DNA of 64,000 nucleotides from positions 62,001 through 126,000 of the forward strand of contig NZ_LQXM01000028.1 of assembly GCF_001648555.1 (NCBI RefSeq), written 5' to 3'. Each line of letters begins with the position of its first letter. The first letter of the stretch is position 1. The notes below the pieces were generated by a model. That model searched no databases. It was not told the origin of the DNA and worked only from the letters and a program-made list of their open reading frames with translations. Positions 1 to 64,000 of this stretch are shown here, piece after piece. Made by a program: the position numbers and the translations under genes. The DNA comes from Rossellomorea aquimaris TF-12. GTDB taxonomy: Bacteria > Bacillota > Bacilli > Bacillales > Bacillaceae_B.

Positions 1-461
1 ACGGTCCTTTACCTGGAGAATTATTTGAATTAAAAGGTGTTCTAATCGAAACCTTCTTGCTGCTTACTTCAAGTTTCACTTGTGGCTTAGCAATCCATGA
101 AATGCGGAATGGAAATCAAAAAGGATTAATGATTTGGATGATTACTACCTTACTGATGGGTGTATCTTTCCTTGGATTTGAAATAACAGAATTTGTTCAT
201 TATGTTCATGAAGGAGCATCCCTGTCATCGAGTGCTTTCTGGTCCGCTTTCTTTGTACTCGTTGGAACACATGGAGCCCATGTAACTTTAGGTGTCTTCT
301 GGATTTCTTTTGTATTAATTCAAGTAAGAAAACGTGGACTTACCCCTATCACATCAAGCAAGGTTTTTATTACAAGCTTATATTGGCATTTTCTTGATGT
401 GGTTTGGATTTTCATTTTCACTGGAGTTTATTTAATAGGGATGGTGATGCATAATGGCTAA
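1..461 (+). CDS. qoxC: Cytochrome aa3 quinol oxidase subunit III (5'-truncated by window edge)
   Basis: This is subunit III of the membrane-bound menaquinol oxidase, which passes electrons from menaquinol to oxygen at the haem-copper centre of subunit I while protons are pumped. The frame is open from base 3 with no start inside the window, so the N-terminal part lies to the left; the first readable residues are GPLPGELFELKG. The remaining part carries the family helices, including the conserved EFVHYVHEGASLSSSAFW and LYWHFLDVVWIFIF stretches that flank the proton-path glutamate of subunit III. It overlaps qoxD by 8 bases, as expected for a qoxABCD operon. Identification is by clear similarity to Bacillus QoxC. 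Confidence 0.93.
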   Translation, partial: GPLPGELFELKGVLIETFLLLTSSFTCGLAIHEMRNGNQKGLMIWMITTLLMGVSFLGFEITEFVHYVHEGASLSSSAFWSAFFVLVGTHGAHVTLGVFWISFVLIQVRKRGLTPITSSKVFITSLYWHFLDVVWIFIFTGVYLIGMVMHNG

Positions 462-819
462 TAGTCATAGCAAGTTCCCTTGGTCACATATTGTCGGATT
501 CGCTTTGTCTATTGTTCTTACCCTTATAGCATTGTGGGTGGCTTTATCCAGTGGATTTAGTACAGATACAATTATCATCATAATCGTCGGCCTTGCCATT
601 ATTCAAGCAAGCATTCAGCTCCTCATGTTTATGCATATTAGAGAGAGTGAAGATGGTAAATATCAAACAGCTACCATGCTTTACGCAGCCTTTATTGCCG
701 TTGCTGTTGTAGCAGGTACTATTTGGGTAATGTCCTTTGGAATGGACTATATGGACATGGATAATATGGGAGAAACGGATTCTCACGACACTCATATGGA
801 ACATGACATGAATGAATAG
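454..819 (+). CDS. qoxD: Cytochrome aa3 quinol oxidase subunit IV
   Basis: Small membrane subunit of the aa3 menaquinol oxidase, thought to help assemble or stabilise the core. The 121-residue protein has three hydrophobic segments (about residues 12-32, 40-60 and 73-93) with the conserved QLLMFMHIRESEDGKYQ stretch between the second and third. The start is the ATG at 454, inside the end of qoxC, giving translational coupling. The C-terminal 25 residues form a tail rich in Met, His and Asp after the last helix, a composition also seen in other Bacillus QoxD tails. A strong terminator follows directly, so this is the last gene of the operon. Confidence 0.93.
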   Translation: MANSHSKFPWSHIVGFALSIVLTLIALWVALSSGFSTDTIIIIIVGLAIIQASIQLLMFMHIRESEDGKYQTATMLYAAFIAVAVVAGTIWVMSFGMDYMDMDNMGETDSHDTHMEHDMNE

Positions 820-833
820 TTGAAGATTTCCAT

Positions 834-870
834 CCCCCCTTAAAGTTAATTCTTTACGGGGGGTGTTTTT
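834..870 (+). terminator. Terminator of the qox operon
   Basis: Arms of twelve bases (CCCCCCTTAAAG and CTTTACGGGGGG, one mismatch) enclose a six-base loop and are followed by a T-rich tract, 15 bases after the qoxD stop. Confidence 0.85.
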
Positions 871-889
871 TAATCTTGTCGCTAAAGAT

Positions 890-940
890 AAAAAAGACTG
901 AGTACAAGGTAATGAATCCCCCTGTACTCAGTCTTTTTTT
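890..940 (-). terminator. Terminator of ywcE, probably bidirectional
   Basis: Perfect 17-base arms (reading AAAAAAGACTGAGTACA on the plus strand) enclose a short loop. The stem ends in A/T tracts on both sides, so it can stop ywcE leftward and act as a second stop for qox. Confidence 0.85.
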
Positions 941-1223
941 ATTTTGTTGTTGAAATCATACGTTTTTCTCTTTCTTTGCGAATAAATGGTGCTGCGTACA
1001 GCCAAAAAGCTGCAAGATGAGCAAAGGCAAAGTTTGCAATAAACAAACTCCAAAGGGTTATATGCCCCCATCCTCCGAGCTCAGGTACCGCTACATAATA
1101 GATAAACGCAAACCATAACGCTATAACAAATGGAATATGTAACATAGCCCATTTACGATGTTCTACCCATAAAAACAGAGGAGTTGCCGTTGCAATAAAT
1201 AAGTAAACAATGAAAACATCCAT
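939..1223 (-). CDS. ywcE: Holin-like spore morphogenesis/germination protein YwcE
   Basis: Small integral membrane protein of 94 residues with three hydrophobic segments and a basic C-terminus (FIRKEREKR), matching the holin-like YwcE of B. subtilis, which is needed for normal spore morphology and germination. The N-terminal MDVFIVYLFIATATPLF is closely like the family. The chosen start is the ATG at 1223, which has AGGAGG seven bases upstream; a longer reading to 1259 has no ribosome binding site. It lies convergent to qoxD, the same arrangement as in B. subtilis. A candidate CcpA site sits in its leader. Confidence 0.8.
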   Translation of the reverse strand: MDVFIVYLFIATATPLFLWVEHRKWAMLHIPFVIALWFAFIYYVAVPELGGWGHITLWSLFIANFAFAHLAAFWLYAAPFIRKEREKRMISTTK

Positions 1224-1242
1224 ATTCTTTCCTCCTATTAAT

Positions 1243-1260
1243 ATAGTAAACGCTTTCAAT
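1243..1260 (-). promoter_or_regulatory. Candidate cre (CcpA) site upstream of ywcE
   Basis: Read on the minus strand, ATTGAAAGCGTTTACTAT matches the Bacillus cre consensus WWTGNAARCGNWWWCAWW at all but one position (CT in place of CA). It is 20 bases upstream of the ywcE start, so bound CcpA could block transcription. This is a motif match only. Confidence 0.4.
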
Positions 1261-1552
1261 TGTGACTAAAAAAAGAATTCTTTGTGAACGTTTTGTTACA
1301 GTTAGTATACTACAACAAGGGAAATTTTCCAGCCTAATTTAACTCTACCTTTAGAATTTAGGTCTATCGTAATGAAATGAGAAAATTTGTATCATACTAA
1401 TGAAGGAGATGAAAATCTTCACTTCTAAAATGGAGAATTAACTTACATTTAAAACCATTTTAAATATATATTGAAAATTTGAAAATCATATGTACACACC
1501 ATTTAAAACATAGTAGTATTAAAAAATCTTATTTTTTTGAAAGGGGATTTTT
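1261..1552. other. Divergent intergenic region, ywcE / NSS transporter
   Basis: AT-rich DNA between two divergent genes. It should hold both promoters, but I could not place a convincing -35/-10 pair. A ribosome binding site (GAAAGGGG) precedes the transporter at 1553. No additional gene is visible. Confidence 0.5.
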
Positions 1553-2881
1553 ATGGCAAAAAGAGAGCAATGGACATCAAAACTTGGATTTATACTTGCA
1601 GCCGCTGGTTCAGCTATTGGACTAGGTGCCATTTGGAAATTCCCATACATGGCAGGAGCAAATGGTGGAGGAGTATTCTTCCTTTTATTCATATTATTTA
1701 CTGTTCTAATTGGAACACCTATTCTTTTAGCTGAATTTGTTATAGGAAGAAAGGCTGGGGCAGATGCTGTCACATCATATAAGAAACTGGCTCCTAACTC
1801 GAAATGGCACTGGATTGGATACCTGGGAACCATTGTCTCATTTATTATTCTTTCTTTTTACAGTGTTGTTGGAGGATGGATTCTATCCTACCTAGCAAGA
1901 AGCCTTACAGGCTCACTAACAGGGAAGACACAAGAACAGTACGGGGCACTATTCGATAGTATCATTGCAAACCCCTGGGAAGTACTGATTGCACAATTTG
2001 TGTTTATTGTCCTCACCATTTTAGTGGTTCAGGGTGGGATTCAAAAAGGGATTGAACGGGCAAGTCGTTATATGATGCCTTCATTATTTATACTATTTAT
2101 TATTTTAGTCGTTCGCTCCCTTACCCTAGACGGTGCCATGGAGGGTGTTCGATTTTTACTTCTTCCTGACTGGAGCTATCTAACTGGAGAAACAGCTTTA
2201 CTTGCCTTGGGACAAGCTTTCTTCGCTCTAAGTGTTGGACTTTCCGTCATGGTGACGTATGCATCCTATCTTCCAAAAGAGGATAGCATGCCACGATCCG
2301 CCATTAGTGTTTCCGCATTAAATATCTTTATATCCTTGTTGGCAGGACTTGTTATTTTTCCATCGGTTTATGCCCTCGGTTTTGAACCTGATGAAGGTCC
2401 CGGTATCGCATTTGTTGTTTTACCAGCTGTATTTAATGAAATCGCCTTTGGTGGTATCTTTCTTGTTGTCTTTCTTATTTTGCTTTTGTTCGCTACCTTA
2501 ACATCAGCCTTTTCCATTCTTGAAATTGGTGTAGCCGCACTGGCTAAAGGAAATAAGAAAAGACGTATGCCATTTACTTGGATGGTGGGGATACTTGTGT
2601 TCATCGCTGGTATTCCAAGTGCATTATCATTTGGAGTTTTTAATGACTTTTTGATATATGGTAAAAACTTTTTTGATTTTGCCGATTATATGACAAGTAA
2701 TTTCGGTTTACCAATTGGAGCATTTTTAATCAGTATTTTTGTGTCCTATCGAATGAAGCGTGATGATGTATGGAGCGAACTTAAATCTGGTTCATCCATA
2801 TCAACTGGACTATTCAACTTTTGGATCTTCCTCCTTCGATATGTTGTTCCTATTGCGATTCTGATTGTGTTTCTTACCTAA
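1553..2881 (+). CDS. Sodium-dependent transporter, neurotransmitter:sodium symporter (NSS) family
   Basis: A 442-residue polytopic membrane protein of the LeuT-fold NSS family, which couples Na+ entry to uptake of amino acids or similar substrates. The first helix carries the family signature GSAIGLGAIWKFPYMAGANG, whose unwound centre forms the Na+/substrate site; it has A and K where many members have N and R (GNIWRFP). About eleven hydrophobic segments follow. The start is the ATG at 1553 behind GAAAGGGG. No MetS-like small subunit follows, in contrast to the second NSS protein at 49961. It resembles B. subtilis YocR/YhdH. The substrate cannot be predicted. Confidence 0.88.
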   Translation: MAKREQWTSKLGFILAAAGSAIGLGAIWKFPYMAGANGGGVFFLLFILFTVLIGTPILLAEFVIGRKAGADAVTSYKKLAPNSKWHWIGYLGTIVSFIILSFYSVVGGWILSYLARSLTGSLTGKTQEQYGALFDSIIANPWEVLIAQFVFIVLTILVVQGGIQKGIERASRYMMPSLFILFIILVVRSLTLDGAMEGVRFLLLPDWSYLTGETALLALGQAFFALSVGLSVMVTYASYLPKEDSMPRSAISVSALNIFISLLAGLVIFPSVYALGFEPDEGPGIAFVVLPAVFNEIAFGGIFLVVFLILLLFATLTSAFSILEIGVAALAKGNKKRRMPFTWMVGILVFIAGIPSALSFGVFNDFLIYGKNFFDFADYMTSNFGLPIGAFLISIFVSYRMKRDDVWSELKSGSSISTGLFNFWIFLLRYVVPIAILIVFLT

Positions 2882-2892
2882 AGAACTTTTTT

Positions 2893-2925
2893 AAAGAAGA
2901 GGTCCATCCCGGGCCTCTTCTTTTT
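2893..2925 (+). terminator. Terminator of the NSS transporter gene
   Basis: Ten-base perfect arms (AAAGAAGAGG and CCTCTTCTTT) enclose an 11-base loop and end in a T run, 12 bases after the stop. Confidence 0.88.
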
Positions 2926-3012
2926 AGTTTTTTTCACAAAGCTGTTTTCGCAAGCTTTGCCTTAATGAGAGCAAAATTTTTAAAATGCGAAGAATATCTA
3001 TTTTTTGGCAAA

Positions 3013-3140
3013 AGGATCATAAAATTTGAAAGTGACTCATATATCACAATTTCGGCTCATAAATTCCCAAAAGCGGCTCATATATCTTAAAAGTGGACTC
3101 AAAAAGAGTGAAAACCGGCGCATAAGATGGGAGGAAGTGA
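3013..3140. repeat. Intergenic degenerate tandem array, about 20-21 bp period
   Basis: About six consecutive units begin with the core GG/GA-C-TCATA followed by an A/T-rich half ending in AAAG: for example GGCTCATAAATTCCCAAAAG and GGCTCATATATCTTAAAAG. Unit starts fall 20 or 21 bases apart. The array lies between the terminator of the NSS gene and the promoter region of the XRE gene and has no open frame. The rest of the 2926-3317 gap is AT-rich DNA with nothing else I can identify. Confidence 0.6.
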
Positions 3141-3317
3141 TAATTGAAGGTGTAGATCTTTAATAATCCACATAAAAACCGTTTGAACTAGCAAACATCT
3201 TTACGAAACAGCTTATTTTTTAACATTTTGTTCACTAAGTGGAGGGCTATTTTTTTCCATATCGTGATAAACTAAAAGTATAAAGATAGATGGTATATTA
3301 ATTGGGAGGGATTTAGG

Positions 3318-3680
3318 ATGTCTTTCTTTGGTGAAAATTTAAAGCGAGTTCGGGAAGAACGAAAGATTACTCAAAAGGATCTGGCCTTAAGAGCAAGACT
3401 TGGTACAAGAACGATTGAGAAATATGAAGCGAATGAGCAAATTCCTGATACACAAACGATTTTAAAACTGTCGACGGTACTTGACATTCCGGCTTCCGAG
3501 CTCTTAGAACGTGAAATGCTGGATCATCATCCTACAGGAGTAGATGCTGAAATGGAGCAACTCATCCAAGAATTAGGTCCCAAACGTACCAAGCTAATCC
3601 TTCGTAAAGCAAAAGAAATTTCTGAAGAAGACTTTTTACGAGTCATGCAAATGCTGTATGAATTAAAATATGAGGAATAA
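3318..3680 (+). CDS. XRE-family helix-turn-helix transcriptional regulator
   Basis: Cytoplasmic 120-residue DNA-binding protein. Residues 5-62 form a Cro/CI-type HTH domain (ENLKRVREERKITQKDLALR, then a recognition helix around ARLGTRTIEKYE). Residues 70-120 form an acidic, helical C-terminal part that could mediate dimerisation; no ligand domain is recognisable. A GGAGGG ribosome binding site precedes the ATG. It stands alone with its own terminator, so its target is unknown; autoregulation is possible but no operator was found. Confidence 0.85.
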   Translation: MSFFGENLKRVREERKITQKDLALRARLGTRTIEKYEANEQIPDTQTILKLSTVLDIPASELLEREMLDHHPTGVDAEMEQLIQELGPKRTKLILRKAKEISEEDFLRVMQMLYELKYEE

Positions 3681-3799
3681 TCATTAAACTACCTTATGGG
3701 TATATAACAAAAAAATAAAAAAATATGTATATAATCTTTTAAAGAGGGTCATACTGAAAATAAGCTTTCTAAGTATTCCCCCTTTTGTTTTCATTTGTT

Positions 3800-3828
3800 G
3801 GACGATGAGTAATCGTCCTATTTTTTTT
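3800..3828 (+). terminator. Terminator of the XRE gene
   Basis: Seven-base arms (GGACGAT and ATCGTCC) with a five-base loop are followed by TATTTTTTTT. Confidence 0.8.
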
Positions 3829-3833
3829 GACCA

Positions 3834-3873
3834 AAAAAGAACGAGACACAAATACTGTGCCTCGTTCCTTTTT
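3834..3873 (-). terminator. Terminator of alaRT
   Basis: The stem GAACGAGACACA / TGTGCCTCGTTC (one wobble pair) has A runs on its left, giving a U tract on the minus-strand transcript. T runs on the right make it potentially bidirectional. Confidence 0.8.
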
Positions 3874-5044
3874 ATTGATGATTTTCAACAAATCTCTTAA
3901 TTCTTTTTACAGCTTCTTGGAGTTGTTCCATTGAAGAAGCATATGAACATCGTACATAGCCTTCTCCACTTTTACCAAAAACATTTCCAGGAACGACAGC
4001 CACTTTCTCTTCTAGGAGCAGTTTCTCTGCAAATTGTTCTGAAGATAGACCTGTTTTCTTTATGGATGGAAAGGCATAAAAAGCTCCACCAGGAGTATGA
4101 CAAGTCAACCCTAATTCATTTAAGGAGTCCACAAAATAATGTCGACGGTGTCGATAGCTTCGCTTCATCTCCATTACTTCATCAATTCCTTTATCTAAGG
4201 CCTCAACTGCTGCATATTGTGCAGGTGTAGAAGCACACATCATGGCATATTGATGGATTTTTAGCAGGGGCAGGGCGATTTCTTTTGGAGCACAAATATA
4301 TCCTAACCGCCAACCAGTCATGGCAAACCCTTTAGAAAAGCCATTAATCACTATCGTTCTCTCTCTCATACCCTCTAAAGAAGCTATGGAGACATGTTGA
4401 TGGTCATAGGCTAACTCAGAGTATATTTCATCGGATAAAACCACTAAATCATGTTCACGAATTACCTCAGCTAGCTTCTCCAGATCCTCTCTTTCCAGAA
4501 CCGTCCCTGTGGGATTATTCGGTGAACAAAGAAGCACCGCCTTGGTTCGACTCGTAATAGCTTCCTTTAATTCCGATGCCATCACCTTGAAATCATTTTC
4601 CGCTTTGGTTTCTACCGTTACAGGCGTTCCTCCTGCAAGTTCAACTAGTGGAACATAGGAAACAAAGCTTGGTTCAACGACAATCACTTCGTCTCCCGGG
4701 TCTACAATAGCTCTCAAACCTATGTCGAGGGCTTGACTTGCCCCAACCGTTACGATGATTTCCTCTTTAGGATCGTAGGTAACATGATAGCCTTCACTCA
4801 TATAGGTGGCGATTTTCTCCCTTAGCTCTAACAAACCTGCATTCGCTGTATAGGAGGTATACCCTTGTTCCAATGAAAGAATCGCTGCTTCTCGAACAGT
4901 CCAAGATGTAGTGAAATCAGGTTCTCCAACCCCTAAAGAAATGACACCTTCCATATTGGCTGCCAAGTCAAAAAACTTACGTATACCTGAAGGTTTTATT
5001 TGTTCTACTGATTTTGCTATATAAGAAGATGTTTTCGTTGTCAT
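3872..5044 (-). CDS. alaT: Class I/II PLP aminotransferase, AlaT (YugH) type
   Basis: Cytoplasmic fold-type I aminotransferase of 390 residues. It has the usual elements in order: the substrate loop near SLGVGEPDF (36-44), NNPTG (176-180), the cofactor aspartate in LSDEIY (203-208), and the PLP lysine K238 in GFSKGFAMTGWRLGY. In B. subtilis the orthologue at this locus, next to the same Lrp-type regulator, is the main alanine transaminase (pyruvate and glutamate to alanine and 2-oxoglutarate). It overlaps the regulator gene by four bases (ATGA), so the two are translationally coupled. The exact amino donor is inferred from synteny, not from residues. Confidence 0.85.
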   Translation of the reverse strand: MTTKTSSYIAKSVEQIKPSGIRKFFDLAANMEGVISLGVGEPDFTTSWTVREAAILSLEQGYTSYTANAGLLELREKIATYMSEGYHVTYDPKEEIIVTVGASQALDIGLRAIVDPGDEVIVVEPSFVSYVPLVELAGGTPVTVETKAENDFKVMASELKEAITSRTKAVLLCSPNNPTGTVLEREDLEKLAEVIREHDLVVLSDEIYSELAYDHQHVSIASLEGMRERTIVINGFSKGFAMTGWRLGYICAPKEIALPLLKIHQYAMMCASTPAQYAAVEALDKGIDEVMEMKRSYRHRRHYFVDSLNELGLTCHTPGGAFYAFPSIKKTGLSSEQFAEKLLLEEKVAVVPGNVFGKSGEGYVRCSYASSMEQLQEAVKRIKRFVENHQ

Positions 5045-5541
5045 GGTGACACCACAATTCGTTTATCTTCTCCATGGTCACCGAAAATAGTGCCATCATG
5101 CTTATATTTTTTTAACTGAAAATGAGTGGTTGTTGATAAAACGGAATCCAAGGTTGAGAGCTTCTCGGATACAAATTTCGCTACTTCATTCATGGAACGA
5201 CCTCCAACCGTAACAGAAAGGTCGTAGGCACCTGACATCAGGTACACACTTTTCACTTCTTTGTAGCGATAAATACGGTGAGCAACCTCATCAAAACCTA
5301 CACCACGTTTAGGTGCAACCTTAACATCAATCATGGCTGTAACACCTTCGTGACCTTCAACTTTCGACCAATCGATAATGGTACTGTAGCGAACCAGAAT
5401 ATTTTCCTTTTCAAGCTTTGCAATTGCATCGTCAATTTCTTCAGTAGAAGCCTGAAGCATCTTCCCTAAGTTCTCAGATGAAATTCGCGCATCTTTTTGT
5501 AAAATCCTTAATAAATCAAGCTCTAACTCTCTAAGTTGCAT
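5041..5541 (-). CDS. alaR: Lrp/AsnC-family regulator, AlaR (YugG) type
   Basis: A 166-residue regulator. The N-terminal winged HTH (about 1-55; DLLRILQKDARISSENLGKM) is typical of feast/famine proteins, and the C-terminal half holds the ligand-binding RAM/ACT-like domain (around residues 70-145, with MSGAYDLSVTVGG). The start is the ATG at 5541, six bases after AGGAGG; an upstream in-frame ATG at 5556 lies before that site and has none of its own. It is the first gene of a two-gene operon with the aminotransferase, and probably senses alanine and activates that gene, as described for the B. subtilis pair. Confidence 0.85.
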   Translation of the reverse strand: MQLRELELDLLRILQKDARISSENLGKMLQASTEEIDDAIAKLEKENILVRYSTIIDWSKVEGHEGVTAMIDVKVAPKRGVGFDEVAHRIYRYKEVKSVYLMSGAYDLSVTVGGRSMNEVAKFVSEKLSTLDSVLSTTTHFQLKKYKHDGTIFGDHGEDKRIVVSP

Positions 5542-5707
5542 TCTAATCCTCCTCATAGCCTCTAAATGGTTTCATTATATCAGAAGTCTATGCAAATGAT
5601 ATAGGTATAAATAAGTCTCTCCGCCATCAAAAACTTTTATATCCAGGTGTTAATTTACTCTATGGGGGTAAAATACCTTTAAGTGAATTCTAGAGGAGTG
5701 ACGAAAC

Positions 5708-6616
5708 ATGCAAGATCAGGATTTTTCGAAAATGGTACAAGTTAATGGGGCTAACGTCTATTTTGAATACCATCAACACCCAACAGCAACTGAAACCTTC
5801 GTCCTGCTTCATGGTTTTCTCTCATCAACCTTTAGCTTTAGGCGATTAACGCCTCTTCTAAAAGAAAATTATAATGTCATCTCCATTGACTTACCTCCCT
5901 TTGGGAATAGTGAAAAGAACAATTCATTCAGATATTCATATGATAATTTAGCCAATACGGTTATTGCTTTATTAGACCATTTAAATGTAAGCAATATCCA
6001 TCTAACAGGTCATTCAATGGGAGGTCAAATTGCATTAAATGTCATGAAAAAAGAGCCTTCATTAGTCGAGAAGGGGATTCTCCTTTGTAGTTCCGGCTAT
6101 CTTAAGAGGATGAAATGGCCTGTAACGCTTTTAAGCTATGTCCCTTTTTTCCACCTGTATGTAAAGCTGTGGCTCACTCGTTCAGGTGTAAGAAATAATC
6201 TTGAAAATGTCGTTCATAACGCAAATTTAATTGATGACGAGATGATGTTTGGATATCTCAAACCATTTCTTGAGGATGATATCTTTAAAGCATTAACGAG
6301 GATGATTCGAGACCGTGAAGGAGATTTAAGTACACAAGATTTAAGGAATATCGATACACCCTGCCTCCTTTTATGGGGAGAGCATGATAAAGTGGTTCCC
6401 CTTACGACTGGACATAGACTCAAAGAAGATATTCCGAACTCGAAATTGGTTGTGTTGGAGGAAACAGGTCATCTTGTACCTGAAGAAAAGCCAGTGGAAG
6501 TTCTCCATCACATTAGAAATTTTGTACGTCTCGATGCAGAAGAGTTTGCTGATTCCAAGCGAAAGGAATCTCCATACAAAAAAGGACTTTCCCAAACGCT
6601 CATTTCTGAAACGTAA
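5708..6616 (+). CDS. yugF: Alpha/beta hydrolase YugF
   Basis: Cytoplasmic alpha/beta-hydrolase of 302 residues with a complete catalytic triad: nucleophile S103 in GHSMGGQ, acid D227 in LLWGEHDKVVP, and H255 in EETGHLVPEEKP. The oxyanion-hole motif HGF is at 35-37. The substrate is unknown; the family includes esterases, lipases and epoxide hydrolases. A GAGGAG site precedes the ATG. The last 30 residues are a charged extension beyond the fold, longer than I recall for B. subtilis YugF, and the gene end overlaps the convergent yugE by 17 bases. Confidence 0.85.
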   Translation: MQDQDFSKMVQVNGANVYFEYHQHPTATETFVLLHGFLSSTFSFRRLTPLLKENYNVISIDLPPFGNSEKNNSFRYSYDNLANTVIALLDHLNVSNIHLTGHSMGGQIALNVMKKEPSLVEKGILLCSSGYLKRMKWPVTLLSYVPFFHLYVKLWLTRSGVRNNLENVVHNANLIDDEMMFGYLKPFLEDDIFKALTRMIRDREGDLSTQDLRNIDTPCLLLWGEHDKVVPLTTGHRLKEDIPNSKLVVLEETGHLVPEEKPVEVLHHIRNFVRLDAEEFADSKRKESPYKKGLSQTLISET

Positions 6617-6881
6617 GGGGAATGTCCCTTATTCTATATTGAGCAAGAAGCAGCTTATACGAAATGGGACAATCCTCCATAGGAATCCACTCTTCGAATA
6701 AAAATTCATAAATACCATAAATTTCTTTTGATAATACATTGGGATTATCCAGATCATGAACAGCACCAATGACTTCGGCAATTTCTGTATCATAGCCTTC
6801 TTTGCCAATGAAAAAGAAATCCCACTCTTTTAATGTGTTTACCAGTGTTTCATTTGTTTCTCTCCTATTCATCTGTATCAT
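6600..6881 (-). CDS. yugE: DUF1871 protein YugE
   Basis: Small soluble acidic protein of 93 residues, recognised as YugE (DUF1871) by sequence character (DTEIAEVIGAVHDLDNP) and its place between yugF and patB. Function is unknown. The start is uncertain: ATG at 6881 or 6872, neither with a strong ribosome binding site; the purine-rich AGGAGAG lies inside the frame where no in-frame start follows it. Its 3' end overlaps yugF on the other strand and no separate terminator is visible. Confidence 0.7.
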   Translation of the reverse strand: MIQMNRRETNETLVNTLKEWDFFFIGKEGYDTEIAEVIGAVHDLDNPNVLSKEIYGIYEFLFEEWIPMEDCPISYKLLLAQYRIRDIPLTFQK

Positions 6882-6967
6882 CTGTACTTCAAGAATAAAC
6901 CTTAAACAAACAATTTCATCTTTGAGGATGAAATCCTAACATAAAAATCATGGAAGGGGGCTCACTA

Positions 6968-8131
6968 TTGAATCATTTCGAAGGAGTTATCAATCGAAAA
7001 GGTACATCATCGGTAAAGTGGGATTTAACGAAAACCGTGTTCGGAAAAGAAGATGTCCTTCCTATGTGGGTAGCTGATATGGACTTTAAGCCTCCTCAAG
7101 AGGTGCTGAACGCACTTCAGGATAGACTTCAGCATGGAATCTTTGGTTATACCTTTGTTGGAGATGCTACAGCCGATTCTATTACCCAATGGCTTAAAAA
7201 GCGCCATCATTGGCTAGTGAACAAGGAGTGGCTTCTATATAGCCCTGGTGTTGTACCATCCATTTCTACTATTATTCAGGCCCTTACTGACCCTGGTGAT
7301 ATGGTGTTGGTTCAGTCTCCTGTTTATACACCTTTTTTTAGCCTGGTAGAAGACAACGAAAGGATGATTGAGAATGCACCATTAGTTTATCAAGACGGGG
7401 CTTATACGATTGACTTTGAAGCGTTTGAACAGTCTCTTAAAAAGGGGGTGAAGCTCTTCTTATTGTGTAATCCTCATAATCCAAGCGGTCGGGTATGGAC
7501 TCAAGATGAGTTGATGAAAATAGGAGAGCTATGCAATCAATACAATGTAGTAATCGTTTCAGATGAAATTCACTGTGACCTTGTCTACGAATCTCATAAG
7601 CATATCCCCATCGCCTCTCTTGACGAGAAGTTTGCGGAACAGACCATTACTTGCATAGCTCCAAGCAAAACCTTCAACCTTGCTGGTCTGCAGGCGTCAG
7701 CCATGATTGTCAAAAATGCAGAAACGCGTGAAAAGATTGCCAATGTGCATAAAAAACAAGGCTTCTTCACCTTGAGCACATTTGGGATTGTTGGCATGGA
7801 AGCAGCCTATCGGCAAGGGGAGCCTTGGCTAAAAGACATTTTGATTTATTTAAAAGAAAATGTAAAAATATCAAAAGAATTTATTCAAAAACATCTTCCA
7901 GAGCTACACGTAGTCGAACCTGAAGGAACATACCTACTGTGGATTGACTGCCAAAAACTTGGACTTTCAGAAAAAGAATTAACCCGTCGCCTCTTAGACA
8001 AAGGAAAACTCGCCCTTGAGCCCGGCTCAAAATACGGACCCGGCGGAGAAGGCTTCGTCCGAATGAACATCGCATGCCCAAGAGAACTCTTACAAGACGG
8101 ACTCCAACGATTACACCGGGCATTACACTAA
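6968..8131 (+). CDS. patB: Cystathionine beta-lyase / C-S lyase PatB (PLP)
   Basis: Fold-type I PLP enzyme of the MalY/PatB family, cleaving C-S bonds in substrates such as cystathionine to give a thiol, pyruvate and ammonia. Landmarks are LPMWVADMDFKPP near residue 31, NPHNPSGRVW at 168-177, SDEIHCDL near 198 and the Schiff-base lysine K234 in APSKTFNLAGLQ. The start is set at TTG 6968, eight bases behind GAAGGGGG; the ATG at 6950 would place this site inside the gene. The resulting length, 387 residues, equals B. subtilis PatB as I recall it. A terminator follows immediately. Confidence 0.87.
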   Translation: MNHFEGVINRKGTSSVKWDLTKTVFGKEDVLPMWVADMDFKPPQEVLNALQDRLQHGIFGYTFVGDATADSITQWLKKRHHWLVNKEWLLYSPGVVPSISTIIQALTDPGDMVLVQSPVYTPFFSLVEDNERMIENAPLVYQDGAYTIDFEAFEQSLKKGVKLFLLCNPHNPSGRVWTQDELMKIGELCNQYNVVIVSDEIHCDLVYESHKHIPIASLDEKFAEQTITCIAPSKTFNLAGLQASAMIVKNAETREKIANVHKKQGFFTLSTFGIVGMEAAYRQGEPWLKDILIYLKENVKISKEFIQKHLPELHVVEPEGTYLLWIDCQKLGLSEKELTRRLLDKGKLALEPGSKYGPGGEGFVRMNIACPRELLQDGLQRLHRALH

Positions 8132-8164
8132 AAAAAGGAGAGCAATCACTGCTCTCCTTTTTTT
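8131..8164 (+). terminator. Terminator of patB
   Basis: Perfect ten-base arms AAAGGAGAGC / GCTCTCCTTT with a seven-base loop and a T run. Confidence 0.88.
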
Positions 8165-8168
8165 GTTT

Positions 8169-8182
8169 GAGGGACGGACCTT
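8169..8182. repeat. Half copy of the GAGGGACGGACC palindrome family
   Basis: GAGGGACGGACCTT matches the left arm core of the two full palindromes at 10577 and 35062, but the right arm is missing. Like those, it lies between convergent genes (patB and sodC). Confidence 0.55.
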
Positions 8183-8250
8183 AAATTTGTATCTACACTC
8201 CATTTATCCGTATTTTCTATATTTCATCTACCAAAATTCGACACACACTA

Positions 8251-8790
8251 CTACTTCTTCTTTTTCTCCTTCGCAATCTCAGCACAAGCAATTCGCTGAC
8301 CACTATCACCAGAAGGTTGACTCATCCCGTCATCCACGCCTTCATGAATCACCAGCGATGTTCCGTCTTTTGTAAAAAGCGATGTGTGCCCTTTTGACAA
8401 AGTAACGAGTGGATCCATTAACTTTACTTTTACGGAGCCATCATCATTCACAATGATATTCGGAAGATCGCCTCCATGAGCACCTTCTGGATGGAGGAGT
8501 CCGTGCATTTTATCATCTGGGTTAAAGTGATTTCCCGCTGAAACAAAATCCGGTCGTTCACATTTTCCTTTTTCATGAAAATGGATGGCATGCTCCCCTG
8601 GCGGTAAGCCTTCTAAATCGAGATCTACTTCTACTCCGTCCGCTTTCTCTTGAAGAACGACAATTCCTAAGGAGTCTCCCACATCATTTTTCATATCAAG
8701 ATTGATTTTTTTCGGATTTTCGATTGCACAAGCTCCTAAGAAAGCTATGAGAACGACGGCCATATATAGTAGTATTGTTCTTTTCTCCAT
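8251..8790 (-). CDS. sodC: Copper/zinc superoxide dismutase, lipoprotein
   Basis: Extracytoplasmic Cu/Zn superoxide dismutase of 179 residues. Residues 1-20 form a signal peptide ending in the lipobox FLGAC, so the mature protein begins at lipidated C21 on the outer membrane face. All expected metal ligands are present: Cu ligands H70 and H72 (HFHEKGKC), H88 (NHF) and H149 (VIHEG); Zn ligands H88, H96, H105 and D108. Cysteines at about 77 and 169 can form the conserved disulfide. The start is the ATG at 8790 behind GGAGGA, not the longer frame to 8814. The B. subtilis paralogue YojM lacks two Cu ligands, so this copy looks more active. It has a lysine-rich tail. Confidence 0.88.
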
Positions 8791-8866
8791 TTTGTCATTC
8801 CTCCAAATGTACATACTCTTTTTCCATTCTTGACGATGAAGAAGAAAAGTATTCCTTTTGAGGAAT

Positions 8867-8901
8867 CAAAAAAGTACGCCTCTGTTAGTAGAAGCGTACT
8901 T
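8867..8901 (-). terminator. Terminator of the small membrane-protein gene at 8910
   Basis: Perfect eight-base arms AAGTACGC / GCGTACTT with an A6 run on the plus-strand left side, read as U6 in the minus transcript. Confidence 0.75.
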
Positions 8902-8909
8902 GCATACAT

Positions 8910-9107
8910 CTATTCCTTATTTCGCCTATTCACTTCTTCTTCCATTTCCTTTGTTTTTAATTCTTCTCGTTTTGACACTTTTTTAATTAAACGAAAGGTA
9001 AGAAAGGCAGCTATCAAGAATATTGCCATGGTAATGCTGGCTGGAATGTATTCGGATTTGTCTTCTGGAAAGTATAAAAATAGATTTAATACAAATAAAG
9101 AAAGCAT
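8910..9107 (-). CDS. Small hypothetical membrane protein
   Basis: A 65-residue protein with two hydrophobic segments (about 1-13 and 24-40) and a strongly charged, probably cytoplasmic tail (KKVSKREELKTKEMEEEV). A good AAAGGAG site lies six bases before the ATG and a clear terminator follows, which supports a real gene. I do not recognise the family and can give no function. It sits between sodC and the cyclophilin lipoprotein gene as its own transcription unit. Confidence 0.65.
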   Translation of the reverse strand: MLSLFVLNLFLYFPEDKSEYIPASITMAIFLIAAFLTFRLIKKVSKREELKTKEMEEEVNRRNKE

Positions 9108-9280
9108 AATTAGCTCCTTTCAAAAAAACTCTGTTTCCATTATAGCAAGACAAAAATGCAGAGACCAACTTCTAATATAGATGATTTATAACAATTTATT
9201 GAACACCTCATCAGCATTCATATGAGATTCTTAAGACTCGACAATTTCCGAGGAAATATGAGTGTTCTCTACCTATGAGC

Positions 9281-9318
9281 AAAAAAAGAGCTATAAACTA
9301 AAAATTGGTTTACAGCTC
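9281..9318 (-). terminator. Terminator of the cyclophilin lipoprotein gene
   Basis: Stem GAGCTATAAACT / GGTTTACAGCTC with two wobble-compatible positions, and an A7 run on the left read as U7 in the transcript. Confidence 0.8.
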
Positions 9319-9329
9319 TCTCATAACGA

Positions 9330-10076
9330 TTATTTTTTAACAGTTATTTTTTCAATCACGACTTCTTCATTTGGAAGGTCGTTTTCCCCAACTTCCAAAT
9401 GAGCAATTTTGTCTACGATATCCATTCCTTCGATTACTTGTCCAAATACAGTATGCTTGAAATCAAGCCAAGGTGTACCACCGTTTTTCAAGTATGCTTC
9501 CGTAACCTCTTCCGGATATCCTGCTTCTTTTAATTTTTCTTCAAATGCAGGGTTCATTTCACTATTTTGAACAATAAAAAATTGACTGCCGTTACTATCT
9601 GGCCGACCAGGATTCGCCATGGATAGAGCTCCACGAAGATTGAATAATTCTCTTGAAAATTCATCCTCAAAAGGCTCGCCATAGATGCTTTCTCCACCTG
9701 TTCCTGTTCCGTTAGGATCTCCACCTTGAATCATAAAATCTTTAATCACTCGATGAAATTTAACCCCATCATAATATCCATTCTCGCTATGAGTAATGAA
9801 ATTTTCTACTGTTTTTGGAGCTTGTTCAGGGAATAATTTAATCGTAATTGTCCCCATATTCGTTTGCATTTCTACGACTTTTTCATTTTCTAACACTTCT
9901 TTTGTGAGTTGTGGATACGTCATTGTGTCTTCTCCCTTTCCTACTTCGTCATTGTTTTTTTCTTCTGTTTTTTTGGGCATATCTTTGTTTTCACTAGCAT
10001 TGTCCTTTTCTGTTTGTCCACATGCTGCCAACATTAAACCTACGACACACAGGATCAATATCATTAAACGTTTCAT
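9330..10076 (-). CDS. Cyclophilin-type peptidyl-prolyl isomerase, lipoprotein
   Basis: Surface-anchored cyclophilin of 248 residues that should catalyse cis-trans isomerisation of prolyl bonds in exported proteins. A signal peptide ends in the lipobox LMLAAC (lipidated Cys at 19), followed by about 40 charged, low-complexity residues as a linker. The cyclophilin domain fills residues 70-247 with the catalytic [15 protein letters not shown] and [16 protein letters not shown] motifs. Start ATG at 10076 behind GGAGG. It differs from the cytoplasmic PpiB of B. subtilis (about 143 residues) by export and anchoring. Confidence 0.88.
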
Positions 10077-10172
10077 CTATGTACCTCCACATGTTACTTT
10101 AATAATAGTCTATTTATTATTTCCTTTGTCTTTTATTATAATAGTTAGAGAGGAAATAGAGGAGGTTTTTTT

Positions 10173-10571
10173 ATGAAAAACATACATATTGGTGATTATG
10201 TCACCGCATTTTATAAAACAGGAAAATATATTGGTGAGGTAACGGGAGAACGACCAGGGGCTTATGTTGTTAAGATACATGCAGTGTTAAAGCATCCTCG
10301 TCAAGGGGACTTGCATAACCCTAATCTTGTAGATGTTCCATTATTTCATGAACGGAAAGCCCTAGCCTATCGTGAACAAGCAAATATGCCTGAGAAAATG
10401 GTCAAACCATATGAAGGTGAAATCCCTGAATACAACAATACGCTGGTCACCTCCTTTCAAGAACTAAGGAATGAGCTACAAGCTGACTCATCTCCCTATG
10501 CACTCAAAAGTCTAGACACTCTCCAATCCGTACAACGTGAATACGAACTAATGTATGGACTAACTTTTTGA
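10173..10571 (+). CDS. kapB: Kinase-associated protein KapB
   Basis: A 132-residue KapB-family protein, in B. subtilis required for the KinB input to the sporulation phosphorelay. The N-terminal half is a small beta-rich domain (IGDYVTAFYKTGKYIGEVTG) and the C-terminal half is helical. I see no signal peptide or lipobox, so the protein is probably cytoplasmic or bound to the membrane through a partner. AGAGGAGG precedes the ATG and TATAAT at 10137-10142 is a plausible -10 box. It is convergent with kapD, the same pairing as in B. subtilis. Confidence 0.88.
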   Translation: MKNIHIGDYVTAFYKTGKYIGEVTGERPGAYVVKIHAVLKHPRQGDLHNPNLVDVPLFHERKALAYREQANMPEKMVKPYEGEIPEYNNTLVTSFQELRNELQADSSPYALKSLDTLQSVQREYELMYGLTF

Positions 10572-10576
10572 TTACA

Positions 10577-10620
10577 GGAAGAGGGACGGACCTTCATTTA
10601 TGAAGGTCCGTCCCTCTTCC
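10577..10620. repeat. Perfect 20-bp inverted repeat between kapB and kapD
   Basis: GGAAGAGGGACGGACCTTCA at 10577 is followed by a four-base loop TTTA and its exact reverse complement up to 10620. No T run follows on either side, although the hairpin may still stop transcription from both convergent genes. It shares the core GAGGGACGGACCT with the copy at 35062 and the half copy at 8169, so it belongs to a dispersed family. Confidence 0.85.
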
Positions 10621-10622
10621 TA

Positions 10623-11243
10623 CTATGCTAGTAAATTGTAAAGTTTACTCAGGTCTATTCGGTCGCCGATGGTTGTGGGTTCGGCTTTGTCTAGGTACTT
10701 TTTGTCTTGTTCCACTAGATTGTATATATGCTGAGTGGTGATGGCATCATCTAATGCTTTGTGATGCTTTCCAACACCTTCTCTTCCATATTCTTGTACT
10801 GCTTTCCAAAGTCCCGTTTGATTTTGATCACCAAAGAAACGTTTGTACTCCATAGACAAATCAACAAATTGGGCTTGAAAAGGAAAAGGAACCCTAGCTT
10901 GAGAACAATTATCCCGTAACACTTTCATATCCATGTTCCCCCACGTTACCACCTTTTCAATGCCTCTTTCGTTTAATCCATTAAAATAGTCCATTAACCT
11001 TTGAAAGGATATCCCTTCATCTACTTTCTCTTGAGAGATGGATAAGAAGCGTTTGCAACGATGTGTTAACCTGGGAAATGCAGTAGGCTTTACATAAGAT
11101 GAGAAAGTATCTGTCACTTGGCCATTTTCTACAACCACTACTCCAGCTTCTATAATTTCAGGAAAAAAACCTCTGGGGACTTTATGACGTTCCGGCATAG
11201 AAAACTCAAAATCTATAAAAACAATCTGCTTTGCTTTCACCAC
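10623..11243 (-). CDS. kapD: DEDD 3'-5' exonuclease-like sporulation inhibitor KapD
   Basis: A 206-residue protein with an RNase T/DnaQ-type exonuclease fold. D11 and E13 (VFIDFEFSMPE), the Asp in WGNMDMKVLRDN near 101-103, and His/Asp in KHHKALDDAITT near 158-164 supply the DEDDh acidic and histidine residues, so the enzyme looks catalytically complete. In B. subtilis KapD inhibits the KinA route into sporulation. The start is one of two adjacent GTG codons (11243 or 11240) after GGAGGG. Confidence 0.87.
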   Translation of the reverse strand: MVKAKQIVFIDFEFSMPERHKVPRGFFPEIIEAGVVVVENGQVTDTFSSYVKPTAFPRLTHRCKRFLSISQEKVDEGISFQRLMDYFNGLNERGIEKVVTWGNMDMKVLRDNCSQARVPFPFQAQFVDLSMEYKRFFGDQNQTGLWKAVQEYGREGVGKHHKALDDAITTQHIYNLVEQDKKYLDKAEPTTIGDRIDLSKLYNLLA

Positions 11244-11502
11244 TAACCCTCCTCACCTTTTGGTCGTTATGACCCCTTTTTATATTTTAAAAGGATACTA
11301 TTTTCTTAAAATTACGCCCTCAAAAAAACTGGTTCTGAAAGCGAAAGTCTCCACACTTCTTATTCTTATATTATATCATGTTCTACCTAACAATTATGAC
11401 TAAATCCATGTTTTTTAAGCATGATTAATTGTAAGTTATTGGACTATCCTATCATTCTTTAATAGAATGAATATTTAGGTATACGAAATAATTTATTAGA
11501 AG

Positions 11503-12726
11503 GTGTTTACCATTTCAATAGAAAAAAAGAATCTAACCATTATGCTCATAGCCAATTTCTTAGTAGCAGCAAGTGCGACAATGGTTTTACCTTTTTTGTC
11601 TCTTTATATAGAGACCTTTGGCTCTTTTAGTCATGAATATGTACAACGATGGTCTGGGTTTGTTTTCGGAATTACTTTTCTAACGGCTTTTTTCATCTCT
11701 CCTTTATGGGGCCGCATAGGTGATCGGTATGGGTACAAGCCCATTTTGCTCATCACAGGTTATGGAATAGCCTTATCGATCTTTTTTATGGGATTTATGA
11801 ACTCTGTTTGGGGACTATTTTTCCTTCGAATGATCATGGGAGCTGTGACAGGATTTATCCCTACTTCTATGGCGCTTATTTCTGCTCAGACTCCTAAAAA
11901 GGAAGCTGGAAGAACATTAGGAACTCTCCAAATGGGAACAGTATCTGGCGGTTTATTCGGTCCTGTCATTGGTGGGCTTTTAGCTGATAATGTAGGGTTT
12001 TCCTATACATTTATTTTCACCTCCATTGCAATTGCTACGGCGGCAACCTTCGTTTTGTTTGGAATTAATGAACAACGTAATCAGGAACAGAAAGACAGGA
12101 GAAATCATTATACTCGTAAACAAGTGTTGCAGCATATTTTCGAACACAAATTGCTGGTGACTGTTATACTCCTTTCTTTTCTTATTCAAGTAGCAAATTT
12201 CAGCATTCAACCTCTTCTTGCTTTGTATGTAGATGAGCTCACTTCTTCTACAAACCTTGCCTTTTTAGCTGGAATTGCCTTTTCTGCAACTGGATTTGGA
12301 AATTTATTAGCTACTCGTCAATGGGGAAAGCTTGGAGATGACATAGGATATGAGAAAGTGCTTTCAATCCTTCTTGTCTTAGCATCCATTTTTATTATTC
12401 CTCAAGCCCTCGCTGAAGAACTTTGGCAGCTTGTGCTATTTCGTTTCTTATTTGGGATTGCCATTGGTGGGATGATTCCTTGTGTGACAGCTTATATTCG
12501 TCAAGAAGCGCCCCTTCGTATGCAGGGTGAGGTTCTTGGATATAATCAAAGCTTTCGATTTCTAGGAAATGTTGTTGGGCCGGCATTTGGAGGGATTGTA
12601 TCAGGATATATCGGCATTTCTTCTGTTTTCTATGTAACAGGTGCTTTATTCTTAGGCGCATTTGGATTATTATGGTGGAGTATAAGACATTCTGAATCGA
12701 GCCGCCATGTGAATCAAGATTACTAG
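11503..12726 (+). CDS. yuxJ: Major facilitator superfamily efflux transporter (YuxJ position)
   Basis: Twelve-helix MFS protein of 407 residues of the multidrug-efflux type, expelling a small molecule in exchange for protons. The loop 2-3 motif is SPLWGRIGDRYGYKP (69-83) and a related RQWGKLGDDIGYEK lies at the start of the second half. The start is unclear. GTG at 11503 lies within the only purine-rich site (AGAAGGTG), while an ATT at 11512 is seven bases behind that site. The gene stands between kapD and pbpD, as yuxJ does in B. subtilis, and probably forms an operon with pbpD (17-base gap). Confidence 0.82.
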   Translation: MFTISIEKKNLTIMLIANFLVAASATMVLPFLSLYIETFGSFSHEYVQRWSGFVFGITFLTAFFISPLWGRIGDRYGYKPILLITGYGIALSIFFMGFMNSVWGLFFLRMIMGAVTGFIPTSMALISAQTPKKEAGRTLGTLQMGTVSGGLFGPVIGGLLADNVGFSYTFIFTSIAIATAATFVLFGINEQRNQEQKDRRNHYTRKQVLQHIFEHKLLVTVILLSFLIQVANFSIQPLLALYVDELTSSTNLAFLAGIAFSATGFGNLLATRQWGKLGDDIGYEKVLSILLVLASIFIIPQALAEELWQLVLFRFLFGIAIGGMIPCVTAYIRQEAPLRMQGEVLGYNQSFRFLGNVVGPAFGGIVSGYIGISSVFYVTGALFLGAFGLLWWSIRHSESSRHVNQDY

Positions 12727-12743
12727 AAAAGTAGAGTGGGAAA

Positions 12744-14594
12744 ATGAGAGTCTATGTAGGATATCTAACTGTACTAACCTTTATTACAATGTTTTTTGCT
12801 ACCTTGCTTTTAACAACGGAAGAATTAGACAAGGTTCAAGGCTTTCAAAATGAATTACAAAAGACTGTAAATACCAATAAACTAGAACTTAACAGAACCA
12901 GTTTATTGGTTGATCACAATGGAAAAGTCTTTTCTGAAGTAAATCGTCCGTTCCGATTGTATGTGAATGACGAAGATATTCCACCGTTTATGAAGGACAT
13001 ATTGGTTGCTTCAGAAGATCAGCACTTTTATGAACATGTGGGCTTCGATGCCGGTGCCATTTTAAGAGCCGTTGTGAAAAATTTGGTCTTCACCCATATT
13101 CAGCAGGGTGGCAGTACGATTACACAGCAATTGGCGCGAAATCTCTATTTAGGTCAAGAAAAAACCTATAACCGGAAAATAACTGAATTATTTTATGCAC
13201 ATGAAATTGAAAAATCCCTTACAAAGGATGAAATATTAGAGCTGTATCTTAATGTTATCTATTTTAGCAACGGTGTTTATGGAGTTGAAACCGCGTCACA
13301 GTACTACTTCCAAAAAAACGTGGAGGAACTAAATAAAGCAGAGCTTGCATTTATTGCTTCCATACCAAATAATCCTGCTAAATATGACCCTGTCGATCAT
13401 TTTGATCAAACAAAAATACGACAGGAACGACTTCTTGATATTCTTGTTAACACGAATAAGCTAACAAAGGAAGAAGCAGAAGAGCTGAAGAATACACCCA
13501 TTAAGTTGAATATAAGAAGGAAAATAGATCAGTATCCAGATTATGCTTTTTTTGTAGAGGAAGAGCTGAAAGAGCTCATTTCGTTACAGGAAGGTTTTAA
13601 AGTAGATCTACAAAATGCAGCATCTCAACAAGAAAGAGAGAAGATTGTAAAGAAGCTTAATGACCGCTTTGAAGAAGTCATCTCATCTGGTGTTACGATT
13701 CAAACAGCCTTAAATCCAAGCATCCAACAAAAAAGCGTGAAGGCCTTAAACGGGGAGCTTCAAAATGGAGAGCTTCAAGGGGCTACTGTGACAATTGATA
13801 ATACTACTAGAAACGTGGTGGCATTGACGGGTGGCAAAAGTTATCAAAAATATAACTTTCACCATGCCTTTCAAGCATACAGACAACCAGGTTCATCCAT
13901 AAAGCCTATACTCGTTTATGCACCATATTTAGAAAAATTCCAACCATCTATTTATGAAAAAGTCAATGCCAACAATTATTGTGTTGGGTCATATTGTCCA
14001 ACTAACTATGGTGGCGTTCAGCCAGGCATTGTCACATTAAATCAATCAATGGCACAATCTTATAACTCTTCTTCCCTTAGACTGATGGAGAAGGTCGGTC
14101 TAAAGGATGCCTTTCAAAAGCTATCTTCTTTTTCATTTGAAATGGTTTCAAAGAAGGACCAAACTCTAGCTTCATCCGTTGGTGGATTTACGTACGGTAT
14201 GAGTCCACTGGAATTAACCGATGCTTATACTTCCTTTATTGATGGAAATTACGTAGAAAGCCATGGGATTATTAACGTCAAGGATGGAAAAGGAAATGTG
14301 CTATACGAATGGAAGGATGACCCTGAGAAGGTTTGGTCAAGTGATACAACAACCAAGATGCGACAAATGCTTAATGAAGCTGCTAGAACTGGAACGGGTA
14401 AGGCAGCTTTTGTATCGAAACCTTATGTAGGAATTAAAACCGGAACCACCAATAACTATCATGACTACTGGGTAATGGGGTTAACGAACGAGCTTACAAC
14501 GGGAGTTTGGGTTGGTCACGATATTCCAAAGAACATGAGTCAAATAGAAAGACAGCGGCCTAGCCATAAAATCTGGCAGCAAATCATGAAATAA
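12744..14594 (+). CDS. pbpD: Class A penicillin-binding protein 4
   Basis: Bifunctional cell-wall synthase of 616 residues. Residues 1-24 anchor it in the membrane. The GT51 transglycosylase domain carries E91 in EDQHFYEHVGFD and GGSTITQQLARNLYLG (122-137). The transpeptidase domain carries the acylated S384 with K387 (SSIK), the second motif SYNSSS near 439, and KTGT in GIKTGTTNNYHDYW near 563. Length is close to B. subtilis PbpD (about 624). It polymerises lipid II and cross-links peptidoglycan on the outer membrane face; in B. subtilis it is non-essential. A strong terminator follows. Confidence 0.92.
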   Translation: MRVYVGYLTVLTFITMFFATLLLTTEELDKVQGFQNELQKTVNTNKLELNRTSLLVDHNGKVFSEVNRPFRLYVNDEDIPPFMKDILVASEDQHFYEHVGFDAGAILRAVVKNLVFTHIQQGGSTITQQLARNLYLGQEKTYNRKITELFYAHEIEKSLTKDEILELYLNVIYFSNGVYGVETASQYYFQKNVEELNKAELAFIASIPNNPAKYDPVDHFDQTKIRQERLLDILVNTNKLTKEEAEELKNTPIKLNIRRKIDQYPDYAFFVEEELKELISLQEGFKVDLQNAASQQEREKIVKKLNDRFEEVISSGVTIQTALNPSIQQKSVKALNGELQNGELQGATVTIDNTTRNVVALTGGKSYQKYNFHHAFQAYRQPGSSIKPILVYAPYLEKFQPSIYEKVNANNYCVGSYCPTNYGGVQPGIVTLNQSMAQSYNSSSLRLMEKVGLKDAFQKLSSFSFEMVSKKDQTLASSVGGFTYGMSPLELTDAYTSFIDGNYVESHGIINVKDGKGNVLYEWKDDPEKVWSSDTTTKMRQMLNEAARTGTGKAAFVSKPYVGIKTGTTNNYHDYWVMGLTNELTTGVWVGHDIPKNMSQIERQRPSHKIWQQIMK

Positions 14595-14600
14595 AAAACG

Positions 14601-14648
14601 AAAATGCGTTGCTTCTAAGGACTACCCTTAGAATCAACGCATTTTTTT
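14601..14648 (+). terminator. Terminator shared by pbpD and yufK
   Basis: A near-perfect 19-20 base stem (AAAATGCGTTG...CTAAGG) with a five-base loop ends in a T7 run on the right and an A-rich left flank, so it can serve both convergent genes. Confidence 0.88.
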
Positions 14649-15222
14649 AAAATTTGACCTTCGACATAATCGGCAGACTTGCCATAACACCGTTGTATAA
14701 TTTCAAAAACACGAAGAATATTGTTAAAAACAATGACGCCCAGGAAAAAACCTGCAAGCTCACAACTCCTAAGATACCGGCTTTCGAGAGGGACGGACTT
14801 ATTTTATAAACAAAATAAATAAAATAGACGATGGATGTGGCAGAAAAGATAATGAGTAACCCTAAAAAGGATTTCAAACTGACCACCGACACTAAGCCCC
14901 CGATAAAATACACCATAGAGCCTGTACGAACCTGATTATATAATTCCCCTTCTGAATCATTTGAGAAAAACAGCATCGACACTCCATTAATCGTCTCAGC
15001 TATCAGCTTTAAAGCAGCAAAGACCATAAAGAAGACCACCATCAATAGTACTAAAATCGCAAGCTTTAGCTGCATATCAGATAAAAACTCTTTCATTCCG
15101 GGATAAACACCTATTTTCTTAAATAGGTCCACAAATATCTCTACTCCATAAACGGAAAACGTTAAACTAAACAACAGAATTGAAAATAACGGCAAATAGC
15201 TCGTTAAATATGTATTTTTCAA
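14647..15222 (-). CDS. yufK: YufK-like integral membrane protein (DUF5366)
   Basis: A 191-residue protein with about five hydrophobic segments. I recognise it as YufK by the N-terminus MKNTYLTSYLPL and the conserved VFAALKLIAETINGVSMLFF region. Function is unknown. The start is placed at TTG 15222, eight bases after GGGAG; the ATG at 15237 would put that site inside the gene. In B. subtilis yufK also lies between pbpD and mrp. The malate and nucleoside genes found there are absent here. Confidence 0.65.
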   Translation of the reverse strand: MKNTYLTSYLPLFSILLFSLTFSVYGVEIFVDLFKKIGVYPGMKEFLSDMQLKLAILVLLMVVFFMVFAALKLIAETINGVSMLFFSNDSEGELYNQVRTGSMVYFIGGLVSVVSLKSFLGLLIIFSATSIVYFIYFVYKISPSLSKAGILGVVSLQVFSWASLFLTIFFVFLKLYNGVMASLPIMSKVKF

Positions 15223-15370
15223 TAGTAACTCTCCCATAACGATTGTTAAGAAATCAACTAATTTCTTCCTCTCATCATAATCGTTTATGAAGAACTTGAA
15301 AAGGGTATTAGGAAGAAAAGCATGGTTTGATAACGTTCAAAAGATAACATTCCCTCCAATAGCCTTATAA

Positions 15371-15414
15371 AATGAAAATGACTGCCTTTTCATGTTTTTC
15401 ATGAAAAAGCAGTC
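15371..15414 (-). terminator. Terminator of the small exported-protein gene
   Basis: Fifteen-base arms GACTGCCTTTTCATG / CATGAAAAAGCAGTC (one mismatch) with a five-base loop; the minus transcript continues into a U-rich stretch. Confidence 0.75.
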
Positions 15415-15682
15415 AATCTGTGAGTTCTTCTGTTTGGGAAGTAGATGTTGGCACAATCCGGATATACTCCCTAGACTTAAACGGACGTCTTTGAATGGGA
15501 TCGTTTGTAACCTCTCCATCCATTTTTTCCGTTTCACCGTATTGAACGGGTGCTATATTCATTAAAGCGGGATCTTCGGTTTCAAATATTCCTCGATTAA
15601 AACGATCTTGGGACTCAATGAGCCACGCAAATCCAAATAAAGTAAAAAATATGGTTGTTACAGCAAATGTTTTCTTTTTCAT
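15413..15682 (-). CDS. Small exported or membrane-anchored hypothetical protein
   Basis: An 89-residue protein. Residues 1-20 (MKKKTFAVTTIFFTLFGFAW) form a signal peptide or N-terminal anchor with no lipobox; the rest is polar and looks partly disordered, ending in a Ser/Thr-rich tail. AAGGTGGTG precedes the ATG at good spacing and a terminator follows, supporting expression. No family is recognised. It is divergent from mrpA, about 300 bases away. Confidence 0.6.
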   Translation of the reverse strand: MKKKTFAVTTIFFTLFGFAWLIESQDRFNRGIFETEDPALMNIAPVQYGETEKMDGEVTNDPIQRRPFKSREYIRIVPTSTSQTEELTD

Positions 15683-15982
15683 AACTTCACCACCTTATGG
15701 ATAGGATTCTCCAAAATGACCGAAACTATTCTATATAAGGAAAATCACTAAGCAAAAATCAAATAATTTTTATGTTTAAATTCCGTTTCTCTACATATTT
15801 AATACTCCTTGAACAATCTGAAGAGATTGGGATGCTGAGTAATGCAAGCATTTATTTTTTACGTTATAATGCTCTTTGAGGTTCGGCTTTCGGTCTTAAT
15901 CTATAGAGAAAAAAATCCTCTAATAGAATGAAGTAGAAAAACGAGAACATACATACATGAATTTTATATGAGGGGGGTTTTT
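15683..15982. other. Upstream region of the mrp operon
   Basis: About 300 bases between a leftward small gene and mrpA. A TATAAT box at 15865-15870 is a plausible -10 for mrpA, but no good -35 is at the right distance. I see no riboswitch fold. The ribosome binding site GAGGGGGG lies just before 15983. Confidence 0.4.
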
Positions 15983-18379
15983 ATGACTTTATTACACTGG
16001 GCTATTTTATCGCCTTTTTTATTTGCCATACTTGTTCCATTTCTGTATAAAGCATTCAGAAATGTACATACCGGTTGGTTTGTACTACTCTTACCAGTCG
16101 CATTATTTATTTACTTCTTTCAATTTATCTCCATTACCAAACATGGGGACACAATAAAGGAAACGGTGGGATGGATGCCATCGTTTGGAATTAACTTTAT
16201 TGCCTATATCGACGGGCTCGGGCTGCTCTTCGCCCTCCTTATTACAGGCATAGGTTCCTTAGTTGTCTTGTATTCGATTTATTATTTGGATAAGAAAAAG
16301 GAACAGTTACATAACTTTTATGTGTACTTAATGATGTTTATGGGGGCTATGCTTGGGGTTGTTCTTTCAGATAACTTGATTGTTCTTTACATGTTCTGGG
16401 AGTTCACTTCCATTTCTTCCTTTTTACTAATTGGTTACTGGTATCATCGAGAGCGTTCAAGATATGGCGCTCAAAAATCGATGCTGATCACCGTATTCGG
16501 TGGACTGTCCATGCTTGCCGGATTCTTACTTCTCTATTTAATGGGGGGAACCTTCAGTATTAGAGAATTAGTGGGGATCTCTGACCAATTAATGACTGAA
16601 GCGATGTTTATCCCAGCCATGCTTCTTGTCCTTTTAGGAGCGTTTACGAAGTCTGCTCAATTCCCGTTCCATATCTGGTTGCCGGATGCTATGGAAGCAC
16701 CGACTCCTGTTAGTGCTTATTTACATTCAGCCACAATGGTTAAAGCAGGAATTTATCTTGTGGCACGAATGAGTCCGATCTTTGCAGAAGAAAGCTTATG
16801 GCTATGGCTCGTTGGAGGATTTGGTATCTTCACTTTATTCTGGGGTTCTTTCAATGCTGTAAAACAAACAGACTTAAAAGGAATTCTTGCGTTCTCAACC
16901 GTCAGCCAGCTTGGACTCATTATGTCATTGCTTGGGGTTGGAGCCGCTGCTCTTCACTATGAAGTCATTGAGGACAGTGTTTATGGGATTGCCACTTTGG
17001 CTGCCGTCTTCCATCTCATTAACCATGCGACGTTTAAAGGTAGTTTGTTTATGGTTGCCGGAATAGTCGATCATGAAACAGGAACTCGAGATATCCGTAA
17101 ACTTGGCGGTTTAATGAATTTTATGCCGATTACCTTTACCATTGCCATTATTGGAGCCTTTTCAATGGCAGGTCTTCCTCCATTTAACGGCTTCTTGAGT
17201 AAAGAAATGTTCTTTACTGGGATGATTAATGTCCTGGAAATGGACTTTTATCATTTAAATACATGGGGTGTTATTTTCCCAGTTCTTGCATGGATAGGTA
17301 GTGTGTTTACGTTTATTTACAGTATGATCATTGTATTTAAAACCTTTACAGGTAAGCACCAGCCAGAAAAACTTGAAAAGAAACCACATGAAGCACCGCT
17401 TGGCATGTTAATTTCACCGATTATTTTAGTTTCTCTTGTGATTATTTTTGGTTTCTTTCCAAATATTTTGTCTCACAGGATTATTGGACCGGCTGTTGAA
17501 GGAATCATGCCGCCCGACTATAAAGTAGACGAAATACATATTTCGTTCTGGCATGGCCCTACACCTGAACTGTTTATGACCTTCGGTGTTATTCTTTTCG
17601 GAATTCTGCTTTATCTACTTCAACCAAGATGGAAGAAGATATACTCATGGATACCTGAACGATTTACTTTAAACTCCTTCTATGACGGAGGATTAATTCG
17701 AAGTGAACGAGGAGCATACAATTTCACAATCGGGTATATGACAGGATTTATCCGTACGTACCTTGTCTATATCTTCTCATTTTTTATAGGCTTATTGATT
17801 TTCAGCATGTGGTTTAATGGGGCATTCGCTATTAATACTGATGATTTAGCTTCCATTGGAATATATGAAGTGGCCATTGCCCTTCTCCTAATTATCAGTT
17901 CCGTTACTATTTTATTTGCCCGATCTCGATTAACGTCCATTATTTCATTGGGGGCTGCAGGCTATACGGTTTCTTTATTCTTCGTCTTGTTCCGTGCACC
18001 GGATTTAGCTTTAACACAGCTTGTCATTGAAACCGTATCCGTAGCATTATTCTTACTTTGCTTTTACCACTTACCTCCATTGAGTCGACATGAGGAAAGA
18101 ATGGGCTTTAAACTTGGAAATGCCCTAATCTCAATTGGAGTTGGGGTTGTCGTTACATTATTTGCAATATCTTCATACAGTACAAAACTGTTTGATTCAA
18201 TCTCAGAGTATTATATTGAGAATACACATGATAAAGCTGGCGGAGAGAATATGGTCAACGTCATCTTAGTCGATTTTCGTGGATTTGATACAATGTTTGA
18301 AATTTGCGTGTTAGCCATAGCGGCTCTTGGCATTTTCTCCATGATTAAATTGCGTCTGACAAGGAGGAAAGAAGGATGA
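15983..18379 (+). CDS. mrpA: Mrp Na+/H+ antiporter subunit A
   Basis: Largest subunit (798 residues, more than 20 membrane segments) of the multisubunit Mrp antiporter, which exports Na+ against proton entry and supports alkali and salt tolerance. The N-terminal two-thirds is homologous to complex I subunit NuoL, with conserved charged positions in LYMFWEFTSISSFLLIGYW and in KSAQFPFHIWLPDAMEAPTP and ATMVKAG. The C-terminal third resembles MrpB and ends with VDFRGFDTMFE. The start is the ATG at 15983 behind GAGGGGGG; an ATG at 15968 lies upstream of that site. First gene of seven coupled genes; overlaps mrpB by four bases. Confidence 0.95.
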   Translation: MTLLHWAILSPFLFAILVPFLYKAFRNVHTGWFVLLLPVALFIYFFQFISITKHGDTIKETVGWMPSFGINFIAYIDGLGLLFALLITGIGSLVVLYSIYYLDKKKEQLHNFYVYLMMFMGAMLGVVLSDNLIVLYMFWEFTSISSFLLIGYWYHRERSRYGAQKSMLITVFGGLSMLAGFLLLYLMGGTFSIRELVGISDQLMTEAMFIPAMLLVLLGAFTKSAQFPFHIWLPDAMEAPTPVSAYLHSATMVKAGIYLVARMSPIFAEESLWLWLVGGFGIFTLFWGSFNAVKQTDLKGILAFSTVSQLGLIMSLLGVGAAALHYEVIEDSVYGIATLAAVFHLINHATFKGSLFMVAGIVDHETGTRDIRKLGGLMNFMPITFTIAIIGAFSMAGLPPFNGFLSKEMFFTGMINVLEMDFYHLNTWGVIFPVLAWIGSVFTFIYSMIIVFKTFTGKHQPEKLEKKPHEAPLGMLISPIILVSLVIIFGFFPNILSHRIIGPAVEGIMPPDYKVDEIHISFWHGPTPELFMTFGVILFGILLYLLQPRWKKIYSWIPERFTLNSFYDGGLIRSERGAYNFTIGYMTGFIRTYLVYIFSFFIGLLIFSMWFNGAFAINTDDLASIGIYEVAIALLLIISSVTILFARSRLTSIISLGAAGYTVSLFFVLFRAPDLALTQLVIETVSVALFLLCFYHLPPLSRHEERMGFKLGNALISIGVGVVVTLFAISSYSTKLFDSISEYYIENTHDKAGGENMVNVILVDFRGFDTMFEICVLAIAALGIFSMIKLRLTRRKEG

Positions 18380-18804
18380 AAACAAAAACAAATGATGTCA
18401 TTTTACAAACCGTTACAAATGTTGTCGCGTTCATCATTATTCTGTTTTCTCTGAGACTCTTCTTCTCGGGGCACTACACCCCTGGTGGTGGGTTTATAGG
18501 TGGCCTGATGACGTCCGGGGCTATTGTATTGTTGTTACTGGCTTATGATATCAAAACCGTTTCCACTATCCTGCCGGTTGATTATAAAATCATTACAGCA
18601 ATAGGTTTACTTTTAGCAGTGGGTACCGGAGCAGGTGCTTTACTATTCGATGTACCGTTCCTTACTCATGCCTACGATCACTTTCACCTTCCACTCCTGG
18701 GAGATACCTCTCTTCATACAGCAGTGCTGTTTGATACCGGTGTATATCTCGTAGTTATCGGTGTAACGATGACCATTATTCAAACGATAGGAGTGAGTGA
18801 ATAA
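18376..18804 (+). CDS. mrpB: Mrp Na+/H+ antiporter subunit B
   Basis: A 142-residue membrane subunit of the Mrp complex with four hydrophobic segments and the conserved [19 protein letters not shown] stretch near residue 30. It is required for the assembled antiporter but has no separate activity known. It starts within the mrpA stop (ATGA) and ends overlapping mrpC by one base, so translation is coupled across the operon. Confidence 0.95.
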
Positions 18805-19145
18805 TGGAAATATTAATGGCAATTGTTGTCGGAGTTCTTTTTACAAGCGCTGTATACTTGATGTTATCAAAAAGCTTACTTCGAATTATTATTGGGACAG
18901 CCTTATTAAGTCACGGAGCACATCTTTTAATTCTTTCAGTTAGCGGTCTCAAAGAAGGAGCAGCACCTCTTCTAGGAGAACATGCCAAATCTTATGTTGA
19001 CCCATTACCACAAGCGTTAATTCTAACAGCTATTGTTATTAGCTTTGGTGTAACGGCTTTCTTCCTTGTTCTTGCCTACCGTGCATATCAAGAACTTGGG
19101 ACTGATAATATGGATCAAATGAGAGGAAACGAAGGAAATGACTAA
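18804..19145 (+). CDS. mrpC: Mrp Na+/H+ antiporter subunit C
   Basis: A 113-residue subunit homologous to complex I NuoK, with three hydrophobic segments. The stretch [20 protein letters not shown] and the later [20 protein letters not shown] are typical of MrpC. It overlaps mrpB by one base (TAATG) and mrpD by eight. Confidence 0.95.
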
Positions 19146-20619
19146 CTTATTATTACTACCAATATTAATCCCGTTATTTACGGCGATTATCTTAATGTTC
19201 ATCAGCAAATATGTGAAAGTACAAAGGGGATTATCAGCCCTTTCTACTTTGGCTACCATTGCCGCTTCTCTTGTACTAATCCATACGGTTAGTACGAAAG
19301 GAATTCAGACTGTAAACCTAGGAAGCTGGGAAGCTCCATTCGGAATCACTCTCGTGTCTGATATGCTTTCTGCTTTACTAGTCACCACAACGAGTATCAT
19401 TACTCTAGTGGTCCTACTCTATTCCTTTAAATCCATTGGAGTAGATCGTGAAAGATTCTATTACTATCCAGTCGTACAGTTCCTTTTAGTAGGGATCAAT
19501 GGTGCGTTCACAACTGGAGATATCTTTAACCTTTTCGTCTTTTTCGAAGTAATGCTTATGAGCTCTTATGTGCTATTAGTATTAGGCGGGACGAAAAGTC
19601 AATTACGTGAAGGAATTAAATACATTCTAGTCAATGTGATCTCCTCTGCCCTTTTTGTTATTACGGTTGCCTATCTGTATTCAGTAGTTGGAACCTTAAA
19701 TATGGCAGATATCTCAAGGAAAATTGCAGAGGTGAATCAGCCGGGAATCTTAACGGCGATTGCCATTTTGTTCTTAGTGGTTTTTGGTTTAAAAGGAGCC
19801 ATATTCCCGCTGTATTTTTGGCTACCTGGATCCTATTCTGCTCCTCCGACACCGGTTCTTGCCTTGTTTGGAGCACTTCTTACCAAAGTAGGGGTCTATT
19901 CAATTTTACGAACGTATACGCTTTTCTTTTATCATGAGATTGGATATACACATGAGATCCTAGGAATACTAGCTATCTTAACCATTGTATTAGGGTGTAT
20001 CGGAGCCATTGCTTATTGGGATGTTAAAAAGATTATCATCTATAACATCATTATTGCCGTTGGTGTCATTTTATTTGGTGTATCAACGATGAATCCCGAA
20101 GCACTGGAAGGCTCTATTTATTACCTTGTTCATGACATGCTGATCAAAGCTGGCCTCTTTCTTCTCATTGGAGTAATGATTAGTATTACAGGCACAACCA
20201 ATTTAAAGAAAATGGGTGGACTCATTAAAGATTACCCTTGGTTAGGATGGACGTTCTTAGTAGCAGCATTCTCCCTAGCGGGTATCCCTCCTCTGAGTGG
20301 TTTTATTGGGAAGCTATTGATCCTAAGAGGAAGCTTTGCCGATGGAGCTTATGTAGGAGCTGGAGTCGTACTTGCATCAAGCTTGTTAGTCCTATATTCA
20401 GTCATTAAGATCTTCTTAAATGGAATTTGGGGAACTCCTAAAGAATATAAAGGGATCACGAAATCACATGCACGATACTTATGGTTTACTTCTGCAACCA
20501 TAATACTTCTTGCCGTGTTGTACGGCATTGGAGCTGAAGCCTTACGTCCCCTGTTCTCACAAGCAACAGAAGTACTATTGGATCCGAATCTATATATAGA
20601 CGCAGTGTTAAAGGAGTAA
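19138..20619 (+). CDS. mrpD: Mrp Na+/H+ antiporter subunit D
   Basis: A 493-residue antiporter-like subunit related to complex I NuoM/NuoN with about 14 helices. Conserved charged helix residues are seen in [20 protein letters not shown] and [20 protein letters not shown], the presumed proton/cation path. The start ATG lies inside the end of mrpC. Loss of this subunit is known to abolish antiport in studied Mrp systems. Confidence 0.95.
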
Positions 20620-20625
20620 TGTAGC

Positions 20626-21102
20626 ATGGCTTTTCAAATTTTATTAAACTTTTTCATGGCCTTTGTCTGGATGTTTCTTTCGGTATCCTTTACTTCTCAG
20701 TCATTTTTTATTGGCTTTTTATTAGGATTGCTTGTGATTTATGCATTCAGAAGATTTTTCAACTCTCGCTTTTATTTATTAAGAGTGGTGGCTGTCATCA
20801 ACCTATTATTTTTATTTCTTAAAGAACTTGTTCTTGCTAACATTTCAGTTTTGAAAACCATTCTGAGACCTAAGCTCGATTTTCAACCAGGGATTTTCGC
20901 TTTACCAACTGAGTTGAAAACAGAATGGGAAATTACGTTATTAGCAAATCTTATTACATTAACACCAGGAACACTTGTAGTGGATGTATCTCTTGATAAT
21001 AAGATTCTTTATATCCATGCGATTGATATTCCCGATGTCGATGATGCGATAGATGAAATCAAGAATTCATTTGAGAAAGCCATTATGGAGGTGAGTCGCT
21101 AA
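20626..21102 (+). CDS. mrpE: Mrp Na+/H+ antiporter subunit E
   Basis: A 158-residue subunit: two or three hydrophobic segments in the first 75 residues, then a cytoplasmic domain containing TLTPGTLVVDVSLDNKILYI, the MrpE signature. It stands six bases after mrpD and overlaps mrpF by one base. Confidence 0.94.
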   Translation: MAFQILLNFFMAFVWMFLSVSFTSQSFFIGFLLGLLVIYAFRRFFNSRFYLLRVVAVINLLFLFLKELVLANISVLKTILRPKLDFQPGIFALPTELKTEWEITLLANLITLTPGTLVVDVSLDNKILYIHAIDIPDVDDAIDEIKNSFEKAIMEVSR

Positions 21103-21386
21103 TGCTATATACCATTCTTCAAATTACCTTACTATGCGTCTCACTTTCTATGCTTGGTCTTATTTATCGAGTAATAAAAGGACCGACTACACCAGATCGG
21201 GTTGTTGCATTAGATGCAATCGGGATCAACCTTATCGCTATCGTCGCTCTTGTTTCCATGGTACTTGATACATTTGCCTTTCTGGAAGTTATTCTCCTTC
21301 TGGGGATATTAGCTTTCTTAGGAACCGTGGCCTTTTCTAAGTTCTTAGAGAAAGGGGAGATTATTGAACGTGACCGAGATCATTAG
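21102..21386 (+). CDS. mrpF: Mrp Na+/H+ antiporter subunit F
   Basis: A 94-residue subunit with three hydrophobic segments and the conserved KGPTTPDRVVALDAIGINL loop. It begins on the last base of mrpE (TAATG) and its 3' end overlaps mrpG by 23 bases. Confidence 0.94.
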   Translation: MLYTILQITLLCVSLSMLGLIYRVIKGPTTPDRVVALDAIGINLIAIVALVSMVLDTFAFLEVILLLGILAFLGTVAFSKFLEKGEIIERDRDH

Positions 21387-21729
21387 ATTTATCATAGGAT
21401 TCTTCTTAATTGTCGGTGGCTTGTTAAGTCTCGTAACGGCATTTGGACTATTAAGACTCCCAGATGTATATACACGAAACCATGCGGCTTCTAAAAGTGC
21501 TACATTAGGCGTTATGTCTATTCTGATAGCGACCTTCTTTTATTTTTATTTAGAGCATGGTCACTTTAATTCACGATTAATTTTAGCCGTTGTCTTTATC
21601 TTTGTGACTGCACCTGTTGCAGGGCACCTCATTTCAAGAGCAGCCTACAACACAGGAGTAAAGCTTTGGGATAAAAGTGTTCGGGATGATTTAAAAGATA
21701 AGAAAGAATACGATAGACAAAATTCTTAA
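21364..21729 (+). CDS. mrpG: Mrp Na+/H+ antiporter subunit G
   Basis: A 121-residue subunit with three hydrophobic segments and the family motif TAFGLLRLPDVYTRNHAASK. The start is TTG at 21364 within mrpF, behind AAAGGGGAG; a GTG two codons later is an alternative. It closes the seven-gene operon and is followed by a very strong hairpin. Confidence 0.93.
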   Translation: MNVTEIIRFIIGFFLIVGGLLSLVTAFGLLRLPDVYTRNHAASKSATLGVMSILIATFFYFYLEHGHFNSRLILAVVFIFVTAPVAGHLISRAAYNTGVKLWDKSVRDDLKDKKEYDRQNS

Positions 21730-21735
21730 AGTAAC

Positions 21736-21783
21736 AAAAGGCTTGACCTTACGAGTTTCTCCTCGTAAGGTCAAGCCTTTTTT
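21736..21783. terminator. Terminator shared by mrp and the DUF2188 gene
   Basis: Perfect 20-base arms beginning AAAAGGCTTGACCTTACGAG enclose a six-base loop TTTCTC. A/T tracts on both flanks suit both convergent units. Confidence 0.92.
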
Positions 21784-22150
21784 ACCGTTGATATAAGTGT
21801 TCTTCAACACTGCCATCTTGCTTATGAACCACTAAAGTTCCAGAATGATCCGTGACATAGTCTTTTGCTTTTGACAAAAGTCCAGCCTTCGTCTCTTCCA
21901 CCATGATTGCACGTTTGCCCTCGGCTTTCTTTAGCTGCCACCCATCATCATGGGGCGTAACATGATATTCAATCTTGTTAGAAGATTCTCCTTCTTCGGA
22001 CTTATGTGCTTGATCTGTGGCAATCGCAATGGCTCGTCCTTCTTCATACCCTTCATCCAACAGAGCATTGGCAATTTCAATGGCTTTGTTTCGTACATCA
22101 GCAGGCAGGTTTTTCAGTGAATCTGGATAATCATTTTTTGTCCAACTCAT
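21782..22150 (-). CDS. DUF2188 protein, YdaT-like
   Basis: Soluble 122-residue protein in two parts. Residues 1-50 (SWTKNDYPDSLKNLPADVR) are a ChaB-like helical segment also seen in YdaT of B. subtilis. Residues 60-118 form a DUF2188 domain (VTPHDDGWQLKKAEGKRA) that ends in HKQDGSVEEH. YdaT-type proteins belong to the general stress group, but no activity is known. AAAGGAGG precedes the ATG at good distance. It sits between mrpG and yuxO. Confidence 0.72.
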   Translation of the reverse strand: MSWTKNDYPDSLKNLPADVRNKAIEIANALLDEGYEEGRAIAIATDQAHKSEEGESSNKIEYHVTPHDDGWQLKKAEGKRAIMVEETKAGLLSKAKDYVTDHSGTLVVHKQDGSVEEHLYQR

Positions 22151-22230
22151 TAAATAGACCTCCTTTTAATGGTTGCTTATCCAATTCCCAAAATTTCACT
22201 TTTTTAAACGTATGTATTTGTATTGATTCA

Positions 22231-22614
22231 TTATCTCTTCGGCACAACAGCCATTGTACAACGTGATACAGAAATGAGTTGACCGTCTTCATCCGTGATT
22301 TTAATGTCCCACACCATCGTACTCTTCCCTTGATGAAGAACCGTTCCTGTTGCTGTAACTACTCCATCACGCTTTGCTTTAATATGATTTGCATTGATTT
22401 CAAGACCGAAGCAGATCTCTTTTTCAAGGTCGATCAATTCCACTGCTCCTACACTGGCTACTGTTTCAGCTAAAGCAACAGACGCTCCCCCATGAAGAAA
22501 ACCAAAGGGTTGTCTCGTACGATCATTTACAGGCATCGTAGCGATAACCTTTCCTTTTCCTAACTCAACAAACTCAATGCCAAGGGCACCAATCAATGTA
22601 TTTTCCATATTCAA
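22231..22614 (-). CDS. yuxO: Hotdog-fold thioesterase YuxO (PaaI/MenI-like)
   Basis: A 127-residue hotdog-fold acyl-CoA thioesterase. HGGASVALAETVAS (about residues 43-56) holds the catalytic Glu and the acyl-binding helix. Related enzymes hydrolyse 1,4-dihydroxy-2-naphthoyl-CoA in menaquinone synthesis, but the substrate here is not settled. The start is TTG at 22614, six bases after GAGGTG; this gives MNMENTLIGALGIE, which aligns with the B. subtilis N-terminus. In B. subtilis yuxO lies beside comA; here the com genes are missing. Confidence 0.82.
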   Translation of the reverse strand: MNMENTLIGALGIEFVELGKGKVIATMPVNDRTRQPFGFLHGGASVALAETVASVGAVELIDLEKEICFGLEINANHIKAKRDGVVTATGTVLHQGKSTMVWDIKITDEDGQLISVSRCTMAVVPKR

Positions 22615-22773
22615 TTTGCTCACCTCATTCATATTCTACTACATTACATTTTCGATAAAGAGGATGAAATCCCTTTATTTCTTTTACTACATACAAGAGG
22701 TACAAATGAATAATTTCCATTTCAAATACATACATTCCTAAGAACAGTTCTCTAAAATGAAAGGAGTTGCTTC

Positions 22774-23166
22774 ATGTATCGTTATCACCCGTTCTATCAG
22801 CCTGCCCATCGTCACACCATTCCTCCTCACTCCTATTTCCGACCTTTTCATTCTCACTATCGTTCCTTTCCTCAAGTAGAGACCAAAACATTTATGTCTT
22901 CATCAGATAAAACGTTAGTTTTGCTGGACAATGCAAAAACAGTCTTAGATAGAATAAAATCAGATAAGAACTTCGCTTTCCAACTAATGAATGCAGCCCA
23001 AAAATCGAATAATCAAGAGGTACATAAACTGATTACCTCAACTGGCATCAAGGTACAACCCATTGTCACCTTTAATCCAGATGGAATGCGTCTAGTGTTC
23101 GATCAAACGCTTGGAGAAGTGGATTGCTGTCATGTGATCGTAATCGTTCGTTGGAGGGAGATGTAA
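22774..23166 (+). CDS. yuzC: YuzC-like protein
   Basis: A 130-residue protein whose first 35 residues are rich in His, Tyr and Pro (YRYHPFYQPAHRHTIPPHSY), followed by a compact domain from about 45 to 128. It is recognised as YuzC by position and overall character; the His/Tyr-rich start would fit a spore-associated protein, but this is inference. AAAGGAG precedes the ATG. Only about 160 bases separate it from yuxO. Confidence 0.65.
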   Translation: MYRYHPFYQPAHRHTIPPHSYFRPFHSHYRSFPQVETKTFMSSSDKTLVLLDNAKTVLDRIKSDKNFAFQLMNAAQKSNNQEVHKLITSTGIKVQPIVTFNPDGMRLVFDQTLGEVDCCHVIVIVRWREM

Positions 23167-23190
23167 TAAATACGTCTAAATGTATGAAGA

Positions 23191-23240
23191 AAAAATAGCA
23201 GTGAATACTCAAAACGAGTACTCACTGCTTTATTTATTTT
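23191..23240. terminator. Bidirectional terminator after yuzC
   Basis: Perfect 14-base arms AGCAGTGAATACTC / GAGTACTCACTGCT (one mismatch at the centre) with loop AAAAC and A/T-rich flanks on both sides. Confidence 0.8.
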
Positions 23241-23243
23241 ACA

Positions 23244-23450
23244 TTAATAATATGGGTAGTACGGTGGGTATCCATAGCCATATGGTGGATAATACGGGTA
23301 GTATGGGTAATAGTAAGGACGTGGTCTTAATATCGCTGAACCTAGCAATCCTCCTAAGACTCCTCCTACAAACGGTCCACCAAAGAATCCCCCTCCAAAA
23401 AAGGGCCTTCTTCCAATTGGTCTTCTACCGTATACGATTCTGTCATTCAT
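23244..23450 (-). CDS. Gly/Pro/Tyr-rich small protein, coat-like
   Basis: A 68-residue protein of low complexity. Residues 15-41 are glycine- and phenylalanine-rich (FFGGGFFGGPFVGGVLGG) and the C-terminus is a Tyr-Pro repeat (PYYYPYYPYYPP). Such composition is common in spore coat and surface proteins of bacilli, where tyrosines can be cross-linked. The start is the ATG at 23450 after GGAGGAGG; the longer frame to 23504 has that site inside. Function is inferred only from composition. Confidence 0.65.
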   Translation of the reverse strand: MNDRIVYGRRPIGRRPFFGGGFFGGPFVGGVLGGLLGSAILRPRPYYYPYYPYYPPYGYGYPPYYPYY

Positions 23451-23594
23451 CACGCTGCCTCCTCCGTTTCTTGTGAGACTACCCCTTTTACAAAAGGAGC
23501 TCACTTCTTATTTCTATTTAGGGTACACTATTGATTTATGCAGAATAATGGGATTTTGAGTGGGCGAATAGCCTTTTTAGGAAAAGGTGCAAAT

Positions 23595-23625
23595 AAAAAA
23601 AGCAGGGTGGCCCCCTGCTTTTTTT
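23595..23625 (-). terminator. Terminator of yuiF
   Basis: Stem AAAGCAGGG / CCCTGCTTT with a five-base loop, flanked by A6 on the plus-strand left (U run in the minus transcript). Confidence 0.85.
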
Positions 23626-23631
23626 GACAAA

Positions 23632-24948
23632 TTATAAAATAATTGCTGCAATCCAACCGAAAAGAATCAATGGAATATTGTAGTGTAGAAATGTTGGTAC
23701 ACATGTATCCCAAATATGATTGTGCTGGCCGTCAGCATTTAACCCAGCTGTCGGTCCAAGGGTACTATCAGAAGCCGGAGAACCAGCGTCACCTAGAGCT
23801 CCTGCTGTTCCAACAATAGCAATGGTAGCCAATGGACTAAAGCCTAACTCCATTGCCAGTGGTACGAATATAGCTGCAATAATCGGAATGGTGGCAAAAG
23901 AAGATCCGATTCCCATTGTAACAAGTAGACCAACAATTAACATAATCAGAGCAGCTAATGCCTGGTTGCCACCGATAGCATCTGCAGTTGCTTCAACTAA
24001 TGTTTCAACATCACCTGTTGCTTTGACAACCTCAGCAAACCCGGAAGCAGTAATCATAACAAATCCGATGAAGGCCATCATTTTCATACCTTCATTTAGC
24101 AGTCCATCTGCTTCTTTCCATTTAATTGAACCGGATAAGTACAATACTGAAATACCAGCTAATGCACCAAATATCATGGATTCAAGTTGAAGCTGAACAT
24201 ATAGAGCTACAACGATAGAAACCAGTGCAAAAATCATAGCTCTTTTATTGTAGACAACTTTTTCTTCTGCTACTACTTCTTCTGCTTCTTTATAATCTCT
24301 AGGTTTACGGTAGCTTACAAACACAGCAATAAGCAACCCGATCACCATTCCCCCTACTGGAAGAAGCATGGCTTTTGGAATATCACTTAATGTAATCTCC
24401 ATTCCACTGCTCGCCATGTTCTGAGCAATAATTTCATGGAACTGTAAACCAAATCCAACTGGTAACAGAATATAAGGCGCTGTTAGACCAAATGTAATCA
24501 CCGCAGCTATTAAACGGCGATCAATCTTTAACTCCGTCATCACTTTTAATAAAGGAGGAATTAAGATTGGAATAAAAGCAATATGAATAGGAATAACATT
24601 TTGAGAAAAACAAGCCATAATTAATATAGAAAGAACAATAAGTGCTTTAGAAAGGGCTGTTTTTCTTGTTTCTCCTTCTTTCCCTACAACTTTTAAAACC
24701 CACTCAACAAGTAGATTTGGAATTCCTGTATAGGAAATCGCAACAGCGAATCCACCTAATAATGCATAACTTAAGGCAATATTAGCTCCTCCGCTAATTC
24801 CTTCAGAAAACACGGATATGGTTTCATCTAACCCTAATCCACCTGTTAATCCTCCGACTAACGCTCCAGTAATCAAGGCGAAAACGACATTGACACGTAC
24901 TAAGCTTAAAATAAGCATGACGAGAACGGCAATAATAACGGCATTCAT
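23632..24948 (-). CDS. yuiF: Na+/H+ antiporter-family transporter YuiF
   Basis: Polytopic membrane protein of 438 residues with about 11 helices from the ion-transporter superfamily that includes NhaC. Conserved parts include [20 protein letters not shown] and [20 protein letters not shown], a re-entrant-loop type motif near the C-terminus. In B. subtilis YuiF is annotated as a putative amino-acid transporter beside pepA, as here, so peptide-derived amino-acid movement is possible; Na+/H+ exchange is the alternative. The start is the ATG at 24948, eight bases after AAGGAG. Confidence 0.8.
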
Positions 24949-25214
24949 TTCTTTCACTCCTTCTAGATGTATATGAATTCTACACTTACTTTAGTTCGCT
25001 AAATTGGTAGAGTAATAAAATCACGTTTTCAACTTTAACAAGATAAAGAGACTCTGTCAATACTTTAGTCTGATAAATCGATAAAATATTTGTTGGTAGG
25101 TTTTGGTGTTGGGATAACGTGTTTTCTTTTGGCAGAGGTTGAGGAGGATGCATGGGGTTATTTTACTGGTAACAAGTATGGGATTATAATTCGAAATGGT
25201 AGTAAATGGTAAAT
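24949..25214. other. Intergenic region upstream of yuiF
   Basis: AT-rich DNA that must hold the yuiF promoter; no clear box, riboswitch or gene is visible. Confidence 0.4.
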
Positions 25215-25310
25215 GGATCGATTTTCTCTATTTTTAGATTGATTTTGCGTCTAATTGGATTGATTTGGAGGGATTTCCACCTATAACGGATCGATTTATC
25301 ATATCCCCCT
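25215..25310. repeat. Intergenic degenerate tandem array, about 21 bp period (GGATCGATTT type)
   Basis: Four copies of the decamer GGAT(C/T)GATTT or its one-base variant start at 25215, 25236, 25257 and 25288, giving spacings of 21, 21 and 31 bases. No open frame. It abuts the pepA terminator and resembles in style, not in consensus, the arrays at 3013 and 38637. Confidence 0.5.
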
Positions 25311-25322
25311 ACTAATCTAGAA

Positions 25323-25366
25323 AAAAATAGCCTATTCCCAGCACCATACTGGAAAAAGGCTATTTT
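25323..25366 (-). terminator. Terminator of pepA
   Basis: Outer arms AAAATAGCCT / AGGCTATTTT and inner CCAG / CTGG pairs; A7 on the plus-strand left gives a U run in the minus transcript. Confidence 0.82.
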
Positions 25367-25374
25367 CTATTCAT

Positions 25375-26883
25375 TTATTTTGATTGAATTGGTTCGAATC
25401 TCTCTACCAACAGTGCCAGTGTTCGAGCCATGACACCTGTTGCCCCTGCTGGACCTAATTCATACTTTCCTTTGGTCGTGGCAGTTCCAGCGATATCAAG
25501 ATGGACCCATGGGAGATTGTCGGCAAATTCTCCAACAAATGCTCCGCCCATGATGGCGTGGCCAGCACGTCCTGGGGAGTTGTTAAGGTCTGCAATTTCG
25601 CTTCCTCTTACACGTTTTTTATCATTTTCTGTGTAAGGCAGCTGCCAAATGTACTCTCCAGATTCACTGGATGCTTCTAACACTTGCTCAAAGAAAGCTT
25701 CGTTGTTTGTTAAGGCACCTGTTTTGTCTTCTCCAAGTGCAACAATGACTCCACCCGTTAAGGTAGCTACATCAACAAGGTAGTTCGCTCCTTGATGCTT
25801 CGCATAGGTCATTCCATCTGCAAGAGCCAGGCGGCCTTCTGCGTCAGTGTTCAATACTTCGATGGTTTTACCACTCATAGACGTAATGACGTCGTCTGGC
25901 TTGAATGCAGCTCCACTCACCATGTTATCTGTTGAAGGAATGACGGCTACCACATTTTGTTCAGGCTTTGTTTCACCGATTATTTCCATGGCTCCAAGAA
26001 CAGCAGCCGCTCCACCCATGTCAGTTTTCATACCGACAATGCCGTCTTTCGGTTTAAGTGAATAGCCACCGGTATCGAAGGTGATTCCTTTTCCTACTAA
26101 ACCGATGACATCTTTCCATTCGTCTCTGCCGTTGTATTTCAGAACAATCATTTTCGGCGGTTCAACAGATCCTTGGTTTACAGCCAGGAGCGCTCCCATA
26201 CCGAGGTTCTCCATTTCTTCTTTATCAAGGATTTCAGCCTCGAAGTCGTAGCGTTTGGCTAATTCTAAAGCATATTCAGCTAATTTTGTAGAAGTAAGCA
26301 GATTTCCTGGAGTGTTTACTAATGTACGAGCTGAATTTACTCCATTACCAAATGCTGAACCTATTTGTAACGCAGTTTCTACTTCTTTTGCATCGAAGCC
26401 TGTAAAGAATTCCATAGATTCAACATGTACTTCTGGTTCATTGGATTTTTTCTTGTACCCATGGAATTCATAGGTTGCCATTGTAAAAGCTTCGGTAAAT
26501 GCGTGAGCCACGTCCGTTGCTACCATTTCCTCTGAAACGAATGTGTCTAAAGCGATGGAAAAAGAAGAAACCTTCATTTCCTTCAAGGCTTTCGAAGCTA
26601 CACCGATGGATTCTTTTAATAAATCAAAGGTGAGCTCCTTTTGCTTACCAAGACCTACAAATAAGATACGTTTACTTTCAATCTTGCCAAATGTATGTAT
26701 TTTAGATACGTTTTTTGCTTTGGATGAAACATCTCCGTCTTTTACTAAGGTTGTTAAATACCCTTCAAATTGTTCGTCAAGTTCTTTTAATTCCCCTTCA
26801 AAAGAAGGCTGGTTGTAAATTCCCACCACTAGACATTCCTGTGCTGCTTGAGTGACCGGGTTTTGATTAATTGAAAAATTCAT
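25375..26883 (-). CDS. pepA: Cytosol leucyl aminopeptidase (M17)
   Basis: Cytoplasmic two-metal aminopeptidase of 502 residues that removes N-terminal residues from peptides. The C-terminal catalytic domain carries [15 protein letters not shown] with the metal-binding Lys and Asp, then [13 protein letters not shown] with metal ligands and the bicarbonate-site Arg. The N-terminal 170 residues form the macro-like domain. The start is the ATG at 26883 behind GGAGGT; a GTG two codons upstream is too close to that site. Next to yuiF, which may export or import related amino acids. Confidence 0.92.
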
Positions 26884-27039
26884 TTTCACGACACCTCCGC
26901 TCTCTATTATAACGAAGATGTTTGTTTATTTCGACTTTCTAACTATATAAGCTGTTAAGTTAATTCAGTACGGGAAAGGGTATGATATAATGAGAACATT
27001 ATTTTTATTCAAACAATTGAAAGGGTGGCATTTCGCAGC

Positions 27040-27519
27040 ATGGAATTCGTTTTTAATTTTCCATTATGGGCATCTTTATTTTCAATCTTTTTTGCACAGT
27101 TCGTAAAGGTCCCTATCCAATTTATCGCGACGAGGGAGTTAAATTGGTCGTTAATTACCTCTACTGGTGGGATGCCGAGCTCTCATTCAGCAGCAGTGAC
27201 GGCATTAAGTACAGGAGTTGCTCTGGAAGTGGGAGTTGATTCCCCTATCTTTGCTGTTTCCGCGATGTTTGCCATCATCACCATGTTTGACGCAACGGGT
27301 GTGAGAAGGCAAGCCGGTGAACAAGCCATCGTTCTTAACCAATTGATGGTGGACTTTCAGCGATTCATGTCAGAAGCAAAGGGTTGGCAAAACAAACCTG
27401 AACAAGAAAAACGCAAGGAGCTTAAAGAACTTTTAGGCCACAAACCCATTGAAGTTTTTTTTGGTGGACTTTCAGGGATTATCCTAACCCTTCTTCTCCA
27501 TTACATTATCTATGCCTAG
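27040..27519 (+). CDS. yuiD: DUF212 membrane protein YuiD (PAP2-related)
   Basis: A 159-residue protein with four or five hydrophobic segments. It contains STGGMPSSHSAAVTALSTG, the PSxxH part of the vanadium haloperoxidase/PAP2 phosphatase signature, then FDATGVRRQAGEQA. It is probably a membrane lipid-phosphate phosphatase-like protein; the activity is unproven. The start is put at ATG 27040, aligning MEFVFNFP with the family; the GTG at 27025 overlaps the ribosome binding site. It overlaps the upstream part of the next gene's leader. Confidence 0.8.
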   Translation: MEFVFNFPLWASLFSIFFAQFVKVPIQFIATRELNWSLITSTGGMPSSHSAAVTALSTGVALEVGVDSPIFAVSAMFAIITMFDATGVRRQAGEQAIVLNQLMVDFQRFMSEAKGWQNKPEQEKRKELKELLGHKPIEVFFGGLSGIILTLLLHYIIYA

Positions 27520-27529
27520 GAGTGAACCT

Positions 27530-28336
27530 ATGAGAATTGTCTCTATTTGTCCTAGTAATACTGAGATTATCGATTACCTCGGGTTAACACCTTACCTTGT
27601 TGGAGTAGATGACTACTCAGATTATCCTGAAGAGGTCAGATCCTTACCAAAGGTGGGACCAGATTTATCCATTGATATGGATAAGGTACAGTCGCTAGAG
27701 CCAGATCTAGTTTTCTCATCCTTAAGCGTCCCAGGAATGGAAAAAAACATAGAAGAGCTGAATAAGAGAAAAATACCTCATATTACATTGAATCCTCAAA
27801 GCTTTTCAGATATTGGAAATGACATTCTCACAGTTGGGTTAGCATGTGACATTGAAGCCCACGCAAAACAACGTCAGAAGGATTTTTTTTCAACCATTGA
27901 AAAGCTAAGGATATTAAGTCAAAAGGTGAAAAATATCCCTACCTTGTATTGGGAATGGTGGCCAAAGCCTGTTTTCACCCCAGGACAAGTGAACTGGTTA
28001 ACGGAACTCAGCCGGTTGGTAGGGGCTCGAAATGCATTTGAGGACGTGGAGCTTGCAAGTGTTCAAACCGATTGGGACGATGTACAGAAGCGCAACCCTG
28101 ACTACATCTGCCTGGCATGGGTTGGTGTGCAGAAAAAGCGTGTAAACCCTGATATTGTACGGAAACGCCCGGGATGGAGTGACATGAAGGCTGTTCAAGA
28201 GGAGCACATTTTAGTATTAGAGGAAGCTCTCTATTGCAGGCCTTCACCCCTTTTATTAAAAGGGGCTGTGGAGCTTGCTAAAAAACTCCATCCTGATATA
28301 TATCTGAATGAGGAAGTCCATGAAAAAAGCTCGTAG
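27530..28336 (+). CDS. Cytoplasmic BtuF/FepB-like cobalamin-binding-type protein
   Basis: A 268-residue protein with the two-lobed fold of ABC-transporter binding proteins for cobalamin or iron chelates (COG0614): IVSICPSNTEIIDYLGL at the N-terminus, SLEPDLVFSS at about 56-66, and NPDYICLAWVG in lobe 2. Unlike transport proteins it has no signal peptide or lipobox, because the start (ATG 27530, five bases after AGGAGTG) leads straight into the first strand. It probably acts inside the cell; no transporter genes are nearby. The stop lies inside the terminator stem. Confidence 0.75.
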   Translation: MRIVSICPSNTEIIDYLGLTPYLVGVDDYSDYPEEVRSLPKVGPDLSIDMDKVQSLEPDLVFSSLSVPGMEKNIEELNKRKIPHITLNPQSFSDIGNDILTVGLACDIEAHAKQRQKDFFSTIEKLRILSQKVKNIPTLYWEWWPKPVFTPGQVNWLTELSRLVGARNAFEDVELASVQTDWDDVQKRNPDYICLAWVGVQKKRVNPDIVRKRPGWSDMKAVQEEHILVLEEALYCRPSPLLLKGAVELAKKLHPDIYLNEEVHEKSS

Positions 28337-28358
28337 GCTGATGCCTACGAGCTTTTTT
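28323..28358. terminator. Bidirectional terminator, cobalamin-binding-type gene / yuiC
   Basis: Perfect 16-base arms AAAAAAGCTCGTAGGC with a four-base loop TGAT. The plus-strand gene's stop codon is within the left arm. Confidence 0.92.
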
Positions 28359-28361
28359 ATT

Positions 28362-29075
28362 CTACTCTTTTTTACTGGATAAAATTTGTTGTCTAAATAC
28401 TTGCATAGATTTATTTTCATTAAGTGCGACTAATTGTTTTTCAGTCAGCTCACCATTGCCTATTTGAATGACATATACGTCTAAGGTTTGTTTCCCCCAT
28501 TTGTTGTATACATCTTCCACTGTATCATAATAAAGATCCAGTTTATTCCCGGTAATAGCACTGCCTTTATCCGCTACTACACCATATCCATAGTTAGGGA
28601 TAAAGAGAATGGTACCAATGGGATACACATTTAGATCGGCTGCAATGGTTGAGTATAGGTCACGCTTAACCTTTACACCAGAGTATGTAATTCCATAACC
28701 CGGATGGCCAGGACTCTTCCCAGTCGATTCTACACCTGCTGTATAGCCCGTCGCTATCACGGTATGTTTAGTGTACTGTTCCCAATCTATAGAGCTCTCT
28801 AACGTTCTCGGGCTGGCTTCAACCGGTTCACTTGAAGAAATTTTCGTTCCAATTCCCGCTACTCTTTTTATAAATTTGTAAGACAAACTTATAGTGTTTG
28901 TTTTATGATTTTTATAGTATATACTTGATTGCTCTTCTTTACTCTTTTGATCCATTATCCAGGTCTTAAGAGTTTGGGCTTCCACACCTGAAACGGATTG
29001 AAATGTTGTACCTAACGCTAGTACAAAAAGACTAACCATGACAAGACGTTTTGTCCATTTTTTTACCAAATTCAT
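28362..29075 (-). CDS. yuiC: 3D-domain protein YuiC (Sps/MltA-like muralytic domain)
   Basis: A 237-residue exported protein. Residues 1-34 form a signal peptide ending near VEA. The C-terminal 3D domain (double-psi beta-barrel, about 105-205) contains [18 protein letters not shown], the paired aspartates of VVADKGSAI and LDLYYDT, and is the fold of lytic transglycosylase-like proteins of the stationary-phase-survival group, so it probably acts on peptidoglycan. The start is the ATG at 29075 after GGAGGAG. It has its own promoter region and shares a terminator with the upstream convergent gene. Confidence 0.83.
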
Positions 29076-29221
29076 GTATTCACTCCTCCCACCTTTATGT
29101 CTTCCCAATCCAGAGGAGAATTATTCACAAATTGATAAAATAATTGAATATTTTTAATATTTGGAATTTATTAGGATGCCAGTTCCTATTTCAAATACCC
29201 TAAGTAAATGAACTCTAAACT

Positions 29222-29269
29222 AAAAAAATAATCCGTTCAACACGAGTATTTCCTCGAGTTAAACGGATT
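29222..29269 (-). terminator. Terminator of yuiB
   Basis: An imperfect stem AATCCGTT...GAG / CTC...AACGGATT with an A7 tract on the plus-strand left side. Confidence 0.72.
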
Positions 29270-29272
29270 CTA

Positions 29273-29590
29273 TTAAAACATTCGATAGCCCTTTGCTCTA
29301 AGGATTCTCATTACAATCCCTGAAAGAATAGCTCCGGCTAGTCCACTACCTAAAATCACCAAATCAGCAAGAGCTAAGTTTCCCAATTTCGTTCCTAATT
29401 CTGAGAAAGACTCTTCAGGCTGACGAAAATAATTGATAAAGCGTACATCATCTACGATAAAAATAACGATAATTGGATAGATGATTGCCATAATCCAGGT
29501 CATACGTAATAACATATTTAGCAAAAATCCTATTCCGAAAAATAGAACGAAAAATAAAAGCATGGAAATAATCATTACATGTATAGGCAT
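29273..29590 (-). CDS. yuiB: YuiB membrane protein
   Basis: A 105-residue protein with three or four hydrophobic segments (about 5-45 and 72-95), recognised as YuiB by size, character and its place between yuiC and yuiA. No function is known. GGAGGTG lies about ten bases before the ATG. Confidence 0.75.
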   Translation of the reverse strand: MPIHVMIISMLLFFVLFFGIGFLLNMLLRMTWIMAIIYPIIVIFIVDDVRFINYFRQPEESFSELGTKLGNLALADLVILGSGLAGAILSGIVMRILRAKGYRMF

Positions 29591-29768
29591 TTACCGTTTG
29601 CACCTCCATAAACACTAAACTTTAGTGTACTCAATGTTTATGAAAGCGTCAATATTTTAAAGGCAGATTCCGTCTCTATTCACAAAATCAACATAATTGG
29701 TTATTTTAAGTGTAATGGAGTTTTGTCGAAAAACCTTTAGCTCGCTGATAAAATAAACATTTCCTAAC

Positions 29769-29818
29769 AAAAAAACAGATCCAAATCTTCTCCTTTTTCT
29801 ACGAGAGATTTAGACCTG
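29769..29818 (-). terminator. Terminator of yuiA
   Basis: A 13-base stem with two G-U pairs (CAGGTCTAAATCT / AGATTTGGATCTG on the minus strand) followed by U7. Confidence 0.7.
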
Positions 29819-29838
29819 CCTTATATAAGATAGCTTTC

Positions 29839-29964
29839 TTATTTTTGCTTTCCACTACCTCCGCAACAAGGACACGTTTCGGAACCACCTAACACTAACT
29901 GAAAGTATCCTTTTCCTGAACAGTAAAGACAAAATTTTGTTTTAGTACTTGCAGTAGCTCTCAT
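29839..29964 (-). CDS. yuiA: Tiny zinc-binding protein YuiA (41 aa)
   Basis: A 41-residue reading frame too short for a 60-residue cutoff. It holds two cysteine pairs of the DnaJ zinc-finger type: FCLYCSGKGYFQL and TCPCCGGSGKQK (CxxCxGxG twice), enough to bind one zinc. AGGGAGAGG lies six bases before the ATG and a terminator follows. Size and position match B. subtilis YuiA. Function is unknown; a role in handling proteins or thiols is only suggested by the motif. Confidence 0.82.
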   Translation of the reverse strand: MRATASTKTKFCLYCSGKGYFQLVLGGSETCPCCGGSGKQK

Positions 29965-30123
29965 AATTCCCTCTCCCTTGTAATTAATTTCTTAATTTTC
30001 TGATAATATATCATCTATTTTGGAGAAAGAAAAGGGACATTTTATGGGATGTACCCTTAAGAAAGCGAATACATTTATGTTTTTCTTTTGTTTTCTCTTT
30101 ATTTCGTATAATTTACAGAATTT

Positions 30124-30606
30124 TTAAATAAATAACTTATAGCTACTGTACTTAAATTGATCACCTGGATTCAACCCTTGGATTGGCTGGTGGTGTTTAA
30201 AGGATTTTTCTTGTTTGAGCATTTCATGAACCATGATAGAGGTGTTCTGATCAGACTTAAGCTCATGTGGGGACTTCCATTGAACATCCAATAGTTCACT
30301 TGCTTCTACTTTTAGTGAATGGGTCTTTAAATCTCTTAAGTGAAAGATCAACATATTATCACTTATCGTATGATCAATGACACCTGTCCGAATACCAATC
30401 ACTCCTAGAACTACTGTATGAAGCCCTGTTTCTTCTTTTACTTCTCTGAGAGCTGCTTCATCGACTGTCTCTCCTTCGTCAACGAATCCTGCCGGCAATG
30501 ACCACATCCCTTTTAATCCCCCATATTTTTTCTTTACTACAAGCCATTTTCCTTCTGCATTTATAACGAGTCCTGCTGCTGCAAGCCAAACTTTTCCCCT
30601 TTTCAC
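30124..30606 (-). CDS. Nudix hydrolase
   Basis: Cytoplasmic 160-residue Nudix enzyme that hydrolyses a nucleoside diphosphate linked to another moiety, using Mg2+. The full Nudix box [20 protein letters not shown] is followed by TG at about residues 39-61. The substrate is unknown. The start is GTG at 30606, seven bases after GGGGGG; an upstream TTG lies before that site. A terminator stands immediately upstream of its ribosome binding site, so expression depends on a promoter inside the terminator region or on read-through from yumB. Confidence 0.85.
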
Positions 30607-30627
30607 ATTGATTCCCCCCAAAAATTA

Positions 30628-30663
30628 GAAAAAAAGCAGAGCGACATGCGCCCTGCTTTATTT
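30628..30663 (-). terminator. Terminator of yumB, just upstream of the Nudix start
   Basis: On the minus strand the stem AAAGCAGGGCGC / GCTCTGCTTT is followed by U7. It ends about 15 bases before the Nudix ribosome binding site. Confidence 0.78.
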
Positions 30664-30678
30664 TTATCTTATTAAGGC

Positions 30679-31896
30679 TTAAAAGAACTTGAATTTCCCT
30701 TTTTTGAAGACAAGTGATGGTCCACCAACCATGTATAATGCACGGTTGTCTACCATTTTCTTCATGAAGGAAGCTTTTGTTCCTGTTAATTTTTTGCCAT
30801 ATACAACACCAATAGCGTCGTCTTCACCAAGTGAACATACTGTTCCTTTGATATCTGGAGTAAATTCTTCTAAGTGATCTTTACCGTGAAGAAGAGCTCC
30901 AATATTTCGGGCACATACTTCACCTTGTTGCATAGCGATTTGTGCAGTCGGAGGATATGGACGCTCCGTTTCTTCATTGATCATTAATGAACAGTCACCG
31001 ATGATGAAAATGTTCTCGTGACCAGGAGCTCTTAAGTCCTTGTTAATCTTTACACGAGCACGCATGTTTTCGATTCCAGCTCTTTCGATGATGGAGTTAC
31101 CACGAACACCTGCAGCCCAAACAATTGTACCTGCTTTGATTTCTTCTACTTCATCTTCACCTTTAGCAATTAATACGCTGTCAGCTTTTGCTTCTTTAAG
31201 TGGAGTTCCGATGTGGAATTCAACACCCTTTTTCTCAAGCTTAGCACGAGCATATTTCACTAGCTCAGGATCAAATCCAGGAAGAATCATTGGTGCCGCT
31301 TCAACACATACAATGCGTACTTTCTTGCGGTCGATATCATATTCATGACAAAGCTCAGGAACACGGTTACCCAGTTCACCTAAGAATTCGATTCCCGTGA
31401 AACCAGCACCACCTACAACAATTGTAAGGCGGTCATCGTTCTTCTCTTCTTCATTCTTATACGTAGCAAATTGTAATTCAATATGCTCACGGATTTGACG
31501 AGCAGAGTTAATGTTAGAAATCATGAACGCATGCTCATGAAGTCCTTGAATGCCAAATGTTTCTGATTCTGCACCTAATGCAACCACCAGGTAATCAAAT
31601 TCCACTTCGCCTTGGTTTGTAATAACTTTCTTTTCTTCCACTTTAATATCTTCAACAGTAGATTGTAAAAAGTTTACTTTGCTTGTATTTACTACATCTT
31701 TTACGTTGTAGCGTACACGATCGTGATGAAGTGTACCTGCTGAAGCTTCATGTAACCAAGTGGTTTCATAGTGATAATCATTTTTATTAATTAAAATAAT
31801 TTCCGCTTCATTTGTACCCAATTGCTTTTGAAGACGAGTTACCGTCATTAATCCACCATAACCTGCACCTAAAACAACGATTCTTGGCTTTCTCAA
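30679..31896 (-). CDS. yumB: NADH dehydrogenase-like flavoprotein YumB (type II NDH family)
   Basis: A 405-residue FAD/NAD(P)-dependent oxidoreductase of the Ndh-2 family. The FAD-binding GxGxxG is in [14 protein letters not shown] at the N-terminus; the NAD-binding site is [18 protein letters not shown] at about 160-177; the second FAD motif is IFIIGDCSL near 298. The family moves electrons from NADH to quinone without pumping protons and is bound to the inner membrane face. The start is TTG at 31896, which gives [12 protein letters not shown] and about the length of B. subtilis YumB; GTG codons upstream overlap the AAAGGTGG site. Confidence 0.85.
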
Positions 31897-32360
31897 CTGA
31901 ATCACATCCACCTTTTTTTTATAAATTTGTGTTGGATACTCTTAGAGTCCTCCACATGACGTTTTTTTATCCCGTTCAATCTGTTGATACTATCATTTTC
32001 CCTAATCAACTAAAAGCAAAACGAATATAAACGAGACGATTTTCCTTTTCAAAGGAAAAACAGTGTATAAAATATAGAATAATAAATGAATAAGTATGTG
32101 ACGTTTTTCACGAAGTGCATCAAGCAAATGCGAAAATTGTCATAATTTCTTAACAATATGCCTACATTACATAATATTCTTTTTGCATTTTATTTTCAAG
32201 ATATATATAGGAAATAATAAACTTAAGAATATTAAGAAAATACATGGTCGAAATATTATTCTGATTATTCTTAATTATAAATCCAAATATTGTGAAGGAT
32301 TGAATGCTCTGTGATAGAATAAATTATAGTATGAACAACTATTTCGTTGGAGGGATCTCG
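31897..32360. other. Divergent promoter region yumB / yumC
   Basis: About 460 bases of AT-rich DNA between two divergent flavoenzyme genes. It contains the dyad at 32097-32112 and several possible -10 boxes near 32315-32330, but no promoter I can fix. No small gene is visible. Confidence 0.5.
32097..32112. promoter_or_regulatory. Candidate Fnr/Rex-type operator between yumB and yumC
   Basis: TGTGACGTTTTTCACG matches TGTGA-N6-TCACA with one mismatch. It also resembles the Rex site WWGTGAANNNNTTCACWW with two mismatches. Both regulators sense redox state (oxygen or NADH/NAD+), which would suit NADH and NADPH flavoenzymes. Confidence 0.3.
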
Positions 32361-33359
32361 TTGAAGGAAGATCAAAAAGTTTATGATATTACAATCATAG
32401 GTGGCGGACCTACTGGGTTGTTTACTGCTTTCTATGGGGGAATGAGAAAAGCTTCAGTTAAGATTATCGAAAGTTTACCCCAACTGGGCGGTCAACTATC
32501 GACTCTTTATCCTGAAAAATACATATACGATGTTGCCGGTTTTCCAAAGGTGAAAGCTCAAGATCTTGTTAATAATTTAAAAGAGCAAATGTCAAAATTC
32601 GAAACAACTATTTGCCTGGAACAAGCAGTGGAGGGTGTGGAGAAACAAGCTGATGGCTGTTTCAAGCTGACAACTGATAAAGAAGTTCACTATACGAGAA
32701 CCATCATTATTACAGCTGGTAACGGAGCGTTTCAACCGCGTCGACTGGAGCTGGAAAATGCCTCTCAATTTGAAGGCAAAAACCTTCATTATTTCGTTGA
32801 TAATTTAGAACACTTTAGAGATAAAAAAGTAGTGATTTGTGGTGGCGGTGACTCTGCTGTCGATTGGGCACTGATGCTGGAGCCTATTGCTGAAAAAGTC
32901 TATTTAGTTCATAGACGAGATAAGTTCAGGGCTCATGAACATAGCGTTGAAAACCTTCATAATTCCACTGTTGAGCTTAAAACTCCTTTCGTTCCAGCTG
33001 AAATTGTGACGGATGAATCCAAAATCAATCAACTTATTTTGGAAGAGGTTCGAGGGGACGATAAAGAAATTATTGATTTGGATGAGCTAATTGTGAACTT
33101 CGGCTTTGTTTCTTCCCTTGGTCCCATTAAAGACTGGGGACTGGAAATCGAAAAAAATTCCATTGTCGTCAACTCTCGTATGGAAACAAATATCGAAGGA
33201 ATTTACGCTGCGGGAGACATTAGTACGTATGACGGAAAAGTAAAACTCATTGCCAGTGGATTTGGCGAAGCGCCAACGGCTGTTAACAATGCGAAAGCTT
33301 ATATGGATCCAAAGGCTAGAGTTCAACCGATGCATAGTACATCTATGTTCACAGACTAA
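32361..33359 (+). CDS. yumC: Ferredoxin/flavodoxin-NADP+ reductase YumC
   Basis: A 332-residue thioredoxin-reductase-like ferredoxin-NADP+ reductase that exchanges electrons between NADPH and ferredoxin or flavodoxin. FAD site [18 protein letters not shown] at about 10-27, NADPH site [17 protein letters not shown] at about 157-173, and the C-terminal [17 protein letters not shown]. It lacks the CxxC of true thioredoxin reductases. The start is TTG at 32361 behind GGAGGGATCTCG and gives [11 protein letters not shown] in register with the B. subtilis protein. Located next to yumB on the other strand. Confidence 0.92.
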
Positions 33360-33377
33360 TCATTATTTTTTCATGGG

Positions 33378-33410
33378 AGATTCAGGGCTGCGTTCCCTGG
33401 ATCTTTTTTT
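33378..33410 (+). terminator. Terminator of yumC
   Basis: Stem GATTCAGGG / CCCTGGATC (one G-U pair) with a six-base loop and T8. Confidence 0.82.
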
Positions 33411-33472
33411 ATGACTGTTTTCATAAACATTGAATAGGAGTCATTCAAAATCATTGTTAAAGGATGAGAAAA

Positions 33473-34090
33473 ATGTATATACCTAAAGATTTCTCTATGA
33501 AAGATAATGAAACTCTCATGAAGTTCATGGAAGAAAACAGCTTTGCTACGATTTTTTCGCAACATAATGGAAGACCTTCGGCAACTCAATTGCCCCTATA
33601 TCTTGATCGGAAAACAAACTACTTATATGGTCATTTTGCGAAGGGCAATCCACAATGGAAGGATCTAATGGATCAGGAATTACTTGTACTATTTCAAGGG
33701 CCCCACGCCTACATTTCCCCCTCATGGTACGAAAGCAACCAAACGGTTCCAACCTGGAACTATGTGTCTGTACAAGTAAAAGGCCAGGCGGAAGTGATTG
33801 AAAATGAAATAGAGATCATCCATTCCCTTTCTACCCTTGTATCAAAGTATGAAGGAAAAGATAGCTCCTATTCACTAGATGGTGTTGATGAAAAAACTAA
33901 GGATGGGTTACGAAAAGGAATTGTCGCCTTTAAAATAAAAATTGACTCTATCGAAGGAAAAGCAAAGCTAAGTCAAAACCATTCGAAAGAACGGCAAGCA
34001 TTAGTGATCGAAGAGTTAGAAAAGCAAGATGATGATAACAGTCAAGAAATTGCTTCTCTTATGAAAGAAAACCTGAGAGACGAAAAATAA
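33473..34090 (+). CDS. paiB: PaiB-type FMN-binding regulator
   Basis: A 205-residue protein of the PaiB family (split-barrel FMN-binding fold). Landmarks are ENSFATIFSQHNGRPSATQL near 21-40, YGHFAKGNPQW, GPHAYISPSWYES and the conserved VPTWNYVSVQVKG near 103. In B. subtilis PaiB with PaiA represses protease and sporulation genes and is linked to heme/oxidative functions; here paiA is not adjacent. The start is ATG 33473, eight bases after AAAGGA, rather than the ATG three codons upstream. Confidence 0.85.
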   Translation: MYIPKDFSMKDNETLMKFMEENSFATIFSQHNGRPSATQLPLYLDRKTNYLYGHFAKGNPQWKDLMDQELLVLFQGPHAYISPSWYESNQTVPTWNYVSVQVKGQAEVIENEIEIIHSLSTLVSKYEGKDSSYSLDGVDEKTKDGLRKGIVAFKIKIDSIEGKAKLSQNHSKERQALVIEELEKQDDDNSQEIASLMKENLRDEK

Positions 34091-34116
34091 ATTTTTGGTG
34101 AAAGGATCCGATTCTA

Positions 34117-34317
34117 TTGTTTATGGGCCGATTAATCTATATTTCAGGGATGGTATTTACTTTTTTTAGTTTCATAGCTATGATCATGATGATTTTCACA
34201 GGTGAGATAAGCGTCATGCCTTTTTTCGGATTATTGAACGGAATGATTGCCATGGGAGTTGGAGAAATGGTCATTGATTTGAATTTTCGAAGTAGACAAA
34301 CGGAAAAAAATAAATAA
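34117..34317 (+). CDS. Small hypothetical membrane protein (66 aa)
   Basis: A 66-residue protein with two hydrophobic segments (about 5-27 and 32-50) and a polar tail (RSRQTEKNK). The start is TTG 34117, ten bases behind AAAGGA; ATG at 34123 is an alternative. It is 26 bases after paiB and may share its transcript. Family not recognised. Confidence 0.6.
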   Translation: MFMGRLIYISGMVFTFFSFIAMIMMIFTGEISVMPFFGLLNGMIAMGVGEMVIDLNFRSRQTEKNK

Positions 34318-34412
34318 GTAAGGTGCCCTAAGCCAACTTCATTGTTTAAATTGCCATTGAATGGGTAGACCAATAATAGGTTAAAAAACTCATGAAAAGG
34401 ATGATGTATTTA

Positions 34413-35054
34413 ATGAATGTTCTTGTAATTGGAGCAAACGGGCATACAGGCCGTCACATAGTAAAAGAACTATCAAGTAGTAGTCAGCACTTTGTCAGAG
34501 CCATGATTCGTAAAAACGAGCAAGCAAAAGAAATGGAAGACTTGGGTGCTCGACCGATTGTTGCGGATTTAGAGCAGGATTTCTCCTATGCGTTAGAAAA
34601 TGTTAACGCCGTTATTTTCGCAGCTGGTAGTGGCGGTGATACGGGAGACGATAAAACACAGGCTGTTGATCTAGAGGGCGCGAAGAAAACCGTTGATTAT
34701 GCGAAGAAAATGGGTATTGAACGCTTTATTATGTTGAGTTCCATGGGAGCAGACCAACCGTCAAGCGGTCCTGAAGGCTTACAATTTTACCTTAAAGCAA
34801 AAGGTGAAGCAGATGCTTACCTAAAGGAAAGCGGATTAAACTATACCATCGTCAGACCTGGTGCCCTCTCTTTTGATGAAGGAACCGGAAAAATCATTGC
34901 ATCAAGCTCCATCACAGATAAAAGTAGCGACATCCCTCGGGAAGATGTAGCAAAAGTTCTTGTCGAATCCCTCAACACAGAGGAAACCAACCACAAAGTG
35001 TTCGAAATATTAAAAGGAAACACTTCAATTTCAGAAGCATTAAAAAGTATTTAA
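34413..35054 (+). CDS. NAD(P)-binding SDR/NmrA-type protein (YhfK-like)
   Basis: A 213-residue Rossmann-fold protein of the atypical SDR type. Residues 1-20 hold VLVIGANGHTGRHIV with the dinucleotide motif GxxGxxG; a YxxxK-like YLKAKGEADAYL lies near 130; the family resembles B. subtilis YhfK. The substrate is unknown. The start is ATG 34413, about ten bases after AAAGGA; ATGs upstream (34392, 34401) lie before or in that site. A long palindrome follows the stop. Confidence 0.8.
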   Translation: MNVLVIGANGHTGRHIVKELSSSSQHFVRAMIRKNEQAKEMEDLGARPIVADLEQDFSYALENVNAVIFAAGSGGDTGDDKTQAVDLEGAKKTVDYAKKMGIERFIMLSSMGADQPSSGPEGLQFYLKAKGEADAYLKESGLNYTIVRPGALSFDEGTGKIIASSSITDKSSDIPREDVAKVLVESLNTEETNHKVFEILKGNTSISEALKSI

Positions 35055-35061
35055 TATATTG

Positions 35062-35103
35062 AAAGAGGGACGGACCTCCAAAAATGGAGGTCCGTCCCTC
35101 TTT
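35062..35103. repeat. Perfect 19-bp inverted repeat between convergent genes
   Basis: AAAGAGGGACGGACCTCCA is followed by a four-base AAAA loop and its exact reverse complement, with a T run on the right. It shares the GAGGGACGGACCT core with the palindrome at 10577 and works as a terminator candidate for both the SDR gene and yutM. Confidence 0.87.
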
Positions 35104-35111
35104 GCGTTTCT

Positions 35112-35474
35112 TTAACAATCCTCAGGCGTACCCTTATTCGTCGCCGTTACAAACGATGATCCACACCCGCATGACGCGATGGCGTTCGGATTGTCGATGG
35201 TGAATCCGCCGCCCATCATGGATTGTTTATAATCTATTTTTGTGCCATTAAGGATGGCAGCATCATTTTTCGCTACTATGACTTTAATTCCGTGCTGTTC
35301 TAAAGTCGTATCTCCTTCTTGAATCTCGTGTTCAAAGCCCATTCCGTAAGAAAGACCACTACAGCCTCCCCCTTTAACCGCTACTCGTAACATGGCGTCT
35401 ACTTCATCATGTTCCTTCATCATATCTTTCACTTGAAGGGCAGCGGCTTCTGTAAGAATAACAACTTCACTCAT
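35112..35474 (-). CDS. yutM: A-type iron-sulfur carrier YutM (IscA/ErpA/SufA-like)
   Basis: Cytoplasmic 120-residue HesB/IscA-fold protein that receives an Fe-S cluster and passes it to client enzymes. The three ligand cysteines are present: one in KGGGCSGLSYGMGF at about position 39 and two in ASCGCGSSFV near 103-105. The extra C-terminal Cys (PEDC) is beyond the usual end. GGAGGTG precedes the ATG. It complements yutI and the suf operon in the same window. Confidence 0.9.
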   Translation of the reverse strand: MSEVVILTEAAALQVKDMMKEHDEVDAMLRVAVKGGGCSGLSYGMGFEHEIQEGDTTLEQHGIKVIVAKNDAAILNGTKIDYKQSMMGGGFTIDNPNAIASCGCGSSFVTATNKGTPEDC

Positions 35475-35710
35475 TCTCTACACCTCCAACTTATCGTATC
35501 TTACTATTCAGTATACTCCTTTCTATTTTACTACTCAACCAATGAAGCTTTGGTGAATAAAGTAAGAAAGATTTACGATAAACAATATTAGTCAACATAA
35601 AGTTGGAATCGACTATGTCATATTACTCATATTTTAAACGAAAAGACTAGTCCGTTTTACTCATTTCGCGTTATAATAAATAAAAGAATTCCGTTATAGA
35701 GGTGAGGAAC

Positions 35711-36409
35711 ATGACGAAAGTATCAGCTTTCTATGATCGAAAAGTTCAATGTATAGCCTGTAAGCATTCGTATACGACGACTAGAATCCGTTCCAGGTTT
35801 GTTAAAGTTACTGGATATGACAGCGATTTTTGCCCCTTGTACGATTCTGACGAAGTAAACCCTTTACTTTACAATGTAAACGTTTGTCCTCATTGCGGTT
35901 TTTCCTTTACAGATGAATTCACTAAATATATTGTTCCCGTTCTAAAATCAGACCTCGAAGCCAAAATCAGTCAGCATTGGCATCCACAAGACTACGGGAG
36001 TAATCGAAATGTGGAGGATGCCATTAAAACATATAAGCTTGCTGCATATTGTGCATTAATTAAAAAAGAAAAAAAAGTCACAATTGCCGGTTTATATCTT
36101 CGAACGGCATGGCTTTACCGTAAAATAAAAAATCATGAGCAAGAAAGACGCTTTATTAATCTTGCCACTCACGAATATATCGACTCGTATATAAATGATG
36201 ATTTCACAGGCTCTTCTATGTCTGAGACGAAGCTTCTATATCTAATTGCAGAACTACTCCGAAGACAGGAAAAATATGATGAAGCGGTAAAATACTTTTC
36301 AAGAGTAATTGAAAAACAACATCTTTCTACTGAACCTAAAATCGTCGAAATGGCTAAAGATCGTTGGTTTGAAATGAGAGAAATATATAAGCAGGCAAAA
36401 ACGATATAA
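35711..36409 (+). CDS. DUF2225 protein with CxxC zinc motifs
   Basis: A 232-residue protein with four cysteines in two pairs, VQCIACKHSYTT at about 13-24 and NVCPHCGFSFTD near 58-69, probably binding one zinc. The rest is helical, resembling TPR repeats (AELLRRQEKYDEAVKYFSRV near 185). It matches DUF2225; no function is known. The start is ATG 35711, six bases after GAGGTG; the GTG at 35702 overlaps that site. A bidirectional terminator follows. Confidence 0.8.
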   Translation: MTKVSAFYDRKVQCIACKHSYTTTRIRSRFVKVTGYDSDFCPLYDSDEVNPLLYNVNVCPHCGFSFTDEFTKYIVPVLKSDLEAKISQHWHPQDYGSNRNVEDAIKTYKLAAYCALIKKEKKVTIAGLYLRTAWLYRKIKNHEQERRFINLATHEYIDSYINDDFTGSSMSETKLLYLIAELLRRQEKYDEAVKYFSRVIEKQHLSTEPKIVEMAKDRWFEMREIYKQAKTI

Positions 36410-36410
36410 A

Positions 36411-36446
36411 AGAAAAACTAGAGTTTTTTATAACTCTAGTTTTCTT
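36411..36446. terminator. Bidirectional terminator, DUF2225 gene / VOC gene
   Basis: AGAAAAACTAGAGTT pairs with AACTCTAGTTTTCT around a six-base loop. The right arm includes the last codons of the convergent VOC gene. Confidence 0.8.
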
Positions 36447-36810
36447 CATATATTCCAGAACAGTAGGCTTCAAGCTTATTTCCATCACAATCGTAAAATA
36501 TAAAATGGCTTGGGTGACTTGGATTCTCTTCTACCTTCACCTCATTATCCTTTAATGTCTGGTATAGCACATCCTTGTATGGATGCGAAATCTGCAAAAC
36601 CGGGTAAGTAGAGTCGTCATCTGTATGACTATTTACTTTCTCGATTAAACAGATTGTACCAAGAGACTCACTACTCCCAAATGAAAACACTACTGTCGTG
36701 CCATAGTCCTTATCCACTTTTAACCCAAGAAGTTCTGAATACCATTTTTTTGCCCTTCTCATATCACTTACCATTACATTCGTTTGCATAACACCTTGAA
36801 AATAACTCAT
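36436..36810 (-). CDS. VOC/glyoxalase-family protein
   Basis: A 124-residue vicinal-oxygen-chelate fold protein. Typical elements are MRRAKKWYSELLGLKVD at 17-33 and FIFYDCDGNKLEAYC at 103-117, where the last Glu is a usual metal ligand. The family includes glyoxalases, dioxygenases and drug-binding proteins; substrate unknown. CAGGAGG lies about ten bases before the ATG. Confidence 0.78.
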   Translation of the reverse strand: MSYFQGVMQTNVMVSDMRRAKKWYSELLGLKVDKDYGTTVVFSFGSSESLGTICLIEKVNSHTDDDSTYPVLQISHPYKDVLYQTLKDNEVKVEENPSHPSHFIFYDCDGNKLEAYCSGIYEEN

Positions 36811-36873
36811 TGGCCATCAACCTCCTGTACATTATTTTCCTTTAAAGATGGGAAATTCCTGCTGTAAAACGTC

Positions 36874-36906
36874 AAAAAAATAGAGCAGATCCTAGGATCC
36901 GCTCTA
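36874..36906 (-). terminator. Terminator of yuzB
   Basis: TAGAGCAGATC / GATCCGCTCTA (one mismatch) with loop CTAG; A7 on the left gives the U tract in the transcript. Confidence 0.82.
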
Positions 36907-36914
36907 AAGTACTA

Positions 36915-37151
36915 TTAAAACATTGGGTTTTCCTCAAGAAATTGATAGATATTTTCCACCAATTCTTCTGGTGTATCTCCTGTTACCACTTCTCCATTCA
37001 CAAGAGCATAAAGGGATTGGGCACACTTCCCACAATAACCTAAACACCCATACTCAATGACATCGAAATTTGGGTCTCTTTCTAATATTTCAAGCGCCTT
37101 TTGCGCACCACTAGCAAGATTACTTATACAAAATTCTATAATAGGTTTCAA
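36915..37151 (-). CDS. yuzB: YuzB (DUF1450), thiol protein
   Basis: A 78-residue protein with the conserved block [15 protein letters not shown], a CxxCxxC cluster that could bind metal or take part in thiol exchange, and a C-terminal helix [16 protein letters not shown]. The start is TTG 37151 behind GAGGTGATAGAA, giving exactly the length of B. subtilis YuzB as I recall it; the longer frame to 37205 lacks a ribosome binding site. It is divergent from yutJ. Function is unknown. Confidence 0.85.
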
Positions 37152-37474
37152 TTCTATCACCTCACTACTCTTTGTTATGCTACCTTTTTTCGAAAAAATC
37201 GTCAATCATTGTGTTTTATCTATTCGTATAACAGATTGTGAACATTTTCCCTTATTTTTATTGTGAAAACGCCATTATTTCGATATACTTTTAATGTTAA
37301 TAGGTTTACATATGATGAAAACCTTCTAATTATGAATCATATTGAAAATGCTTACTTTTTCAGGACCCTTATGTAACAACATGTCTGTCCTTAAACTTAA
37401 GGATAAAGGGACCATTAATTGATATATTAACACACTATTTCGACTATACGTAGAGTGCAAAAGGGGAAATTTTC
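37152..37474. other. Divergent intergenic region yuzB / yutJ
   Basis: AT-rich promoter region for two divergent genes. I find no riboswitch, convincing operator or small gene. Confidence 0.4.
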
Positions 37475-38542
37475 ATGAAACAATTAGTTTTGCTTGGCGG
37501 AGGATATGGCAACATGCGTGTTCTTCTTCGCTTATTACCTAATCAATTACCCGATGATGTGTCAATAACACTCATTGACCGCAACCCATATCATTGTCTT
37601 AAGACCGAGTATTACGCCCTGGCCGCAGGTACCATTTCAGACCAACATGTAAGGGTATCATTCCCGGAACATTCTCGATTAAACTATGTTTATGGAGATA
37701 TCTCAGGGATTGATATGAAAAACAAGCTTGTTCACATGAAAGATCAAGATCCCGTTTCCTATGATGACCTGGTGGTTGGATTAGGCTGTGAAGACAAATA
37801 TCACAATGTGCCAGGTGCTGATGAATTTACTTTTAGTATCCAAACCATTGAACGATCTCGTAGAACTTACCAAACACTGTGTAACCTCCCAGCCGGTTCC
37901 ATTGTTGGAATAGTTGGAGCCGGCCTAAGCGGCATTGAGCTTGCAAGTGAGCTTCGTGAAAGTCGATCAGATTTAAAAATTAAATTATTCGACCGTGGGC
38001 CTCGAATTCTAAATGCTTTCCCAGAGCGCTTAAGTTCTTATGTTCATAGTTGGTTTGATGAAAATGATGTGGACATTGTGAATAGCTCTAACATTACAAA
38101 GGTTGAGCCGAATACTCTTCATAATCATGAAGAACAAATTTTCTGTGATGCCATTGTATGGACAGCAGGGATCCAACCTAGTCGTGTAGTGAGAGAGATG
38201 GACGTTGAGAAGGACTCCAGTGGGCGCGTCATCCTTACTAAGTATCATAACCTGCCTCAAGACGAAAATGTGTATGTTGTAGGGGATTGCGCAAGCCTGC
38301 CTCAAGCTCCTAGTGCTCAATTAGCAGAAGGACAAGCCGAGCAGATTGTTACCGTATTGCTGAAGAGATGGAAGAATGAAGAATTACCTGAAGAATTACC
38401 TAAAATTAAACTAAAAGGAATTCTTGGTTCTCTTGGAAAGAAACACGGATTTGGATTAGTAAATGAACGTTCCATAACTGGTCGTGTAGCCAGATTACTA
38501 AAGTCCGGTGTATTATGGATGTACCGATACCATAATGGTTGA
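37475..38542 (+). CDS. yutJ: NADH dehydrogenase-like flavoprotein YutJ
   Basis: A 355-residue FAD/NAD(P)-dependent oxidoreductase related to type II NADH dehydrogenase and to YumB in the same window. FAD site LVLLGGGYGNMRVLLR at 4-19 (the glycine motif reads GGGYGN), NAD site IVGIVGAGLSGIELASEL at about 143-160, second FAD motif VYVVGDCAS near 264. It is shorter than YumB and lacks part of the C-terminal membrane segment, so its electron acceptor is uncertain. AAGGGG precedes the ATG. Confidence 0.83.
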   Translation: MKQLVLLGGGYGNMRVLLRLLPNQLPDDVSITLIDRNPYHCLKTEYYALAAGTISDQHVRVSFPEHSRLNYVYGDISGIDMKNKLVHMKDQDPVSYDDLVVGLGCEDKYHNVPGADEFTFSIQTIERSRRTYQTLCNLPAGSIVGIVGAGLSGIELASELRESRSDLKIKLFDRGPRILNAFPERLSSYVHSWFDENDVDIVNSSNITKVEPNTLHNHEEQIFCDAIVWTAGIQPSRVVREMDVEKDSSGRVILTKYHNLPQDENVYVVGDCASLPQAPSAQLAEGQAEQIVTVLLKRWKNEELPEELPKIKLKGILGSLGKKHGFGLVNERSITGRVARLLKSGVLWMYRYHNG

Positions 38543-38548
38543 TGAAGC

Positions 38549-38583
38549 AAAACCACACAAGGTTTCCCTTGTGTGGTTTTTTT
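38549..38583 (+). terminator. Terminator of yutJ
   Basis: Perfect 14-base arms AAAACCACACAAGG with a short loop and T7. Confidence 0.9.
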
Positions 38584-38636
38584 GTAGTGTTAGAGATATG
38601 TCGAAAATGGAAGAATCGTCTTTATTTTGAAATTTT

Positions 38637-38736
38637 GGCATGTAAATTTAAAAAATGGCATGCATTTTATTTTTATGGCATGTAAATCAATAAATGGGCA
38701 CGCATTTCATTTTTGGGGCACTCAAAAATAAAAAAA
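38637..38736. repeat. Exact 20-bp periodic intergenic array (GGCATG type)
   Basis: Five adjacent units start with GGCA at 38637, 38657, 38677, 38697 and 38717, an exact 20-base period. Units 1 and 3 begin GGCATGTAAAT; units 2 and 4 begin GGCATGCATTT or GGCACGCATTT; unit 5 is GGCACTCAAAA. The remainder of each unit is A/T only or nearly so. There are no spacers of differing sequence, no cas genes and no reading frame. Confidence 0.8.
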
Positions 38737-38757
38737 GCCCTCCAGCATGGAGAAGCT
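38729..38757 (-). terminator. Weak terminator of yuzD
   Basis: A short stem CTCCA / TGGAG extended by AGC / GCT pairs is followed by U7 in the minus transcript; it touches the end of the 20-bp array. Confidence 0.5.
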
Positions 38758-38764
38758 CCCTCAA

Positions 38765-39094
38765 TCAAACCGCTTTATATCCAAATTTCTCTAATTCCGA
38801 ATAAATCGTCTTCAGTCGTGGGTTGCCTTCCCCTACAACGTTTCCTTCTAGAAGAACAACTGGATAAAACATATCTTCTTCAATCACTTTTGAAGCAAAT
38901 TGTTTTACATCCTCTTCTTCCGGCGGATTATAAATATCTATATATTTGATAACAAATGGTTGATTTGGATATTTGCGACCAACAGCAGCCTCAAGCCATT
39001 CGTATGTTTCTTTAGAAGATGGTAAATTAACGCAACTAGGGCACAGTACCTCGGCACCATAGACGTGTATTTGAACTGGTTTACGCTCCATCAT
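38765..39094 (-). CDS. yuzD: YuzD (DUF1462), thioredoxin-like
   Basis: A 109-residue protein with a probable thioredoxin-like fold: VYGAEVLCPSCVNLPSSKET carries CPSC at about 18-21, in the position of a redox or metal motif, and FYPVVLLEGNVVGEGNP holds the cis-proline strand. Function is unknown. GGGGAG lies just before two adjacent ATG codons (39094 and 39091). It is next to yutI and yutJ, as in B. subtilis. Confidence 0.83.
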   Translation of the reverse strand: MMERKPVQIHVYGAEVLCPSCVNLPSSKETYEWLEAAVGRKYPNQPFVIKYIDIYNPPEEEDVKQFASKVIEEDMFYPVVLLEGNVVGEGNPRLKTIYSELEKFGYKAV

Positions 39095-39340
39095 AATCTC
39101 CCCTTTATTCCCCTCTTATTTTCATTTTACAAAAAAAACGGAAATGTGGGAACACTTATGTACGAATTAATGTTGGGAATCTCTGCCCATTTATGAGAAC
39201 AGTCATCAGCTTAGTCTCCACTTATCAACAAAGTTTACGAAAACAGCTTTAAAAAAAAGAAATTCCCAATTGTTTGCAGGTTGATAGATTTTTTAGGAAT
39301 ATGTCATTATAATAGAGAGTAAGGAAAGGAGTAGATAATT

Positions 39341-39577
39341 ATGGCTGATCAAGAAACGGTTGCGTCCGTACAGGAAGTTTTAGATAAATTACGTCCGTTC
39401 CTACTTCGCGATGGTGGAGACTGTGAACTAGTAGACGTTGAAGATGGTATCGTAAAGCTTCGCCTTTTAGGTGCTTGCGGAAGCTGTCCAAGTTCGACTA
39501 TCACGTTAAAAGCAGGTATTGAACGCGCACTTGTTGAAGAGGTTCCAGGTATCGTTGAAGTAGAACAAGTATTTTAA
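39341..39577 (+). CDS. yutI: NifU C-terminal domain iron-sulfur protein YutI
   Basis: A 78-residue protein consisting of the NifU C-terminal domain, a scaffold or carrier for Fe-S clusters. The ligand motif is [18 protein letters not shown] with CxxC at about 46-49. AAGGAG precedes the ATG at good spacing. It is its own transcription unit with a terminator and works in the same pathway as suf and yutM. Confidence 0.92.
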
Positions 39578-39583
39578 TTTATC

Positions 39584-39613
39584 GCCCAAATCCAAACTGG
39601 ATTTGGGCTTTTT
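39584..39613 (+). terminator. Terminator of yutI
   Basis: Perfect 11-base arms GCCCAAATCCA with a three-base loop and T5. Confidence 0.9.
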
Positions 39614-39640
39614 CATAAGCATTTTTCCGTATGGTTAATC

Positions 39641-40603
39641 TCATTTCACAGGAGTTTTTGGTGATTCCCCATTTAATACAGCTTCAATATTTTCAACACA
39701 TAGGCTCATCATGTTAAATCGTGTTTCTTTTGATGAGCTACCGATATGAGGAACTGCCACTACATTCTCCATTGATAAAAGAGGATGCTGGGGATCAATC
39801 GGTTCCTCTTGAAATACATCTAATCCAGCTCCTGCAATTTCCCCTGTTTTCAATGCTTCCACTAAAGCTTCTTCGTTTACAATAGGACCACGGGCTGCGT
39901 TAATAAGAATGGCTGTATTCTTCATCTTAATAAACTGTTCTCTTTGAAACATTCCTTTTGTATCTTCAGTTAAGGGTGCAAGAATGACAACAAAATCTGA
40001 ATGAGCAAGAAGGTCATTAAAGGAAGTATAAACTGCTCCAATTCTCTCTTCTGCTTCGTATTTTCTTGATCGATTGTGATAGAGAATATTCATGTTAAAT
40101 CCTTTTGCTCTTCTTGCCACTCCTTCACCAATACTACCCATTCCCACAATTCCAATTGTTTTATGGTGTATGTCTGTTCCAGCTAACAAAAGGGGGGACC
40201 AGCTTTTCCACCGACCTTCTCTAATGTATCGATCCCCTTCAATTAGACGGCGACCCGTCGCCATCAGTAAGCCAAAGGTCAAATCAGCTGTCGTTTCTGT
40301 TAATACATCTGGGGTATTACAAACGATAATTCCGAGATTTCCAGCTGCTTTTAGATCAATATTGTCGTACCCTACAGCTAAATTAGCGACGACTTTTAGG
40401 GAAGCTGTGCCATATAACAGCTCCTTGTCAACATTGTCTGAAAGCATAGTCAATAAAGCGGAGACATGCTTTGATTTATCTAGAAGTACTTCTCTTGGTA
40501 CGGGAACATCTTCATATTCCCACATCTCAACCTCATATTGTGACTCCAAGGAACAGATTATCGAATGTGGCAGCTTTCTTGTAATAAAAATGGATGGCTT
40601 CAT
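39641..40603 (-). CDS. D-2-hydroxyacid dehydrogenase (glyoxylate/hydroxypyruvate reductase type)
   Basis: Cytoplasmic NAD(P)H-dependent enzyme of 320 residues that reduces 2-oxo acids such as glyoxylate or 2-ketogluconate to D-2-hydroxyacids. The Rossmann motif is GIVGMGSIGEGVARR at about 151-165; catalytic residues are Arg in NAARGPIVNEEAL (about 236), Glu in FQEEPIDP (about 265) and His in VPHIGSSSKE (about 284). The exact substrate is not set by these. AAGGTAGG precedes the ATG. In B. subtilis this position between yutI and yutH holds yuxL and hom-thrCB. Confidence 0.87.
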   Translation of the reverse strand: MKPSIFITRKLPHSIICSLESQYEVEMWEYEDVPVPREVLLDKSKHVSALLTMLSDNVDKELLYGTASLKVVANLAVGYDNIDLKAAGNLGIIVCNTPDVLTETTADLTFGLLMATGRRLIEGDRYIREGRWKSWSPLLLAGTDIHHKTIGIVGMGSIGEGVARRAKGFNMNILYHNRSRKYEAEERIGAVYTSFNDLLAHSDFVVILAPLTEDTKGMFQREQFIKMKNTAILINAARGPIVNEEALVEALKTGEIAGAGLDVFQEEPIDPQHPLLSMENVVAVPHIGSSSKETRFNMMSLCVENIEAVLNGESPKTPVK

Positions 40604-40739
40604 ATAATGACCTACCTTTACCTCATAATCCTCCCTATTTTACCATATAGTTTTTTTCATAATGATTGTTGTTTTATCACTTGAGTTGTGCCAATGGCTT
40701 TGTCAACAAGTATGTGGTGGATAGTGAGAGAAATTTCTC

Positions 40740-40845
40740 CCTTTTGCAGCCAACGTTCGGCCTACCCTCCTCAACTTTGCTTCCAAGGTTCCGGCACGCC
40801 CGTACTTCCGGAGGAGTCTACGCATTTCCTCTCATGATCTTTAAA
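40740..40845 (-). repeat. Possible degraded, inverted copy of the dispersed Bacillaceae repeat
   Basis: GGAGGAGTCTACGCATTTCC and neighbouring segments resemble the reverse complement of the AGACTCCT...GGAAGC start of the element at 40929, as seen in related genomes, but the match is weak and broken. If real, the two copies face each other across about 90 bases. Confidence 0.3.
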
Positions 40846-40928
40846 ACAGAATTCTTCTTCTAGGATATCAATCTCTACTCATTTTAATAAGGTTGGTTGC
40901 TAAGGGTTTATAGAAACATGATGGGAAA

Positions 40929-41060
40929 GTTGATTGGAGCGGAAGCTACTAGACTCAGACTCCTAAGGGAATTGCTGGACAGGTACAGACCCCGCAGGCG
41001 TGGAGAGGAGGCTCACTCGCCACCCTGTGGGAAGCGAGCATCATGGAGATAATTTCTTCT
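40929..41060 (+). repeat. Dispersed Bacillaceae intergenic repeat (TTGATTGGAGCGGAAG family)
   Basis: The segment begins TTGATTGGAGCGGAAG and contains AGACCCCGCAGGCG, GGAGGCTCAC, CCACCC and GAAGCGAGCA in order. This layout is a common extragenic repeat in Bacillus-type genomes that folds as an imperfect long hairpin. It has no reading frame. It lies between the hydroxyacid dehydrogenase and yutH. The remaining sequence of this 516-base gap holds nothing else recognisable apart from the possible degraded copy at 40740. Confidence 0.7.
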
Positions 41061-41119
41061 CTAAGATAGCCACACACTTTACGAAAAGAACATTAAGAAA
41101 AATTCACCTTAGTTCAGTT

Positions 41120-42121
41120 TTACAGCCATCCAACTAATGGAATGCCCCACTTCTTCACTGGTACTTCTGCTAAATGATAAAAATCAGAAAGGAAGGATTC
41201 ATAATGCTTAGAGTTTTTTAAATACCGTTCCAGCTTATCTTCAACGGATTTCTTTTTTTGCTCGGAATCAGAAATATAATATTCCTCAATACATTCAAAA
41301 TAATGGAGAGGGAACAACAACCGAGAATACATTAATCTCCATCCGAAGGGAGAGAGTGGTGAGATGGATTCATATTCCTTGATGAATTCCTGCAGGTCAG
41401 GGTGGAAGGTTTGACTCCTCTTAAAATACTTTTCCCTCACCCATTCAGCTATATCCCGACTGCTATGGTCAAATACCCAATGAAATGGAAAATGGATACA
41501 CACTTCTGTTCCCCAAGTAGACTGCAAAAAACGTTCATGAGAAATGGTCCCTGCATCTTCTGCTTTAGGATCATCATCCAGCTCTGTATCTACTAAATAT
41601 TGAATGGCATTTTCAGATAACGCAGTGTAATAAGGGTAACTTTCTAGAAACATTCTTTCAAACTCATCAATTGGTTGATCCTGCAATACTTGATAATAGG
41701 CTTTTTCTAACTGATTTAATCGTTTCTCCCACAAGTTCTTCCACTGACCCATTCGATTCATTTTCACGACCTTCTCTTCGTAGGTCCGTCCCCTAACATG
41801 AAATTTGCTTAGTTTTCTGCCTAGTTTTTTTTCTGGAGGCGATTGAATGGATTCGTTTTTAAGTACTACGTAGTCTTTCTCTTTTTCTACGACGAGAAAT
41901 CGTCCATTTTTTGATGGGACAAAAGAAGAAACATAGCGATCTCCTTGAGATTTAAGATGCTCCGTTAATTTATAAATCTCAACCAGCGTTTCCTGTTCCA
42001 CATTTGAAACACCGACAATACTATATAATAATCCCCCGACCATATATCGATCCATCATTCCATCAAAGAACGCCCGCTCAGGATGCAATCCAAAATGATT
42101 AATTAATATTTCTCGTGACAT
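41120..42121 (-). CDS. yutH: Spore coat-associated kinase-like protein YutH
   Basis: A 333-residue protein of the CotS/YutH group, with a remote protein-kinase/aminoglycoside-phosphotransferase fold. The N-terminal lobe (REILINHFGLHPERAFFDGM...) and the helical C-terminal lobe are present, but I do not see a convincing catalytic HxD or DFD, so activity is doubtful. In B. subtilis YutH is a spore coat component. The start is ATG 42121, behind GGGAGAGG; an upstream in-frame ATG at 42136 lies before that site. Confidence 0.8.
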   Translation of the reverse strand: MSREILINHFGLHPERAFFDGMMDRYMVGGLLYSIVGVSNVEQETLVEIYKLTEHLKSQGDRYVSSFVPSKNGRFLVVEKEKDYVVLKNESIQSPPEKKLGRKLSKFHVRGRTYEEKVVKMNRMGQWKNLWEKRLNQLEKAYYQVLQDQPIDEFERMFLESYPYYTALSENAIQYLVDTELDDDPKAEDAGTISHERFLQSTWGTEVCIHFPFHWVFDHSSRDIAEWVREKYFKRSQTFHPDLQEFIKEYESISPLSPFGWRLMYSRLLFPLHYFECIEEYYISDSEQKKKSVEDKLERYLKNSKHYESFLSDFYHLAEVPVKKWGIPLVGWL

Positions 42122-42321
42122 AGTGACCTCTCCCATCTAATTTTAAAGTCTAATCTTCCCAAAAAAACCTCTACATGAATATCCACATCCAGAGATGGGC
42201 AAAAAAGAGAATAGAAGCTATTATTATGTCTATTTATTAAAGGGAATTCATATGAGTAAAAACAAGGCTTCGTCTAATCGAAATAGGGGTTTTATTAACT
42301 ATCAAGGAAAAGGTGAAAAGG

Positions 42322-42822
42322 ATGAAGGACAAGAAATCGATGGATTTATTAGAAAAAACAGCACGTCAGTGGTTACTTAACAGAGGAGTGAGCATTGAGG
42401 AAATTGCTCAGCTAGTCATGTACCTTCAGCAAAAATATCATCCTGATTTAGAATTAGAAGAATGTGTATATAATGTTGAGCGTGTTTTAACAAAAAGAGA
42501 AGTTCAAAATGCTATTTTAACGGGAATTCAACTGGACATTTTAGCTGAAAAGAAGATGTTGGAAGAACCTTTGCAGTCTATCATTGAAGTGGATGAAGGC
42601 TTATATGGGGTAGATGAAATCTTAGCTTTCTCGATCGTGAATGTGTATGGATCCATCGGATTTACAAACTATGGTTATATCGATAAACAAAAGCCTGGTG
42701 TGTTGGAAAGATTAAATGATAAATCTTCTGGAATGTGTCATACATTTTTAGATGATATCGTGGGAGCGATCGCGGCGGCTGCCTCAAGTCGGTTAGCTCA
42801 CCGAGCAGAATGTGCTGAATAG
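42322..42822 (+). CDS. yutG: Phosphatidylglycerophosphatase A-related protein YutG
   Basis: A 166-residue protein of the PgpA/YutG family. Conserved parts are KREVQNAILTGIQLDILAEK, VDEGLYGVDEILAFSIVNVY and the acidic LDDIVGAIAAAASSRLAH near the C-terminus. PgpA enzymes dephosphorylate phosphatidylglycerophosphate, but this soluble-looking branch has no strong membrane segment, so another phosphorylated substrate is possible. The start is ATG 42322, six bases after AAGGTG. No good terminator was seen. Confidence 0.8.
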   Translation: MKDKKSMDLLEKTARQWLLNRGVSIEEIAQLVMYLQQKYHPDLELEECVYNVERVLTKREVQNAILTGIQLDILAEKKMLEEPLQSIIEVDEGLYGVDEILAFSIVNVYGSIGFTNYGYIDKQKPGVLERLNDKSSGMCHTFLDDIVGAIAAAASSRLAHRAECAE

Positions 42823-42974
42823 AGGATGAAAAAATGAAAATCAGACGCAAATTGCCGTCTGATTTTTCAGTGGTAAAAGCAGTCTCGAAACCACATTTGA
42901 TATGCTAAAGTGCTGCAATTTCTCATTCAATTATCTTCCAAATAAATCGATAGATCCTTTTTACTAACTTTCTA

Positions 42975-43145
42975 TTGCACAGTATTGAAAAATTATATAT
43001 AATTACAAATATAGTTGTAATTATTTCCATTATAGTTGTAGGATTGAGTATCATCCAAAAAACACAGTCCACCAATAAAGGCTATCACTCTAATCGTAAT
43101 ACATACCAATCCACGTTTCCAGGGCCATGGAAACAATCGAGGTGA
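42975..43145 (+). CDS. Possible small membrane peptide upstream of sda
   Basis: A 56-residue open frame starting at TTG 42975 with a hydrophobic core (YIITNIVVIISIIVVGLSII) and a polar tail rich in Ser, Asn and Thr. It ends in the TGA that lies within the ribosome binding site of the sda-like gene, so coupling is possible. No ribosome binding site precedes the TTG, and the family is unknown. It may be a remnant. Confidence 0.25.
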   Translation: MHSIEKLYIITNIVVIISIIVVGLSIIQKTQSTNKGYHSNRNTYQSTFPGPWKQSR

Positions 43146-43151
43146 AACTTC

Positions 43152-43274
43152 ATTAAAATATTGAGTGATCAAACCCTTATTGATGCATACAAAAAAGCGA
43201 AATTGTTAAATCTTAACCAAGAGTTCATTAAATTAATTGAACAAGAATTAGTAAAAAGAAATATAGTTCAGTAA
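43152..43274 (+). CDS. sda: Sda-like inhibitor of sporulation histidine kinase (40 aa)
   Basis: A 40-residue frame too short for common cutoffs: LSDQTLIDAYKKAKLLNLNQ, then EFIKLIEQELVKRN. It aligns with the two-helix hairpin of Sda, which in B. subtilis binds KinA and blocks the start of sporulation when replication is disturbed. The family-typical Met position is here an ATT (43152), six bases after the strong GAGGTGA site; the first conventional start is TTG 43161, which is too far from that site and would lose three residues. Either the rare ATT start is used, or the gene is damaged. Confidence 0.72.
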   Translation: MKILSDQTLIDAYKKAKLLNLNQEFIKLIEQELVKRNIVQ

Positions 43275-43279
43275 TAACC

Positions 43280-43519
43280 CTATTGTTTTATTTGTGTGCT
43301 CTTTTGTTCTTCATTAGAGGGCATAATATCTGACCAATTGACTTGTAACGAACTAACTATGGCATTTAATTTGTTTAAGGATGGATTAGCTTCTCCCTTT
43401 TCAATTAACGAAATATAATTAACCGTCAAACCACATTTTCGACTTAATTCTTGTATTGTTATTTCCTTCGATCTTCTATGGTGTCTAATTTTCTTTCCTA
43501 CAACTTCTGTAATACTCAT
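43280..43519 (-). CDS. XRE-family helix-turn-helix regulator
   Basis: A 79-residue DNA-binding protein made almost only of a Cro/CI HTH domain (KIRHHRRSKEITIQELSRKC, then GLTVNYISLIEKGEANPSL as the turn and recognition helix) with a short charged tail. AAGGG precedes the ATG. It is convergent with the sda-like gene, five bases apart, in an AT-rich pocket. Its target is unknown. Confidence 0.75.
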   Translation of the reverse strand: MSITEVVGKKIRHHRRSKEITIQELSRKCGLTVNYISLIEKGEANPSLNKLNAIVSSLQVNWSDIMPSNEEQKSTQIKQ

Positions 43520-44036
43520 TACCTCACTACCCTTTTAAATATTCTTTAGAAATGACGAATGTTGTTGTTTCAATAATCAAGAAACAATGACTTCACTCTT
43601 AAAGTTGTTAATTTTCGTAAAGAATAGTTAGAAATTGAAAAGGTATCAATGCTAATAGTCCCCTACTAATCATCTTCATTAGTTGTTTACCCTACTTAAA
43701 CACACATACACATAAAAATCTAAAATCGTTCAATTAATTTTATTGGGTATCAATTTCAAAAGGATACATTATTGGATTGCTTCAAGACTCAATTCCTTGA
43801 CCTAATAAATCATTCAAATATATTAATAGGATAAGTTAGTTAAATAGAAGAAAATCTAGTGATTCTCAAGGAGTAATTATTCTTATATTAGAAGAAGGTT
43901 TGAATAAATCTATGTGCTTACTCTTAACATAATTAAAATGTATTTTCGTTACTACTTAAACACTAGTTATATTTTACCTATACATACTATAATTGTCTAT
44001 CATGAATATGTTATAGACACTCTTTTTTCGACTTAC
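43520..44036. other. AT-rich gap with no recognised gene
   Basis: About 500 bases of very AT-rich DNA with short broken frames only. I see no RNA gene, repeat array or mobile-element end. It may be decayed sequence. Confidence 0.5.
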
Positions 44037-44070
44037 AAAAAAGGTGAAGATTGTATAGTCTCCACCTTTT
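44037..44070 (-). terminator. Terminator of yutF
   Basis: AAAAAAGGTGAAGA / TCTCCACCTTTT (one mismatch) with an eight-base loop; the A tract on the left gives the U tract in the transcript. Confidence 0.82.
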
Positions 44071-44074
44071 ACTA

Positions 44075-44839
44075 TTAAACATCCCATTGATCTAATGAAT
44101 CAATTGTATAAGTTGGTTGTATTCCTTTTTGACGTAAACCCTCTTTCGTCGTTACTCCTGTATGGACGAGCAACGTATCTAATCCAGCATGAATCCCGGC
44201 TAAAATATCCGTATCATAATTGTCTCCAACCATTAACGTATCTTCTTTCGCTACTCCTAATACAGATAATGCTTGTTCCATAATAATCGATTCGGGTTTT
44301 CCAATAAATATTGGTTCTGTTTGAGTAGAAACCGTTACAACAGACGTGAGTGAACCGTTTCCAGGTAGCAGTCCTCTTTCTGTTGGAATAGCAATATCCC
44401 CATTAGTTGAAATAAATGTAGCACCATTTCTTACTCCTAAACAGGCCAGGGCAAGCTTTTCATAGTTAATATCTCTGTCAATACCCACAACAACAAAATC
44501 GGGGTTTTCTTCCTTTAACGTTATCCCTTTCTCTTGAAGGGCAGAGCGAATTCCTTCTTCACCAATGACATAGGCCGTTCCATTGGATTTTTGCTGAGAA
44601 ATAAATTGAGCCGTTGCCATTGAAGTGGTAAATACCTGTTCCTTTGAGGCTGGAATATCAAAAGATTGAAGCTTTTCAGCAACCTGCTTTGGTGTCCTTG
44701 AGGAATTATTCGTTACAAACAGATACGGTAGACCCTTTTCCTGTAAACGGTGAACAAAATCTCCAGCTTCTTCTATCTTTTCCTTCCCTTTATACATCGT
44801 TCCATCTAAATCGATTAAATACCCTTTGTATTGTTTCAT
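44075..44839 (-). CDS. yutF: HAD-superfamily sugar/nucleotide phosphatase YutF (NagD-like)
   Basis: A 254-residue type IIA HAD phosphatase. Nucleophile in LIDLDGTMYKG (D10, D12), motif II in FVTNNSSRTP (T43), motif III Lys in FIGKPE near 180, and motif IV GDNYDTDI near 203-210. The small cap inserted between motifs II and III is of NagD type, so substrates are probably nucleoside or sugar monophosphates. GGAGGT precedes the ATG. It follows yutE, separated by a strong terminator. Confidence 0.9.
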   Translation of the reverse strand: MKQYKGYLIDLDGTMYKGKEKIEEAGDFVHRLQEKGLPYLFVTNNSSRTPKQVAEKLQSFDIPASKEQVFTTSMATAQFISQQKSNGTAYVIGEEGIRSALQEKGITLKEENPDFVVVGIDRDINYEKLALACLGVRNGATFISTNGDIAIPTERGLLPGNGSLTSVVTVSTQTEPIFIGKPESIIMEQALSVLGVAKEDTLMVGDNYDTDILAGIHAGLDTLLVHTGVTTKEGLRQKGIQPTYTIDSLDQWDV

Positions 44840-44892
44840 TATGTACCTCCATTTTTCTTGCTTGTAGTATATCCCATTACTTCATTCCAAAT

Positions 44893-44934
44893 AAAGAAAA
44901 CGCTTTCCTTAAACCAGAAAGCGTTTTCTTTATT
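44893..44934 (-). terminator. Terminator of yutE
   Basis: Perfect 15-base arms AAAGAAAACGCTTTC / GAAAGCGTTTTCTTT with a nine-base loop. The arms look cre-like, but the hairpin position after yutE argues for termination. Confidence 0.88.
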
Positions 44935-45372
44935 TTAATTTTTAAAAGCAGATACTGGACCAAGTTCATTTTCAAGATAAGCTCGAACACATTGAGGAAA
45001 CTCCTCTAAAGAGGAGGATATGCTTTTAAGAGTGGTATGTAGTTCATCATGCTTCACAGAAATATATTCTTGTACCAGTCCTTTGCGCTCCTTGACGAGT
45101 AGTTTAAGGTCTTTCCCCATTGCATTGTTAATCACATTCTCATCTAAAAGAATATCAATAATATCATCATAGCTCCCTGGATCTCTCATGATAAATCCGT
45201 CAATCATGCTATTTCCTACATCAAGTACAGATTCAGTTAGGGTATGAGCTATTCTTTCAAGTGCTAATTTTTCTACAGTAGATTTCCATTGATCATGGCT
45301 CTGTAGGATTGTTAATTGGTCACTCATATATACTAATGTTGCTTCAATTTTCTCTCTGTCTACAAAATACAT
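44935..45372 (-). CDS. yutE: HepT-like DUF86 protein YutE
   Basis: A 145-residue all-helical protein of the DUF86/HepT-like family, whose toxin members are RNases paired with MNT nucleotidyltransferases. Here no MNT partner is adjacent. The usual active motif R-N-x-x-V-H-x-Y appears as RKGLVQEY at 96-103, so the catalytic His is replaced by Gln101; toxicity is therefore unlikely. The start is ATG 45372, six bases after GAGGTGA; the ATG at 45381 overlaps that site. It has its own strong terminator. Function is unknown. Confidence 0.82.
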   Translation of the reverse strand: MYFVDREKIEATLVYMSDQLTILQSHDQWKSTVEKLALERIAHTLTESVLDVGNSMIDGFIMRDPGSYDDIIDILLDENVINNAMGKDLKLLVKERKGLVQEYISVKHDELHTTLKSISSSLEEFPQCVRAYLENELGPVSAFKN

Positions 45373-45525
45373 TACTTTCACCTCTTAAAGATCAAAATCA
45401 TCACTTTTTATTTTAACATAATTGTTTATATTCAAGCTATCAGTAGGAAATCATCCTTCTGTCCTGCATTCCTTGACAGATTTTGTTATGATGGTGAAAG
45501 TAATCAATAGAGGAGGACAATCGTG

Positions 45526-45795
45526 ATGACTGAACGATTTTACTTATATGATGATATGGAAAACACGAGAACTCGGTTTGTTAGCTTTATGGGAGAGGAA
45601 CAACGTTATGATTTAGCCATCGTTCAAACCGATCGTTATTATGGAAAGTCATTAGTATTAGATTTACAAGGCAGCCTCTTTGCCATTATGGGTAGAGATG
45701 ATTTAGAAGAACCTGGATATGTTGAAAGGGTCTTTAAACTAACAGAAGAGGAAGCGAATGAATTGAGGGAGTTTTTAAGCGAAATCATTCTATAG
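45526..45795 (+). CDS. DUF3055 protein
   Basis: A small acidic protein of 89 residues (90 if the GTG at 45523 is used) with ENTRTRFVSFMGEEQRYD and GRDDLEEPGYVERVFKLTEE. It matches DUF3055, which is common in Bacillaceae and has no known function. AGGAGG lies six bases before the GTG and nine before the ATG. It is followed by a second small gene about 90 bases downstream. Confidence 0.8.
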   Translation: MTERFYLYDDMENTRTRFVSFMGEEQRYDLAIVQTDRYYGKSLVLDLQGSLFAIMGRDDLEEPGYVERVFKLTEEEANELREFLSEIIL

Positions 45796-45885
45796 CTTAT
45801 ATCTCTTGCAGGTATCTTTCCCCTTTTGAACGAATGAAGTATAACTCACTCACACATACTAATTGTATGAAAGGTGGGAGACACA

Positions 45886-46194
45886 TTGAGTAAAGATCCT
45901 AACTCAAGGGATAAAGAAGACGAAGCATACAGTGATTTCTCTAACGTAGAAACGTATCAAAACTTTATCGTTCCCGAAACCCTACCAGAAGGGCCGTATG
46001 GCAGTCCAAGAGGGAAACATACTCCAGTTGAAAACAAAAGTACTCCATGGGAAAAGGGACAGCGATATTATAGTGCCTTCAACTATGAGAATAAATCTTT
46101 GCATCAGGATATTCCACGTCAAGAACCAGGTTCACACCCCGTCCATGCTGATCCTGATCGAAACGAGGAACCTCCTTATACCGAAAACAAATAA
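45886..46194 (+). CDS. Small polar cytosolic protein, conserved in bacilli
   Basis: A 102-residue, highly polar protein with no hydrophobic segments. It has the conserved block LPEGPYGSPRGKHTPVENKS and later YYSAFNYENKSLHQDIPRQE, rich in Pro, Gly and charged residues, so it is probably partly disordered. The start is TTG 45886, five bases after AAAGGTGGGAG; an upstream GTG would contain that site. Annotated generically as a cytosolic protein in related genomes; function unknown. Confidence 0.72.
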   Translation: MSKDPNSRDKEDEAYSDFSNVETYQNFIVPETLPEGPYGSPRGKHTPVENKSTPWEKGQRYYSAFNYENKSLHQDIPRQEPGSHPVHADPDRNEEPPYTENK

Positions 46195-46221
46195 ACAAGT
46201 ACCTCTTGTAGAAACCTATAC

Positions 46222-46257
46222 AAAAAGGAACAAACTTTTCATCGTTTGTTCCTTTTT
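46222..46257. terminator. Bidirectional terminator, cytosolic protein gene / yutD
   Basis: Perfect 14-base arms AAAAAGGAACAAAC / GTTTGTTCCTTTTT with an eight-base loop, A and T runs outside. Confidence 0.9.
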
Positions 46258-46262
46258 CACCA

Positions 46263-46538
46263 CTATTTATTTATTTTTTTTACCATAAAATAAGCGCAGC
46301 CAAAATTACAATACTCATACAGATAATCCTTGTGTGTGCTGATTTTCGTATCAAATGACGCCTTTTGATTATGGTCATCAAAGAAACCCTTTAGTCGCAA
46401 TTGACCGTATCCCCAATCACCAAGAATATAATCGTATTTGCTTAAAATATCACTGTATCTTTCCTTAAATGCTTCTTCGTTGAATCCCTCTCGATATTCC
46501 TCAACAATTTCGTAGCATGTATTCTGTACACAGATCAT
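46263..46538 (-). CDS. yutD: DUF1027 protein YutD
   Basis: A 91-residue protein of the YutD/DUF1027 family, with the conserved RYSDILSKYDYILGDWGYGQ and YCNFGCAYFMVKK. The cysteines in that last block may be structural. It is a compact soluble protein of unknown function. The start is ATG 46538, five bases after AGGTGG; the GTG at 46547 is inside that site. Confidence 0.88.
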   Translation of the reverse strand: MICVQNTCYEIVEEYREGFNEEAFKERYSDILSKYDYILGDWGYGQLRLKGFFDDHNQKASFDTKISTHKDYLYEYCNFGCAYFMVKKINK

Positions 46539-46648
46539 CGCATCCACCTACTTTCATTTCCTTATCTTAAATTATAACGGATTGCCCATTAATTACTATG
46601 AAAATTTACATACAAGTTGGTCACCCTATCAAATAGGGGGTGTTTAAG

Positions 46649-47362
46649 TTGAACAAATTAATTTTAGGTACGACCATTTTAAGTTTTTCACTAATTGGTG
46701 CGGCCTGTAACGGGATCGATACGGCGAATGAAGAACTGTTTCATGATAATGGAAATACCATTAACGTAAATGACCAAGAAGATCTTTACAATAATCCAAG
46801 TAAAGATAAAACTCAACGTAGTGAAGATTTCGGTTATGTTCGTCAGCAGAAGAGCCCGATTCAAGGACGTACCATTTCAAATGATAATATGTATAGTATT
46901 AACCGTGAACAAGTGGCTGATAGCATTAGTAAAATGAGCGTTGCCCTTCCAAATGTAAAAGATTGTTCTACTCTTGTCACAGACGAAGAAGTGTTAGTTT
47001 CATACGTGACAGATAAGAAAGACAAGGACGCACGCTTTGAAGTAGCCGATCAAGTGAAAAAAACAGCTATGTCTGTTGTTCCTCGCTGGTATCACGTGTA
47101 TGTAACAGATGATAAAAACCTGATGAGGAATGTAGAAAACTTAGCAAAAATGGATAGTGATAGTCGCAACGTAAACACAGCCATTGATGATACCATTAAC
47201 CTCATGCTCCAAGCATCTCCTCAAGGAAGAAACATAGATGCTGGTGAAAATGCCAACGGCGAAATGACGGACGATAAATATGAAATGCAAGACGACGATG
47301 TGCATAAAATCAACAAAGATCGCCAAAAACGTCAAGACAAAACAGGAAATATGATGGACTAA
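46649..47362 (+). CDS. yutC: YhcN/YlaJ-family sporulation lipoprotein YutC
   Basis: A 237-residue exported lipoprotein. The signal peptide ends in LSFSLIGAACNGID; the Cys at about 20 is the likely lipidation site, although the residues before it (GAA) are an unusual lipobox. Residues 90-190 match the YhcN/YlaJ sporulation domain (QVADSISKMSVALPNVKDCS, then VVPRWYHVYVTDD). The tail is rich in Asp, Lys and Gln. Such proteins occur in the forespore or spore membrane and affect germination or outgrowth. The start is TTG 46649, six bases after AGGGGGTG. Confidence 0.83.
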   Translation: MNKLILGTTILSFSLIGAACNGIDTANEELFHDNGNTINVNDQEDLYNNPSKDKTQRSEDFGYVRQQKSPIQGRTISNDNMYSINREQVADSISKMSVALPNVKDCSTLVTDEEVLVSYVTDKKDKDARFEVADQVKKTAMSVVPRWYHVYVTDDKNLMRNVENLAKMDSDSRNVNTAIDDTINLMLQASPQGRNIDAGENANGEMTDDKYEMQDDDVHKINKDRQKRQDKTGNMMD

Positions 47363-47367
47363 AAAAG

Positions 47368-47572
47368 AAAAGCGGAGCCCGACTGGTTAGGCCCGACATG
47401 CAAAACAGGAAATACCAATAGGCGCTTTTTGCCTTATGGTATTTTTCTGTTGTGACCTCGAGGGACTAGGAGGCGCAGCTAGACAAAGAAAAGCGGAGGC
47501 GGTTCACCTTATGACCTCGAGCCTCTAGCTGCCAGAGCTGGACAATCACAAAAGCGGAGCCCGACTGACAAG
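47368..47572. repeat. Tandem copies of the dispersed AAAAGCGGAG repeat
   Basis: AAAAGCGGAG starts at 47368, 47489 and 47550. Two units each continue with TGACCTCGAG (47453 and 47512) and AGCT(A/G)GACAA (47478 and 47537); the third is cut after CCCGACTGACAAG. Unit 1 carries an added internal hairpin (CAGGAAATACCAATAGGC and its near complement). This motif set is a known kind of extragenic repeat in Bacillus-type genomes. It lies between yutC and the lipA terminator and has no reading frame. Confidence 0.75.
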
Positions 47573-47609
47573 CTTAACAGTAGAATCCAAGTTTATCTTT
47601 CCACTTTTC

Positions 47610-47658
47610 AAAAAGGACTGACTAAAGAGAGAAAACTCCTTCAAGTCAGTCCTTTTTT
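47610..47658 (-). terminator. Terminator of lipA
   Basis: Perfect 14-base arms AAAAAGGACTGACT / AGTCAGTCCTTTTT with a 20-base loop; the A run on the left gives the transcript U tract. Probably also serves yutC. Confidence 0.85.
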
Positions 47659-47663
47659 AAACA

Positions 47664-48581
47664 TTATGCCTTTTGAACTTCCTGTTCTCCAGCTTCTTGC
47701 CTTGCTTTTGCAGCAGCATTGACTTGCTCGTCTGCGTGGTATGAAGAACGTACCAGTGGACCGGCCTCACAGTGACTGAAGCCTTTTTCCATAGCCGCTT
47801 CACGTAATTCAGCAAATTCATCTGGATGGTAATACTTTTGAACTTTTAGATGTTTCTTCGATGGTTGTAAGTATTGACCTAATGTCACAATATCTACTTG
47901 ATGAGCACGAAGGTCATCCATTGTTTCAAGAATTTCCTCTTTTGTCTCACCGAGGCCAACCATGATACTCGATTTTGTTGGAATGTCAGGGTTTAACTCT
48001 TTAGCGCGACGTAGGAATTCTAAAGTACGGTCATACGTTGCACGAGCACGAACTCTCGGAGTCAGTCTGCGCACAGTTTCTACATTGTAGTTCATGATGT
48101 CAGGTTTAGCATCCATTAATGTTTTGATATTTTCGAATACCCCACCCATATCAGATGGTAAAACTTCAATGGAAGTAAACGGGCTTTTACGACGTATAGC
48201 ACGCACGGTTTCAGCAAATACTTGTGAACCACCATCTTTAAGATCATCACGTGCAACCGCTGTAATAACTACGTGTTTTAAGTTCATTAATTGAACAGAA
48301 TCTGCTACACGCTCTGGTTCCTTTAGATCTAATTCATTTGGTAATCCTGTTTTAACAGCACAGAAACGACACGCACGTGTACAGATATCCCCTAGGATCA
48401 TGAATGTTGCTGTTCTTCTTGTTCCCCAGCATTCGTGAATGTTAGGACAACGTGCCTCTTCACATACGGTGTGAAGATTATTTTCACGCATCATCTTTTT
48501 TAAGCCCATATAATTATCGTTCGTATTTAACTTTATTTTAAGCCAATCCGGTTTACGAATATGTTCATCTTTCTTAGTCAT
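47664..48581 (-). CDS. lipA: Lipoyl synthase
   Basis: Radical SAM enzyme of 305 residues that inserts two sulfurs into protein-bound octanoyl groups, making lipoyl cofactors for pyruvate, 2-oxoglutarate and branched-chain dehydrogenases and glycine cleavage. The auxiliary cluster ligands are C40, C45 and C51 ([12 protein letters not shown]); the SAM-cluster ligands are C67, C71 and C74 (CTRACRFC). The C-terminal RSSY is present. The start is ATG 48581 behind GGAGATG. It depends on the Suf pathway in this window for its clusters. B. subtilis LipA is slightly shorter (298). Confidence 0.95.
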
Positions 48582-48810
48582 ACCTCTCATCTCCAATCCT
48601 AACTAGTTCTGATTTAGGCAAAGAGTGAAACGCTTTCTTGATCGTTCATTCTATGTAAATAAAGCCATCATCAATATACTTCTTTTGTCACTTTATCATA
48701 CTAAAAAAATGAAAACAAGCATGTGATACCCTATTACCATTTATTGATGATTATGATTCCTGCAATAAGAAACAAACTAGAAGTAGGTCTCTAAATAAGG
48801 AGGGATTATT

Positions 48811-49809
48811 TTGTACAAACGATTGGTCATGGCCTTTGTGGTGATTTGTTTATTCACTTCTCCTTATCAAACGTTTGCCGAAGAAAAACTGTCTGAGGAA
48901 CAAATTCACACAAAGAGAATGGAGCTATTCCAAAAAGCTGAAGCCCTCACTCAGATCCCATGGTATTACTTAGCCGCGGTTGATCAATACGAACGTAGTC
49001 TCCGCTTTGCTCGTAAGGATCGAGAAAAACCGACTTCTCTTATATCCATTCATATGGATCAGGAAAAATGGGTCGGACCTTTAAATCCGAATTTGGAAGA
49101 TGAAAACCCTAAGACCATCACTCTTTTTCAAGGAGTGGGAAGGGATGGGGATTATGATGGAAAGGCCAGCCTTAAAAATGATGAAGACATATTAACAGCC
49201 TTTACTGATTATGTCTTGACCTATGGAATTGATCGAGATAACTTTAAACTGGCATTATGGAACTATTACAAGCGGGATAAGACTGTAAGTATAATCATGG
49301 GGAACGCGAAGATATATAAACAATATGGCACCATTCATCTAAATCAGAAGGCATTCCCTCTTCCACTTCGATTTAATTACAGCTATCGAAACACTTGGGG
49401 TGACGCTCGTGGCTGGGGTGGCCGAAGAATTCATGAAGGAACAGATCTCTTTGCAGATTACGGGGTTCCAGTCCGAGCCACTTCCTATGGCATTATCGAA
49501 ATGAAGGGCTGGAATCGCTATGGAGGCTGGAGAATTGGAATTAGAGACATTAATAACACCTACCATTACTTTGCCCATCTAAGCGGGTTTGCTAAGGACC
49601 TTCAAGTTGGTCAAGTAGTTGAACCCGGTATGTTGATAGGGGGAGTAGGTAGTTCTGGTTATGGTCCACCTGGAACATCAGGTAAATTCCCTCCCCATTT
49701 ACATTATGGAATGTACAAGGATAACGGCTATACAGAATGGTCTTTTGATCCGTATCCACATTTAAGAATGTGGGAACGCCAAGAAAGAATGAAGAGTAGA
49801 AAACGTTAA
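48811..49809 (+). CDS. lytH: Spore cortex L-Ala-D-Glu peptidase LytH (YunA), M23 family
   Basis: Exported 332-residue metallopeptidase that shortens peptides in the spore cortex during sporulation. Residues 1-23 are a signal peptide cut near TFA-EEK. The M23 zinc domain (about 205-315) has IHEGTDLF (His and Asp ligands), HYFAHLSG and the HLHYG motif with the final ligand. The start is TTG 48811, eight bases after GGAGGG. In B. subtilis the gene is transcribed late in the mother cell; no promoter was assigned here. It lies next to lipA as in B. subtilis. Confidence 0.88.
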   Translation: MYKRLVMAFVVICLFTSPYQTFAEEKLSEEQIHTKRMELFQKAEALTQIPWYYLAAVDQYERSLRFARKDREKPTSLISIHMDQEKWVGPLNPNLEDENPKTITLFQGVGRDGDYDGKASLKNDEDILTAFTDYVLTYGIDRDNFKLALWNYYKRDKTVSIIMGNAKIYKQYGTIHLNQKAFPLPLRFNYSYRNTWGDARGWGGRRIHEGTDLFADYGVPVRATSYGIIEMKGWNRYGGWRIGIRDINNTYHYFAHLSGFAKDLQVGQVVEPGMLIGGVGSSGYGPPGTSGKFPPHLHYGMYKDNGYTEWSFDPYPHLRMWERQERMKSRKR

Positions 49810-49812
49810 AAG

Positions 49813-49844
49813 AAGCAGACAATGGTCATACCATCGTCTGCTTC
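49813..49844 (-). terminator. Terminator of metPS
   Basis: GAAGCAGACAATGG / CCATCGTCTGCTTC (one mismatch) with a five-base loop TCATA. On the minus strand it runs into UUUU; it may also stop lytH. Confidence 0.8.
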
Positions 49845-49851
49845 TATACGA

Positions 49852-49959
49852 TTACACTTGTTTTTTAGATTTGGAAACAGCATTTAAGATACTTGCTGCT
49901 AATCCACCCCAAATGATTACAATACCAACAATCGCCATTACAATCGCACTACCAGTCAT
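49852..49959 (-). CDS. metS: MetS-type NSS transporter small subunit (35 aa)
   Basis: A 35-residue frame missed by common cutoffs: one hydrophobic helix (SAIVMAIVGIVIIWGGLAAS) and a basic tail (KSKKQV). It matches MetS, the essential small subunit of the Na+-coupled MetP transporter known from Corynebacterium. The strong site GGAGGTAAG lies inside the last codons of metP, and only one base separates the two genes, so translation is coupled. Confidence 0.85.
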   Translation of the reverse strand: MTGSAIVMAIVGIVIIWGGLAASILNAVSKSKKQV

Positions 49960-49960
49960 G

Positions 49961-51487
49961 TTAGCTTACCTCCTTATAGCTTTCAGCATCCGTTTTTGCA
50001 TGCCAGCGTTTAAAGGTAAAGGCTACACCGGCGATAATTGCGAAGGCTGCAACAAACCACCCACTGTATAGAATAAAGGCATCTGAATAGCCTCCATAGT
50101 TACCTGTTTCCGTTTCAAATTCTTTTAAAAGGTTCATTTTGAATAAACCGAACATCATCCAACCTAGAACGATTGGTGTGATAACACCTAAGCATATCTT
50201 CCACCAAGATCCAAGTTGAATATCTGAAACACCATTTGCATGTTCTTCAAATGGTTTTAGCTTACGTAAGAACCACGCAATGACAACTACTTCAACTAAT
50301 CCAACAAAGGCAATACCAAATTGGTTAATGAAATAATCCGCCACATCTAAGAATAATAATCCGCCTTGAGTTGCGAATAAAATAGAGATGACTGCTGATA
50401 ATCCTCCACCAAATAGAACGGCTTTTGTACGAGTGATACCAAATTTCTCTGATACACCTGCTACATACGTCTCTGTGATTGAAATAAGTGAAGACAACCC
50501 AGCTAACACTAGAGACGCAAAGAATAAGAATCCAAATAGACCATTGAGTGCTGGAAATTCGTTAATGATTTGTGGGAATACGACGAATGCAAGCCCCACT
50601 CCTCCACTTACAACATCTTGAACTGCTACACCTTGAGATTGAGCCATGAAACCTAATGCAGCAAACACTCCAATACCAGCAAGTAATTCAAAACCTGAGT
50701 TACTAAAACCAGTAATAAAGGCATTATTCGTAATATCTGACTTCTTAGGCAGATAACTAGAATACGTAATCATAATCGCAAAAGCGATGGATAAACTGAA
50801 GAAAATTTGACCATATGCTGCAACCCAAACACTTGGATCGGCAATTTTACTGAAATCCGGTTTAAAGAATGCATCTAGTCCTTCAAATGCTCCCGGTAAT
50901 GTTAAAGCACGAACGACAATAATTAAGAATAATACTACTAATGCGGGAATAAATATCTTGTTCGCTACTTCGATTCCTTTCTTTACACCTTTGAATAGAA
51001 TGCCTAATGTAATGATCCAAACTAATAATAATGGAATAAATACTCCTGGAACGATACTACCTGTTTGACCAGGATTAACAGAAAGCTTTAAATACTCACC
51101 GAATAAGAATCCTTCTGTATCAGTACCCCAGCTTAGGTTAAAGGCAAACACACTGTATGACATTGCCCAAGCTATAATGACAGCGTAATAGGTCGATATG
51201 ACAAAGGAAATAATAACTTGCCACCAACCCAGCCATTCTGTCTTTTTGTTAAGACGGAAATAAGATAAAGGCGCTGAACCACGATACTTATGTCCTAACG
51301 TGAATTCTAATACTAATAATGGAATACCTGCGGTTAAAAGAGCAAATAAATAAGGAATAAAGAATGCTCCTCCACCATTTTCATACGCTACAGCTGGAAA
51401 ACGCCAAATGTTTCCTAAACCGATCGCTGACCCGACCGCAGCTAAAATAAATCCTGCTCGTGTACCAAACTGGGCACGATTCTCCAT
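49961..51487 (-). CDS. metP: MetP-type sodium-dependent amino-acid transporter (NSS family)
   Basis: A 508-residue LeuT-fold transporter with 12 hydrophobic segments, the MetP type of the NSS family that uses Na+ to take up methionine or alanine. The first helix has the classic GSAIGLGNIWRFPAVAYENG, and its length and last helices are longer than in the 442-residue NSS protein at 1553. A MetS small subunit follows immediately, which supports this subtype. The precise substrate is inferred. GGGGGG precedes the ATG. The upstream region shows no riboswitch. Confidence 0.87.
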   Translation of the reverse strand: MENRAQFGTRAGFILAAVGSAIGLGNIWRFPAVAYENGGGAFFIPYLFALLTAGIPLLVLEFTLGHKYRGSAPLSYFRLNKKTEWLGWWQVIISFVISTYYAVIIAWAMSYSVFAFNLSWGTDTEGFLFGEYLKLSVNPGQTGSIVPGVFIPLLLVWIITLGILFKGVKKGIEVANKIFIPALVVLFLIIVVRALTLPGAFEGLDAFFKPDFSKIADPSVWVAAYGQIFFSLSIAFAIMITYSSYLPKKSDITNNAFITGFSNSGFELLAGIGVFAALGFMAQSQGVAVQDVVSGGVGLAFVVFPQIINEFPALNGLFGFLFFASLVLAGLSSLISITETYVAGVSEKFGITRTKAVLFGGGLSAVISILFATQGGLLFLDVADYFINQFGIAFVGLVEVVVIAWFLRKLKPFEEHANGVSDIQLGSWWKICLGVITPIVLGWMMFGLFKMNLLKEFETETGNYGGYSDAFILYSGWFVAAFAIIAGVAFTFKRWHAKTDAESYKEVS

Positions 51488-51867
51488 ATGGTTCCCCCCT
51501 AGTTCTTTCCAACTACCAATTAAAAGGTAATTGAAATTTTTATATTTTCAGATTATTCACAACCTAAAGTCAGTATAGCTAGTTCTAGGACAATTGTCAA
51601 AGCTTTATTTCTTCTTTTCAAAGAGAATTTCAGAGCAAAAATAGTACTATATCACTATAATGGATTTTGTGTCCATGAAAACATTTTTGAAGGGGTATTT
51701 TTCGTATCATTTATCCAGGCCCTTACTTACTATTAATTGAAGAAAGGAGTTGTTGATTTACACTCCATGTGATCTCCCCCTCTCCCTCCAGTACACACTT
51801 GTTGATAGAGACATTAACATAACTCATATTAAAACAGTGTTTACGAAAACACCCATATTCTAAAAAG
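51488..51867. other. Intergenic region upstream of metP
   Basis: AT-rich region that must contain the metP promoter. I searched by eye for SAM, T-box and lysine-type elements because of the neighbouring transporter and found none, and no small gene with a convincing ribosome binding site. Confidence 0.45.
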
Positions 51868-51871
51868 CAAA

Positions 51872-51908
51872 AAAACCAGAAGTGAATGACTCTTTCACTT
51901 CTGGTTTT
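51872..51908 (-). terminator. Terminator of the lysine-riboswitch gene
   Basis: Perfect 15-base arms AAAACCAGAAGTGAA / TTCACTTCTGGTTTT with a seven-base loop and A tract on the left. Confidence 0.9.
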
Positions 51909-51917
51909 ACTATCAAT

Positions 51918-53477
51918 TTATTCTGTAATTGTTTCTTCTTTATTGCCAAATAGGAAAGCATATGCCAGGATTAACACGATTACAACGGCTAATCCAAATA
52001 ACGTGCTTCCAGTGAAACCAAGAACAAGGTACCCAATCGAAGCAGCAACCGCTCCAATTAACGCGTAAGGCAGCTGTGTGATTACGTGATCGATATGATT
52101 ACTTCCTGCTCCCGTTGAGGATAGAATCGTTGTATCTGAAATAGGGGAACAATGATCTCCCAGTACAGATCCAGCTAAAACCGCCGCCATAGATGGAAGT
52201 AAAATACTCACATCCGTTGCAGCTGCAATTTCTCCTGCGATTGGAAGTAGGATTCCGAAAGATCCCCAAGACGTTCCTGTTGAGAAGGCCATAACTCCAG
52301 CTACTAAGAATAAGATGACCGGCAGTGCTCCCATAGGCAGACTGGACTGTTCAACTAAACCTGCTAAGTATGTTCCAGTTTGAAGCTGATCAATCAAAGT
52401 AACGATTGTCCATGCAAATATTAAAATATAGACAGCTGGCAGCATTGATTTGATTCCTTCAACTACTGCAACCCCAACTGCTTTTCCTTCAATTCCGTTT
52501 AAGATAACTTGGCGTAGGAAGAAGATAAGGGCAACGACAAGACCAAATAATCCACCATATAATAATGATTTTGTAACATCTGTATTTTCAAAAACAGGTA
52601 GTAAATTAAATTCACCTACTGCTTGATAACCTGTAAATAGCATCATACCAACCGTTCCAATTACTAGAGCTATAATAGGCCAAGCAAGATCTCCTACTGT
52701 CCCTTTTGAACTTACAGGTAAATCGTTCTTCAGTTCACCAGGAATATCTTTTTGAGGATCATATAGATCACCTGTTTTTAAAGCTCGGTCTTCGTGTTCT
52801 TTCATTTTACCGAAGTCTAGACCTTTCCACGCTACCATGACAACAAGTAAGATAGCTGCCCATACATATAGGTTCATTGGTATCATTTGAATGAACGCTG
52901 AGAATGCTGTGTATTCTGTAATGTTGTGGGCTGCAAGAATTGTTCCAATAATTCCAATAATATATGCTCCCCAACTAGACACGGGAGAAACAACACAAAT
53001 TGGTGCTGAAGTTGAATCAATAATGTATGCTAATTTTGCACGGGAAATTTTGTGACGATCTGTAATGGGACGAGAAACTTGTCCAACGGCAAGGGCGTTA
53101 AAATAATCATCAATAAAAATGATAATACCTAATACGGCCGCTAAAAGCTGTGCACCCTTTCTTGTCTTCACACGTTTCATTGCCCATTCACCGAATGCAC
53201 GGCTACCGCCTGAAATATTCACAAATGCTGTGATGACACCAAGAATGAGTAAGAAAAAGATAATGTATACATTCCACGTGTTTAAGGCTCCGTCTGAGAC
53301 AAAAATGCCTTTAAAGGCGTCCCACATAAAGCTAAATGTTTTTGTAATTGAGAAATCTGCTAAAAGAAATGCAGAAGCGACAATTCCAACTCCTAATGAG
53401 AGTAGAACCCGTCTTGTGAGAATAACCATAAGAATGGCTAAAAGGGGTGGTAATAATGAGTAAATCGTGTTTTCCAT
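51918..53477 (-). CDS. NhaC-superfamily transporter, probable lysine transporter (LysW type)
   Basis: Polytopic membrane protein of 519 residues with about 12-13 helices in the NhaC ion-transporter superfamily. Key stretches are IIIFIDDYFNALAVGQVSRP, SAPICVVSPVSSWGAYIIG and GSVLGDHCSPISDTTILSS, which is the re-entrant-loop type signature. The leader contains a lysine riboswitch with an intrinsic terminator, so expression should fall when lysine is plentiful. That makes lysine uptake (the predicted LysW role) more likely than plain Na+/H+ exchange. AGGAGGAGG precedes the ATG. Substrate is inferred from regulation only. Confidence 0.82.
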   Translation of the reverse strand: MENTIYSLLPPLLAILMVILTRRVLLSLGVGIVASAFLLADFSITKTFSFMWDAFKGIFVSDGALNTWNVYIIFFLLILGVITAFVNISGGSRAFGEWAMKRVKTRKGAQLLAAVLGIIIFIDDYFNALAVGQVSRPITDRHKISRAKLAYIIDSTSAPICVVSPVSSWGAYIIGIIGTILAAHNITEYTAFSAFIQMIPMNLYVWAAILLVVMVAWKGLDFGKMKEHEDRALKTGDLYDPQKDIPGELKNDLPVSSKGTVGDLAWPIIALVIGTVGMMLFTGYQAVGEFNLLPVFENTDVTKSLLYGGLFGLVVALIFFLRQVILNGIEGKAVGVAVVEGIKSMLPAVYILIFAWTIVTLIDQLQTGTYLAGLVEQSSLPMGALPVILFLVAGVMAFSTGTSWGSFGILLPIAGEIAAATDVSILLPSMAAVLAGSVLGDHCSPISDTTILSSTGAGSNHIDHVITQLPYALIGAVAASIGYLVLGFTGSTLFGLAVVIVLILAYAFLFGNKEETITE

Positions 53478-53534
53478 AGTGTCCTCCTCCTATTTGATAG
53501 GGGGGAACCATCGTAGCATGACAGAGGATATAAT

Positions 53535-53572
53535 AAAAAAAGGTAAAGATAGAGAATCCTATCATTACCTTT
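53535..53572 (-). terminator. Riboswitch expression-platform terminator
   Basis: On the minus strand AAAGGTAATGATAG pairs with CTATCTTTACCTTT (one mismatch) and is followed by U7. It sits between the lysine aptamer and the transporter start, 57 bases upstream of the ATG. Confidence 0.82.
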
Positions 53573-53587
53573 ATTAGTAATGTAAGT

Positions 53588-53793
53588 GCTCCATCACGAT
53601 CTGTAGCTCCCCATTATAGAGATTTCCCTATAATGACAGTGTTATCCTTATTTAAGATAACCCCAGCAAATATACTTTTGACAAGTTATATTTACTTCGG
53701 CAAAAGTTCCCTTTCGTCTGTTTTCTACGTTGTCATCCTCAAACAGCTTACTTTTGAACTCTGCGCCTCTACCCCATCGGACTGATGATGTGG
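53588..53793 (-). promoter_or_regulatory. Lysine (L-box) riboswitch aptamer
   Basis: Read on the minus strand the leader shows the L-box blocks in order: GGGGTAGAGGCGCAGAGTTC, then AAAGTAAGC, AAAGGGAACTTTTGCCGAAG, ATTTGCTGG, TGTCA and GGGGAGCTAC, closed by a P1 stem CATCA...CGAT / ATCG...TGATG. These match the conserved core of the lysC leader of B. subtilis. Bound lysine is expected to favour the downstream terminator and shut off the transporter gene. Confidence 0.87.
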
Positions 53794-53859
53794 TGTTTTA
53801 TCAAATTTTCCTTTTCTAATATAACAAACTATCAATCTTTTGACAACTTTTTTATTCGA

Positions 53860-54624
53860 TTAATTAGTAGGAAGCTGAATCGACGTTCCTCCTCCATCCC
53901 CACCATTGTTGAAAAATTGTGGAACATCCAGATGAACCGTATCCATTGCCACTAAAATATCTTGAGTGATCGTTTCGGTTTTGGTAGCAAATGGAATAAT
54001 AATTTGCACATTTACTTCAAGATGTATATACACTTTTACCAGGGCATTATTAATTCCAAAAGGCTCTACCGTATGTTTAATATCTGAACGAACATTTCCG
54101 ATAGAGTGAAACCGTACAGGAACTCTCGGACCTAAGTTCCCTAGTAATGCATTGTTTGTTGCTTGACCTAACGGGACAGAATATACAATGCCTTTTGACG
54201 CTTTCGACTCTTCTTCATCAATTTCTACATCCGTAATAAATTCTAAATTCTCAATATTTCCTTCTTCTGCTTCTCTAAGATTTAATTGTACCAGGTTCGT
54301 GATTTCTCCCAGTACCCGATTAATTTTCTGAGTATTAAAGCGAAGCGAAACGACATTCCCTTCTGAATCTTTTACTTCCTCTGTTATTTCTTCTAAATCA
54401 AGATTACCAGAAACTTTTTTATTAATGGCTTTGTTGATAACCGTTGTCCCAATTGTACTCGTTTGGGTTTCAGCATAGGATAGCAGCGTTGGTTTTAGCC
54501 CTCTATTAATAATCCATAACCCGAAGCCTGTGGATATCATAAAAAAGACAAAGGTGATAATGATGACATATCGAAAAGGTAACGGTCCTCCTCTTCGGGG
54601 TTTGTATGTTTTAAAAGTAGACAA
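53860..54624 (-). CDS. yunB: Sporulation protein YunB
   Basis: A 254-residue membrane-anchored protein with a cytoplasmic basic start (KTYKPRRGGPLPF), one helix at about 19-38, and a large external domain with AETQTSTIGTTVINKAINKK and later VPVRFHSIGNVRSDIKHTVE. It is YunB of sporulating bacilli, needed for normal sporulation; the biochemical role is unknown. The start is TTG 54624 behind AAGGGGGG. That ribosome binding site is inside a predicted hairpin, so translation may be regulated. It follows the HD-GYP gene after 59 bases. Confidence 0.85.
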   Translation of the reverse strand: MSTFKTYKPRRGGPLPFRYVIIITFVFFMISTGFGLWIINRGLKPTLLSYAETQTSTIGTTVINKAINKKVSGNLDLEEITEEVKDSEGNVVSLRFNTQKINRVLGEITNLVQLNLREAEEGNIENLEFITDVEIDEEESKASKGIVYSVPLGQATNNALLGNLGPRVPVRFHSIGNVRSDIKHTVEPFGINNALVKVYIHLEVNVQIIIPFATKTETITQDILVAMDTVHLDVPQFFNNGGDGGGTSIQLPTN

Positions 54625-54630
54625 GAAAAT

Positions 54631-54668
54631 CCCCCCTTACAAGCTATTCTTATGCAGAGTAAGAGGGG
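54631..54668 (-). promoter_or_regulatory. Hairpin covering the yunB ribosome binding site
   Basis: CCCCTCTTAC pairs with GTAAGGGGGG (one mismatch) around an 18-base loop on the minus strand. The right arm is the yunB ribosome binding site, and no U run follows, so translation control is more likely than termination. Confidence 0.5.
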
Positions 54669-54683
54669 TTTAACGCAAAAATT

Positions 54684-55796
54684 TTATTTAATTTTAGAAG
54701 ATTCAGGTTCATAATCTGGATCAAAGCCAGCGATGACCATATCTAATTCTTTACTTAAATTCATTTCATATGGACTGTGAACTTCTTGACCCTGTTCTTC
54801 AATAATCCGAATAATCGGTCGGTCCGTTAATCCTTTATTTTGCTCCGTTACAATTCCTTTTTTGCCGTCATTTAATTCGACAACCATTCCAATGGGATAA
54901 ATGGCGACTGAACGTCTAAATGCTTCAATTACGTTCGTATCAAATAAGGAACCGGCACCTGCATACAATACTTCTAATGCCTGATGAGGAAGCATCGCCT
55001 TTCGATACACCCGGTTAGAAGTCATAGCGTCAAAAACATCTGCCACCGCAATTATTTTGGCAAAAGGATGAATATCCTCTCCCCTTAAACCTCTCGGGTA
55101 TCCAGAACCGTCCAATCTTTCATGATGCTGATAGGCACAATGAGCAACCGTTAAGGAAACCGTATGGAGTTGGCGAAGAATATCGTAGCCATGCTGAGAG
55201 TGCTTCTTAATTTCTGCAAATTCTTCTTCAGTTAACTTCCCTGGCTTCAGAAGAATATCTTCAGGGATTAACATTTTACCAACATCATGTAAAATCGCTC
55301 CTACACCAAGTTGCTCCAATTGTTTCGTTGAAAGATTTAATTCTAATCCAATTGATAGGGTGTATAACGTTACATTAAATGAGTGATGAAAAATATAAGA
55401 GTCATAAGTAAATACATCTGTAAGAATCATTAGAAGATCATGATTTGTCTTTATTTCTTTTAACACAACATCAATCACTTGTTTCAGTTGTTTGGCACCA
55501 TCTTCAATCATTAATACATTTTGGGGCACTTTCGCTACACTCAATTGATTGAAGGCTTTTTCAATATTCGCAACCGCTTCTTGCCTAACTTTGTTTGAAA
55601 CCGTCTCCTTCACCTGTATGCCACTCGAAAGGGCGTCTTCAATATAGACATACTGAATATGAAGCTCCTGCAAACGTGAAATCATCCTTTCTGTTACAGG
55701 GACTCCATCATGAATTAAAGCTTGGCCTTTCTCATTATATACAGTTGTAGCTAAAACCATTTCTGGCCTTAATGCCCTAGTTGATATAAGCCTCAT
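54684..55796 (-). CDS. HD-GYP-domain cyclic-dinucleotide phosphodiesterase
   Basis: A 370-residue cytoplasmic protein. The catalytic core (about 130-310) has the metal-binding H170-D171 in ILHDVGKMLIPED and the second signature HHERLDGSGYPRGLRGEDIH at 224-243, so the complete HD-GYP set is present and c-di-GMP hydrolysis is the likely reaction. The N-terminal 120 residues resemble the DUF3391-like input part; the C-terminus is a beta-rich tail. There is no membrane segment. GGAGAATTCT precedes the ATG. It is inserted between yunB and yunC relative to B. subtilis. Confidence 0.85.
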   Translation of the reverse strand: MRLISTRALRPEMVLATTVYNEKGQALIHDGVPVTERMISRLQELHIQYVYIEDALSSGIQVKETVSNKVRQEAVANIEKAFNQLSVAKVPQNVLMIEDGAKQLKQVIDVVLKEIKTNHDLLMILTDVFTYDSYIFHHSFNVTLYTLSIGLELNLSTKQLEQLGVGAILHDVGKMLIPEDILLKPGKLTEEEFAEIKKHSQHGYDILRQLHTVSLTVAHCAYQHHERLDGSGYPRGLRGEDIHPFAKIIAVADVFDAMTSNRVYRKAMLPHQALEVLYAGAGSLFDTNVIEAFRRSVAIYPIGMVVELNDGKKGIVTEQNKGLTDRPIIRIIEEQGQEVHSPYEMNLSKELDMVIAGFDPDYEPESSKIK

Positions 55797-56004
55797 AGAA
55801 TTCTCCTATGTAATTCTTTCATTTTCCGACAAAATTTACTAGTATCTCCATTATAATGGAGATACTAGATCTTGCAAGGTCTATTCCTGTACATTTTATT
55901 AATTATTCATGAAAGAATATTAATGATTCCATTAATAGTATCATCGGTTGAGAATAAGGAATGTTGAGTAGCTGAGTTAAAACGATTGGCCAAATGCACA
56001 ATAA

Positions 56005-56037
56005 AAATCAGAAGCCATTTAAACTGGCTTCTGATTT
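56005..56037 (-). terminator. Terminator of yunC
   Basis: Perfect 13-base arms AAATCAGAAGCCA / TGGCTTCTGATTT with a seven-base loop and an A tract on the left. Confidence 0.88.
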
Positions 56038-56044
56038 CGAGAGG

Positions 56045-56347
56045 TTATACCATTTTCAGCAATGCATCGCGTCCAATCATTCCCAGTGTTATTCCACGAT
56101 TTTCAGCTTCAACTGTAATAGATTCAAGTGGGGCATCGAGAAGTTGATCAATGGTTTTCACACCTACTGCTCTTCCTGCAATAATACCTCTGTCTTTTAG
56201 CTTCTCATTAAGTAAAGCAACATCTAGTGCACCGCACATTATATATCCTTTATCGCTCGTCACTACAAGCAGATTTGTCTTTGGTAGCTGGACGGAAATG
56301 GCTAAAAAGGTATGTCCCTTAATCGTAATTGGAGAAAGATTCATCAT
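56045..56347 (-). CDS. yunC: DUF1805 protein YunC
   Basis: A small soluble protein of 100 residues of the YunC/DUF1805 family: TFLAISVQLPKTNLLVVTSD in the first half, GYIMCGALDVALLNEKLKDR in the centre and AGRAVGVKTIDQLLDAPLES near 58-77. A structure is known for this family but no function. AGAGGAG lies before two adjacent ATG codons (56347, 56344). It is downstream of yunD in the reverse direction only; its own promoter lies at about 56350-56400. Confidence 0.85.
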   Translation of the reverse strand: MMNLSPITIKGHTFLAISVQLPKTNLLVVTSDKGYIMCGALDVALLNEKLKDRGIIAGRAVGVKTIDQLLDAPLESITVEAENRGITLGMIGRDALLKMV

Positions 56348-56405
56348 ATCTCATCGCTCCTCTCACCTCATATGTATGATAAGAGACAGGAAACGGTGAG
56401 CACAT

Positions 56406-57764
56406 TTATTGGTTTAATTTCCACTCCAGGACATCTCTTAAAAATTCAGGCATAAAGTATTTCTTTTCTAATCGTTGGAGATCAGGAAAGAAATGTCCAA
56501 ACGTAAACATGTCCGTTGTTGCAAGCTTATATATTTTCTTTGCATCAATGAGTTCACCGTTAATATAGATGGTCTGATTGGTATCTCCCATTTGTATGTT
56601 GGTATAGACAAACTGACCCATTACTTTCCCTCTGAAACCTAACCCTTTCACTTGAAGATGTGGCCAGTCTTCATTAAAGGTTTGCTTAATGATTTCTTTT
56701 AGTTCCGCCCCTGATAGCCTGATTAAACATGGATTAATCGGATGAGGCAGAATTCGGTGAAGGTCCTGTTTAGTAACAGGGCCGGAATTGAGCCCTTCTA
56801 TCAGTAAGCCAGCATTCAAAAAGGCACAATCAGCACCACACCATTCTGCTAAGCCATCACTTAGAATTTTGGGAAGGGGGGAAGGTTTAAACCACTCTGC
56901 TTGAAGAGGCTCATTAAGAATTGTTACTTCCTGTTTTAACAACTCTTCTCCCTTTTTAAACCAGAGCAGATTTTCCTCTTCTTCATTTTTAACAACTGGC
57001 AGTTCATGATGCTCATACAATTGAGCTTTTTTTGAAATGACTTCTTTCTTTGTCACATCTATTTCTATCATCATATGACCAACATATTGACCAAATTTAC
57101 CCCCAGCTCCAAGCAACACACCGTTTACTTTTTTTCCCTGGTGCAGAATATGATGGGTATGGGCTCCCAGAATGATATCTACTTCCGGAAATTCAGCAGC
57201 AATATTTTCATCATCTCTTATTCCGAGATGGGAAAGCAATATAAGCATATCCACCTTGGGATCAAGCTCTTTGACCAATTTTTTCAATTCATCGATTGGA
57301 GGTGTAATATTCCATCCTAGCGCACGATAAAAGGGATAAAAATACGCTGTTAAACCAATAACCCCAATAGTTGTCCCACCATTTGTTTCATAAATATGAT
57401 AGGGCTTTACCCATTTTGGCGTTCGCGACGACTTATCCAGTAAATTCCCCACAAGGATATGAAAATCAGCATCTTCATATAGATCGTTTAAATCATCATA
57501 GTTTAACGTTATTCCTTCGTTATTTCCGATGGTGACTGCATCATAGCCTACTTCATTTAATAGCTCTATATTTTCTTTTCCAAGAGTCGCCTCACTTAAA
57601 GGATGCCAACGATCCACATGATCTCCAATATCAAATAAATACACTTGATCCCCTTCATCCTTGTGCCATTGTTTTCTCATTTTAAGAAAGTCCCGTATAC
57701 GAGACCAGTTTTCCAAATGACTGTGAAGGTCGTTTGTATGATAGATATGAATGGTTTCTCTCAT
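56406..57764 (-). CDS. yunD: Cytoplasmic metallophosphatase YunD (5'-nucleotidase family)
   Basis: A 452-residue calcineurin-like phosphoesterase plus 5'-nucleotidase C-terminal domain. Metal motifs are YHTNDLHSHLENW at 8-20, FDIGDHVDRW at 44-53, IGNNEG at 78-83, LLSHLG and GAHTHHIL near 200. The C-terminal part (about 290-450) is the substrate domain. It lacks a signal peptide, so it should act inside the cell on nucleotides or related phosphoesters. GGAGTGAGG precedes the ATG. It follows yunE closely (23-base gap). Confidence 0.88.
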   Translation of the reverse strand: MRETIHIYHTNDLHSHLENWSRIRDFLKMRKQWHKDEGDQVYLFDIGDHVDRWHPLSEATLGKENIELLNEVGYDAVTIGNNEGITLNYDDLNDLYEDADFHILVGNLLDKSSRTPKWVKPYHIYETNGGTTIGVIGLTAYFYPFYRALGWNITPPIDELKKLVKELDPKVDMLILLSHLGIRDDENIAAEFPEVDIILGAHTHHILHQGKKVNGVLLGAGGKFGQYVGHMMIEIDVTKKEVISKKAQLYEHHELPVVKNEEEENLLWFKKGEELLKQEVTILNEPLQAEWFKPSPLPKILSDGLAEWCGADCAFLNAGLLIEGLNSGPVTKQDLHRILPHPINPCLIRLSGAELKEIIKQTFNEDWPHLQVKGLGFRGKVMGQFVYTNIQMGDTNQTIYINGELIDAKKIYKLATTDMFTFGHFFPDLQRLEKKYFMPEFLRDVLEWKLNQ

Positions 57765-57787
57765 TATCCCTCACTCCTATCTGGAGG

Positions 57788-58612
57788 TTATCCTGTGATT
57801 CCTTGATAAATCAAGCGAATTCCTATCAATATTAAGATGATCCGTAATATATTCACTAACATGTTAGATTCGAGCTTCGTGTTTAAATAAGCTCCAAGCT
57901 TTGCACCAAACCATGCACCAGGAATAAGTGCCAGTGCATACAGCCACTTTACATTCCCAAATGCGACATGTGTACCAGAGCTTACTATAGCGGATAAAAA
58001 AATCATGAACATGGATGTGGCAACAGCAACATGTGGTGGGAAAAGAAAAATCAATATCATGGCGGGAACCATCAAGGAACCTCCACCAATCCCAAATAAC
58101 CCCGATGTAAAACCAACAGCAAATGCTATGGCGACACCTAATAAAGGTGGGTATCCATATTGAAAGGTTTTCCCATTTGGGTCTTTAAACTCTCTTTGAA
58201 ATGATGCATTTTTAAATTTTTCAATGGGTTTCAACTTATTTCGAACCATCAATACAATGGCAATCATGATCATAAAAATACCAAAATACAAATTAAAGCT
58301 CTCCATATTTAATCCTTTATTGATCCATGCCCCGAGAATAGAACCTGGTCCACTACCGGCAAAAAATATGAAACCACTTTTATAATCCACAGTCTTATAC
58401 TTTAAATAGGCTAAGGTTGATGATAACCCTGTAAAAATCATGATAACCAACGATGTCCCCACTGCTGTCTGAGGGTTCATTCCTTCAATTAAGCTTGTAT
58501 ATGTACCAAAATAGATCAGTGCCGGAACAATGATTACGCCTCCTCCTAAACCTACAAGGGACCCAATTGCTCCGGCTAATAGTCCAATTGACAGAAGAAC
58601 AATCCATTCCAT
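57788..58612 (-). CDS. yunE: TauE/SafE-family membrane transporter YunE
   Basis: Polytopic protein of 274 residues with about eight helices and the repeated TauE/SafE motif LVGLGGGVIIVPALIYFG (20-37) and GLFGIGGGSLMVPAMIL in the second half. Family members export sulfite, sulfonates or other small anions. The substrate is not predictable here. GGAGATG lies before the ATG. It is part of the yunF-yunE-yunD run, all on the minus strand and closely spaced. Confidence 0.88.
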   Translation of the reverse strand: MEWIVLLSIGLLAGAIGSLVGLGGGVIIVPALIYFGTYTSLIEGMNPQTAVGTSLVIMIFTGLSSTLAYLKYKTVDYKSGFIFFAGSGPGSILGAWINKGLNMESFNLYFGIFMIMIAIVLMVRNKLKPIEKFKNASFQREFKDPNGKTFQYGYPPLLGVAIAFAVGFTSGLFGIGGGSLMVPAMILIFLFPPHVAVATSMFMIFLSAIVSSGTHVAFGNVKWLYALALIPGAWFGAKLGAYLNTKLESNMLVNILRIILILIGIRLIYQGITG

Positions 58613-58636
58613 CGGCCTTTCATCTCCTGTTCTACG

Positions 58637-59479
58637 TTAAAATAAATCTAGCTGCTTCGGTGCAAGACCATCATACTCTATACCTAGCAAATGAATCAGT
58701 TCTTTCGCATTATCGGCAGCATCTCCACCTGAGTTATTATTAAAGAGAATATAAAGATCTTTTGAAGACTCATGAAGCTCATGAATATGCGGTATCCATT
58801 CTTCAAGCTCCTTACGATTATATCGATAAAGGTAGCGAACTTCTCTCCAATCTTCTCCGTTCGGCTTATTCCACCCGTACACATTTCTACCATGAAATCG
58901 TATAAGGGTAGCGGCCTTATGAGTTGGTTCTAAAACTGTCGGTACAGAACCTTCACCTGCTTGAGGTTCATCGCAAATACTATGAATCCAACCTTCTTCC
59001 TTCATGAAAGCTAAGGTTTTCTCACGGAATTGTGGTCTAAACCAGCTTTGATGACGAAACTCTAAGGAAAGAGACAGACCCTTTAATTGCTCTTTACAAT
59101 ACCGAATATACTCCACATGCTCCTTCTTACAATCATACCAGGGAGGAAACTGAAGAAGAACCATACCGAGCTTTCCAGCTTCTAAATAGGGTTTCAAGGA
59201 TTCCTTAAAAGCGTTGAACATTCCCTCCCTTGTTTCAAAAGGAATGTCTCCGCGTTGATGCCCTGTCATCCCTTGATAGGCTTTTACAATAAACTTAAAA
59301 TCCTCTGGCGTTTCCTTCACCCATTTCTCTGCATTCCTTATGGGCTGTACGGCATAAAAGGTCGTATCGACTTCAACGACTGGAAAATGAGCACCATATT
59401 CTTTTAACTTATCCCTTGGGGAAACATTTTCATAAAGAGAATCATGGTCTCCCCAACCGGTCACTCCTATGTATATCAT
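58637..59479 (-). CDS. yunF: DUF72 protein YunF
   Basis: A 280-residue TIM-barrel-like protein of DUF72 (COG1801). Typical parts are YIGVTGWGDHDSLY at the start, EVDTTFYAVQPIRNAEKW, QFPPWYDCK and SLEFRHQSWF with the conserved Glu and Arg. The family is related to xylose-isomerase-like enzymes and has no established reaction. The start is ATG 59479, six bases after AGGTGA; the ATG at 59485 is too close to that site. Probably the first gene of yunFED. Confidence 0.87.
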   Translation of the reverse strand: MIYIGVTGWGDHDSLYENVSPRDKLKEYGAHFPVVEVDTTFYAVQPIRNAEKWVKETPEDFKFIVKAYQGMTGHQRGDIPFETREGMFNAFKESLKPYLEAGKLGMVLLQFPPWYDCKKEHVEYIRYCKEQLKGLSLSLEFRHQSWFRPQFREKTLAFMKEEGWIHSICDEPQAGEGSVPTVLEPTHKAATLIRFHGRNVYGWNKPNGEDWREVRYLYRYNRKELEEWIPHIHELHESSKDLYILFNNNSGGDAADNAKELIHLLGIEYDGLAPKQLDLF

Positions 59480-59820
59480 CCGCATTCACCTACTTTATTA
59501 TGAACATGTCCATTTTATCATAAGAAAAATGGAAATTCTTAATGATTGGTTTCGGGTTGTTGCAGATTTTTCCAAAAGTAACACCTATTTTTGAATAGTT
59601 GATGATATAAGCCACTAGTTACTTAAAAGAAGGCTAATCGATCATTTCCCTACCATCTTGATAATAAAATTCCACGATTCCTTAAGTTGATAATATCTTG
59701 GATGGCACTGTATCAAATAATGCATTATTCATCAAAAATATTGACTTTCCATCCTTTCAACAAGAATATCAGGTGATTTTATCGTAAAATTCAAAAAATA
59801 ACTCTTATTTTAGCTAAAAT
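59480..59820. other. Intergenic region between yunF and sufB
   Basis: AT-rich DNA carrying the yunF promoter; no gene, RNA or repeat could be recognised. Confidence 0.4.
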
Positions 59821-59857
59821 GAAAAAACTCCCTTGATGAAAACATCAAAGGAGTTTA
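59821..59857 (-). terminator. Terminator of the suf operon
   Basis: AAACTCCCTTGATG / CATCAAAGGAGTTT (one mismatch) with a four-base loop; A6 on the left gives the transcript U tract. Confidence 0.88.
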
Positions 59858-59869
59858 TCTATATTTCAA

Positions 59870-61267
59870 TTATCCGATTGAACCTTCCATCTCGAACTTG
59901 ATCAGACGGTTCATTTCAACTGCATATTCCATTGGAAGTTCTTTCGTGAATGGCTCAATGAAGCCCATTACGATCATTTCTGTTGCTTCTTCTTCTGAAA
60001 TACCACGGCTCATAAGATAGAATAATTGTTCTTCAGATACTTTTGATACCTTCGCTTCGTGCTCTAACGAAATGTTATCGTTTAGAATTTCGTTATAAGG
60101 AATCGTATCAGAAGTCGATTGATTATCCATGATTAGCGTGTCACATTCGATGTTCGAACGCGCACCTTCTGCTTTACGGCCAAAGTGGACAATACCACGG
60201 TATGTCACTTTACCACCATGTTTAGATATGGATTTAGAAACAATCGTTGATGATGTATTTGGTGCTAAATGAATCATTTTAGCTCCTGCATCCTGGTGCT
60301 GACCTTTACCGGCTAATGCGATAGAAAGTGTCATTCCACGAGCACCTTCACCTTTAAGGATGACGGCTGGATACTTCATCGTTAGTTTTGAACCGATGTT
60401 TCCATCTACCCATTCCATTGTGGCATTTTCTTCACAAACCGCACGCTTCGTAACTAAGTTAAACACGTTGTTTGCCCAGTTTTGAATCGTTGTATAACGG
60501 CAGTATGCATCTTTTTTAATAATAATTTCTACAACTGCTGAGTGAAGAGAGTTCGTTGTGTAAACAGGTGCTGTACAACCCTCTACATAATGAACACTTG
60601 CGCCTTCATCAACAATAATCAATGTACGCTCAAATTGTCCCATATTCTCAGAGTTAATACGGAAGTACGCTTGAAGTGGCGTATCAACCTTTACTCCTTT
60701 AGGAACATAGATGAACGAACCACCAGACCAAACAGCTGAATTTAGTGCAGAGAACTTATTATCCGTTGGCGGGATCACTTTTGCCCAGTGCTCACGGAAC
60801 AGTTCTTCGTTTTCTTTAAGAGCAGAGTCAGTATCTTTAAATACGATTCCAAGATTCTCAAGATCTTCCTGCATGTTGTGATAAACAACCTCAGATTCAT
60901 ACTGAGCTGAAACCCCAGCAAGATACTTTTGCTCTGCTTCTGGAATACCTAATTTATCAAATGTTTGTTTGATTTCTTCAGGTACTTCATCCCAGCTACG
61001 CTCTGACTTCTCTGAAGGCTTAACATAGTAAGTGATTTCATCAAAGTTCAGTTCTTGCATGTCTCCGCCCCATTGAGGCATAGACATATTATAAAAATGC
61101 TCAAGTGACTTCAAACGGAAATCAAGCATCCACTTAGGCTCATCCTTCATACGAGAAATTTCTTCTACAATTTCTCGTGTTAAACCACGTTTAGAACGGA
61201 AAATGGATACGTCTTTATCACTAAAACCGTATTTGTAATCTCCGATCTCTGGCATCTTCTTTGCCAT
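59870..61267 (-). CDS. sufB: Fe-S cluster scaffold subunit SufB
   Basis: A 465-residue scaffold subunit of the SufBCD complex on which Fe-S clusters are built. The right-handed beta-helix core is evident, with [20 protein letters not shown] and the C-terminal [20 protein letters not shown] shared with SufD. The start is ATG 61267 behind GGAGGAATCAAC; a longer open frame extends to 61366 into sufU, but has no ribosome binding site. Last gene of sufCDSUB in this order, followed by the operon terminator. Confidence 0.95.
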
Positions 61268-61305
61268 GTTGATTCCTCCATTCTGTAATAGAGTGGAAAA
61301 AGAGC

Positions 61306-64000
<2,695 letters not shown>

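Follow-up and report, generated by a model that had tools for sequence, protein, structure and literature searches.

Transporters named LysW were reportedly predicted behind lysine riboswitches by Rodionov in 2003. Passages of a later survey cover LysW behind such riboswitches (PMC5584792), and part of another article lists LysW for C. difficile, citing Rodionov 2003 and stating its function as unknown (PMC11477304). A passage of PMC545781 gives Desulfovibrio LysW as a gene without a riboswitch and with a predicted lysine-regulator site. Sections of two further papers concern the wider NhaC family: a pair of genes in Exiguobacterium lies behind SAM and lysine riboswitches (PMC5399880), and a transporter behind tyrosine T-boxes, annotated by its leader RNA, shares its transporter family with LysW but differs in its T-box leader and in the amino acid, tyrosine (PMC2494555).

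The window analyzed here, a stretch of 64,000 nucleotides from Rossellomorea aquimaris TF-12, contains a locus of the LysW kind. Its PF03553 protein is encoded directly downstream of a lysine riboswitch and falls in a clade shared with the lysW genera named in passages of PMC5584792, as expected of LysW (COG1757), and the same arrangement is seen for CD1655 of C. difficile in the part of PMC11477304 concerned. Nothing essential sets the locus apart from LysW; what the leaders of the Rossellomorea group add is an extension of P1 and, opposite the Shine-Dalgarno sequence, a C-run that is conserved. Since LysW behind lysine riboswitches has already been published, the window pair is a further member of a known arrangement. 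The NhaC-family methionine transporter MetT is alike in that its gene, also of PF03553, follows a riboswitch that responds to a related compound, with L008 as the example in the same genome, but unlike LysW it lies on a distant branch and has a SAM riboswitch.

A Complete Lysine Riboswitch Precedes lysW

When the full 64-kb window was compared by cmscan with 4227 Rfam families, one match exceeded the threshold: RF00168 (Lysine), at 53779–53596 on the minus strand. The match is complete, covering model positions 1–182 of 182 with 118.8 bits (E = 4e-31) against a gathering score of 30 bits, and the identity of this element as a lysine riboswitch aptamer (L-box) is certain. A sequence-only reading of the window had recognized the L-box in the minus-strand leader of the gene at 51918–53477, and the covariance model agrees with it at high significance. 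The riboswitch stands immediately upstream of lysW, with 118 bases between the aptamer and the start of the open reading frame. Farther upstream lies a sigma-70-type promoter-like site (53846–53818, minus strand; TTGTCA-17-TATATT with TG ahead of the second hexamer; 10/12 in a consensus scan), which is mostly kept across the aligned leaders; transcription probably starts near 53811. The span originally proposed for the element, 53535–53793, holds good in that it contains the aptamer and the terminator, but it leaves the promoter-like site and the Shine-Dalgarno region outside.

Competing Strands in the Putative Expression Platform

The putative expression platform was followed in an alignment (A3) of 30 leaders, comprising the window leader, 28 congener leaders and a single leader from a different family in the same order; a near-copy (L016) and L045 were excluded. 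The P1 stem reported from sequence inspection is real. Its 5′ strand, with an outward extension (53787–53769, minus strand; CAUCA, CGAU, GUAG), pairs with the 3′ strand in 27–30 of the 30 leaders, counted pair by pair, and according to folding and the aligned leaders the 3′ strand (53607–53589) continues into GAUGGAG, the 5′ strand of an antiterminator. Flanking AUCA bases on the 5′ side are able to extend P1 into this GAUGGAG strand in 27/30 leaders. The antiterminator (53595–53548, minus strand) consists of an outer helix, GAUGGAG (53595–53589) with CUCUAUC (53554–53548), and an inner helix, CAUUAC with GUAAUG; the outer helix can pair in all 30 leaders, with a one-sided change in four.

The downstream intrinsic terminator of the earlier reading was likewise found, as a hairpin (53572–53539, minus strand; −13.6 kcal/mol) with a U-run ending at 53535. 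Its A+U-rich stem is formed by AAAGGTAATGATAG and CTATCTTTACCTTT. A simple terminator consensus scan of 51500–54500 did not list this hairpin, its sole listed site being 51908–51872. The core of the stem is retained in 30/30 leaders; G-C gives way to A-U at one pair in four leaders and at a second pair in a single leader, and seven of the 30 have lost a closing A-U pair.

Extended P1, antiterminator and terminator have strands in common. In free folds taken just before completion of the terminator, the antiterminator is present in 21 leaders and absent in nine. When the extended P1 is enforced, at most four of the seven antiterminator pairs remain in each of the 27 leaders having the extension, and all seven are kept in the three that lack it; enforcing P1 yields the terminator in 29/30. 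In 28/30 leaders, folding up to the end of the U-run without constraint, and without P1, already favors the terminator, so that enforcing P1 alters the outcome in few of them; either the choice has to be made during transcription, or the folding energies are too rough. When its 5′ end is lengthened, the window leader folds best with the antiterminator (−76.3 kcal/mol versus −72.1 kcal/mol for extended P1 plus terminator), and the trimmed leader gives the terminator fold, likewise at −76.3 kcal/mol; the two states are nearly equal in energy. The arrangement fits a transcriptional OFF switch whose decision falls during transcription, folding energies alone not being decisive.

Directly past the terminator, CUCUGUCAUG at 53526–53517 is similar to CUCUAUC and would be able to pair with the GUGAUGGAG strand as well. 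It is conserved in the genus and not in L044.

Closer to the gene, a CCCCCC stretch lies opposite the AGGAGGAGG Shine-Dalgarno sequence (53509–53483, minus strand), and the GGGGAG strand at P1 is an alternative partner for it. The Shine-Dalgarno sequence is paired in 30/30 local folds, with z-scores against shuffled sequences of only +0.6 to −2.1, and its accessibility is greater without P1 in 19/30 leaders. These folds hint that there might be a second, translational layer of control through Shine-Dalgarno pairing.

On the 3′ side, a terminator (51908–51872, minus strand; 15-pair stem and T-run, from the consensus scan) follows lysW directly, and lysW is therefore probably the only gene under the riboswitch. 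The next gene (49961–51487, minus strand) belongs to the sodium:neurotransmitter symporter family (PF00209) and has its own promoter-like site at 51600–51572. Among the 30 loci L014–L043, 25 have an open frame on the same strand after lysW.

LysW Is a PF03553 Protein Scoring below the NhaC Cut-off

The gene lysW (51918–53477, minus strand) encodes a 519-residue membrane transporter, predicted to carry lysine, that belongs to the PF03553/NhaC superfamily (253.8 bits) and has a multi-helix model. Superfamily membership is what it has in common with NhaC; against the NhaC equivalog TIGR00931 it scores 34.4 bits where the cut-off is 370, and against ArcD (NF052307) 23.6 bits where the cut-off is 650. 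Its best NCBIfam match is Tet(35) (NF000013), at 357.5 bits and below the cut-off of 750. By the TIGR00931 score the protein is not NhaC proper.

An AlphaFold2 model built from 45 sequences (mean pLDDT 90.5, pTM 0.89) has a fold that we take to be that of the ion-transporter superfamily. Its best structural match is MleN (9a59 chain A, an integrative model), with Z 24.0 over 409 residues at an rmsd of 3.7, but at only 13% identity. NaS1, NaDC3, Pho90 and INDY follow with best Z values of 20.2–22.5, and ArsB and TRAP transporters appear at Z 14.1–17.4. MleN, NaS1, NaDC3, Pho90 and INDY are substrate carriers, MleN carrying malate and lactate. The predicted fold would suit a substrate carrier, while naming no substrate. 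Searched by sequence against solved structures, the protein query gave no match and the family profile gave only two (E 0.1). A near-identity search of a plasmid collection with the gene and its leader gave no match.

Riboswitch-Led Relatives Form a Clade across Phyla

Relatives of the protein occur in 61 of 249 genomes of the phylum (E ≤ 1e-30), and a lysine riboswitch occurs in at least 148 of the 249. An Rfam test found the riboswitch at 11/29 phylum loci, which are the best protein matches and not a random draw (L061 was kept separate and served as outgroup in the tree), and at 17/20 and 11/20 loci in two further sets; riboswitch-free relatives exist at 46–48% identity. The figure of 19 of 26 for places hand-picked from the phylum protein matches, compared among the riboswitch matches listed, is not a rate. 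Remaining loci were labeled with a nucleotide riboswitch profile, which agreed with Rfam on 52/52 positives and 28/28 negatives; it was built from 17 sequences, 15 of which are among the 52 calibration positives. The profile's count of 156 of 187 family loci includes the same gene under two loci and consists mostly of close relatives.

A tree of 123 rows was obtained after near-copies had been dropped from the 187 family loci and seven paralogues added; it was made by a quick method under one model, with long-branch warnings for L003, L005, L006, L008, L207, L107 and L213. The window gene falls in a clade of 90 rows (SH-aLRT 100) that has members from Bacillaceae, Caryophanaceae, Exiguobacterium, Pasteurellaceae, Neisseria, Aeromonas, Shewanella and Vibrio. 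In this clade 76 rows are riboswitch-led, 66 of them plus ten Tet(35) rows that are riboswitch-led as well, and 14 are without a riboswitch. The gene thus groups with riboswitch-led genes from other phyla and apart from PF03553 paralogues, four of which from its own genome (L003, L005, L006 and L008) stand outside the clade on long branches; more distant branches hold riboswitch-led genes as well. The riboswitch label needs 19 changes on the tree, and gain and loss are therefore common. No other Rfam riboswitch was found in any of the 14 riboswitch-free clade rows (L106, L107, L122, L128, L157 and nine others), and a tRNA lies near two of these loci.

The grouping upholds the LysW assignment that the sequence-only reading had made for an NhaC-like protein behind an L-box, a prediction of the same kind being already published. 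Judged by protein and leader sequence, the gene is better named a LysW-type predicted lysine transporter than NhaC, and its annotation can be taken as settled in that form.

Another PF03553 gene of the window, at 23632–24957 on the minus strand (441 residues), is the best PF03553 match of the genome. No Rfam match lies near it (locus L012), and among NCBIfam models it matches DcuC alone, with 27 bits where the cut-off is 100.

Lysine Riboswitch Loci Opened in the Genus Point to Lysine Supply

The gene is present in 35/36 genomes of the genus group, the one miss being an 84%-complete genome. Three lysine riboswitches per genome were counted in 28 of the 36, two in seven, including the present genome, and one in a single genome. 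The two riboswitches of the R. aquimaris genome precede lysW and an aspartate kinase gene, the family of which was confirmed. Four congener riboswitch loci, opened from six fetched, precede lysA twice (505 bits for the downstream genes, cut-off 298), an aspartate kinase gene once and an amino-acid ABC transporter once. With riboswitches in front of lysW, aspartate kinase, lysA and ABC transporter genes, the regulon looks like one of lysine supply.

Loss of lysA was considered as the cause of the missing third riboswitch and rejected, lysA being present as two equal-score matches on two contigs. These two copies stand on contigs C2 and C4 (L249 and L250), and the assembly is listed with 9.56% contamination. 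No lysine riboswitch lies before lysA in this genome, whereas two congeners have one there. The distant PF03553 paralogue L008, on contig C22, lies behind a SAM riboswitch (1094–1198, 88.6 bits) and is a probable methionine transporter.

Substrate and Direction of Transport

We consider it probable that the leader is an OFF switch sensing lysine and that the LysW-type transporter under its control acts as a secondary importer of lysine or a close analogue. At low lysine, the GAUGGAG strand after P1 would pair with CUCUAUC, the terminator would be blocked and lysW would be transcribed. With lysine bound to the leader, P1 would close, extend outward and take up part of GAUGGAG, freeing the terminator so that transcription stops; the OFF direction would follow from this closing of P1 by bound lysine. 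LysW, as a secondary importer that is probably cation-coupled, would then bring lysine or a close analogue into a cell lacking lysine.

A true Na+/H+ antiporter serving pH control could also be placed under such a switch, turned off at high lysine when lysine decarboxylase would consume protons; the idea comes from a passage of PMC11477304, which leaves a true Na+/H+ antiporter role possible. The family name and PF03553 membership would suit it, as would two genes of the Orn/Lys/Arg decarboxylase family (PF01276) above cut-off in the genome, but the protein falls far short of the NhaC model and the riboswitch elsewhere precedes lysine-supply genes in the loci opened. PF03553/NhaC-family genes are moreover found behind a SAM riboswitch in the same genome and, in the passage cited above, behind tyrosine T-boxes (PMC2494555), which points to amino-acid substrates. 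We regard the antiporter as unlikely.

Export of lysine or of a toxic analogue, or exchange of lysine for another solute, seems more doubtful still: the distant match to the ArcD antiporter and the MleN-like fold could be read in its favor, but an exporter would be needed at high lysine, and an OFF switch suits import. We consider it highly improbable that tetracycline efflux of the Tet(35) type is the dedicated function of the protein. Tet(35) is its best NCBIfam match, and a passage of PMC11596458 reports tet35 in all Shouchella clausii strains; against this, the score lies well under the cut-off, the gene is under lysine riboswitch control and its near-universal presence in the genus is that of a housekeeping gene. 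A degenerate, non-functional aptamer remnant, such as the 14 clade rows without an aptamer might bring to mind, is scarcely credible given the full-length match, the retention of the leader in the genus and the two terminator pairs at which both bases are exchanged.

Tet(35) of Vibrio within the LysW Clade

Unexpectedly, Tet(35), an entry of resistance catalogues for tetracycline efflux, is nested in the LysW clade of the tree. The Tet(35) model NF000013 has 369 positions. In two Vibrio LysW proteins of 533 residues, model positions 1–369 align to residues 165–533 (801.7 and 836.8 bits), so that Tet(35), which shares the clade with the window gene and has the same riboswitch in the Vibrio genes tested above cut-off, differs in that its model spans the last 369 of 533 residues only. 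Position 1 of the model is an internal methionine, residue 165, in 9/9 loci checked. In the window protein, residues 1–159, which precede the Tet(35) start, would according to its structural model hold the first seven helices and a conserved F-I-D-D-Y-F segment, and a product of 369 residues would therefore be without a large part of the transporter. A late start or a partial clone is likely to underlie the Tet(35) catalogue entry.

Of 148 genomes sampled from the genus of Vibrio sp. PID17_43 (G287), 145 contain the gene (E ≤ 1e-100), and 22 pass the Tet(35) cut-off. A lysine riboswitch stands in front of all 22 (L133 and L129 being the genes of L195 and L196); in each the nucleotide profile places it upstream on the same strand. 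Seven loci slightly below the cut-off have the riboswitch in seven of seven cases. One of the 22 genes, that of G401, has a stop codon within the matched stretch. The protein of L129 reaches 753.8 bits at full length against the cut-off of 750, and its 509-residue version 721.

On balance we favor the interpretation that Tet(35) is the core, riboswitch-controlled LysW of Vibrio rather than a dedicated drug pump, with a model that starts at an internal methionine without the first 164 residues. Reported tetracycline phenotypes would then be a side effect of overproducing the transporter or part of it, and many Vibrio ‘tet(35)’ calls would be housekeeping genes. The cataloguing of Vibrio Tet(35) as a tetracycline-resistance pump needs re-examination. 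If Vibrio tet35 genes are indeed riboswitch-controlled amino-acid transporters present in 145/148 sampled genomes, finding them is a poor guide to tetracycline resistance, and the question of the LysW substrate becomes testable in a harmless Vibrio.

The comparison joins two literatures that are not linked in the papers found, one on the genomics of lysine riboswitches, where lysW belongs, and one on the surveillance of resistance, where tet(35) does. No link between Tet(35) and the lysine riboswitch was found in the open-licence papers searched, where the bracketed spelling tet(35) is not searchable; in the passages concerned, PMC9741282 mentions tet35 and a riboswitch as matters unrelated to each other, and PMC5061826 is unrelated to the link. 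Passages of PMC6484505 describe V. parahaemolyticus genomes that carry tet35, and passages of PMC5584792 describe hypothetical transporters behind riboswitches in that species and in V. campbellii, which may be the same genes.

The riboswitch-led gene of Vibrio adjoins the histidine operon leader RF00514 at 11/20, 16/20 and 7/20 loci in three sets, the last count representing all seven Vibrio loci of its set. The loci concerned are L126, L127, L129–L134, L136, L140, L188 and most of L215–L241.
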